39,244 nt of DNA, taken from a methanogenic archaeon (GTDB taxonomy: Archaea; Thermoplasmatota; Thermoplasmata; Methanomassiliicoccales; Methanomethylophilaceae). The translations under genes and the position numbers were made by a program. Position 1 is the first letter of the stretch, and each line of letters opens with the position of its first letter. Where the stretch lies: NCBI GenBank assembly GCA_902763685.1, contig CACWTF010000019.1, positions 1 through 39,244 of the forward strand. Direction: 5' to 3'. Shown one piece after another: positions 1 to 39,244 of the stretch. Under the pieces are notes generated by a model. That model was not told the DNA's origin, did no database searches, and worked only from the letters and a program-made list of their open reading frames with translations.

Positions 1-132
1 AGCGGATTTAAAAAAGTACGCTGATTTCTCAAGATTACGTTTAACCCCTCTGCCATCCCGGTAAGCTCTACCAAGATTGCCCAAAAGTCCTGCGTCTGCC
101 TTTGTATAATCTATTTCGATTTTATCCGCCAT
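1..132 (-). CDS. Sel1-repeat protein, N-terminal fragment cut by window edge
   Basis: An open frame runs from an ATG at 130-132 off the left edge, 44 codons with no stop. The residues include LGNLGRAYRDGRGVKRNLEK, which matches the Sel1-like (TPR-type) repeat: an alanine/glycine helix, then a YxxGxGV turn, then a second helix with K/A-rich ends. Sel1 repeats form solenoid scaffolds for protein-protein contact; no enzymatic role can be given. It is divergent from the sugar dehydrogenase at 298, with about 165 bp of AT-rich DNA between them. A second, complete Sel1 protein lies at 7653-8513. The family call is fairly sure for so short a piece; the full length is unknown. Confidence 0.6.
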   Translation of the reverse strand, partial: MADKIEIDYTKADAGLLGNLGRAYRDGRGVKRNLEKSAYFFKSA

Positions 133-297
133 ACTAATCACATTTGTGCAGTTTTACTGGGTTGTACAACTTGTCCATTATGGGGCTCGTTGTGTGATTT
201 TTTATGCACTGGGCGTCATATTAGATATATTCTATAAAAAACGTCACTTAAGTGGTGATTACTAAATTACTTAAATATATGGGAAGATACCTCTATT

Positions 298-1479
298 ATG
301 AAGGTATCGGTAATTGGTACGGGGTACGTTGGACTATCCTTGGCAGTGTTGATATCAAGGAAATATGATGTTGTTGCAATTGACATTATCTCCGAAAAGA
401 TTCAAATGATTAATGATGGAAAATCTCCAATTGCTGATAAAGAAATTGAAACGTACTTGTCAAATGGCAGTATAAAACTGAATGCGAGTTTGGACATTAA
501 TGAGGTTAAGGGTTCAGATTTTGTTATAATCTCCACCCCAACTAATTATGATCCCGAAACTCACTATTTTAATACATCCTCTGTGGAGACAGTTATAAAA
601 CAACTACAAAACATTTGTTCTGATGCCACAGTAATAATAAAATCTACAATACCTATTGGATTCACTGAGAGATTCTGTAAGGATAATGCTATTGCTAATG
701 TTATTTTCTCACCTGAATTTTTAAGAGAGGGAAGAGCACTATATGATAATCTGCACCCTTCTCGGATAATTGTCGGTGTACCAAGTTGCAGTAATCGGCT
801 TGATCAGGCAAAACAATTTGCACAAATACTTGTAGAATGTGCAGAGGAAGACGAAGTTAAAACATTAATTATGGGTTCAACAGAAGCTGAGTCAGTAAAA
901 TTATTTTCCAACACATACCTTGCAATGAGAGTGGCATTTTTTAATGAATTAGATACTTTTGCGGAATCTTTTGGTTTACAGGCAGAGGAAATAATACGTG
1001 GAGTATGTTTGGATCCGCGTATCGGTGAGTATTACAACAATCCTTCATTCGGATACGGAGGGTATTGTCTCCCCAAGGATACTAAGCAGTTATTGGCCAA
1101 TTATCATGATATTCCTCATACCTTAATCGAGGCCATAGTTCAGAGTAATATCGATCGGAAAGAATTTATCGCAGAAAAAATACGTTCAAAAATAGGTAAA
1201 AAAGGAATTGTGGGCATATATCGTTTGGTAATGAAAACAGGTTCAGATAATTTTAGAGAATCATCAATATTGGATATCATGAAATTACTAAGGGGTGATG
1301 GATACCATGTGGTTATTTTTGAGCCTACTGTAAGTAATAGTTACATGGATTTTGACGTTGAATCTGATTTAAAATTATTTAAAGAAAAATGCTCTATAAT
1401 TTTAGCGAATCGTATGTCTCCAGAATTAAGTGATGTATCTGACAAGGTGTATTGCAGAGACATATTCAATAAGGACTGA
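298..1479 (+). CDS. UDP-glucose/UDP-sugar 6-dehydrogenase
   Basis: NAD-dependent oxidation of a UDP-hexose at C6 to the uronic acid, feeding surface polysaccharide or glycoprotein synthesis in the cytoplasm. The 393-residue length suits short UDP-glucose dehydrogenases. Residues 5-15 carry the Rossmann GTGYVGL motif. FSPEFLREGRA and the KLFSNTYLAMRVAFFNE stretch form the central dimer and substrate region, and GFGYGGYCLPKD places the catalytic cysteine at residue 257. The C-terminal domain is present, so the protein is complete. The gene is clearly more AT-rich and uses more A/T-ending codons than the 3-kb-plus genes, which suggests transfer or a separate history. Substrate (UDP-Glc, UDP-ManNAc or UDP-GalNAc) cannot be fixed by eye. 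A strong hairpin follows at 1505-1536. Confidence 0.88.
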   Translation: MKVSVIGTGYVGLSLAVLISRKYDVVAIDIISEKIQMINDGKSPIADKEIETYLSNGSIKLNASLDINEVKGSDFVIISTPTNYDPETHYFNTSSVETVIKQLQNICSDATVIIKSTIPIGFTERFCKDNAIANVIFSPEFLREGRALYDNLHPSRIIVGVPSCSNRLDQAKQFAQILVECAEEDEVKTLIMGSTEAESVKLFSNTYLAMRVAFFNELDTFAESFGLQAEEIIRGVCLDPRIGEYYNNPSFGYGGYCLPKDTKQLLANYHDIPHTLIEAIVQSNIDRKEFIAEKIRSKIGKKGIVGIYRLVMKTGSDNFRESSILDIMKLLRGDGYHVVIFEPTVSNSYMDFDVESDLKLFKEKCSIILANRMSPELSDVSDKVYCRDIFNKD

Positions 1480-1504
1480 TTGTCTTCGTATTATTGGAGT
1501 ATGG

Positions 1505-1536
1505 TCGCACAGGCGACATAATTGTCGCCTGTGCGA
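1505..1536. terminator. Perfect 14-bp inverted repeat between convergent genes
   Basis: Arms 1505-1518 (TCGCACAGGCGACA) and 1523-1536 are exact complements around a TAAT loop. The site lies between the 3' ends of the UDP-sugar dehydrogenase (+) and the nucleotidyltransferase (-). That position and symmetry fit a bidirectional terminator or an mRNA 3'-end stabiliser. No long T run follows on either strand, so termination is inferred from position. Confidence 0.6.
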
Positions 1537-1583
1537 TCTATTCCTAGTTTCAGAACAGTTTGGAGTTGAGGGAGTTTTACCAA

Positions 1584-2453
1584 TTAATGTTCTTGTATAA
1601 TCATTTTAAGATATTCATAGTATGAATTGAGTTTAAATCTAGATACCCATTCAGACAATTGTCTTTTTGTGATAAATCCCCGTTGCAGTGCAACTTCTTC
1701 AGGACAGCCAACAATTTCTCTTCCAGTTTTTTCAATTTCATAAATTGTATTAGATGCTTTAAGCAATGAATCGAAAGTTCCAGTGTCTGCCCATACGACA
1801 TCTGTTTCAAGAAGTTGTGCTTTTAGCTTACTCTGATCCATATATTTCTTGTTAAGATCTGTAATCTCTAATTCTCCCCGGGCGGAAGGTTTCAGGGTCT
1901 TTGCATATTTGCATGCATTCTTATCATACACATAAAGGCCGGTTACAGCCCAGTTGGATTTTGGTTCGGAAGGTTTTTCTTCAAGACTGAGTACTTTTCC
2001 AGTATCGTCAATCTCTGCAACTCCAAATGCACGGGGATCATCAACTGCTTTGCAGAATACCGTAGCTCCTTCAGATTCTGCCATCGCCTGAGCGAGATGC
2101 TCGTACATCTCCTCCCCGTAGAACACGTTGTCGCCGAGTGCAAGAGCGACCATGTCTCCGTCAATGAACTTCTCTCCCACAAGAAGCGCATCTGCGATTC
2201 CTCTCTGAACCTTCTGTACCGCGTATTTGATGGAAATACCGAATTGTTTTCCATCTCCGAGAAGTCTCTTGAAATATGCTCTATCATCCTTGGACACTAT
2301 AATCATAATGTCCCTGATCCCCGCACTCATGAGAGTGGTAAGAGGATAGTAAATCATCGGCTTATCATAGATCGGGAGCAAAGTCTTCGAAATATGACTA
2401 GACGCCGGATATAACCGAGTGCCCTTGCCGGCGGCAAGGATAATTCCCTTCAT
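1584..2453 (-). CDS. rfbA: Glucose-1-phosphate thymidylyltransferase family (RfbA/RmlA)
   Basis: Transfers a nucleotidyl group to glucose-1-phosphate, giving dTDP-glucose (or a related NDP-sugar) plus pyrophosphate, the first step towards rhamnose-type sugars. The start at 2453 (MKGIILAAGKGTRLYPAS) is preferred to the ATG three codons upstream. It is the classic N-terminus, and an AT box at 2474-2483 lies about 26 nt ahead, which predicts a leaderless mRNA. The GKGTRL nucleotide loop, PMIYYPL, the ALGDNVFYG metal region, EEKPSEPKSNWAVTGLYVYD and the C-terminal ADTGTFDSLLKAS block are all present. At 289 residues it is full length. No rmlB, C or D gene is nearby. It converges with the upstream sugar dehydrogenase. 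Confidence 0.88.
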   Translation of the reverse strand: MKGIILAAGKGTRLYPASSHISKTLLPIYDKPMIYYPLTTLMSAGIRDIMIIVSKDDRAYFKRLLGDGKQFGISIKYAVQKVQRGIADALLVGEKFIDGDMVALALGDNVFYGEEMYEHLAQAMAESEGATVFCKAVDDPRAFGVAEIDDTGKVLSLEEKPSEPKSNWAVTGLYVYDKNACKYAKTLKPSARGELEITDLNKKYMDQSKLKAQLLETDVVWADTGTFDSLLKASNTIYEIEKTGREIVGCPEEVALQRGFITKRQLSEWVSRFKLNSYYEYLKMIIQEH

Positions 2454-2473
2454 CAGAGTCAAAACGCTAACGC

Positions 2474-2483
2474 TATATATTAA
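2474..2483 (-). promoter_or_regulatory. TATA-like element for rfbA
   Basis: On the minus strand this reads TTAATATATA. Its centre is about 26 nt from the ATG at 2453, the archaeal TATA-to-start spacing for a leaderless transcript. There is no Shine-Dalgarno sequence ahead of that ATG, which agrees. Confidence 0.45.
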
Positions 2484-2512
2484 GGATAACGGAATGTATT
2501 ATATACTGCGAT

Positions 2513-2527
2513 TGTCGGAATCCGACA
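2513..2527. promoter_or_regulatory. 15-bp palindrome, possible operator
   Basis: TGTCGGA at 2513-2519 and TCCGACA at 2521-2527 are perfect inverted arms around a single A. The site lies upstream of rfbA and upstream of tRNA-Pro on the other strand. A second pair, AGTTGCC at 2527-2533 and GGCAACT at 2561-2567, starts directly beside it. Symmetry and position suggest a dimeric regulator site; the regulator is unknown. Confidence 0.35.
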
Positions 2528-2566
2528 GTTGCCTTATATTAACAAATAAAAAGAAAGGACGGCAAC

Positions 2567-2575
2567 TATAATATA
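2567..2575 (+). promoter_or_regulatory. TATA-like element for tRNA-Pro
   Basis: TATAATATA is centred about 27 nt before the first base of the tRNA at 2599, the expected TATA-to-start distance in archaea. Confidence 0.45.
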
Positions 2576-2598
2576 ACGAAAGGAAATCCAGGAACGTT

Positions 2599-2671
2599 GG
2601 GCCCGTGGGGTAGCTTGGTATCCTTGGAGCTTCGGGAGTTCTTGACTCCGGTTCAAATCCGGACGGGCCCA
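2599..2671 (+). tRNA. tRNA-Pro (anticodon CGG)
   Basis: The acceptor stem pairs GGGCCCG with CGGGCCC, and the discriminator is A. The D arm contains GTAGCTTGGTA. The anticodon loop is TTCGGGA, giving anticodon CGG. The T arm is TCCGG-TTCAAAT-CCGGA. The anticodon stem (GGAGC/GTTCT) uses two G-T wobbles, weaker than usual. There is no intron, and CCA is not encoded. The gene marks the boundary between the AT-rich DNA on its left and the GC-rich genes on its right. I saw no duplicated 3' end that would act as an attachment site. Confidence 0.92.
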
Positions 2672-2827
2672 CTCATTATTTTTTGACAATCTGGCTCATT
2701 CACAATACTGCAGATGATTCGGAGATAATCGACACATAATCGCTGCAGTACACCGTAATCGACGATTGTCGATACATACTTCGGTAATCCAAGCAATTTG
2801 TTATAACAGCAAGCAATACAGGAAACC

Positions 2828-3937
2828 ATGTCCAAGTTCCTTGTGGTCGGTGCGGGAATCTCCGGTGCCACCGTAGCGAATATTCTTTCCAATGACGATA
2901 AGAACGAGATTACTGTGATCGACCGTCTCGACCACATCGCGGGCAACTGCTTCGACTACCGCGATGACAACAACATCATGATCCACAAGTACGGATCCCA
3001 CATCTTCCATACCTCCGACAAAGAGGTCTGGACCTTCCTTAGACAATTCACAGGTTTCAACACTTATATGCACAGGGTCGTCGCGGTAATCGAAGGCAAC
3101 GAACTCCCCCTTCCCTTCAACTTCAACACCATCCGTATGGCCTTCCCTCAGATCCTCGCGGAAAGGATCGAGAGGAAACTCCTCGAGAAGTTCCAATACG
3201 GCACCAAGATCCCCATCCGCGACTTCATGGAACAGGACGACGAGGATCTCAGGTTCCTTGCCCAATACATCTACGAGAACGTCTTCCTCCATTACACCGA
3301 GAAACAGTGGGGCAAATCCCCCGACCAGATCGACGGTGCCGTCACCGCCCGTGTCCCCGTTTATCTATCGAGGGACGACCGCTACTTCCAGAACACCTAT
3401 CAGGGTATCCCCCTGGAAGGCTACACCTCCATGATCCAAAGGATGCTCAATTGTCCCAATATCAAGGTTCAGCTCAACAAGGAATTTAAAGAAGTTGATC
3501 TCAAAGGTTACGATTTTATCTTCTATACCGGCCCCATAGACGAGCTCATGGATTACCGGCTGGGCCAACTGCCGTACCGCAGCGTGCACTTCGAACTGGA
3601 GACTTACGACCGGGAACACTACCAGTCCGGTGCTGCAGTAAATTATCCCAACAACTACGAGTTTACCCGTATCCACGAGTACAAGTACTACCTGAATGAC
3701 AAATCTGATAAGACCGTCATAGCCAAGGAGTATTCCGAGGACTTCGTCCCCGGCAAGAACGACAGGTATTACCCGGTACCCGGCGAGGAGAACACCGAAC
3801 TGTACAACAGATATCTCGCCCTCGCTCAGGAGAAATATCCCAACATGCGTTTCCTGGGAAGGCTGGGGGATTACCGTTACTACGATATGGACAAGGCCGT
3901 CCGCCGTGCCCTCGACGTCGTGAAGGAATTCTGCTAA
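2828..3937 (+). CDS. glf: UDP-galactopyranose mutase
   Basis: A flavoenzyme that interconverts UDP-galactopyranose and UDP-galactofuranose, supplying Galf for surface glycans. The N-terminus has the FAD-binding GAGISGATVANIL motif, followed by HIAGNCFDYRD, the family's flavin contact, and then HKYGSHIFHTSD. YTEKQWGKSPDQI, RVPVYLSRDDRYF and the C-terminal FLGRLGDYRYYDMD blocks are typical of Glf. At 369 residues it matches the bacterial-type enzyme. The next gene downstream is a GlfT2-like transferase 32 bp away, which supports a Galf role. Two inverted repeats lie in the 156-bp upstream gap: 2706-2713 with 2743-2750, and 2758-2763 with 2768-2773. Confidence 0.95.
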   Translation: MSKFLVVGAGISGATVANILSNDDKNEITVIDRLDHIAGNCFDYRDDNNIMIHKYGSHIFHTSDKEVWTFLRQFTGFNTYMHRVVAVIEGNELPLPFNFNTIRMAFPQILAERIERKLLEKFQYGTKIPIRDFMEQDDEDLRFLAQYIYENVFLHYTEKQWGKSPDQIDGAVTARVPVYLSRDDRYFQNTYQGIPLEGYTSMIQRMLNCPNIKVQLNKEFKEVDLKGYDFIFYTGPIDELMDYRLGQLPYRSVHFELETYDREHYQSGAAVNYPNNYEFTRIHEYKYYLNDKSDKTVIAKEYSEDFVPGKNDRYYPVPGEENTELYNRYLALAQEKYPNMRFLGRLGDYRYYDMDKAVRRALDVVKEFC

Positions 3938-3969
3938 GTTTAATCTATATTGTTAACATTGTAAACATA

Positions 3970-5286
3970 ATGCAGGAACCGGAGCAAGCTTACACAGACG
4001 ATTCGATCGACAACAGAATCGTCCTGGCACACGTCATCTGCACCTACCGCAGGGAGGATGCAGTGCAGCGTAAGCTCGATCTCCTCTCACCCCTGACCTC
4101 CGATTCCTATTTCATCATCGTCATCGACAACGGGGGGACCCTGGATGAGCGGGACGCCGAAGGCGTCACGGTCATCCGTGCTCCCAATTTCGGGGGCAGC
4201 GCGGGGTTCGCCCGCGGGATGGCGGAAGCCATCAGAAAGGGAGCGACGCACGTGATCCTCAACGACGACGATGCCGAGCTGGAGACCTCCGCACTCCTCA
4301 GGACATTCGATTTCCTCAGACATCTAAAACCAGAGTTCAAAGACATCTGCATCAGCGGGATCATGCTGGACGCAGACAATCCGAACATCGTCTACGAGGC
4401 AGGTGCTCAAGTCATAGATGGTAGCATAATCCCCCTCAAGCACGGCATCGACATCACCGATGAAAAGCAACTGCTGGCACTTTCCTCCGAAGAGCGTATC
4501 GACTACGCCAACTGGACATTCCTCTGCCTCCCTGTTACTCTCATAAAAGAGCACGGTCTTCCCCTCCCTCTCTTCTTCAGGGAGGACGATGTGGAGTACG
4601 GACTACGTCTCAAAGCCAAGATCATAACCCTTCCCGGCGTGTATGTGAGACACCCCACCTACACCTCGTCCTACCGTCCCGTCAATTATTACTATTATGT
4701 ACGCAACCGCCTCGTCGCCCTCTGCTGTTCTGGACACATCGACGAAACGATACTCGAAAGGTTCTTCGACGAGATGGCCCTCGAAGCATCCGCCTATCGT
4801 TACCTGAGCTGCGAGGAGATGATCCTCGGTATGGAGGATTTCCTGAAAGGTCCCGATCACGTCTACGGGCTCTGCATGCACGGCATGCACAAGGCCCCTG
4901 GTATAGCGACCGATGATCTCGATACATTAAGGAGAGGCCTCGATCTGATTCCGGAGGCACCGAAGGAGGATTTCTTCAAGAGGAGGAAATCCCTGAACGG
5001 GGCGTTCAGGTCGCCGGCAGGCGACCTGGAGACCACCCCGTTTGACATGGATTCCGCACACTTTTACCGTATCGGGAAGGTACTCTACCGTACCGGTAAG
5101 GATGAGGGTTTCATCGCCGAGAGGAGCAGGAGCAAAGCGATCGCTTACGCGGCAAGGATCACCCTCCTCAGACGCAGGGCGATGAAGGCACTGCCGGGGC
5201 TGCAGAGGCAGTACCGCGGGACCAGGGATTACTATTCCTCCTTCGGGTTCTGGGAACGGATGTTTTATCAGGAGGTGAAGGAATGA
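3970..5286 (+). CDS. GT2 glycosyltransferase, GlfT2-like galactofuranosyltransferase
   Basis: Predicted to transfer Galf from UDP-Galf onto a growing glycan at the cytoplasmic membrane face. The GT-A fold starts with HVICTYRRED near residue 18. The DDD metal site NDDDAE is at residues 98-103, and FREDDVEYGLRLK near residue 205 supplies the acceptor/catalytic acidic residues. NFGGSAGFARGM is typical of the GlfT2/rhamnosyl group. At 438 residues it is shorter than mycobacterial GlfT2, apparently lacking most of the N-terminal beta-sandwich domain. Its position 32 bp after glf is the main support for sugar specificity. The stop overlaps the next start (ATGA), indicating coupled translation. Confidence 0.8.
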   Translation: MQEPEQAYTDDSIDNRIVLAHVICTYRREDAVQRKLDLLSPLTSDSYFIIVIDNGGTLDERDAEGVTVIRAPNFGGSAGFARGMAEAIRKGATHVILNDDDAELETSALLRTFDFLRHLKPEFKDICISGIMLDADNPNIVYEAGAQVIDGSIIPLKHGIDITDEKQLLALSSEERIDYANWTFLCLPVTLIKEHGLPLPLFFREDDVEYGLRLKAKIITLPGVYVRHPTYTSSYRPVNYYYYVRNRLVALCCSGHIDETILERFFDEMALEASAYRYLSCEEMILGMEDFLKGPDHVYGLCMHGMHKAPGIATDDLDTLRRGLDLIPEAPKEDFFKRRKSLNGAFRSPAGDLETTPFDMDSAHFYRIGKVLYRTGKDEGFIAERSRSKAIAYAARITLLRRRAMKALPGLQRQYRGTRDYYSSFGFWERMFYQEVKE

Positions 5287-5651
5287 AAGTCACTTGCAGG
5301 GATGTTGCGAATGTCTATCTGGATCTGTACAAGGATAGGGGAGTTCCCGTTTCCGAGTCGAAGCTGCAGATCCTCATCCGTTATGCACGGCATGAATCGA
5401 CCGAAAGGTTCGGTCTTGAGATCTCTTCGGACGAACCTTCCGGAGAGTATGATGTGCACATCTTCACGGCTGAACAGCTTGAGATGTTCATGGATGTGGA
5501 TACATATTGCAGCGAGTGTTCAAACGATGAACTCGAGCATCCGGAGCACACTCCAGTCCTGACATACTTCAGGGATGCTGTCGCAGGACTACCCACCGAA
5601 GGCCGTATCGATGAGCGGGGAAGATTGTTCCTTCCCGAAGACTGGGAATGA
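5283..5651 (+). CDS. Hypothetical 122-residue acidic protein coupled to the glycosyltransferase
   Basis: I do not recognise a family. The ATG at 5283 overlaps the glycosyltransferase stop as ATGA, and an AGGAGGT-like ribosome site lies just upstream within that gene, so the start is well supported. The protein is acidic, with a CSECSND motif in the middle that could bind a metal but is too short to call a zinc site. There is no signal peptide or membrane segment. Operon position suggests a role linked to the galactofuranose pathway, perhaps a partner of the transferase, but nothing in the sequence shows this. It is followed by an AT-rich gap of 128 bp. Confidence 0.6.
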   Translation: MKVTCRDVANVYLDLYKDRGVPVSESKLQILIRYARHESTERFGLEISSDEPSGEYDVHIFTAEQLEMFMDVDTYCSECSNDELEHPEHTPVLTYFRDAVAGLPTEGRIDERGRLFLPEDWE

Positions 5652-5748
5652 ACTTTCTCATCTTGTTCAGAATTATCAGATTCGGTACGATTGTATTTGT
5701 GAATTATTCACAAAACTTTTTAACTAATATATAAAATTAATCTACAAA

Positions 5749-5757
5749 TTATATAAC
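5749..5757 (+). promoter_or_regulatory. TATA-like element for the AAA/RloB operon
   Basis: ATTATATAAC is centred about 26 nt before the ATG at 5780, with no ribosome site between, which predicts a leaderless transcript. The 5660-5779 gap is strongly AT-rich and holds other TATA-like runs. Confidence 0.45.
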
Positions 5758-5779
5758 TTTTCACATAATTCTTTCATAT

Positions 5780-7012
5780 ATGCTCTATGAGTTCTCGGTC
5801 AGGAACTACGGGCCTTTCCGTGACAAGGCCGTCTTGAATCTGATGAGTACGAAGAACACGGAACATCCGGATAACGTGATCAGGAACAGACGCAACGGCA
5901 ACGTGCTCTCCTCAGCCCTCATATTCGGGGCCAATGCATCGGGAAAGTCATACATCCTGAACGGCATACATGCCCTCCAGAACCTGCTGAAATCAGTAGA
6001 TGTCCGTCGGGAAGGTATCCATGGGTATGAACCGTTCCGTCTTTCCGAGGAAACCCTCAGTATGCCGACCGAGTTCAGTATATGCCTGTCCGCGGGTGAG
6101 GACCTCTACAGATACACCATATCCTTTACTGCCGAGAAGATATCTGCCGAATCTCTGGTCCTGGTCAGCCGCCGCGATGTCGAGATCTTCAGCAGAAAGG
6201 ATGGGGAATACAGTCTATCGGGGTGCAAGGATGTCACCGATAAGACCTCCCCCACGTCTGCATACCTCACCGTGGCTGCATCCTATAACGATGAATTATG
6301 TTACAAGGTGCTTTCCGCGATAAGTGACATCCTATGCGTAGACGGGGACGAGATCAGCTACTCTGCGTATGAATCCTACGAATATCTCAAGGATCACGGT
6401 TCGGCGATGGATGTGGCTTTAGATGCTCTGAAAACCGCAGATTTCCACGTATCCTCATTGAGAGGAGAGGAGCAGGATCTGCCCAAGAAGCTGTTCGATG
6501 ACAATTCGGAGATAGTCTCGCACTATGAAGCCATCTTTTCCAGACTCAGGACAAAACTGTACCTCACTCATGATTATAGATCCGTCCCGGAGGAACTGAG
6601 GGAATTCCCGTTATCCATAGAATCAAACGGGACACGCAGTATGCTGGGGATAATCGGCCCAGTGGCGGCTGCCCTGACCGAGGGAAAGGTACTGGTCATT
6701 GATGAATTCGGTTCCTGTCTCCATCCGATGCTCACAAGATGGATCGTCGATCTGTTCAAGGGCGACTACAATGTCAAGGGGGCTCAGATGATTGTCAATA
6801 CCCATGACATCGGTCTGATGGATATCCAGAACCTTGTCCGCAGGGATCAGATATACTTCGTAAACAAGAATTGGGAGACCGGCGAATCGGAGATCTACTC
6901 ACTGTCTGATTTCAAGGGTGTTCGGAAAGATACGCGTGTCCTAGATGCGTATCTGTTCGGAAGGTTCGATGCGGTACCGAACATCATCTCCCCCCGCGGA
7001 AGGATATCATGA
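5780..7012 (+). CDS. AAA15/AAA21 family ATPase of a RloA/AbiL-like pair
   Basis: An ABC/SMC-like ATPase of the OLD/RloA type, typical of anti-phage abortive systems. The N-terminus is the usual FSVRNYGPFRDKAVLNL strand. Walker A is GANASGKS near residue 54. Walker B is VLVIDEFGSCLHP near residue 306, followed by the IVNTHDIGLMD histidine switch. The 410-residue length matches this class, which has a short insertion and no nuclease domain. The last four bases overlap the RloB gene start (ATGA), so the two are translated together. In AbiL and PARIS, a similar ATPase senses phage and frees or activates a TOPRIM-like effector. Function here is inferred from that pairing. Confidence 0.85.
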   Translation: MLYEFSVRNYGPFRDKAVLNLMSTKNTEHPDNVIRNRRNGNVLSSALIFGANASGKSYILNGIHALQNLLKSVDVRREGIHGYEPFRLSEETLSMPTEFSICLSAGEDLYRYTISFTAEKISAESLVLVSRRDVEIFSRKDGEYSLSGCKDVTDKTSPTSAYLTVAASYNDELCYKVLSAISDILCVDGDEISYSAYESYEYLKDHGSAMDVALDALKTADFHVSSLRGEEQDLPKKLFDDNSEIVSHYEAIFSRLRTKLYLTHDYRSVPEELREFPLSIESNGTRSMLGIIGPVAAALTEGKVLVIDEFGSCLHPMLTRWIVDLFKGDYNVKGAQMIVNTHDIGLMDIQNLVRRDQIYFVNKNWETGESEIYSLSDFKGVRKDTRVLDAYLFGRFDAVPNIISPRGRIS

Positions 7013-7602
7013 GTCCGGCAAGAGGCAGGGAAAGCAGGCAGCAGAGCAGGCTCATGTTCATCCTCGTGGACGGTAAATCGGAGAAGAAATACTTCGAGAA
7101 CTTCAGGGGAATCAATCCTCATCTGAGGATCGAGATCATGTCCGAGCGCGATCAATGCTCCTATCCCAAATCCCTCAAGTACTGCATGTCCCAGATGACC
7201 AGACGTCAAATGGAATTGGACAAGGGTGACAAGGCGGTCATCGTTACCGATGTGGACAGGCATACATCCCAGGATGTCATGGATTTCGACAAGGATTGTA
7301 CAAAGCAAGGAATCGGGCTGTTCGTCTCCAATCCTTCTTTCGAAGTCTGGCTGGTCCTCCACTTCGAAAGAATCACCAGGTGGATGTCCTGTGAGGAACT
7401 TAACGATGAACTGACCCGTATCCTGGGTCGGAGATATGTGAAATCCGAAAGCATCCCGTTCGACAATGACAGGTTGGAGACAGCAATCACAAACGGATTC
7501 GCTCAGTTCGATGATTCGAAGAACCGTAATGAACAGTGTCTCGGTAACGATGTGTCCCGTACCACGCTTCATCTGCTGGTCAAGGAGATCATGGATTTCT
7601 GA
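7009..7602 (+). CDS. RloB-family (TOPRIM-like) effector
   Basis: A 197-residue RloB domain. The visible motifs are ILVDGKSEKKYFENF near the start (acidic residue of the TOPRIM fold), VIVTDVDRH in the middle (the DxD metal pair) and the family signature SNPSFEVWLVLHFE. C-terminal helices follow. Such proteins are candidate nucleases or tRNases that act with an AAA15 ATPase in abortive infection. The start overlaps the ATPase stop by ATGA. No third gene belongs to the pair: the next gene starts 50 bp later and is a Sel1 protein. The effector's target is unknown. Confidence 0.82.
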   Translation: MSPARGRESRQQSRLMFILVDGKSEKKYFENFRGINPHLRIEIMSERDQCSYPKSLKYCMSQMTRRQMELDKGDKAVIVTDVDRHTSQDVMDFDKDCTKQGIGLFVSNPSFEVWLVLHFERITRWMSCEELNDELTRILGRRYVKSESIPFDNDRLETAITNGFAQFDDSKNRNEQCLGNDVSRTTLHLLVKEIMDF

Positions 7603-7652
7603 CAGCGTATTTCGGTACGATATGTTTTTTAGTCTAAGGTAATCCCCGAATC

Positions 7653-8513
7653 ATGGACACCGACCCCGAATCCCTCTACCAGGAAGCATTGGAACTCATC
7701 GAGAAGGAGGAATATTCCGAAGCCGCCGACAGGCTGAAGATCGCCTCCAAGCAGAACCATATCCGTTCCCAGGTGGAATTGGGTTCCCTTTACATCACAG
7801 GCGACGGTGTCCCGTGTTCCCCCAAGGATGCCTTCGCACTGTTCCGTTCGGCCGCGGAGCAGGGCGATGCGGAGGCCATGTGCTACATCGGTCGTATGTA
7901 TCTCAACGGGGACGGCACCGAACAGTCCGACAAGAAAGCGTTCAGATGGTTATCCGAAGCCAAAGAGAAGGGCGAGACCGATGCCCTCAGCTGTCTCGGG
8001 TTCATGTACCACGAGGGGAAGGGATGCGAGAAGGATATCGACAAAGCACTTGAATGCTACACCGCCGCCGCGGAAGCCGGCGACCCGGAGGGTCCGTACA
8101 ACGCCGCTTCCATCTGTCTCGAGAAGGAAGACTACGGGAACGCCGCCAAATATTTTGAAATAGGAGCCGACGACGGCGACCCCGGATGCATGGCGGAGCT
8201 CGGATTGCTCTACAGGGACGGGAAGGGTGTGGAACAGTCCGCCGATAAAGCTGTCGAACTCTTCGATAAGGCTTACGCCGAAGGCAACCCCGACGGTCTG
8301 CTGTACAAATCCACTCTCTTTTACAACATGACCAGCATGGTTTGGGAGGCCGCCGATCACGGCAGCACCAAGGCCATGAACCAGCTTGCGGAGAAGTTCA
8401 AGGGCGACGCACAGAAGATCGCTCGTCTGGAGAAGGATTACAGGATTGTCCTGGAATCCGATCCCGACGCCGAATCCGATTATGCGGAGTTCAAGAGGAT
8501 AATCTCTCAGTGA
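7653..8513 (+). CDS. Sel1-like repeat protein
   Basis: A 286-residue solenoid of about six Sel1/TPR repeats. Repeats are recognised by turns such as LYITGDGVPCSPKDAFALF, MYLNGDGTEQSDKKAFRW, MYHEGKGCEKDIDKALECY and LYRDGKGVEQSADKAVELF, each about 36 residues apart. There is no signal peptide or membrane segment, so it is probably cytosolic. Sel1 proteins act as adaptors in complexes; nothing shows the partner here. The last seven bases overlap the 3' end of the convergent two-repeat gene on the other strand. Confidence 0.88.
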   Translation: MDTDPESLYQEALELIEKEEYSEAADRLKIASKQNHIRSQVELGSLYITGDGVPCSPKDAFALFRSAAEQGDAEAMCYIGRMYLNGDGTEQSDKKAFRWLSEAKEKGETDALSCLGFMYHEGKGCEKDIDKALECYTAAAEAGDPEGPYNAASICLEKEDYGNAAKYFEIGADDGDPGCMAELGLLYRDGKGVEQSADKAVELFDKAYAEGNPDGLLYKSTLFYNMTSMVWEAADHGSTKAMNQLAEKFKGDAQKIARLEKDYRIVLESDPDAESDYAEFKRIISQ

Positions 8514-9496
8514 TCCTCGTCGACGAACACCGCCAGGGAGTGGGCGAAGCCCGCGATCCTGGCGGGGTCGTCGTATTTGAACGCGAACGTAAGGACATCC
8601 CTGAGATACTCCTCGTAGGGCTTGGGCGAGTTCACCATCCCGTAGGTCATCCTCAGGTCGTTGAGTATCGAGGGTATGGGGACCTCCCTGAACACGTACC
8701 AGAAGCAGGCCTGCGCCGATACGCACAGCCTCACCATGCACGAGGACACCACATGTTTCTCCATGACGATCTGGGTTATCCCGTCCATCACCTTCTCGTA
8801 GTTCCTGTTCTGGAAATCCTCGATCAGATTGCGGAACATCCCCTAATCGTTGGTGGCGGGACAGAACAGTCCCAGCGGCTTGAAAAGAACCTCTCCCGTA
8901 TTGGGCAGCCTGGTGAGGTACTTGTGCGACAGCATCGCATACCAGCCGTTCTCGTCGATCCCCGAATAATCGTCGGAGACGATGACCGGACTGTCCTCGC
9001 CTGTGTAGATCTTCACCTTCTCGGCGAGCTCGTCGTCGCTCAGTTCCCCGTCGATCTCCTTCACAACTTCGGCAGCGAAGCTGAAATACGATTCCACCAC
9101 GGTGTTGACCCTCGCGGTGCACAGGAACGCTTCCTTCATCCTCTGCTGGTCGCCCACGGAGGGGACCCTGTTCTCCTCCAGCCACCAGCGGATGTGCGCA
9201 GCTATCGACAATTTCACAAGACCCAGACTTGCGACGCGGTTCTGTCTGATGTACTTCCTAATCTCAAGGAACGTCTCCTCGAAATCCCCGCGTTCGTATC
9301 CTTCGATCATGGATACGAGCTTCGCTCCGCAGACCCCTCCGGGGCTCCTGATGCCCAGCGGGGGGTACAGGACGGTCTCCGTGTTGGGGAGCAGTTTCAC
9401 TCCCCTGCTGAGCACCAGACGGAACTCCATGTCCTTGGTATCGTCCCTCTGCGGCCCTTCGGCCCTGTCCTTCTTCCCGAGGATTCCCATATCCAT
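8507..9496 (-). CDS. Two-repeat protein of unknown function with in-frame TAG (candidate pyrrolysine)
   Basis: I do not recognise the family. Reading from the ATG at 9494-9496 the frame meets TAG at 8843-8845, then continues open, in the same frame, to TGA at 8507-8509. Read through, it is 329 residues made of two homologous units. Unit 1 includes LPNTETVLYPPLG...MIEGYERGDFEE. Unit 2 includes LPNTGEVLFKPLG...LIEDFQNRNYEK, and the TAG falls between those two blocks of unit 2. The two units align without gaps across the TAG: 24 residues separate the blocks in each when TAG counts as one. The ATG two codons after the TAG has no ribosome site. This supports TAG as a sense codon. The alternatives are a recent nonsense mutation or a sequencing error. 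A TATA box on the minus strand at about 9551-9562 serves the gene. Confidence 0.7.
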
Positions 9497-9508
9497 GCAC
9501 CTGTCGAG

Positions 9509-9527
9509 GTTCCGGCGGAGCCGGAAC
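9509..9527 (-). promoter_or_regulatory. 8-bp inverted repeat in leader of the TAG-containing gene
   Basis: GTTCCGGC at 9509-9516 and GCCGGAAC at 9520-9527 are exact inverted arms around GGA. With a start site predicted near 9530 from the TATA box, this would be the first structure in the mRNA or an operator over the start site. An AGGTG ribosome site lies between it and the ATG. Confidence 0.4.
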
Positions 9528-9640
9528 GCTGTTGGATACAGGACAATGCCTGATTATAAATAGGAAACGCAGAAAAAAAGTCGACAGTCAGGCGTTTCCA
9601 TTGTTTACGGATGGTAACGGCCGTACTTGTCAGGGATTTA

Positions 9641-10315
9641 TCACGATAGGTTCCTGACGAACGCCATGCCCCTGGCGTACTTGGAGATCCTCTCCTCGTG
9701 GAAGAGATATGTGTCCTCCAGCACCGAGACCAGCCTGGTCATCTGGGGATCATCCGCTATCGCTTTGTCGATGAGCTCGAACTCCAGTTCGTAGCAGGGA
9801 AGGCTATGCCTTCCCGTCTTGGGATCGGTGTACACCATCCTGTCGAAGCTGAAGTCGTACGCGTGCACCCTGGATTTGATCAGACATTTCCCCCTCACGA
9901 CCTCCACCTTGAGACGCGGTATCTTATCAATATCAACCGGGCCGTATACCTCGTTGGCATAACCCTGCACGGACTTCCAACGGTCGAACCTGGAATCGTT
10001 GAGAATCTCTCCCTCGATCTCCCTCCTGGAAAGACCCAGACCGTTCCTTATGGTAGGCAGTTTCACCGTGAGGAATGCTTTGCACCCGCAGTCGCGGTAC
10101 CTTAGCAATATATTATCCTTATCGAAGTTCCCTGCCGAATCGGAATAATAGAAATCCGTATGTTTCCGGCCGACGGGATCGGGATGGGTGAAACCCTCCG
10201 CTTCGCAGATGCGGAGTAGCATGTTCATGCTCGGTACGGGGTCATCGCTGTCATAAGAGAAGACCCCGCCCGGGCTGTACATCTTGATCTCGTTCTCTAT
10301 CCTCACTTCGGGCAT
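9641..10315 (-). CDS. CYTH-domain protein
   Basis: CYTH enzymes (class IV adenylyl cyclase, thiamine triphosphatase or tripolyphosphatase) bind a triphosphate in a beta tunnel. The diagnostic ExExK motif is ENEIKM at residues 7-12. Further tunnel strands carry KHTDFYYSD, ILLRYRD, AFLTVKLP, LSRREIEGEI, KVEVVRGKC, SFDRMVYTD and CYELEFELI, with alternating charged residues as expected. At 224 residues it is complete. The substrate cannot be told by eye; triphosphatase is more likely than cyclase for an archaeon. A TATA-like run at 10340-10349 (minus) lies about 27 nt from the ATG, suggesting its own leaderless promoter despite only 36 bp to the upstream regulator gene. Confidence 0.8.
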   Translation of the reverse strand: MPEVRIENEIKMYSPGGVFSYDSDDPVPSMNMLLRICEAEGFTHPDPVGRKHTDFYYSDSAGNFDKDNILLRYRDCGCKAFLTVKLPTIRNGLGLSRREIEGEILNDSRFDRWKSVQGYANEVYGPVDIDKIPRLKVEVVRGKCLIKSRVHAYDFSFDRMVYTDPKTGRHSLPCYELEFELIDKAIADDPQMTRLVSVLEDTYLFHEERISKYARGMAFVRNLS

Positions 10316-10351
10316 ATCGGTTACCCATCGCGAAGTAACGATATAAAAGAA

Positions 10352-11023
10352 TCATCCCGTCTTGCTGATCTCGTAGTTGCGGATGATCTTCCTCTCGGCG
10401 TTCCTCAGGGATACGTTCAGGGTGGACTTGGAACAGCCGATCCTCTCGCATAGTGTATCGAGATCGGTCCTCCTGGGTACGTCGTAGTATCCCTGGTCGA
10501 AAGCGATCCTGAGGTACTTCTCCTCCTTGGACGTGAGGGTCATGTCCTCGTTGTATTTTCCTCCGGCGAGGAGGTTCACGGTGTAACCCTTGTTCCTGAG
10601 TTCGCTGACCAGTTCCCTGACGCAGCTGCTGTCCTGTCCGAGTACGGTCCATTCGACCTTGTCGCCCTTGTTGATGGCGGACATCAGGAAGCACTTGCAC
10701 CTGCTAACCAGGCCGCAGAGCCTGCAGGAGTGGTTGGTGATGGTCGCCAGATAGTTGTTGGAAGACACCTTGTCGATCTGGCATTCCCCGCCGTTCATGC
10801 TGACGGTGGCTTCGGGGATGTCTATGTCGCTGTCCGTTATCACGCGCATGATGGAGATGCCGCACCCGTCACCCATGGAAGAACATTTGATGACATCGGT
10901 GGATACCACGTGGGCCGTGTCCACGGGGAGGAAACTCTTGCAGTTGTGCTGGTCCTTCATTTCCGAACGGTCGAGTTCGAGTTTGTAGTAGTGCGTTCTG
11001 CATGCCTCCGAATGGGTATACAT
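10352..11023 (-). CDS. HTH_10 (bacterio-opsin-activator type) transcriptional regulator
   Basis: The C-terminal third carries the HTH_10 signature: LTSKEEKYLRIAFDQGYYDVPRR, then DTLCERIGCSKSTLNVSLRNAERKII, the DNA-binding helix-turn-helix found almost only in archaea. The N-terminal 140 residues hold many cysteines, including CRLCGLVSRCKC near residue 100, which could bind a metal or Fe-S cluster, or act as a redox sensor; this is inference. At 223 residues the protein is complete. The upstream region has TATA-like runs near 11077-11093 and an inverted repeat (CCGTTAA at 11105-11111, TTAACGG at 11123-11129) that could be an autoregulatory site. Confidence 0.8.
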   Translation of the reverse strand: MYTHSEACRTHYYKLELDRSEMKDQHNCKSFLPVDTAHVVSTDVIKCSSMGDGCGISIMRVITDSDIDIPEATVSMNGGECQIDKVSSNNYLATITNHSCRLCGLVSRCKCFLMSAINKGDKVEWTVLGQDSSCVRELVSELRNKGYTVNLLAGGKYNEDMTLTSKEEKYLRIAFDQGYYDVPRRTDLDTLCERIGCSKSTLNVSLRNAERKIIRNYEISKTG

Positions 11024-11187
11024 CCAATTGGCCGTATTAATGTTTTATTTGGTGGAGGTTTCATCCATCCATAGTATATAAACGGTATATATAGGGATGA
11101 TAAACCGTTAAATATGGCACAATTAACGGCGATAAGTGTGAAGTTTCGGACAGGAAATACAGAAGTGTGCGGATGAGAAGAAGGGGG

Positions 11188-11214
11188 ACACCCCCCGGAA
11201 CGCCCGGGAGGTGT
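11188..11214 (-). terminator. GC-rich hairpin downstream of the isocitrate dehydrogenase gene
   Basis: Arms 11188-11198 and 11204-11214 pair over eleven positions with one mismatch around a 5-nt loop. It starts 18 nt past the stop codon of the minus-strand gene, and a pyrimidine-rich run follows on that strand. Confidence 0.5.
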
Positions 11215-11231
11215 AATATTTCTAAATTATT

Positions 11232-12455
11232 TCACTGGGAGGCTTTCGCCTTGGCCTTGTCGATGAAGCCCTGCCATACGGTCTCGAGGTCGGGCCTCTG
11301 CATGGTGTCCATGATGTACTGCGCGAACTCGTCGCCGGTGGCACCGGTGTCCCTGCCGGTCATGACGAGCTTCTTCTCGAACTGAACGCAGACATCCAGG
11401 GCCATGTTGAGCTTCTTCGCTTTCTCGGTCTCGCCGATGTGTTCCATCATCATGGCGACAGCCTTGATCATGGAGCAGGGGTCGGCGTACTGTGCCCTTC
11501 CCTCGGTGACCATCCTGGGAGCGGATCCGTGGATGGCCTCGAACATCGCATACTTCTTTCCGATGTTGGCGGAACCGGCGGTTCCGACACCGCCCTGGAT
11601 CTGTGCCGCTTCATCAGTGATGATGTCGCCGTACAGGTTGGGGAGCACGAACACCTTGAAGTTGGAACGCCTGGCGGGGTCGATGAGCTTGGCGGTGGTG
11701 ATGTCGATGAACCAAACATCGTGCTTGACCTCGGGGTACTCCTCCCCGATCTTGTCCGCCAGGTCCACGAAGAGACCGTCGGTGGTCTTGATGATGTTCG
11801 CTTTGACGATGATGGAGACGTAGTTCTTGCCGGTCTTCCTGGCATGCTCGAATCCGGCCCTGATGATCCTCTCGGTACCCTGCCTGGTGGCGACGCAGTA
11901 ATCCATCGCCAAATCATCAGTGACGAAGAATCCGTCGGATCCCAGAGCGTAGGAACCCTCGGTGTTCTCCCTGTAGAAGACCCAGTCGATGCCCAGTTCG
12001 GGCACGGAGACGGGTCTGACGTTGGCGAAGAGGTCGAGTTCCTTCCTCATGGCGACGTTGGCGCTCTCGATGTTGGGCCAGGGGTCGCCCTTGGCGGGGG
12101 TGGTGGTCGGTCCCTTCAGGATCACGTGGCACTGCTTGAGCTCCTCGAGGGTGTCGTCGGGGATGGCTTTGAGGACTTCGGCACGCCTCTCGATGGTCAG
12201 ACCATCAATGGTCCTGATCTCCACCTTCCCTGCCTTGATCTTATCGGCCAGGAGGTACTCCATGACCTTCTGGGCGGATGCGCAGATGTAGGGGCCGATT
12301 CCGTCCCCTCCGCAGACGCCGATGATGAGCTTGTCCAGTTTGGAGTAGTCGGTCCAGTCGGGTTCGTTCTTGAGCCTCTCGACCCTTTCCAGTTGTTTCC
12401 TCAGGAGCACTCCGTATTTCTCCTGGGCTGCCTTGATTGCTGCTTCGTCAACCAT
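11232..12455 (-). CDS. Isocitrate/isopropylmalate dehydrogenase family, probably isocitrate dehydrogenase
   Basis: Predicted oxidative decarboxylation of isocitrate to 2-oxoglutarate, which with the aconitase at 23049-25685 supplies the glutamate precursor. The start at 12455 (MVDEAAIKAAQ) is preferred to the one nine codons upstream, because it gives a usual N-terminus. GVCGGDGIGP marks the first nucleotide-binding turn. KGPTTTPAKGDPWPNIESANVAMRKELDLFANVRP is the substrate loop with its three arginines. YRENTEGSY, VKANIIKTTDG, NLYGDIITDEAAQIQGG and EAIHGSAP complete the family's signature. Homoisocitrate or isopropylmalate specificity cannot be excluded, but the serine/asparagine-rich substrate loop favours isocitrate. 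Confidence 0.85.
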   Translation of the reverse strand: MVDEAAIKAAQEKYGVLLRKQLERVERLKNEPDWTDYSKLDKLIIGVCGGDGIGPYICASAQKVMEYLLADKIKAGKVEIRTIDGLTIERRAEVLKAIPDDTLEELKQCHVILKGPTTTPAKGDPWPNIESANVAMRKELDLFANVRPVSVPELGIDWVFYRENTEGSYALGSDGFFVTDDLAMDYCVATRQGTERIIRAGFEHARKTGKNYVSIIVKANIIKTTDGLFVDLADKIGEEYPEVKHDVWFIDITTAKLIDPARRSNFKVFVLPNLYGDIITDEAAQIQGGVGTAGSANIGKKYAMFEAIHGSAPRMVTEGRAQYADPCSMIKAVAMMMEHIGETEKAKKLNMALDVCVQFEKKLVMTGRDTGATGDEFAQYIMDTMQRPDLETVWQGFIDKAKAKASQ

Positions 12456-12500
12456 AGTATCTGCACGTGTATGTGCGTCCACATAAAAAAGTGGAGGGGG

Positions 12501-13919
12501 TCAGCCCTTAATCTTCCAATATCCTGTCTTGTTGCTCCCTACACGTTCGATGCGCCCTGCCAGCTTGAGTGCGGTCATCGCGTTGGCCACCGTAGCTACC
12601 GAGAGTCCCAGTTCCCCGGCGATATTCTGCCGCGTCGCTGAAGGGTTCATTCTCAGAATGTCCAGGATCCTTTCGGTGTTGACCGTTGCCGCGGTTCTTC
12701 CGGGAGATATGCCCAATACCAATTCGACTGCCGTGGGGTCAGTATGTTCGATGATCTCGAGATATGATAGGTCGCCCTGTTTCCTGGCCTTCTCCATCAT
12801 GTATATGCCGGAACCGACGCGTTCGCTCCAGCCGATAGCCATTGCCAATGCCATCAGGACAGGATTGCGGGGATCGCTGTAACCACCTTTCCTTGCCCGT
12901 TCGGTACTGATCCTCATCGTTCCCGGATTGCGGACGGTAATCCTGTCGCGGAGGTACAGTACCTGTACCCCGCCCTTCACGCGATAGTCGGCATGGACGA
13001 TTCCGTTGATCACTGCCTCCCTGACGGAAACGTATGTATCCGATCCGCCGGTATTCATATACCCGTTCAGTTCGAATCTAGAGCCGATGATCGCGGATAT
13101 GCGCACCATGACCTTCGATACGAAATCATACAGATTGCCGCTCCAATCGCCGGAATTCGAATGCAGTCTGTAATCCCACCTGTTGTCGGTGATACATTCG
13201 CGGTAATCCAGGAAGTATCCGGGGAAGGTACCGAGGATGCAATTGGACTTTCCGAACATCAGAAGTCCCGCAGCGGTCGGATGCATGACTCCGTCGATAA
13301 CGGCAGCGGCGCGGGAATTCACCAGGAATTCCTCCCTGGACATACGGGTCCAGGGGTGATTAGGGCGGTGGGCATTGAGTTCCTTCAGGTAGCTGTCGAC
13401 GGTCTCGCTGTCGAAACAATCCGCCGTCATCTTCATCAGGGGTTCCGAATCCGTATCCGAATCCTTCGAGTCCCTGATCATCTCCCTGATCTCGTCCATT
13501 GTGCAGTGGTAGTCCCCTTCGTTGTTGCGTTTGAAGGTCCCGGAATTGACGTTGTTGCGAATATATACGGGACGTTTGCTGCGTTCGGCGGGAGGCACCG
13601 AGATGATGATGACCGGTTTTCCGCAGAGTTCATCCACCACCACATCCTTGTCCATGAGTAGATTGCAATTGGTGAAACGGGGATTGTTAAGATTGGAGAA
13701 CAGTGTCTTTACCGTTTTATCCGGATCCTCCACACCAGTGGCGTACAGGCTGTGATCATCCTTTTCGGATATGCCGAGTACCACTGTCCCGCCGAATGTA
13801 TTGGCGAAAGCGGAATAGGTCTCCCAAAAATCCGGAGGTATTCCGTTTTTTGCTGATTTGGCCTCGAAATACAGGCCTTCTTTGCTATATTTCTTCGGCA
13901 ATCCCTCGTTTTCTGACAT
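12501..13919 (-). CDS. AlbA_2 / HATPase_c_4 / winged-helix DNA-binding protein
   Basis: A three-part protein of the COG2865 type, often mislabelled RecG-like helicase. Residues 13-130 form the AlbA_2 (Schlafen-like) domain: YFEAKSAKNGIPPDFWETY, AFANTFGGTVVLGIS, and PVYIRNNVNSGTFKRN. The middle carries a degenerate GHKL-type region, VREAVINGIVHADYRVKGG with RITVRNPGTMR. A C-terminal winged helix follows (ERILDILRMNPSATRQNIAGELGLSVATVANAM). At 472 residues it is complete. Such proteins are common near toxin-antitoxin and mobile loci; the regulatory target is unknown. The DNA upstream (13920-14040) is extremely AT-rich. Confidence 0.82.
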   Translation of the reverse strand: MSENEGLPKKYSKEGLYFEAKSAKNGIPPDFWETYSAFANTFGGTVVLGISEKDDHSLYATGVEDPDKTVKTLFSNLNNPRFTNCNLLMDKDVVVDELCGKPVIIISVPPAERSKRPVYIRNNVNSGTFKRNNEGDYHCTMDEIREMIRDSKDSDTDSEPLMKMTADCFDSETVDSYLKELNAHRPNHPWTRMSREEFLVNSRAAAVIDGVMHPTAAGLLMFGKSNCILGTFPGYFLDYRECITDNRWDYRLHSNSGDWSGNLYDFVSKVMVRISAIIGSRFELNGYMNTGGSDTYVSVREAVINGIVHADYRVKGGVQVLYLRDRITVRNPGTMRISTERARKGGYSDPRNPVLMALAMAIGWSERVGSGIYMMEKARKQGDLSYLEIIEHTDPTAVELVLGISPGRTAATVNTERILDILRMNPSATRQNIAGELGLSVATVANAMTALKLAGRIERVGSNKTGYWKIKG

Positions 13920-14052
13920 AATTATGTATATTATTCCGAATATATAATATATTTTATAATATAAATAATAAGATTTATTGTATAATTTATTGTATTTATA
14001 GTATAAATATCGTATAATCTATAGAAATTTCGATTCAGGATCTGAAGCACGG
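13920..14052. other. AT-rich spacer, no gene seen
   Basis: The DNA consists almost wholly of A and T up to about 14020, with overlapping runs such as TTTATTGTATAATTTATTGTATTTATAG. It contains the promoter of the AlbA_2 gene. I see no open frame of useful size on either strand. Confidence 0.4.
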
Positions 14053-14243
14053 TCAGAATTCGGGCCCGTCGTATTCTCTCTTCAGCAGACCGATGAAGGC
14101 GGCTGCGAACAGGGGGTAATGCTCTATCCCGTCCTCGTCTCTGCGGATATTCTCGTCTTCGAACATCATCCTGCGGTCCACGCTGAACACATCGTTCTCA
14201 GTTAGCGATCTGACATATCCAGACCATCAAAATCCTCCTCCAT
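14053..14243 (-). pseudogene. Frameshifted small gene, about 64 codons
   Basis: An ATG at 14241-14243 (minus) opens MEEDFDGLDMSDR and meets TAA at 14202-14204. Another frame, open from a TGA at about 14223-14225 down to TGA at 14053-14055, encodes SLTENDVFSVDRRMMFEDEN and ends HYPLFAAAFIGLLKREYDGPEF. The total length is two bases more than a whole number of codons, so one lost base near 14205-14215 would join both halves. The composition of the second part is protein-like, but I know no family. No clear ribosome site precedes the ATG. It could also be a chance open frame. Confidence 0.3.
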
Positions 14244-14460
14244 TCAAGGGCGGAATCGGCTGTTTTTGGATCTATTCGGTAAACATCCGTTCCCACTTAT
14301 CGAATTTCTACTATGAGCACTCGTTTTTTCGATATGTCTTTTCGGGGAGATCAGCTAACTGGGAACAAGATTAGCCCTGTACAAAACCTGTTTTCCGATC
14401 AGATTTATTCGATAGAAATCTGCTAATTGCCAAACTTCAGCTAGATATTAAAATCTGTAG

Positions 14461-14512
14461 AAGTACGATAAATCGTACTTTTACGGCCGTAGAAGTACGA
14501 CCAATCGTACTT
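14461..14512. repeat. Tandem pair of 20-bp palindromes, period 32
   Basis: AAGTACGATAAATCGTACTT at 14461-14480 and AAGTACGACCAATCGTACTT at 14493-14512 each have 8-bp inverted arms and a 4-nt centre. Flanks are also repeated (GTAG before, TTACGG after), so a 32-bp unit was duplicated. The loop differs while the arms are kept, which suggests selection for pairing. They lie 20 bp past the fic stop codon, so they could end its transcript or serve as binding sites. Confidence 0.75.
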
Positions 14513-14531
14513 TTACGGAATTGATACATCT

Positions 14532-15506
14532 TCAGAACAGGTTCGACCTGTACTTCTGGTCGTGGGCATGCGGATGTTCTGGGTCCGACATCTCCACGAA
14601 CCCGCACGCTATCGCCGGGCGGAGGTAGTTCTTCAGGAAGTTGCTGCGGTTGCTGAGCCTCAGCTTCTTCATGAGATCGGACGCGCTGACGAATTCCCCA
14701 TCCATCTTCGACAGGACTTCTGCCACTCTATCGTTGGACAGTTCCGAGATCTGTGCCAGACGTGCGATCAGGAGGTCGAGGCAGAATTCCACGAACGGGG
14801 TGCAGTCCATGTCCTGCTGACACGCTTTCAGCACATCGTAGTACGTCTGCTGGTTCTCGCGTATCAGATCCTCGATGGATATCAGTGAGAATACCTTCTC
14901 TGAACGTTTCAGTATCTCGTTATGCCAAATCCTGCCCATACGGCCGTTGCCGTCGCGGAACGGGTGGATAAATTCGATGTAGGCATGGATTATCGCTCCG
15001 GTGATGAAAGGAGGATAACCTGTCCCCTTGAACCATCCGAACAGTCTATCGATCATCTCCGGAACCATTTCGGCGGGAGGTGCGATGTATTCCCATTCGG
15101 AACCGTTGTACACGCCCACCATACCGTCCCTGTATCCGTTGGCGGGGACCAGGGCCCACATCATCACTGATTCGACCTTCAGGAAGTCCTCTTCCGAGGA
15201 TAGATCAACCTTATCCATCAGATCGTAGGCGGCTATGGCGTTCTTAGCCTCTACGATCTCATCGAACGGCCCCTCCACCGTTTTCCCGTTGATCAGATTC
15301 CTCATTGTGTCGAGGGTCAGACCGTTGGACTCTATGAGCAGGGTGGAGTGGATGGACTTCAGACGGGAGATTTTGTGCAGTCTGATCTTCACGCTTCTGT
15401 TGGAGATGTTGCGGCAGTCCCGCAGGTAAGCGGACAGCGTTTTGCATTGAGCATCTATTTTCGTCGAATACTCGAATGTTGGAATACGGTCGACCTGTAA
15501 TTCCAT
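14532..15506 (-). CDS. Fic-domain protein (AMPylase-type)
   Basis: Fic enzymes transfer AMP (or another phosphate-linked group) from a nucleotide to a hydroxyl on a target protein. The catalytic motif HPFRDGNGRMGR starts with the key histidine at residue 181 and is fully canonical. An N-terminal Fic_N-like region carries STLLIESNGLT near residue 55, which resembles the inhibitory (S/T)xxxE(G/N) helix, with Ser in place of Gly/Asn, so autoinhibition is likely. The C-terminus (SASDLMKKLRLSNRSNFLKNYL) looks like a winged helix. At 324 residues it is complete. A 12-bp tandem repeat lies upstream and tandem palindromes lie downstream. Its target and any antitoxin are not visible. Confidence 0.9.
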   Translation of the reverse strand: MELQVDRIPTFEYSTKIDAQCKTLSAYLRDCRNISNRSVKIRLHKISRLKSIHSTLLIESNGLTLDTMRNLINGKTVEGPFDEIVEAKNAIAAYDLMDKVDLSSEEDFLKVESVMMWALVPANGYRDGMVGVYNGSEWEYIAPPAEMVPEMIDRLFGWFKGTGYPPFITGAIIHAYIEFIHPFRDGNGRMGRIWHNEILKRSEKVFSLISIEDLIRENQQTYYDVLKACQQDMDCTPFVEFCLDLLIARLAQISELSNDRVAEVLSKMDGEFVSASDLMKKLRLSNRSNFLKNYLRPAIACGFVEMSDPEHPHAHDQKYRSNLF

Positions 15507-15552
15507 AAGTCGATATCTATCAATATGTATTTAGACTTAGCCAGATAACGAT

Positions 15553-15600
15553 TTCACTTTGTCATTCACTTTGTCATTCACTTTGCCACTCACTTTGCCA
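15553..15600. repeat. Four tandem copies of a 12-bp repeat
   Basis: Units are TTCACTTTGTCA twice, then TTCACTTTGCCA and CTCACTTTGCCA. On the minus strand one frame reads KVSGKVNDKVNDKVK before a TAA. Repeats of this V-[NSG]-D-K type occur as linkers in AlbA_2/COG2865 and Fic proteins. The repeat sits 47-94 bp upstream of the fic start and is not in any supported gene, so it may be a remnant of a lost relative or of an earlier, longer reading frame. Confidence 0.7.
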
Positions 15601-15651
15601 CTGAGCAATAATCCGCAGTGATGAATGCAATTGAAAAAAACGATGCAAAAA

Positions 15652-16305
15652 TCAGAATGACAGATCGGCTAGGACGCTCTTCCTGGTCCTTGCCATCTCC
15701 GCCACGGCGGAGACATCCGTGTCGATGTTCTCCTTCGGGAGGTTCAGCATGGAGCACACGTACTCGGCGATGAGCCTGAGATTGGTCTCCAGCGGCACCT
15801 TTTTGCCTTCGAGATATTCCTCGTCGGCGAAGATGCTGACCATCCCGCTCAGTGCGAGGCAGAACCTGTGCAGACAGCTCTCGTCCTGGACGAAATCCTT
15901 ACCCGTGCAGTACTCCCTGATGTACGCTTCGTAGCGTGCGATCATGTTGGATGTGATCTGCCACGAGCGGTGGGCATGGAAGAGCATCTCCGCGAGCATG
16001 CTGTTGGTGGATATCGCATGCAGTTTGATCGCGGAGGGATAGAGCAGGAGGGTGAGGGCATTCATGTCCTTCGTCTCGATGCTCCCGTACACGCGGTCGA
16101 GGATGAGATCGAAGATGTACTCGTAGATCCCGTCCTTGTTCTTGAACGCGTAGTAGACGCTGCCGTTGAGGACCCCCGACTTAGCGATAATCTGTCTCAT
16201 CGTGGTCTTCTCGTAGCCCTGTTCCGAGAATAGTGCCAGAGCTGCATCGAGGACTCTTCTCTTGGACTCTTCGCCCTTGCTGAAAGTCACGCGGGGATTC
16301 TTCAT
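15652..16305 (-). CDS. TetR/AcrR family regulator
   Basis: A repressor predicted to control the divergent MMPL transporter and itself. The N-terminal helix-turn-helix is plain: KRRVLDAALALFSEQGYEKTTMRQIIAKSGVLNGSVYYAFKNKDGIYEYIF, residues about 15-65. The rest is the helical ligand and dimer domain, with no recognisable ligand pocket signature. At 217 residues it is full length. Palindromic TTGAAC...GTTCAA sites flank the shared promoter (16315-16328 and 16366-16379); the first ends 10 bp from the start codon, suggesting autorepression. The ligand is unknown, likely a lipophilic or toxic compound exported by the transporter. Confidence 0.88.
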   Translation of the reverse strand: MKNPRVTFSKGEESKRRVLDAALALFSEQGYEKTTMRQIIAKSGVLNGSVYYAFKNKDGIYEYIFDLILDRVYGSIETKDMNALTLLLYPSAIKLHAISTNSMLAEMLFHAHRSWQITSNMIARYEAYIREYCTGKDFVQDESCLHRFCLALSGMVSIFADEEYLEGKKVPLETNLRLIAEYVCSMLNLPKENIDTDVSAVAEMARTRKSVLADLSF

Positions 16306-16314
16306 TTCCGGGTC

Positions 16315-16328
16315 TTGAACATGCTCAA
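16315..16328. promoter_or_regulatory. TetR operator candidate 1
   Basis: TTGAACATGCTCAA is a 14-bp palindrome with one mismatched pair. It overlaps the predicted tetR start site, about 26 bp from an AT-rich TATA-like run (16337-16347) read on the minus strand. It shares its half-site with the second operator, centre to centre 51 bp. Confidence 0.6.
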
Positions 16329-16336
16329 TTTAATTG

Positions 16337-16347
16337 CTTTATTTAAG
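16337..16347. promoter_or_regulatory. Shared divergent TATA-like region
   Basis: CTTTATTTAAG reads as a TATA-like element on both strands. It lies close to midway between the two operators, so the two start sites it predicts (near 16316 minus and 16368 plus) each fall within an operator. A further TTTTATAA at 16385-16392 might be an alternative plus-strand element. Confidence 0.4.
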
Positions 16348-16365
16348 GGTATGCCCATCCGTCTT

Positions 16366-16379
16366 TTGAACGCGTTCAA
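16366..16379. promoter_or_regulatory. TetR operator candidate 2
   Basis: TTGAACGCGTTCAA is a perfect 14-bp palindrome with the same TTGAAC/GTTCAA half-sites as candidate 1. It covers the predicted start site of the transporter transcript. Confidence 0.65.
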
Positions 16380-16401
16380 CAACATTTTATAAGATTAAAC
16401 A

Positions 16402-16479
16402 ATGGCTGTTTCGTTCACGGCGGAGCCTAGGCTACAGCCGTATTTCCTGCGGGACGGAACACCGCAGGAGGGGAACTGA
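16402..16479 (+). CDS. Possible 25-residue leader peptide upstream of MMPL transporter
   Basis: An ATG at 16402 opens a frame of 25 residues whose TGA at 16477-16479 shares its last base with the transporter ATG (TGATG). Such overlap is typical of coupled translation. The DNA also forms GGCTGT/ACAGCC (16404-16409 with 16434-16439) and contains the palindrome AGCCTAGGCT at 16424-16433. No ribosome site precedes the ATG. If transcription begins at the later TATA-like run (16385-16392) this frame would not be transcribed whole. Existence of the peptide is inference. Confidence 0.3.
   Translation: MAVSFTAEPRLQPYFLRDGTPQEGN
16445..16469 (+). promoter_or_regulatory. Hairpin that can mask the MMPL ribosome binding site
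   Basis: TCCTGCGG at 16445-16452 pairs perfectly with CCGCAGGA at 16462-16469 around a 9-nt loop. The 3' arm takes in the first half of the AGGAGGGG ribosome site at 16466-16473, which serves the ATG at 16479. Folding would limit initiation unless a ribosome reading the leader frame opens it. Confidence 0.45.
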
Positions 16480-19001
16480 TGATATTCGAGAAACTAGCAA
16501 ACGGAATAACCAAGCACGCGAAGATCGTGCTGATCCTGTGGGTTGTTCTGCTCTGTGCCTCCATCTATCCGATGATGCATGCGTCGGACAGTCTGAGCTA
16601 CGACATGGAGAGCATGGGCGGCAAGACCACCGAATCCGTCGACGGTGCCATTATCGCGGGTCAGAGCTTTGAGACCGCAGCGGATCAAAGCAGTGCCCCC
16701 ATGCTGTTGATCACCTTCGACAAAGAAGACGCGTCAAAGGCCGCGATTGCAGCCGAAGCAGCCACATATGTCTCTGATGCTTTGGAAGCACAGGAAAAGA
16801 TCAAAGGCACGATGGTGGCCCCGATGCCAAGCGACGGGCTGATACTCATCCTGGCATTCTACAATAGCCTGGATGCGGAATTTATCAGCGATGATACCGG
16901 TAATCTTAGGACCTTTTTCAAACAGCAGATGTCAGCATATGCCGAGAGTTCAGGCAATGATCTCTCCGGATTCAAAACCTATGTGACCGGTTCCCCTGCC
17001 GTATCCTACGATGCCGGCGAGGGTATGTCCCATGACCTCTCCCTTGTCGAGCCCATCTCCATCTTCCTGATCCTGTTCCTCGTGGGACTGTTCTTCAGGT
17101 CTCCTGTCTCCGCCGGTGCTCCCCCCATCACCATCGGAGTCGCATACGCACTCGTCATGTGTGCACTGTTCTTCCTCGGACAGGTCATAGACATCTTCTA
17201 CATCGTCCAGATGCTCCTGCTCACCTCCATGCTTGGAGCTGGATGTGACTACTGTATCTTCATCCTCTCCAGGTACAGGGAGGAAAGACGCCGCGGTCTG
17301 GAGCACATCGCTGCCTCCAAAGAGGCCATCATGTGGGCCGGAGAATCCGTATTCACCTCCGGAATGGCAGTCATGATCGGATTCGGTGCCATGATGGTCT
17401 GCGACTTTCAGGTAGTCAGCGTCATGGGTCTCGGCCTCGCCATAGGAATCGTGTTCGCACTCCTTGCAGCACTTACCCTGATGTCTTCTCTCGTGGTTCT
17501 CCTCGGAGATAAACTGTTCTGGCCCTCCGGTGCCAGCGGACCCAAGCACGAGAGGGGTTACCTCAAGACCATGGGCAAGGTCGCACACAAGTACTTCGAC
17601 ATTTCCACCCACTTCTCCATCAAGCACGCAAAAGCCGTGATCATAGCCACCATCCTCTTCTCCGTACCGATGGTATACGTGTATGCCAACTCCGAGACAT
17701 CCTACGATATGGTAGGATCCATCATGAGCGGGGAATCACAGGAAGGAATGAACGTACTCGCGGACAGCGGCATCGCCGGCTCGTCCATGCCCAACTTCGC
17801 AATCATCGAGACCGACGAGTTGGGAACCCTTTCGGCAACGACCATCCTATCAATGCCGATGTTTGCTCTAGAATGGAGTCCGACAAAAGACGAAACGATA
17901 GCGTCTTTGAACGCCGTTTCCGACGCAGTCATGGCTTCGGGCGATCCGAATATCAATTCGGTTGATTACGTCGTCACCTGGGAGGATCTCGGGCTCTCAG
18001 ATTCCGATACCATGTCCAGTGCTGTTGCCGCGGCGATGGCCAACCCCAACCTTGGAACCCTTGATGTTGCTCTTGGAGGAAAACTCGCCAATGTCATGAA
18101 CTACGTCATCCTCGTGAAAACCGGACACTTCGGAACCACCGAGGCTGTCGTGGACGTTCCCGAGGATCAGGGCGGGGGAACCGTTGTCGTCGACGGATCC
18201 CACATCACCTATGCCAAGATCTCCATGACCACCAAAGCCTCCGTCATGGACAACGTATCCATCGATACCGTCAACAGCTTCAGTAATCTGGTTCACAGTC
18301 AGGTCTCATCCCTGCCCCACCTCAACAAGGTGATGATATCCGGAACCGCAGCCGTCATGGTGGAGATCTCCAACGAGATGAGCACGCAGTTCCTCAAGAT
18401 CGAGCTCACCGCTCTCATCCTAATCATCATCCTGCTGTTCTTCGTCATGAAGTCCTATCTGACCCCCATCAGGTCGGTGGTCACCATCTTCATGTCGGTC
18501 ATCTGGACCGTAGCCATCACCCAGCTGCTCTACACCGATCTGCTCAACGAGGGAGTCCTTTGGTTGCTGCCGATCATCTTGTTGGTCATCTGTCTGGGTC
18601 TCGGAATGGACTACGATATCCTCCTGACCACCAGGATCAGGGAGTACAGGTTCGACAAGGGTATGGACAATGATGAAGCGATCCACCAGGCCGTCCTCCA
18701 CTCGGGATCGGTCATCACCATCTGCGGTGTCATCATGGCCTTCACCTTCGGAACCCTCATGCTCTCCAGCACCCTCATGCTGCAGCAGATGGGATTCGCC
18801 CTGTGCTTCGCGATCCTCGTCGATGCACTCGTGGTGAGGACCTACATCGTCCCCGCCGCCATGCACCTGATGGGCGAGTGGAACTGGAAGGGACCTTCCT
18901 TCCTGCACCCCAAGAGGCTTCCCGCCACCCACGAGGCTGCTACTGCCGCGGAGAACATGGAGATCCACGAGTACGACGCCGAAGGACATCTGAAAGAGTG
19001 A
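16479..19001 (+). CDS. MMPL/RND-superfamily membrane transporter
   Basis: An 840-residue exporter of the MMPL (HpnN-like) group, which moves lipids or hydrophobic compounds using ion gradients. One N-terminal membrane helix (AKIVLILWVVLLCASIYPMM) is followed by an outer domain. A five-to-six-helix cluster starts near residue 187 and contains GAGCDYCIFILSRYREE, the MMPL signature. The second half repeats the plan: an outer domain, then helices from about residue 640 with LGMDYDILLTTRIREYR. GDxG-like and DY pairs for proton relay are present in both halves. It diverges from the TetR gene, has a strong AGGAGGGG ribosome site 5 nt upstream, and ends at a GCAA-loop terminator. The substrate is unknown. 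Confidence 0.9.
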   Translation: MIFEKLANGITKHAKIVLILWVVLLCASIYPMMHASDSLSYDMESMGGKTTESVDGAIIAGQSFETAADQSSAPMLLITFDKEDASKAAIAAEAATYVSDALEAQEKIKGTMVAPMPSDGLILILAFYNSLDAEFISDDTGNLRTFFKQQMSAYAESSGNDLSGFKTYVTGSPAVSYDAGEGMSHDLSLVEPISIFLILFLVGLFFRSPVSAGAPPITIGVAYALVMCALFFLGQVIDIFYIVQMLLLTSMLGAGCDYCIFILSRYREERRRGLEHIAASKEAIMWAGESVFTSGMAVMIGFGAMMVCDFQVVSVMGLGLAIGIVFALLAALTLMSSLVVLLGDKLFWPSGASGPKHERGYLKTMGKVAHKYFDISTHFSIKHAKAVIIATILFSVPMVYVYANSETSYDMVGSIMSGESQEGMNVLADSGIAGSSMPNFAIIETDELGTLSATTILSMPMFALEWSPTKDETIASLNAVSDAVMASGDPNINSVDYVVTWEDLGLSDSDTMSSAVAAAMANPNLGTLDVALGGKLANVMNYVILVKTGHFGTTEAVVDVPEDQGGGTVVVDGSHITYAKISMTTKASVMDNVSIDTVNSFSNLVHSQVSSLPHLNKVMISGTAAVMVEISNEMSTQFLKIELTALILIIILLFFVMKSYLTPIRSVVTIFMSVIWTVAITQLLYTDLLNEGVLWLLPIILLVICLGLGMDYDILLTTRIREYRFDKGMDNDEAIHQAVLHSGSVITICGVIMAFTFGTLMLSSTLMLQQMGFALCFAILVDALVVRTYIVPAAMHLMGEWNWKGPSFLHPKRLPATHEAATAAENMEIHEYDAEGHLKE

Positions 19002-19010
19002 AACTTTTCA

Positions 19011-19028
19011 GGAGGGGGCAACCCCTCC
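19011..19028 (+). terminator. Intrinsic terminator after MMPL gene
   Basis: GGAGGGG (19011-19017) pairs with CCCCTCC (19022-19028) around a GCAA tetraloop; a T-rich run (CTTACTTTTTATT) follows. The hairpin lies 9 nt past the stop codon. Confidence 0.75.
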
Positions 19029-19063
19029 CTTACTTTTTATTATGAGTCGGACTATGGGTAACC

Positions 19064-20872
19064 ATGCTGTTCAGAGCCGAATCGGTGACCAAGGCGTACG
19101 GGCCCAACAAGGTCCTGCTCGATGCCAACATCCAGATCAATGAGCACGATGCCATCGGTCTGATCGGTCTGAACGGAGCGGGTAAGTCCACCTTCATCAA
19201 GATCCTCCTGGGCATCGAACCTTATGATACGGGAGAGATCAAGAGGCAGACCCACAACATCGGCTATCTGGAACAGTTCTCTGAAGGCGGCCATGTCACG
19301 GTCAGGGAGGTCCTCGGAAGGCCGTACGGCCATGTGGAGAACATCCGCCGCAGGATGAACGAGATCGACGAGCTGATGGCTTCCGGCAAGGACATCGACT
19401 GGAATGCTGTAGCCACCGAATACGCGGAACTGGAGCAGAAGCTCGCCAGCTGCGACGTGGCCGACGAGAAGACATTGATCTCAGCACTGACCCAGGTCGG
19501 TCTCAACAAGGATTTCATGGAGAGATACATGGACACCCTCTCCGGCGGAGAGCGTGCAAAGGTCATGCTGGCACGTATCGTCGTCCAGGCGGAGGAGTGC
19601 GACATCCTCATCATGGACGAGCCCACCTCCCACCTAGACATCTACACCATCGAATGGCTGGAGGACTACATCCTCAAGACCAACTGTGCCTTCCTCGTGG
19701 TTTCCCACGACAGGTACTTCCTGGACAAGATGGCCACCAAGATGGTGGAGATCGCCAACGGGAAGACCCGCGAGTACCGTGGCAACTATTCCGATTTCGT
19801 CATGAAGAAGATGCTGGACATCCAGCGTATGGAGCAGGAATACCTCCGCTACAGCCAGAACAAGAGGGAACAGCAGAGGATCGCCGACCAGATGCGTCAC
19901 GACCAGTGGTACATGGGTACCCACAAGACCAGGGAACGCATGATCGCCAAGATGGAGGTCAAGGAGAAGCCGGAGGAATCCCGCGAGATCACCGTAAGGA
20001 TACAAGCGGCCCACAAGTCCGGGAAGAACGTCTTCACCATGAAGGACTGTGCCATAAAGTACGGCGACAGTTACGTGCTGGAACATATAAATCTAGACAT
20101 CCACAAGGGCGACAAGATCGGTATCTTCGGTTCCAACGGCCAGGGCAAATCCACTCTTGTAAAAGCATTACTCGAGGAGATCCCCTGCGAGGGGGAACTG
20201 TGGGTGGCACCCGGTGCGAAGATCGGTTATTACTCACAATTGCACGAGAACCTCGACCTCAGGCTCACCGCGGAGGAACAGGTCCTGCAGATCATCGGGA
20301 AGGACAGGAGGGGCGACGCAAGGAAGCTCCTCGCGAGGTTCCTTCTCACCAGTGATGAGGTCGACCGCCCCATGTCCACCCTCTCGGGAGGACAGAGGTG
20401 CAGGGTCGCACTCACTATTCTTTTGCTTACAGAATCCAACGTCCTCATCCTCGACGAGCCCACCAACTACCTGGATATCCCGGCCAGGCACGCCATAGAG
20501 GAGGCATTGGTGGAATACGACGGCACCATCCTCACCGTCACCCACGACAGGTACTTCCTGGATTCCGTCTGCACCAGCGTCATCGAGGTCAAGGACGGAA
20601 AAGTGATACCGTTCGCCGGTACCTATTCCGCCATGAAGGGCCGTCCGAACATCAGGGAGATCGTCATGGACGCGGATGAATACAGGGTGCTGGCACCTTT
20701 CACCAACTGGGCCACCGGCAGGAAGTTCAAGAAGGGCGACCTGGTCCTCGTGGCCCCGCAGGAATTGGAGAATTATCAGTGGGCCATCGACCAGGACAAG
20801 ATCCGCAAGACCGGCGGCAGACAGAGGAAGAAGGTCGCTCTCAAGGAAGAGAAGAAGACCGAGAAGATATGA
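19064..20872 (+). CDS. ABC-F family ATPase
   Basis: Soluble twin-ATPase protein of the ABC-F class, which acts on ribosomes rather than in membranes. Walker A1 is GLNGAGKST at residues 35-43, and A2 is GSNGQGKST at 356-364. Signatures LSGGERAKVMLARI and LSGGQRCRVALTIL, Walker B DEPTSHLDIYT and DEPTNYLDI, and switch VSHDRYFLD and VTHDRYFLD are all present. The interdomain linker (about residues 240-320) is rich in K, R, E and Q and is helical, as ABC-F linkers are. A C-terminal extension of about 65 residues ends in a lysine-rich tail. No membrane partner is nearby. It abuts the convergent galM gene with no gap. Confidence 0.92.
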   Translation: MLFRAESVTKAYGPNKVLLDANIQINEHDAIGLIGLNGAGKSTFIKILLGIEPYDTGEIKRQTHNIGYLEQFSEGGHVTVREVLGRPYGHVENIRRRMNEIDELMASGKDIDWNAVATEYAELEQKLASCDVADEKTLISALTQVGLNKDFMERYMDTLSGGERAKVMLARIVVQAEECDILIMDEPTSHLDIYTIEWLEDYILKTNCAFLVVSHDRYFLDKMATKMVEIANGKTREYRGNYSDFVMKKMLDIQRMEQEYLRYSQNKREQQRIADQMRHDQWYMGTHKTRERMIAKMEVKEKPEESREITVRIQAAHKSGKNVFTMKDCAIKYGDSYVLEHINLDIHKGDKIGIFGSNGQGKSTLVKALLEEIPCEGELWVAPGAKIGYYSQLHENLDLRLTAEEQVLQIIGKDRRGDARKLLARFLLTSDEVDRPMSTLSGGQRCRVALTILLLTESNVLILDEPTNYLDIPARHAIEEALVEYDGTILTVTHDRYFLDSVCTSVIEVKDGKVIPFAGTYSAMKGRPNIREIVMDADEYRVLAPFTNWATGRKFKKGDLVLVAPQELENYQWAIDQDKIRKTGGRQRKKVALKEEKKTEKI

Positions 20873-21856
20873 TCAGCTGAACCTGAACTCGGTGAAGCTG
20901 GAGAACTCCTCCCCGCTGTGCAGGAAGCACTGCGGGAACTCCGGATGGTTCGGCGTATCCGGGCAGAACTGCGTCTCCAGGCAAAGTCCGCTGCGTTTAT
21001 TGTATACCGTACCGTTCTTGCCGGGCGTCTCCTTCAGACCCTCGGCGGTGTAGAACTGCATCGCGGGCATGTCGGTGTACACGGCCATGGTGAGTCCGGT
21101 GGTCTCCGACCTGACCTGTGCTGCTATCGACCTGTCCTTGAGGAGATAGTTGCAGTCGAACCCGGTGAATGCGAACATGTCCGCCAACAACCTGGGGCGG
21201 GAGAGATTGATCTTGGTGCCTTCCACACCGGCGATCTCCCCGGTGGGGATCCCGTCGGCATCCAGGGGAGTGTATTCGTCCGCGTTGATGGTAACGGTGT
21301 GATCATTCACCGTACCCTTCCCGCTGAGGTTGAAATACGAGTGGTTGGTGGGGTTGAAAATAGTTGTTTTATCTGTGCTGGCACTGTAGTCGATACGGAG
21401 TCCGTTCTCGATGATGGAATACTTCACTTTGACCGACAGGTTGCCGGGATAGCCCTCCTCCCCGTCGGGGGATTCCAGGGAAAGGGTGACGGAATCATCG
21501 TTCAGTTCGGCGATCTCCCATACCCTCTTGTCGAACCCCCTGTTCCCGCCGTGGATGTGGTGTTCCCCGCGGTTGAGGGTGAGCTGATAGACTTTCCCGT
21601 CGATCTCCAGTCTTCCGTGGGAGATTCTGTTGGCGGACCTGCCCATGACCGCACCCAGTCTCCCAGAGCGGGTCATGTACTCCTCCAGGGAATCGTAGCC
21701 CAGCACGACGTCGATGGTCCTGCCGTCGAAAGGAACGTTCAGGGATTGTAATGTAGCACCGTAGGTGAGTATGTTAGCGGAATATCCGCGGGCGGATATG
21801 GTGATCTTGAAGACTTCCTTACCGTCGATGTGTCCGAATCCCTCTTTTACCGCCAT
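20873..21856 (-). CDS. galM: Aldose 1-epimerase (galactose mutarotase)
   Basis: Interconverts alpha and beta anomers of galactose or glucose. NPTNHSYFNLSG near residue 168 contains the catalytic histidine, and GLCLETQFCPDTPNHPEFP near residue 296 contains the catalytic glutamate. Upstream RSANRISHGRLEIDGKVYQL and HHIHGGNRGFDKRVWE are standard substrate contacts. At 327 residues it matches typical GalM. No Leloir kinase or transferase is in the window, so the pathway is open; it may act in sugar salvage or surface glycan supply. The start ATG is at 21854-21856. Its 3' end abuts the ABC-F stop. Confidence 0.93.
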   Translation of the reverse strand: MAVKEGFGHIDGKEVFKITISARGYSANILTYGATLQSLNVPFDGRTIDVVLGYDSLEEYMTRSGRLGAVMGRSANRISHGRLEIDGKVYQLTLNRGEHHIHGGNRGFDKRVWEIAELNDDSVTLSLESPDGEEGYPGNLSVKVKYSIIENGLRIDYSASTDKTTIFNPTNHSYFNLSGKGTVNDHTVTINADEYTPLDADGIPTGEIAGVEGTKINLSRPRLLADMFAFTGFDCNYLLKDRSIAAQVRSETTGLTMAVYTDMPAMQFYTAEGLKETPGKNGTVYNKRSGLCLETQFCPDTPNHPEFPQCFLHSGEEFSSFTEFRFS

Positions 21857-21944
21857 GGTACACCAGAAAACGATCGGATTGGAATCCTGCTGATGATATT
21901 TGAACCGTGGTCTGTTATATTTGTCATGGGCCTTACCCTGCCAT

Positions 21945-22439
21945 ATGTTCGTCAGTATCCTCTTCGTATGTCACGGCAACATCTGCCGCTCACCCATGGC
22001 GGAGTTCATCATGAAGAAGCTGGTGGCCGACAGGGGACTGTCCGAAGATTTTTACATTGAGTCGTGCGCGACCTCCAACGAGGAGATCGGGAACGACGTC
22101 TATCCTCCCGCCAAGGACGAGCTCAGGAGGCAGGGGATACCCTTCACCAAGAGATGTGCCAGACGTATGACATCTGCCGATTACGGCCGCTTCGATCACA
22201 TCGTCGCCATGGACTATCAGAACCTCCGCAACATGGAGAGGTTCGTGAACGGCGACCCCGAGAAGAAGGTCTCGCTGATGATGTCGCATGCCGGCGAGGA
22301 CAGGGCGGTGGCCGACCCCTGGTACACCGATAATTTCTCAGTAACTTACGACGACCTGCGCCGTGCCTGCGAAGGTCTTCTCGACGAGATCACTCGGTCT
22401 CATGAAGATCTTCGAAGAACTCGACGGTCCCTTCCCTGA
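21945..22439 (+). CDS. Low-molecular-weight protein tyrosine phosphatase
   Basis: Cytoplasmic phosphatase of the LMW-PTP/arsenate reductase fold. The P-loop CHGNICRSPMAEF (CX5R) follows the first strand MFVSILFV, which fixes the start at 21945 rather than the ATG 15 codons upstream. The general acid motif DPWY is near the C-terminus. At 164 residues it has the usual length plus a short basic tail. Tyrosine phosphatase is more likely than arsenate reductase, since the resolving cysteines are not evident. The 3' 50 bp overlap the 3' end of the convergent carbonic anhydrase gene. Confidence 0.9.
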   Translation: MFVSILFVCHGNICRSPMAEFIMKKLVADRGLSEDFYIESCATSNEEIGNDVYPPAKDELRRQGIPFTKRCARRMTSADYGRFDHIVAMDYQNLRNMERFVNGDPEKKVSLMMSHAGEDRAVADPWYTDNFSVTYDDLRRACEGLLDEITRSHEDLRRTRRSLP

Positions 22440-22959
22440 TGTCGTAGATGCCGCCGACGTAACGCACGTCGTGTCTCTCGGGCAGGTCGTCCTCCACGAT
22501 CCTCAGGGTGTTCAGGATGTTCTTCCTGCACGCGCAGCCGATGTCCTTCTCGCCGCACAGACATGATTGTATCCGGTCGGTGATGTTGGAGACGTGTCTC
22601 TCCCTGATGCCCTGCACGGCGGCGGTGACCGCACCGCATGATGTATGGCCGAGAACGACCACCAGCTTGCATCCGAGGTGTGCGATCGCATACTCGATGC
22701 TCCCCAGGGTGCAGTCGTCGATGGTGTTGCCGGCTCCGCGGATGACAAACAGGTCCCCAATCCCCGCCGAGAAGATGAACTCCGGCACCACGCGGGAATC
22801 CGAACACGTGACGATCACTGCATAAGGATGCTGTCCGTGATCCGCGGTATTCTCCATCCTGGATCTGGATACCATCGGTCCCTCGCCGGAGAGGAATCTC
22901 CTGTTGCCCTCGGTGAGGCAGGCGAATGCCTATGATGCGCTGCAGGTGGGTCCTTCCAT
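22390..22959 (-). CDS. Beta-class carbonic anhydrase with in-frame TAG near the N-terminus
   Basis: Catalyses reversible CO2 hydration. Zinc ligands are seen in TCSDSRVVPE (Cys, with the Asp-Arg pair) and LGHTSCGAV (His and Cys); IRGAGNTIDD is also typical. The first plain ATG (22873-22875) would begin after the conserved N-terminal helix. In the same frame upstream lies AFACLTEGNRRFLSGEGP, a clear match to the family's ALxRLxEGNRRF helix, but no start codon is available until an ATG at 22957-22959, beyond a TAG at 22930-22932. A weak TATA-like run lies about 25 nt ahead of that ATG. This implies TAG is read through, giving a nine-residue lead, one unusual residue and the full enzyme. Otherwise the protein is trimmed. 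Confidence 0.75.
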
Positions 22960-23048
22960 ACGGTACCGAAAGGATTGCGGTTATTTGCTTATGGCGGACA
23001 ATCCCCTAAATATTACAAAGCAATCGCGCACGCAATTAGGCGATAACC

Positions 23049-25685
23049 ATGACCGGTATCGGAGACTGCACAAAGATCATCAATACTCCTGAGGGCGACC
23101 TGACCGTCTTCAGCCTCAGGGAACTCGAGAAGAAAGGCGTCATCAAGGACCTCAAGAAAGTGCCCTACTCCATCAGGATCCTCATCGAAGGTGTCCTTAG
23201 GCAGAGAGGGGAGACCATCAGTGACGACGATGTCAGGAACGTGGCATCCTGGTCCCCCAAGGGCAACGACGCGGACATCCCCTGGATCCCCGCCAGGATC
23301 CTGCTCCAGGACCTGACCGGAGGAGCCGCCGTCACCGACCTCGCCTCCATGAGGGAGGCCGTGGCACGCGTCGGCAAGGATCCCCAGGCCATCAACCCCA
23401 TCATCCCCGTCAACCTGGTCATCGATCACTCCATACAGACCGACTTCTCCGGCACTGACGATGCCATGGACAGGAACGAGGAGATCGACTTCTCCAGGAA
23501 CAAGGAGAGGTACGCACTGTTCAAGTGGGCACAGAAGTCCTTCAGGAACTTCTCCGCAGTCCCTCCGTGGAACGGAATCTGCCACCAGGTCAACATCGAG
23601 TTCCTCTCCCCCCTCGTGCACGTGAGGGATGTTGACGGTAGGAAGATCGCATACCCCGATTCCTGCTTCGGAACCGACTCCCACACCACCCAGATCGACG
23701 GTCTCGGAGTGGCCGGATGGGGTGTCGGAGGAATCGAGGCGGAAGCCGTCATGGTGGGACAGCCCTCCTACATGGCCCTCCCCGACGTCGTCGGATTCAA
23801 GCTCACCGGCAAACTGAAGCCCGGAGTGACCGCCACCGACCTCGTCCTCACCGTGGTCCAGATGCTCAGGCAGAAGGGCGTCGTGGGCAAGTTCGTGGAG
23901 TTCTACGGTGACGGATACCAGTCCCTGGATGTCAGCGACAGGAGCACCATCGCCAACATGGCCCCCGAGTACGGTGCCACCATGGGATTCATGCCCGTGG
24001 ATGAGAAGACCCTCGAGTACCTCAGGCTCACCAACAGGGACGAGAAGCACATCCAGGCCATCGAGATCTACGAGAAGGAGCAGACCCTCTGGTACGACCC
24101 CGAGAACATCCCCGAGTACACCGACACCCTGGAGCTGGACCTCGCCGATGTCGAGCCCTGCACCGCGGGACACAAGCGTCCCCAGGACAGGATCCTCCTG
24201 AAGAACATGAAATCCGAGTTCGCCAATACACTGAAAGCACTCGGATACGAGAAGCAGAGGACTCCCACTAGGGAGAAGATGGGAGACGGTTCCGTCGCCA
24301 TCGCTTCGATCACCTCCTGCACTAACACCGCCAACCCCAGCGTCATGATCGCGGCGGGACTCGTAGCGAAGAAGGCATACGAGCTGGGCATCAAACCCCC
24401 CGCATTCGTGAAGACATCCCTCGCACCCGGATCCAAGGCGGTCACCGACTACCTCACCAAATCCGGACTCCAGAAGTACCTCGACGCCGAGGGATTCCAG
24501 AACTGCGGTTACGGATGCATGACCTGCATCGGCAACTCCGGTCCCCTCTCCGAATCCGTTTCCAAGGAGATCTCCTCCAATGATCTCGCGGTAGCCTCCG
24601 CGGTTTCCTCCAACAGGAACTTCGAGGGCCGCGTCCACCCCCTGGTCAAGGCCAATTACCTCATGTCCCCTCCCCTCGTCGTGTGCTTCGCACTCGCCGG
24701 AAGGATCGACATCGACATGACCACCGAGCCCATCGCCGAGAAGGATGGTAAGAAGATCTTCCTCGCCGACGTCTGGCCTACCGATCAGGAGATCAAGGAC
24801 GTCATGAACAAATACGTGACCCGCGAGGCATTCGCCGCCGGTTACGACAACATCTTCAAGGGATCCGACAGGTGGAACTCCATAGAGTGTTCCGACACCG
24901 CCCTGTTCGGCTGGGACCAGAAGTCCACCTACATCAGGAACCCGCCCTACTTCGACCATCTGGAGGATGCTCCCTCGATCGATAACATCAACAGTGCCAG
25001 ATGCCTTGCAAAGCTCGGCGACTCCATCACCACCGACCACATCTCCCCCGCCGGTGCGTTCGGGGAGAACTCCTCCGCCGGTAAGTACCTCATTTCACTC
25101 GGGGTGCAGAAGAAGGACTTCAACTCCTACGGAAGCAGGAGGGCCAACCACGAGATCATGGCCAGGGGAACCTTCGCCAACGTCAGGCTGAGGAACCAGA
25201 TCGCACCCGGCACCGAGGGCGGATACTCCAAGTACATGCCCGACGGGAAGGTCGACTTCATGTTCGAGACCTCCCAGAGGTATGGTGCCGACGGCACCCC
25301 GCTGATCGTCCTCGCCGGAAAGGATTACGGAATGGGTTCCTCCAGGGACTGGGCCGCCAAGGGTCCCCTCCTCCTGGGTGTGAAAGCAGTGATCGCGGAA
25401 TCCTTCGAGAGGATCCACAGGTCCAACCTGGTCGGAATGGGTATCGTGCCCCTCCAGTTCGAGGCCGGACAGAACGCGGAGTCCCTGGGACTCGACGGTT
25501 CCGAGACCTTCGACATCGACCTCTCCGGTCTGACCCCCAAGAAGACCGTCAAAGTAGTGGCGACCAAGGCCGACGGCAGGAAGGTCGAGTTCAGCACCGT
25601 GTGCAGGGCCGACGTCCCCATCGAGATCCAGTACATCGCCAACGGCGGTGTCCTGCCCTTCGTCCTCCGCAGGATGATCGCATAA
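23049..25685 (+). CDS. acnA: Aconitate hydratase (AcnA/IRP type)
   Basis: Isomerises citrate to isocitrate with a [4Fe-4S] cluster. Cluster cysteines lie in ITSCTNTANPSVM and YGCMTCIGNSGP. DSCFGTDSHTTQIDGLGVAGWGVGG, LAKLGDSITTDHISPAGA, NSYGSRRANHEIM and GMGSSRDWAAKGP are the family's substrate and swivel-domain blocks. At 878 residues it is the full AcnA/IRP1-type enzyme. Together with the isocitrate dehydrogenase at 11232-12455 it would make 2-oxoglutarate for biosynthesis. It diverges from the carbonic anhydrase; a TATA-like run (CTAAATATTA near 23006-23015) precedes it. A GCAA-loop terminator follows. Confidence 0.95.
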   Translation: MTGIGDCTKIINTPEGDLTVFSLRELEKKGVIKDLKKVPYSIRILIEGVLRQRGETISDDDVRNVASWSPKGNDADIPWIPARILLQDLTGGAAVTDLASMREAVARVGKDPQAINPIIPVNLVIDHSIQTDFSGTDDAMDRNEEIDFSRNKERYALFKWAQKSFRNFSAVPPWNGICHQVNIEFLSPLVHVRDVDGRKIAYPDSCFGTDSHTTQIDGLGVAGWGVGGIEAEAVMVGQPSYMALPDVVGFKLTGKLKPGVTATDLVLTVVQMLRQKGVVGKFVEFYGDGYQSLDVSDRSTIANMAPEYGATMGFMPVDEKTLEYLRLTNRDEKHIQAIEIYEKEQTLWYDPENIPEYTDTLELDLADVEPCTAGHKRPQDRILLKNMKSEFANTLKALGYEKQRTPTREKMGDGSVAIASITSCTNTANPSVMIAAGLVAKKAYELGIKPPAFVKTSLAPGSKAVTDYLTKSGLQKYLDAEGFQNCGYGCMTCIGNSGPLSESVSKEISSNDLAVASAVSSNRNFEGRVHPLVKANYLMSPPLVVCFALAGRIDIDMTTEPIAEKDGKKIFLADVWPTDQEIKDVMNKYVTREAFAAGYDNIFKGSDRWNSIECSDTALFGWDQKSTYIRNPPYFDHLEDAPSIDNINSARCLAKLGDSITTDHISPAGAFGENSSAGKYLISLGVQKKDFNSYGSRRANHEIMARGTFANVRLRNQIAPGTEGGYSKYMPDGKVDFMFETSQRYGADGTPLIVLAGKDYGMGSSRDWAAKGPLLLGVKAVIAESFERIHRSNLVGMGIVPLQFEAGQNAESLGLDGSETFDIDLSGLTPKKTVKVVATKADGRKVEFSTVCRADVPIEIQYIANGGVLPFVLRRMIA

Positions 25686-25693
25686 ACATCAAC

Positions 25694-25709
25694 GGCCCCG
25701 CAAGGGGCC
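25694..25709 (+). terminator. Intrinsic terminator after aconitase gene
   Basis: GGCCCC (25694-25699) pairs with GGGGCC (25704-25709) around a GCAA tetraloop, followed by TTTCTTCT. It begins 9 nt after the stop codon. Confidence 0.8.
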
Positions 25710-25730
25710 TTTCTTCTATCAGGTGGTCGA

Positions 25731-26855
25731 ATGGAATCGGTGCCAGGTACAGGTATTTCATGGGAGATCCGCGGCGATACCCTCTATCTTACCGGCTCCG
25801 GCGATATGGAATTCCGGACCAGACCAGACGGTATCCTCGACATCCCCTGGTATTATCTCGATTTCATCCACGTTGACATACAGGACGGGATAACCTCCAT
25901 CGGTGCCGAGGCGTTCCACACCTCGGACCTCGTAGATATAACGATCCCGGACTCCGTGAGGGGCATCGGACCCCTCGCATTATGCAAGTGCCAGGATCTG
26001 AAAACAGTACGCCTTGGCAAAGGGATAGTCTCGATTCCCGAGTACGTTTTCGCGGACTGTGTCTCCCTGTCCGAGATCGAGCTATCCGTGGAATCGGTCG
26101 GCTACCGTGCGTTCGAGAACTGTTCCTCGCTGTCCTCGGTCAGGCTCGGAGAAGGACTGAAGCATATCGGCGACATGGCTTTCGCGGGATGCACCTCTCT
26201 GAGATCGATCGCGATTCCGGCCACTGTTGAATCGATCGAAGGCAATCCGTTCAAATGCTGTTCCTCGATGGAAAGCATCGCGGTGGCGGATGGGAACACC
26301 TGTTACCGTTCCTCGGACGGGGCACTCTTCGATTCGGAGATGAAAAGACTGATATCCGCTCCCGGAAAGGTGCGGGTTAGTATACCTTCGAAGACTTTGG
26401 GCATCGGCGATTACGCATTCGCTGGTTCCTTCCTGCAGTCTGTATCCCTCCCCGATAACATCGTGACCCTGGGGGTCGGAGCGTTCTCCGACTGTACCGC
26501 TCTCGAGACCGTTTCCATCGGGAATCTGAGGTCCGTTCCCGGCGAGGCGTTCAGCGGCTGCACATCATTGCAGAAAGTGGATCTGGGTATGTGCAGGGAT
26601 ATCGGTCCCGGAGCATTCGCCGGTTGCACCTTCTTGGAAAAGATCGAACTCCCCGATACCATGGAATCAGTCGGTCCTGATGCCTTCAAGGGAACGGGAC
26701 TCACCGAGGTCGCGATTCCGGATTCCCTGCTGGAGATCGGTCCCGGAGCATTCTACGGATGCGGCAAGCTGAGGAAGGCGACCCTCCCCTTCCCGTTCGG
26801 GGACGAGGATGAGTACTTCCCCGCCGAAACGGAAATCGAGTATCTGGAACAGTGA
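25731..26855 (+). CDS. BspA-type leucine-rich-repeat (LRR_5) protein
   Basis: A 374-residue solenoid of LRR_5 units of about 23 residues. Visible units include ITSIGAEAFHTSDLVDITIPDS, IEGNPFKCCSSMESIAV, LGVGAFSDCTALETVSIG and VGPDAFKGTGLTEVAIPDS. BspA-like proteins are often surface adhesins of gut microbes, but this copy has no signal peptide or membrane anchor, so it may be cytosolic or exported by another route. The N-terminus (GISWEIRGDTLYLTGSGDM) is the short beta cap found ahead of such repeats. It abuts the convergent cbiK gene exactly at 26855/26856. Confidence 0.85.
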   Translation: MESVPGTGISWEIRGDTLYLTGSGDMEFRTRPDGILDIPWYYLDFIHVDIQDGITSIGAEAFHTSDLVDITIPDSVRGIGPLALCKCQDLKTVRLGKGIVSIPEYVFADCVSLSEIELSVESVGYRAFENCSSLSSVRLGEGLKHIGDMAFAGCTSLRSIAIPATVESIEGNPFKCCSSMESIAVADGNTCYRSSDGALFDSEMKRLISAPGKVRVSIPSKTLGIGDYAFAGSFLQSVSLPDNIVTLGVGAFSDCTALETVSIGNLRSVPGEAFSGCTSLQKVDLGMCRDIGPGAFAGCTFLEKIELPDTMESVGPDAFKGTGLTEVAIPDSLLEIGPGAFYGCGKLRKATLPFPFGDEDEYFPAETEIEYLEQ

Positions 26856-27638
26856 TCACAGGGGCTTCGCGGCCTTGGCGTGCTCGGCGAACATCCTCCT
26901 GAAGGAGGGAAGGCTGCCGAGTCCCATGACGACGCAGTCTGCCTCGATGCCCCCTGCCTTCAGAACCGATTTCAGGGAATCGTCATCATCGCCGGCCATG
27001 TCATTGTTGGCATGGTCCCCGGCGACGATCATGAAGGGCATGAGGGTGACCTTCTTCACACCGTCCTCCTTCAGCATCTCGATGGTGTTATCAAAGTCGG
27101 GGAATCCCTCCACGGTGGTGATGTAGACGTTCCTCAGTCCGGCGAACCTCAGTTTGAGCTGCAGTTCGCTGTAGGTGGCGTTGGCGAAGTGGGTGGTGCC
27201 GTGGCCCATGAGCACCATGGGGTTCCCTTTGACGAGGGGGAGGATGTCGTTCCTGATGCACTCCACCACCTCGTTATAATCGGCATCACTGGTGAGCAGG
27301 GGCTTTCCGATGCTCAGCGATTTGAACTTGGGTTTGTAGGGGGTGACGAAGGACTCGATGAAATCGTATTCCTCCCCGTTCATGACGTGGGTGGACTGTA
27401 CGATGACGTCGTCGAATCCCTCCTTCACGAGCTTTTCCATCGCCTCGTCGATGTAATCGATGTACTCGTTGTCCCTCTTCTTGAGCTTGGCGATGATCAT
27501 CTTGCTGGTCCATGCACGTCTGAGTTCGCGGTCGGGGAACGCTTCCGCTATGGCTTTCTCGGTGGGGACGATGGTCTGTTCCCTGTTGTCATTGTAGCTG
27601 GTTCCGAAACTGATGACGAGTATGGCCTTCTTGCTCAT
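26856..27638 (-). CDS. cbiK: Anaerobic sirohydrochlorin cobaltochelatase
   Basis: Inserts cobalt into sirohydrochlorin in the anaerobic cobalamin pathway, which supplies corrinoid for methyltransferases such as MtaC. The start at 27638 (MSKKAILVISFGTSYNDNRE) is preferred to 27656 because it gives the standard N-terminus. The metal-binding histidines lie in LMGHGTTHFAN (residue 146) and MIVAGDHANNDMAG (residue 209), close to the two known CbiK histidines. STHVMNGEEYD and the rest of the two-domain fold are present. At 260 residues it is full length. No other cbi gene is in the window. It abuts the LRR gene at the 3' end. Confidence 0.92.
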   Translation of the reverse strand: MSKKAILVISFGTSYNDNREQTIVPTEKAIAEAFPDRELRRAWTSKMIIAKLKKRDNEYIDYIDEAMEKLVKEGFDDVIVQSTHVMNGEEYDFIESFVTPYKPKFKSLSIGKPLLTSDADYNEVVECIRNDILPLVKGNPMVLMGHGTTHFANATYSELQLKLRFAGLRNVYITTVEGFPDFDNTIEMLKEDGVKKVTLMPFMIVAGDHANNDMAGDDDDSLKSVLKAGGIEADCVVMGLGSLPSFRRMFAEHAKAAKPL

Positions 27639-27742
27639 GACGGATGTATCATCCATTAACGATAAGGATATTTCCGCGGGAACCTCGGGAATTCCGGAGC
27701 AGTGTCAATAACTCTTTTTATCTTCTAATCAATCGATTGCTG

Positions 27743-27940
27743 ATGAGCAAGTCCGGAGATGCCTTTAGGAAGCTTGATAAATCCCAATACGAGTGGGAAT
27801 TCGTCGGGATGTGCGACGGTGTCGTCGTCGCCCATTCAAGATCTTTTGACGAAGTCTATGAAGTGACCAAGAAAGCCTGCGGCCCTGATAAGATTCCTTT
27901 CGTATCCCAGGTCCTTCCTGCCGAATGCCTGATCCTCTGA
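27743..27940 (+). CDS. Small DUF5678-like protein
   Basis: A 65-residue protein starting at the ATG 27743, after the AT-rich DNA. The core EWEFVGMCDGVVVAHSRSFDEVYEVTKKA followed by PFVSQVLP matches the DUF5678 pattern: an aromatic strand with a G-x-V turn, a helix with evenly spaced hydrophobics, then a final strand. Members are tiny archaeal and bacterial proteins of unknown role, often near toxin-antitoxin genes. No partner is visible here. The longer frame to 27644 is unlikely because it would begin inside AT-rich promoter-like DNA. Confidence 0.6.
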   Translation: MSKSGDAFRKLDKSQYEWEFVGMCDGVVVAHSRSFDEVYEVTKKACGPDKIPFVSQVLPAECLIL

Positions 27941-27998
27941 TTCAGGAAACGGTTTCTGTCGGAGAAGTCTATTATTTTCGAAGGCGATTCTCCCCCTC

Positions 27999-29393
27999 AT
28001 GCGTTCCCTTATCCCCGACGAACTCGACGAACAGCTCAACTCCCTGCAGATAGACATCGCCTCGAAGCAGATCCCGGTGATCATCCTCTTCGAGGGAGGA
28101 AGCGGAAGGGTCATCGGGAGGATAATCAGCGAGTTGGACAGGAACCTGGAACCCATGGGCATCAGGTACTTCCACCTGGATTCCGGGAAGAAGAGCAGTG
28201 CGGCCCTCGCGGACGTCCTGAGCTCCACCCCCGCCAAAGGGGAGATCGTCCTCTACGACCGTTCGTGGTATTCGCTGGCGGTGGACCACTGCACCGGGGA
28301 CGATGTGGTGATGAAGGAGCAGATCGAGGGCATAAAGGGATTCGAGAGCTTCCTGATGGACAATGGGATATTCATCATCAAGATCGGGTTCAGGATGTCC
28401 AACGAGGACTTCCGCAGGCACATCGACGAGTATCGTACGAGAACTCCTATCAGCAACACCTTCCTCTCTGTGGACCACATCGACCGCGTGAAGTTCAGGG
28501 CGGTAATGCCCGACATAGTGAAGGGAACGGACACCAAGCGTGCCCCCTGGGACATCGTTGACGTCACTGATCTCGAGAGTACCTTGTCGGAGACCGTGAA
28601 GACCATCGTGAAGAGGATGGGGCAGTGCGTCAAAGGCGGATGGGAGAAACCCGAGCCCAAGACCGTATGCAAAAGATATCCCAACCCCCGCGAGGGGCTC
28701 GACCTCGACGGCGATTCGAAGGACTACAGCGACAGGATGGACGCCCTCAGCGAGGAACTGGAGAGGCTGCAGATCCTCCTGGCGGTGAGCGGACGTTCCA
28801 TGGTCCTCGGTTTCGAGGGATGGGATGCGGCTGGGAAAGGAGGAGCGATTAAGCACCTCTGCCACGCACTGAACCCCCGCGGGTATGCCGTGCAGAGGGT
28901 CAAGGCCCCGTCGCAGGAGGACCTCGCCCACAACTATCTGTGGAGGTTCGCACGCGGACTGCCCGAGCCCGGACACATCTCCATCTTCGACCGCACCTGG
29001 TACGGGAGGATGATGGTGGAACCCATCGAGGGTTTCTGCACCGAGGAGGAGTACGAACGTTCGGCCGACGAGATCAACGGCTTCGAATCCATCCTCTCCA
29101 TGCAGGGTACCATCATCATGAAGTTCTGGCTGGATATCGACAAGGAGACGCAGCTGGAGAGGTTCAACGACAGGAAGAACGATCCCCTCAAGCAGTGGAA
29201 GCTCACTGACGAGGACTGGAGGAACAGGGAGAAGTGGGATGCCTACGACATGTACGTGAACGACATGATCTCGTCCACGAACACCCCTTATGCGCCGTGG
29301 GTCGCGGTACCCGCCAACAGCAAGAAGGCCGCCAGATTATGTGTGATGCAGGCCGTCGTCGACCGTCTGAGGAAAGAGCTGGAACCCCAGTGA
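27999..29393 (+). CDS. Two-domain PPK2, polyphosphate:AMP phosphotransferase type
   Basis: Predicted to transfer phosphate from polyphosphate to AMP (class II PPK2). The C-terminal domain is intact: Walker A-like GWDAAGKGG at 274-282, then FDRTWYGRMMVEP (lid and base), RFNDRKNDPLKQWKLTDEDW and the NTPYAPWVAVPANSKKAAR tail. The N-terminal domain is degenerate: its loop reads EGGSGRVIGR (residues 32-41), without the catalytic lysine, though it keeps VLYDRSWYS. So only one active site is likely, as is known for fused PPK2 proteins. At 464 residues it is of usual PAP length. Its 3' side carries a strong inverted repeat at 29403-29433. Confidence 0.88.
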   Translation: MRSLIPDELDEQLNSLQIDIASKQIPVIILFEGGSGRVIGRIISELDRNLEPMGIRYFHLDSGKKSSAALADVLSSTPAKGEIVLYDRSWYSLAVDHCTGDDVVMKEQIEGIKGFESFLMDNGIFIIKIGFRMSNEDFRRHIDEYRTRTPISNTFLSVDHIDRVKFRAVMPDIVKGTDTKRAPWDIVDVTDLESTLSETVKTIVKRMGQCVKGGWEKPEPKTVCKRYPNPREGLDLDGDSKDYSDRMDALSEELERLQILLAVSGRSMVLGFEGWDAAGKGGAIKHLCHALNPRGYAVQRVKAPSQEDLAHNYLWRFARGLPEPGHISIFDRTWYGRMMVEPIEGFCTEEEYERSADEINGFESILSMQGTIIMKFWLDIDKETQLERFNDRKNDPLKQWKLTDEDWRNREKWDAYDMYVNDMISSTNTPYAPWVAVPANSKKAARLCVMQAVVDRLRKELEPQ

Positions 29394-29402
29394 TCACACT
29401 AC

Positions 29403-29433
29403 GCAATCGTCGATTTTAACCATCGGCGATTGC
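29403..29433. promoter_or_regulatory. 12-bp inverted repeat between PPK2 and XRE regulator
   Basis: GCAATCGTCGAT (29403-29414) pairs with ATCGGCGATTGC (29422-29433) over a 7-nt loop, with one G-U pair. A further half-copy (TCAATCGCCG) follows at 29443-29452. The site is 9 nt past the PPK2 stop, so it can be a terminator; the extra half-site and nearness to the XRE gene also suggest an operator. Confidence 0.45.
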
Positions 29434-29471
29434 AATATTTCGTCAATCGCCGTAATCCCTGTACGACACCG

Positions 29472-29479
29472 TTATATAG
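29472..29479 (+). promoter_or_regulatory. TATA element for XRE regulator and mevalonate cluster
   Basis: TTATATAG is centred 26 nt before the ATG at 29502, with no ribosome site between, predicting a leaderless start. Confidence 0.5.
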
Positions 29480-29501
29480 CCACTATACTTCCCACTTCCC
29501 G

Positions 29502-30194
29502 ATGTCTGACGAGTTCAGGGAGAAGATCGCGGGGGAGATCACTCTCGCCGCGGAGCCCGGGAAGACCATCCGCAAGTGGAGGGAGGAGTTCGGACTGTCG
29601 CAGTACGAGCTCGCCGACGCCATGGAGGTCTCGCACTCGGTCATCAGCGACTATGAGTCCGGGAGGAGGAAATCCCCCGGTGTCGGAGTCATCCGCAAGA
29701 TGGTCGATGCTTTTCTGAGATTGGACGAGGAGAAGGGTTCCCCCGTCACGGTGAAGTACATGCCTGAGAGCAAACTCAGCTGCGTCATCGATATGGGCGA
29801 GTACCCCCAGGGTGTCGACGAGGTGACCTTCATCAAGGCCATCTCCGGTTCCAACATAAACCCCCAGAAGACCCCCGCCAAGAGGATCTACGGATACACC
29901 ATCGTGGATTCTTTGAAAGCGATATTGAGTCTCAGCTCCCAGGATTATCTCAAGATATACGGATGGAGCACCGAGCGTGCCCTCATCTTCACGGATGTGC
30001 ACTACGGGCGTTCCCCGATGGTGGCCATCCGCGCACACCCCCTGACCCCGGCCATGGTGGTGTACCAGAAACCCGATCAGACCGATCAGCTGGCCATCAA
30101 GCTGGCGGAACGCGAGGGGATCCCCCTCGTGGTCACCGACCTCTCGGTGGAGAAGCTGATCGACAAACTTTCTGCCCTCAAGGAGGCAAACTGA
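29502..30194 (+). CDS. XRE-type archaeal regulator (COG1709-like), first gene of the mevalonate cluster
   Basis: The N-terminal helix-turn-helix spans about residues 20-65 ([20 protein letters not shown], then [15 protein letters not shown]). The remaining 160 residues form a sensor-like domain with [37 protein letters not shown], a stretch seen in this archaeal family; no ligand is known to me. The start at 29502 rather than 29430 is supported by the TATA position. The stop lies 2 bp before the HMG-CoA synthase start, so it is in the same operon; in several euryarchaea such a regulator sits next to HMG-CoA synthase. It may sense a pathway intermediate. Confidence 0.8.
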
Positions 30195-30196
30195 AA

Positions 30197-31252
30197 ATGA
30201 CTGGAATAGTGAGTTACGGCGCATATGTGCCCAGATACAGAATCAAACCCGAGGAGATCGGAAGGGTGTGGGGTGCCAACGGCGCCGCCATGGGAAAGGG
30301 TCTCATGATCACCCAGAAATCCGTCCCCGCCCCCGACGAGGACACCGTCACCATCGCGACCACCGCCGCCAGGGACATGCTCGACCGTGTCCCCGAGGTG
30401 AATCCCGCCGACATCGGAGCCGTCTACATCGGATCCGAGTCCCACCCCTACGCAGTCAAACCCACCTCCTCCATCGTCGCCGAGGCCATCGGGGCCACCC
30501 CCAACATGACCGCCGCCGACCTGGAGTTCGCATGCAAGGCCGGTACCGCAGGCATCCAGGCCGGAATGGGTCTCGTAGCCTCAGGTATGGTGAAGTACGC
30601 CGTGGCCATCGGAGCCGACACCTCCCAGGGAGCACCCGGGGACGCTCTGGAATACTCCGCATCCGCGGGAGGAGCGGCATACCTCATCGGTAACGAGAAC
30701 TGCATCGCAACCATCAACAAGACCCTCAGTTTCACCACCGACACCCCCGACTTCTGGAGGAGGGAGGGTATGATGTACCCCGTCCACGGAGGAAGGTTCT
30801 CCGGCGAGCCCGCCTACTTCAGGCACGTGACCTCCGCCGCCAAGATGATGATGGAGGCCATGGGCACCACCCCCGCCGACTACAACTACGTGGTTCTCCA
30901 CCAGCCCAACGGGAAGTTCCCCACCAGGGCCGCCAAGATGCTGGGATTCAGCGACGAGCAGCTCGCACCCGGACTCCTGACCCCCGTCATCGGAAACACC
31001 TACTCCGGTGCGGTACCTCTCGGTTTGGCACATGTCCTCGACCAGGCCAAACCCGGAGACAGGATCCTCGTGACCTCCTACGGTTCCGGAGCGGGATCCG
31101 ACGCATTCGACATCACCGTCACCGACGAGATCGCTAGGTTCAAGAGGGACAACGCACCCATCCTCGACAAGATCCTCGCCGACCCCGTATACATCGACTA
31201 CGCCATTTACGCGAAGTTCAAAGAGACCATCAAGATGCCTGAGGAGGAGTGA
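30197..31252 (+). CDS. Hydroxymethylglutaryl-CoA synthase
   Basis: Condenses acetyl-CoA with acetoacetyl-CoA to HMG-CoA, the entry to mevalonate and archaeal membrane lipids. The nucleophile cysteine is C113 in [15 protein letters not shown]. The catalytic glutamate lies in [11 protein letters not shown], and the histidine in [20 protein letters not shown]. The start at 30197 gives the standard [17 protein letters not shown]-terminus with a ribosome site (AGGAGG at 30181-30186). At 351 residues it is the archaeal type. The thiolase follows with a 2-bp gap. In archaea this enzyme forms a complex with the next two gene products that channels acetoacetyl-CoA. Confidence 0.95.
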
Positions 31253-31254
31253 AG

Positions 31255-32421
31255 ATGAGGGAAGTAGCAATCATAGGAGCAGGAAGCACCAAGTTCGGCG
31301 AGCTCTGGGGACAGTCCTTCAGGGCACTCGGACTCGAGGCAGGAATGAAGGCCATGGCATCCGCCGACCTCTCCGGAGAGGAGATCGACGCGGTATACAT
31401 CGGCAACATGTCCAGCCGTTTCATCGCACAGCAGCACATCGACGCCCTCGTGGCGGACTACACCGGAATGGCCGGCAGGCACATCGCCTCCACCTCCATC
31501 GAGGCCGGAGGAGCATCCGGAGGAGTCGCCTTCAGGCAGGGAGTCATGGCAGTCGCATCCGGAATGCACGATGTCGTCATCGTCGGCGGAGCCGAGAAGA
31601 TGACCGACCTCGACGATGATTCGGTAAACGAGGTGCTCAACGGCACCACCGACGCGGACTGGGAAGCAGGTATGGGACTCTCCCTCACCTCCCTCTACGC
31701 CATGATCGCCCGCAGGATGATCCACGACGGCATCGCCACCCGCGAGGAGATCGCCGCCTGTGCATACAACTCCCACTTCCACGGACAGTTCAACAAGGAC
31801 GCCCAGTTCAGGAAGGAGATCAAGCTCGACACCGTCCTCAAGGCAGGGCCCACCGCCGAGCCCCTTACCATGTTCGACGGGGCACCCATCTCCGACGGAG
31901 CGAGTGCCGTGATCCTCTGTCCCCTCGAGGACGCCAAGAAATACACCGACGCTTACGTGAAGGTGGCCGCCACCGCCCAGGCATCCGACTCCCTGGCACT
32001 CTTCCAGAGGAAGAGCATCACCGAGTTCGAGGCCACCGCCGTCGCTGCACAGCAAGCATACGAGATGGCAGGCATCACCGCCCAGGACATCAAGGTCGCG
32101 GAGGTTCACGACGACTACACCGTCGGCGGAGTCATGGCACTCCAGGACCTCGGACTCTACAAGAAGGGCGAGGCAGGAAAGGCCTTCCTCGACGGAAGCA
32201 CCAAGTTCGATGCCGGTAAGATCGCGATCAACACCTCCGGAGGTCTCAAGGCCAAGGGATACCCCATCGGAGCCGCAGGCGTATCGCAGATCGTCGAACT
32301 CTACGCACAGCTCACCAACAGCGCTAACGACAGGCAGGTGAAGGATGCTAAGTACGGACTGGCACAGTCCGTCGGAGGTACCGGTTCCGCTGTCACCGTT
32401 TCTATCCTGGAGGCGATGTGA
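31255..32421 (+). CDS. Archaeal acetoacetyl-CoA thiolase homologue with altered catalytic residues
   Basis: Expected role: condensing two acetyl-CoA for HMG-CoA synthase. The fold and flanking residues match the archaeal thiolase (REVAIIGAGSTKFGELWGQSF, VGGAEKMTD, PISDGASAVIL, QSVGGTGSAVTV). However, the nucleophile motif EAACASGG reads EAGGASGG, so the cysteine is G86. The catalytic GHPxGATG reads GYPIGAAG (Y336). The HDCFT motif reads HDDYT (residues 285-289). Two of the residues needed for thiolase chemistry are therefore missing. The start at 31255 is preferred to the GTG at 31249 because the ribosome site GAGGAGGAG ends at 31249. The gene is intact with strong codon bias, so it is probably expressed; it may be a structural partner. 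Confidence 0.85.
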   Translation: MREVAIIGAGSTKFGELWGQSFRALGLEAGMKAMASADLSGEEIDAVYIGNMSSRFIAQQHIDALVADYTGMAGRHIASTSIEAGGASGGVAFRQGVMAVASGMHDVVIVGGAEKMTDLDDDSVNEVLNGTTDADWEAGMGLSLTSLYAMIARRMIHDGIATREEIAACAYNSHFHGQFNKDAQFRKEIKLDTVLKAGPTAEPLTMFDGAPISDGASAVILCPLEDAKKYTDAYVKVAATAQASDSLALFQRKSITEFEATAVAAQQAYEMAGITAQDIKVAEVHDDYTVGGVMALQDLGLYKKGEAGKAFLDGSTKFDAGKIAINTSGGLKAKGYPIGAAGVSQIVELYAQLTNSANDRQVKDAKYGLAQSVGGTGSAVTVSILEAM

Positions 32422-32422
32422 A

Positions 32423-32833
32423 ATGGCAATGGTATCAGCAAGGGAATGGCGTGAGATCCCCGGAAGGTACAACCTCATCGGAAGCAAGTGCGGATGCTGC
32501 GGGAAGATCTTCTTCCCCTCCCGTTCCTTCTGCCCCGACTGCAGGCGTGCCGGAATCGGGAAGATGGAGCCCTTCAAGCTCAGCAGGAAGGGAGAGGTCT
32601 ACTCCTTCTCCATCAACCATGAGTACTCCGGTTTCAACGGCAGGATGATGCCCTACGCCGTAGCGTTCATCAGGAACGACGACGGCGTGATGCTCGCAGG
32701 ACAGCTCGTCGACGTCGATTTAGACAAGATCGAGATCGGAATGCGTGTCAAGGCTGTCATGAGGAAACTGAACGAGGACGGAGCCGCCGGTGTCATCCAC
32801 TACGGTTTCAAGTTCGTCCCCGACAACGAGTGA
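32423..32833 (+). CDS. DUF35 OB-fold/zinc-ribbon protein of the HMG-CoA synthase-thiolase complex
   Basis: A 136-residue protein with a zinc ribbon, CGCCGK...CPDC, near residues 26-43, followed by an OB fold (GEVYSFSINHEYSGFNGRMMPYAVAFI, AGQLVDVDLDKIEIGMRVKAVM). In methanogens this protein bridges thiolase and HMG-CoA synthase and supplies a shared CoA pocket. It starts one base past the thiolase stop and ends 6 bp before the HAD gene, so the operon continues. Nothing looks altered. Confidence 0.9.
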   Translation: MAMVSAREWREIPGRYNLIGSKCGCCGKIFFPSRSFCPDCRRAGIGKMEPFKLSRKGEVYSFSINHEYSGFNGRMMPYAVAFIRNDDGVMLAGQLVDVDLDKIEIGMRVKAVMRKLNEDGAAGVIHYGFKFVPDNE

Positions 32834-32839
32834 AAGTAA

Positions 32840-33469
32840 ATGAAAACCCTAGCGATCTGGGACCTGGACGGTACCCTTACCGAATCCAGGCCCTGGATCG
32901 AAGCATCCTACCGCCACGCGGCGGAGACCATGGGGCTGAAACCTTTAGAGGGCAGGCTCCTGGACTCCGCCATGTGCGGTGACCTTTTTTCCAATGTGAA
33001 GAGGCTGTACGGCCTCGAGGGCGAGAAGGCCCTGGAGTTCGCCCGCCTCTACCGTTCTTACTATTCCGAGAACTGCTTCGACAGGGTGGAGCTCTTCGTG
33101 GGCATCCGCCGTACTCTGGAAGAGGTGAGGTCGAGGGGTGCGGACCAGGCCGTGGCCACCATGAAGCCCGAGGGTCCCGCCAACGACCTCCTCAGACGTC
33201 TCGAGGTCGCGGATTATTTCGTGAAGATAGCGGGCACCGACTTCGAGGGCAAACGCAGCAAGTGCCAGATGATCAAAGAATGTATGGCATGCGGTGAGTA
33301 CGACAACGTCATCATGATAGGCGACTGCCCCTCCGACCGTAAGGCCGCGGAGGAAGCGGGAGTGAAGTTCATCGCTGCCGCATTCGGTTACGGATATCCC
33401 GTCGACAAATGCATCAAGGAAGGCATCGAGTACATAGAATCGCCCATGGATATAATCCGTTACCTGTGA
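32840..33469 (+). CDS. HAD-superfamily phosphatase
   Basis: Phosphoglycolate-phosphatase-like HAD hydrolase. Motif I is WDLDGTLTES at residues 7-16, with both aspartates. A helical C1 cap follows, then motif III KRSKCQMIKE and motif IV VIMIGDCPSDRKAAEEAG. At 209 residues it is typical. The start lies 6 bp after the DUF35 stop, so it is probably the last gene of the mevalonate operon, though no family role in isoprenoid synthesis is evident. The substrate is unknown. It ends exactly against the convergent ABC permease gene at 33469/33470. Confidence 0.88.
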   Translation: MKTLAIWDLDGTLTESRPWIEASYRHAAETMGLKPLEGRLLDSAMCGDLFSNVKRLYGLEGEKALEFARLYRSYYSENCFDRVELFVGIRRTLEEVRSRGADQAVATMKPEGPANDLLRRLEVADYFVKIAGTDFEGKRSKCQMIKECMACGEYDNVIMIGDCPSDRKAAEEAGVKFIAAAFGYGYPVDKCIKEGIEYIESPMDIIRYL

Positions 33470-34315
33470 TCATCTCTTCTTCACAAGAATTATGGCGACC
33501 ACCAGGAAGGCGGCGGTAACGCCGAGGACGTACAGCAGACTGGTGGCCGTATCGAACTGGAAATCCCACAGACTGAGGTCGAATCCCATCTTCGCCCTGA
33601 AGCTTGTGGAATCAATACCTGCGAAGGACTGGTCGAGTGCTCCTCCTGCGATGAGATCGCGGAAGATCGAGGACATGTGGGTGGCGGGCATCAGCGTTCC
33701 GACGACCTGCATCCCTTCGGGCATGGAACCCATGGGGATGTAGATTCCAGTGAGGAATCCTATCGCCACGCTGACGATGCTGAAGAAGCTAGCGAACCCT
33801 CCGGTGCTCTTGACGAACGATGTCAGAGCGTACATGATGATGCATCCGGAGAGGGATGCCGGAATGGTCAGAAGAACAGCTAAAGCAACGTTCACCGCAT
33901 CGAGGGGACATCCCGTAGCCACAAGGAACAGGAGCGAACCCGCGAGTATTATCAATGTGAAAAGGAACGCCGCCACGAAGGTCCCGAGGATGTATCCGAG
34001 GGCCAGTCTCCACTGTCCCGCGGGGGTCACAAGGAAATCGGTGTCCTTCCCTTCCGCACGGTCGGTGTTCATGGTCTGCAGGGCACCCATGCAGGATGTC
34101 ACGGAAACGATGCCTGCGATCCCCGCCAGCACCCAAGCGTCCATGAGGTTCGCCACGTCGGGCAGTCCCGCGTTGTCGGAGATCATCATGTCCCTGAGGA
34201 CGAACAGGTAGAGCATCACGACGATACCCGCCGCCATCAGCGAGAACACCACGTTCGCCCTGTCGCGGAAGAAGCAGATGCAGTTCCTCTTGACAAGTGC
34301 CAGGACGGTCCTCAT
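33470..34315 (-). CDS. ABC-2 type transporter permease
   Basis: A 281-residue integral membrane protein of the DrrB/NodJ type, with six predicted helices: one after the short basic N-terminus (VVFSLMAAGIVVMLYLFV), then AWVLAGIAGIVSVTS, ILGTFVAAFLFTLIILAGSLLFLVA, VNVALAVLLTIPASLSGCIIMYAL, FFSIVSVAIGFLTGIYIP and a last one at the C-terminus. It should pair with an ATPase of the kind found in the upstream fusion. It begins inside the fusion's stop (ATGA overlap), so it is coupled to that gene. Because that ATPase lacks Walker A, the exporter may not work unless another ATPase serves it. Confidence 0.88.
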   Translation of the reverse strand: MRTVLALVKRNCICFFRDRANVVFSLMAAGIVVMLYLFVLRDMMISDNAGLPDVANLMDAWVLAGIAGIVSVTSCMGALQTMNTDRAEGKDTDFLVTPAGQWRLALGYILGTFVAAFLFTLIILAGSLLFLVATGCPLDAVNVALAVLLTIPASLSGCIIMYALTSFVKSTGGFASFFSIVSVAIGFLTGIYIPMGSMPEGMQVVGTLMPATHMSSIFRDLIAGGALDQSFAGIDSTSFRAKMGFDLSLWDFQFDTATSLLYVLGVTAAFLVVAIILVKKR

Positions 34316-36465
34316 TGCAGTTCCTCCCCGGTGATGTTGATGAACGCTTCGTCCAAGGTTCCCGAACGGACCTCCACGGATTCCATGCAGTCCCCCATCT
34401 CCCTGATGATGGGGACGGAGTCCGCGGTCTTCTCCAGGAGGACGACGATCTTTTCGTTCTCCTTGGTGTACTGTATGCCCATCCCCTTCAGGCGGGATTC
34501 CGCCTCTTCCATGTCCCCGGGGACGAAGATGAGCTTGTCGGAACAGTACCTGTCCCTGAGTTCCGAGGGGGTACCGTCGGCCACGATGGAACCGCGGTTG
34601 ATGACCACGATCCTATCCGCACCGGAAGCCTCCTCCATGTAGTGCGTGGTTAGCAAAACGGTGATCCCGCGTTCCTTGTTGAGTCCGGTGATGAGATTCC
34701 AAATCAGACTGCGGGTCTTGGGGTCCAGTCCGGTGGTCGGTTCGTCCAAAATCAGAAGTTTGGGGTCGTGGATTAGAGCTCTTGCGATATCCGAACGTCT
34801 CCTCTGGCCTCCGGACAGCTCCCCGTACTTCCTGTCGGCGAATTCGACGCATCCCGTGGTGTCGAGTGCTTTCCGGACCGCATCCTTCAGTTCCTCCCCG
34901 TACAGTCCGTACAGCGAGGCCCTGATCTCCAGGTTCTCCCTCACGGTGAGGGTCTTGTCCTCCGCGATGGAGAGGGCATGCTCGGGGCATTCCTTCACGC
35001 ACTTGCCGCAGCCGGTGCAACCTTCCATCCTGCCCACCAGCTGGGTACCGATGTTGTGGATGATCTTGAGTCCCCTCTCTCCGAGGTCCTGGATATCCCT
35101 GACGGCGATGCGGTGGACGTTGGCGCGTCCGCGGGGACGGGGCAGCTCCTGGATGCCCTCGATGGCGTTGTTTGCGTTGTACTGCTCGAGTGAGAGTCCC
35201 TCGTCCCAGTAGGAGAGCTCCTGCAGGTAGATCTGTGAGAAGATCTTGTCCTGGGCGAACATGATGTGGTTGGCCCTGATGCTGTTGGCCACGCCCTGCA
35301 GCTTGTCCAGGAGCTCGGGCTCCCTGAGGATGTCGGTTGCCAAGGAAAGGGAGGTGTTGCCGTACTGGTAGATCTCGGTGGAGGACGGCGGGATGAGTCC
35401 GACGTCGCGTGCCTTGATGGCATCGACATACGTTCCGGATGCCCCGCACATGTACATGACATTCATGTCGGAGAACTTGATGCCCGCATGTTCCAGAAGG
35501 CAGAAATGACCTGCTCTCATGGCCCCGATCGCCTTGGCGGCCTCGCTGATGTCGTGGCTGTCGATGCTCACCCCGTCCTGCAGGTGGAGCATGCCGTCGT
35601 CGGTGGTCAGCTTGCCCTTGGTCCACAGGTGGTCGTACTGGGAAACGGCGACGGCGGCGATGACACCGGTACCGGTGATTCCGGTGGCCTTGCCGTGCAT
35701 CGGGCCCTCGTCGAGGGGTTCCTTGCCGAGGAGGAAATTGAACTTGTCCCCGTCCTGCGGGGTGATGTTCTCGTCGAGGACCTTGCATCTCCATCCGACG
35801 TCGTAATCAAGATCAGAGATCGCTCCGGGCCCGGCGAGCATACCGCATCTGATGGACTGGCCTTCCATGGCGGGTCCCGCGGCGGCGGAACCGGTGAAGA
35901 TGTCGTCGCCGACCTTCAGGGCCATCTCGGCGTTGGTCCCGTAATCTGTTACCATGCAGTTCCTGTCGTCCTCGAGGAATCCGGACTTGTACATCATGGC
36001 GAGGGCATCCGCACCGATCTCGTGCCTGATGGCGGGAGGGACGTAGAGTTCGGTACCGTCGGGGACCTCGAGACCCACATCGACCGCGGAGAATACGCCT
36101 GCGTTCCTCTCCTGGTCCTTGATCCCCCTCTCCCTCTTCGCGTTCTCTCCCGCGAAGGCGAGATCGTCCACGGGGATGCCCTGGAAGAGCGAGAGCTGGA
36201 TCGGGTTGCCGCAGATGCTCACGCGTTCGACCTTGTGGAGATCGATGCCGAGTTCGCGGATCACCTTGTTCTGTGTGTCCATGAGGATCCTGTGGGCGAT
36301 GTCGTTGCCCACGTTGATGCAGAATGTCAGGTGGTCCATCACATTCGCACCCGGGAGCGGGTGGCATTCCGTCACGACGGTGGACAGGACCTTGCCCGAA
36401 GAGAGTTCCACCGCATGTGCCCTGGTACCGCTTGTACCGATATCGATCGCAATTCCGTAGGTCAT
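34312..36465 (-). CDS. Chimera: RamA-like corrinoid activator fused to a truncated ABC ATPase
   Basis: Residues 1-500 are a RamA-like ASKHA activator, which uses ATP to reduce corrinoid proteins such as MtaC: IAIDIGTSGTRAHAVEL, VTDYGTNAEMAL, GITGTGVIAAVAV, and a ferredoxin-like CTGCGKCVKECP with cysteines 483, 486, 489 and 493. The protein then changes without a gap at about residues 499-505 (SIAEDKT) into an ABC ATPase from TLTVRENLEIRASLYGLY on. That part has LSGGQRRRSDIARAL, LLILDEPTTGLDP and TTHYMEEASGADRI, but no Walker A and no Q loop. The usual second Fe-S motif is absent too. A deletion joining two genes is the simplest origin; misassembly is possible. The start (MTYGIAIDIG) has a GGAGG site. 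Confidence 0.85.
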   Translation of the reverse strand: MTYGIAIDIGTSGTRAHAVELSSGKVLSTVVTECHPLPGANVMDHLTFCINVGNDIAHRILMDTQNKVIRELGIDLHKVERVSICGNPIQLSLFQGIPVDDLAFAGENAKRERGIKDQERNAGVFSAVDVGLEVPDGTELYVPPAIRHEIGADALAMMYKSGFLEDDRNCMVTDYGTNAEMALKVGDDIFTGSAAAGPAMEGQSIRCGMLAGPGAISDLDYDVGWRCKVLDENITPQDGDKFNFLLGKEPLDEGPMHGKATGITGTGVIAAVAVSQYDHLWTKGKLTTDDGMLHLQDGVSIDSHDISEAAKAIGAMRAGHFCLLEHAGIKFSDMNVMYMCGASGTYVDAIKARDVGLIPPSSTEIYQYGNTSLSLATDILREPELLDKLQGVANSIRANHIMFAQDKIFSQIYLQELSYWDEGLSLEQYNANNAIEGIQELPRPRGRANVHRIAVRDIQDLGERGLKIIHNIGTQLVGRMEGCTGCGKCVKECPEHALSIAEDKTLTVRENLEIRASLYGLYGEELKDAVRKALDTTGCVEFADRKYGELSGGQRRRSDIARALIHDPKLLILDEPTTGLDPKTRSLIWNLITGLNKERGITVLLTTHYMEEASGADRIVVINRGSIVADGTPSELRDRYCSDKLIFVPGDMEEAESRLKGMGIQYTKENEKIVVLLEKTADSVPIIREMGDCMESVEVRSGTLDEAFINITGEELQ

Positions 36466-36830
36466 TTCCTTCCTCCGAGGCTGTTGGGGAAGAATCCAGA
36501 TATGACTTTATTAATCTTGATTGCGAACCGTGGACAATGCGCGTTCTTTACATTTTACATACATACGGAGATTGTTAGACGCATATGCGGAGTCGCATGG
36601 AACTTGCAGACAATCGTCCAATAATCTCCATTTTTAGTATGAAACTTAACATATCTTCGGTATTTTTTCGGGATAAAATGGATGGATAAAATCTCCTTGT
36701 TTTCTGGCCTATTGCCATGTATTGTAATTTTTTGTTACAATATTTGTCTATTTTTTAAATACTAAATTTCAATTGGATGATTGATTTTTCTGTTGTTTAT
36801 ATCCAATAATATATAATGATTTCTACTGAC

Positions 36831-36838
36831 TATATATA
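36831..36838 (+). promoter_or_regulatory. TATA element for mtaCB
   Basis: TATATATA with a purine/pyrimidine flank predicts a start site near 36860, giving a 5' leader of about 65 nt before mtaC. Confidence 0.45.
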
Positions 36839-36894
36839 CGGACCCGAATATATTCGTCCAATCGGTTAAATACGTCCAACAGCAATCTCGACAC

Positions 36895-36912
36895 ATCGGA
36901 ACCCGTTCCGAT
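36895..36912 (+). promoter_or_regulatory. Inverted repeat in the mtaC leader just before the ribosome site
   Basis: ATCGGAAC (36895-36902) and GTTCCGAT (36905-36912) are perfect 8-bp arms around CC. The GGAGG ribosome site follows within 10 nt (36915-36921). It may fold in the mRNA or bind a dimeric regulator. Confidence 0.5.
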
Positions 36913-36927
36913 ATTGGAGGAAAAAAA

Positions 36928-37710
36928 ATGATTGACTACAGCAAAGCGGATTTTTCCAAAATCCTCACTCGTTATGATGTCAAGATGCAGGTCGTCGAGA
37001 CACCCGAAAAAGCTGCAGAGAAGATGCTCCCCAAGGATCCCCTCATGAGGACCGTCGCGGAGTGTGTTCTTTTCAAGAACCTCAAGGAGATCATGCCCGC
37101 CATGAACGCGGCGATGGCAAAGAGCGCTCCCGCTGATGTCATCAACGGAGGTCTCGTCCCCGGTATCGAGGCAGTCGGATAACTCTACAATGACCATGTT
37201 TACTATCTTCCTGACATGATGGTCGCGGCCAAAGTCATGGAGGTAGGAATCAAAATGGCAGAGGCAAAGATGGGCGGAGCCCGTGAGACCAAAGCAACGG
37301 TCATCATGCACGCCGCAGAGGGAGATCCTCACGATATCGGAAAGAACATCGCAGCCGCAATGATGAAGGCTGCAGGTTACAACGTCATCGACCTCGGACG
37401 TGACGTCCCCGTACAGGTCGCCGTTGACAAGGTAAAGGAGATCAAACCCCTCTTCATCTCCGGAACCGCACTGATGACCACCACCATGTCCGCATTCCCC
37501 GCGGAAGCCAAACTCATGAAGGAAGCCGGCCTCAACATCCCCCTGATGGGTTGCGGAGGAGCAGTCAACAGGGAGTACGCAACTTCCTACGAACTCGGTA
37601 TCCACTCCGATAAAGCAAACCACACCGCGCCCATCGCGCAGAAACTCATCGATGGATACGACTGGAAGAGAATCAACGAGGAATGGGATTCCATCGTAGG
37701 AGGTGCATGA
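36928..37710 (+). pseudogene. mtaC: Methanol-specific corrinoid protein MtaC interrupted by in-frame TAA
   Basis: MtaC carries the cobalamin that takes a methyl group from methanol via MtaB. The frame is open from the ATG at 36928 (ribosome site GGAGG 6-12 nt ahead). TAA interrupts at 37180-37182, codon 85, then the same frame continues for 175 codons to TGA at 37708. The sequence runs GGLVPGIEAVG-stop-LYNDHVYYLPDMMVAAK, where relatives have a lysine (AAA/AAG); one A-to-T change explains it. The B12-binding GDPHDIGKN follows with histidine at codon 135. The stop falls in the helical cap domain, so neither part makes a whole MtaC. Pyrrolysine uses TAG, so it does not explain this TAA. Sequencing error or a real nonsense mutation are both possible. 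Confidence 0.85.
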
Positions 37711-37711
37711 A

Positions 37712-39112
37712 ATGGCTTCAATCAAATACAAGAGCATGGCATACAAATCTGCGGACGACATGGTAATGGGTACCGCAGTACACCCTGTGACCGAGGGATT
37801 CGGACTCAAGATCGGAGCCGGACAGGTCATCCCCGAGATCAACTACGCACCCAGGCCCGGAACCGAGAAGGAACCCGAGAAGCTCCGCAGGGAGTACGTG
37901 GACTACATCTCCACCGACTGTCTGAACAGGGCCATCACCGCCGGATTCCCCGCCCTCCACCTGGAGACCGAGTGGGTATCCCAGATGAACCAGGAGAAAC
38001 TCTCCGCACCCGTCGTCGCCGGACAGAAGGAGGTCTGCGAGAAATTCCACAACGAGTACGGAATCGCATGTGCCGTAAGGCAGACCATCCCCGACCAGCG
38101 TGAGCACGACGAGGGACTCAGGCCCGGAATGGACACCGTCCACTCCTACCCCGAGAAGTTCTTCCAGTGCTGCGACATCGCATGTGAGAACGGAGCCGAC
38201 AACCTTTCCGTCGAGTCCGTCGGAGGAAAAGAGTTCGCTGACTTCGCCGTCACCCAGGGAGATATCGTCGCCTTCCTCTACGGAGTCGGATACCTCGGAT
38301 CCATCGACATGGAATACATCTGGACCCAGATGGTGGACATCGCTAAGAGGAACAGGACCGTTCCCGGAGGAGACACCAACTGTTCCGGAGCGAACGTCGC
38401 CATGTTCATGGCCGGCGGTATGACCGACCTCGATGTCCAGAAGACCTTCTCCGCCATCACCCGTGCGATCTCCGCAGGAAGGACCATCGTAGCCTGGGAG
38501 TGCGGAGCATCCGGACCCGACAAGGACTGCGGTTACGAGGGAATCATCTGCAAATCCATCGCAGGAAACCCCACCACCCAGGAGGGTAAGAACTGTCAGT
38601 GCGCACACTGCGACCTGATGGGTAACCTGACCGCACAGATCTGCGACTGCTGGTCCAACGAGTCCGTCGAGTACCACCCCGAGTTCGGAGGAACCTCCGT
38701 ACAGTGCTGGCTCGGATCGCTCGGATACGAGACCGCCCTGATGAACACCGCCATCCAGACAGGAAACGCGAAGATCCTCCGTGACCTGTACAGGACCACC
38801 GACTTCACCAGGTCCCCCGAGTCCTACATCCTCGCATACGACCACGCATACGAGATCGGTCAGGCGATCATCGCCAACGGTGACGACTACTACACCAGGA
38901 CCAGGGCAGCCGCTCTGAAGGCAATCGAGATCATCAACCGCGGATACGACAAGAAGGAGCTCCTCCTTACCGTCAAGCAGAAGGAGACCCTCGACGACTG
39001 CCAGAAGAAGATCGAGGCCCTCCCCACGGAGACCGACAAGTTCGTCGAGCAGTGCCACAAGGAATACGACGGCGTGGTTCCCAACTACAACCTGAAGAAC
39101 TACGGCCTCTGA
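37712..39112 (+). CDS. mtaB: Methanol:corrinoid methyltransferase
   Basis: Zinc enzyme that moves the methyl group of methanol to the cobalt of MtaC, the first step of methanol-driven methanogenesis. The three zinc ligands known for M. barkeri MtaB (Glu164, Cys220, Cys269) map here to E168, C224 and C273, each four further on, in SVESVGGKE, DTNCSGANVAM and DKDCGYEG. The start at 37712 (MASIKYKSMAYKSADDM) follows an AGGAGGTG site within mtaC; the three-codon longer frame from 37703 overlaps mtaC and is unlikely. At 466 residues it is full length and highly codon-biased, hence probably strongly expressed. Its partner mtaC is interrupted, so function needs another MtaC copy. Confidence 0.97.
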   Translation: MASIKYKSMAYKSADDMVMGTAVHPVTEGFGLKIGAGQVIPEINYAPRPGTEKEPEKLRREYVDYISTDCLNRAITAGFPALHLETEWVSQMNQEKLSAPVVAGQKEVCEKFHNEYGIACAVRQTIPDQREHDEGLRPGMDTVHSYPEKFFQCCDIACENGADNLSVESVGGKEFADFAVTQGDIVAFLYGVGYLGSIDMEYIWTQMVDIAKRNRTVPGGDTNCSGANVAMFMAGGMTDLDVQKTFSAITRAISAGRTIVAWECGASGPDKDCGYEGIICKSIAGNPTTQEGKNCQCAHCDLMGNLTAQICDCWSNESVEYHPEFGGTSVQCWLGSLGYETALMNTAIQTGNAKILRDLYRTTDFTRSPESYILAYDHAYEIGQAIIANGDDYYTRTRAAALKAIEIINRGYDKKELLLTVKQKETLDDCQKKIEALPTETDKFVEQCHKEYDGVVPNYNLKNYGL

Positions 39113-39123
39113 AACCATTAAAA

Positions 39124-39145
39124 GGGCGGGCCGCAAGGCCTGCCC
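39124..39145 (+). terminator. Hairpin after mtaB
   Basis: GGGCGGGCC (39124-39132) pairs with GGCCTGCCC (39137-39145) with one G-U pair, around a GCAA tetraloop, 12 nt past the stop. A second hairpin, AGCCGTTCC (39148-39156) with GGGACGGCT (39170-39178), follows directly. Confidence 0.7.
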
Positions 39146-39244
39146 TCAGCCGTTCCGTTCGTTGTCAGCGGGACGGCTTCCTCTAACATTAACCGAAATC
39201 CGATGTCTGGAACAGTGTTTCCCGACGTCAAAAAAATCAAAAAA

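Follow-up and report, generated by a model that had tools for sequence, protein, structure and literature searches.

The window analysed here comprises the complete contig C19 (39,244 bp) of an archaeal assembly that totals 1.54 Mb in 89 contigs. On its minus strand (8507-9496) it contains a gene for a protein made up of two homologous units, the frame of which is interrupted by an in-frame TAG. We consider it highly likely that this gene encodes a single protein of 327-329 residues and that the TAG is decoded as pyrrolysine by tRNA-Pyl(CUA) and PylS without a dedicated insertion element.

Reading frame and internal duplication of the window gene

The frame 8507-9496 comprises 330 codons and terminates with TGA at 8507-8509. 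The only in-frame stop before that end is the TAG at 8843-8845 (minus strand, codon 218), just as the first-pass annotation of this DNA had described it, and the frame contains neither a second stop nor a frameshift. Coding log-odds per codon amount to 0.291 upstream of the TAG and 0.339 downstream of it; 110-codon pieces taken from real genes have a median of 0.355, and all remaining reading frames score below the gene frame. Downstream of the TAG, codons are thus used as in a real gene. The product had originally been given as 329 residues, a figure that holds when counting from the beginning of the frame; the likelier start is the ATG at 9488-9490 (Met3), which is preceded by a Shine-Dalgarno-like AGGTG (9498-9502, minus strand, position taken from the sequence) and would yield 327 residues. 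It had also been claimed that the ATG following the TAG lacks a ribosome binding site. This ATG (8837-8839), located one codon past the TAG, is indeed without a Shine-Dalgarno match at usable distance, but since roughly every second start called in this genome likewise has no such motif, its absence on its own is weak evidence. The 5' leader features a perfect, GC-rich hairpin, GTTCCGGC-TCC-GCCGGAAC (9509-9527, minus strand), with a TATA-like TTTATAAT upstream of it.

Unit 1 spans residues 24-148 (9053-9427, minus strand) and unit 2, which holds the TAG, spans residues 183-329 (8510-8950, minus strand). Both the 35 residues preceding the TAG (183-217) and the 111 residues following it (219-329) align to the N-terminal unit (z = 8.8 and 8.6, respectively, with 0 of 2000 shuffles as good in either case). 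The two parts fall on an identical ungapped diagonal (unit 1 = unit 2 - 161) with a joint z of 19.3, such that homology runs in frame across the TAG by way of the internal duplication and codon 218 pairs with Gly57 of unit 1. The two homologous units and their gapless register, both noted in the first reading of the sequence, are therefore confirmed; the spacing of 24 residues it gave between the PLG motif and the I-E-x-[YF] block has to be corrected to 15 in both units. AlphaFold models are poor (pLDDT 38 for the whole protein, 49 for unit 2) and Foldseek searches with them returned no match at E <= 0.001. The low-confidence model of unit 2 is helical: helices seem to come after a short hairpin, and the first of them is predicted to begin at the TAG, where unit 1 carries the glycine.

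TAG usage and pyrrolysine machinery in the genome

Stop codons were surveyed in the window and 36 further stretches, together amounting to 733 kb or 48% of the genome. TAG accounts for 13 of the 670 called stops in this sample, and nine of these 13 reside in read-through genes: five methylamine methyltransferase genes (MtmB, MtbB and MttB, of which mtbB and mttB are presumed assignments, made from sequence by family knowledge without a model search), an aminotransferase gene, a Sel1 gene, an Rpn-like gene and the window gene. The others are unclear or artefacts, and no clean TAG terminator was found in the 733 kb. L024 was set aside because homology is lost in the C-terminal part, L061 as a frameshifted Elp3-like gene, L025 as a probable antisense shadow and L023 as a transposase-like ORF lying at the edge of a contig. 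The coding frame goes on past 6 of 11 TAG ends, but past no more than 40 of 610 ends at TAA or TGA (Fisher P = 4e-5). Those 40 are largely in-phase neighbours with a start of their own, and operon neighbours in the same phase inflate the raw TGA figure for continuing frames. When the methyltransferases are left out, the frame still continues past three of six TAG ends (P = 0.005). In the half of the genome sampled, TAG has essentially disappeared as a terminator and appears to act as a general sense codon.

In-frame TAG codons also occur within conserved genes that are unrelated to each other. The gene L074 (contig C29, 3632-4705, plus strand), which we take from its sequence to be aminotransferase-like, belongs to a near-universal family, is the only close copy in the genome and carries TAG at residue 117. 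At the corresponding position 29 orthologues carry Glu, Ala or Lys, and the orthologue of 97% identity has GAG there. In the Sel1-repeat protein L017 (contig C11, 8407-9300, minus strand), TAG at residue 255 is matched by TAG in a second species (L107 of genome G023, 72% identity), while homologues elsewhere mostly have Tyr. For a pyrrolysine conserved outside the methyltransferases, this Sel1 TAG would make a stronger candidate than the TAG of the window gene. The Rpn-like protein L065 contains an in-frame TAG where its paralogue has Tyr. The Rpn-like nuclease family is expanded in this genome (10 matches, e.g. L065 and L141), and three of the Rpn-like nucleases among the matches listed have an in-frame TAG. 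Among sister species, a gene for a TetR-type regulator (L039 in G018, 6122 onward, plus strand) and one for a HAD-like protein (L040 in G013, 2158-3252, minus strand) are each broken by a single TAG past which the frame continues.

The search for pylTSBCD proposed in the first-pass annotation revealed the complete set on contig C49, where mtmB, pylT, pylS, pylB, pylC and pylD are arranged in a row. The anticodon of pylT, read by eye, is CTA. PylS (TIGR02367, 274 aa) lacks the N-terminal domain and has its best matches in structures 6jp2 and 6ezd, features by which the archaeon probably belongs to the family Methanomethylophilaceae of the Methanomassiliicoccales. The in-frame TAG of mtmB is followed by a PYLIS_1-like element that scores below the gathering score, whereas the window gene exhibits neither a PYLIS match nor an unusual fold after its TAG. 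A PYLIS element is not required (PMC9499178).

The notion that the TAG of the window gene is a sense codon is well supported at the level of the genome by the pyl genes, the depletion of TAG and the further sense TAGs. As TAG is almost never used as a stop and is presumably read as pyrrolysine, the TAG in the middle of the window protein very probably stands for one more amino acid. We infer that translation proceeds through this TAG and, from the decoding machinery, that residue 218 is pyrrolysine: the tRNA-Pyl(CUA)/PylS pair of the genome would read the codon, and no dedicated insertion element would be needed. Because TAG has all but ceased to serve as a terminator in this lineage, a codon mutated to TAG may persist as a tolerated missense change. 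Pyrrolysine 218 would accordingly most likely be neutral and not catalytic. There is a slim chance that the orphan protein is functional and that its pyrrolysine is selected instead of merely tolerated, doing a specific job outside the methyltransferases; for a role of that sort, the Sel1 TAG found in both species would be the more promising case.

Genomic site and alternative explanations

Judged by the searches conducted, the window protein is an orphan. Homologues were found neither in 102 genomes of the family, nor in 147 of the order or 390 of the phylum, and nothing significant was obtained from GTDB contigs, IMG/VR, phages, plasmids, Pfam, NCBIfam, PHROGs, PADLOC or PDB; no notable Pfam or NCBIfam match places it in the methylamine methyltransferase family MtmB/MtbB/MttB. 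The strongest weak profile matches among those examined (L046, L047 and L053) are ORFs resembling polyprenyl synthetases, and we attribute these matches to chance. Two neighbours serve as synteny anchors, an upstream gene weakly similar to class IV adenylate cyclases of the CYTH type (9641-10315, minus strand) and a convergent Sel1-repeat gene (7653-8513, plus strand). In the nearest species (genome G014), the flanking genes occur in the same order with the Sel1 gene directly after the CYTH-like gene, and the orphan gene is missing at this syntenic site. An AbiL-like AAA ATPase gene and rloB form a pair in the window (5780-7602, plus strand); a divergent AAA/RloB pair (31% identity; L038, 5295-6841) is situated across the CYTH-like gene, on the opposite side, in G014. 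The different placement of these pairs in the two genomes indicates a variable site, which looks to be defence-bearing.

A rival reading is that a recent nonsense mutation struck a dispensable accessory gene, with translation ending at residue 217 and the gene being a young pseudogene. The gene is species-specific, resides in a variable spot and is missing from the syntenic site of the nearest genome, and no orthologue was found that would reveal the original residue at the TAG position, which keeps a fresh mutation conceivable. However, TAG is apparently read through in the near-universal aminotransferase gene and in the Sel1 gene with its conserved TAG, and the frame of the window gene has accumulated no further stop or frameshift, so that we regard a nonsense mutation as unlikely. 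The position of the ATG one codon past the TAG would permit a different arrangement, i.e. a gene for a 217-residue protein ending at the TAG and a second for a 110-residue protein translated from ATG 8837-8839 by re-initiation. In this genome, TGA is often followed by a neighbouring gene in the same phase. Yet the break would fall within unit 2 and not between the units, the ATG is devoid of a usable Shine-Dalgarno motif, and the sampled part of the genome does not use TAG to terminate genes cleanly; the chance that two genes are present is accordingly very slim. Much the same holds for an error of sequencing or assembly at 8843-8845 concealing an ordinary sense codon, which we deem highly improbable. 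The assembly is split into 89 contigs and has defects elsewhere, e.g. in L061, but these are frameshift-like, whereas in genes checked by homology the interruptions of substitution type consist of TAG, and one other TAG, that of the Sel1 gene, recurs in an independent genome.

Relation to known pyrrolysine proteins

With read-through of the TAG as the preferred explanation, the window gene can be compared with known cases. Pyrrolysine in methylamine methyltransferases is catalytic. The window protein would share with MtmB, MtbB and MttB the decoding of an in-frame TAG as pyrrolysine, but unlike these has no sequence relation to them. The first-pass annotation considered a candidate that is not a methyltransferase to be unusual. 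This does not hold for the group, in which such cases are the expected pattern: for 'Ca. Methanomethylophilus alvus', where TAG makes up 1.6% of stops, 16 pyrrolysine proteins other than methyltransferases have been predicted, one of them a Sel1 protein, and the authors reasoned that a mutation to in-frame TAG is stable in a cell of this kind (Borrel et al., 2014; PMC4153887). The situation described here resembles that relative in the pyl cassette, in the great rarity of TAG as a terminator and in homologues that often lack the TAG; in both, in-frame TAG is found in assorted, often hypothetical proteins that include a Sel1 protein (PMC4153887). In contrast to the 'Ca. M. alvus' set, the window protein matches no family or genome searched, and the case for its read-through is built on an internal duplication, not on a BLAST hit that spans the TAG. 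The window gene is a new example of a kind of candidate already described in close relatives.

Our observations support the view that TAG serves this methanogen group in practice as a 62nd sense codon and that standard annotation therefore cuts such genes short. Kivenson and co-workers reportedly described in 2025 archaea with a 'Pyl code', in which all TAG codons are said to mean pyrrolysine; the apparent use of TAG as a general sense codon in the half of the genome sampled here is similar. With a Sel1 TAG common to two species and a TAG in a near-universal family gene, it becomes possible to test if residues of this kind are of use or neutral.
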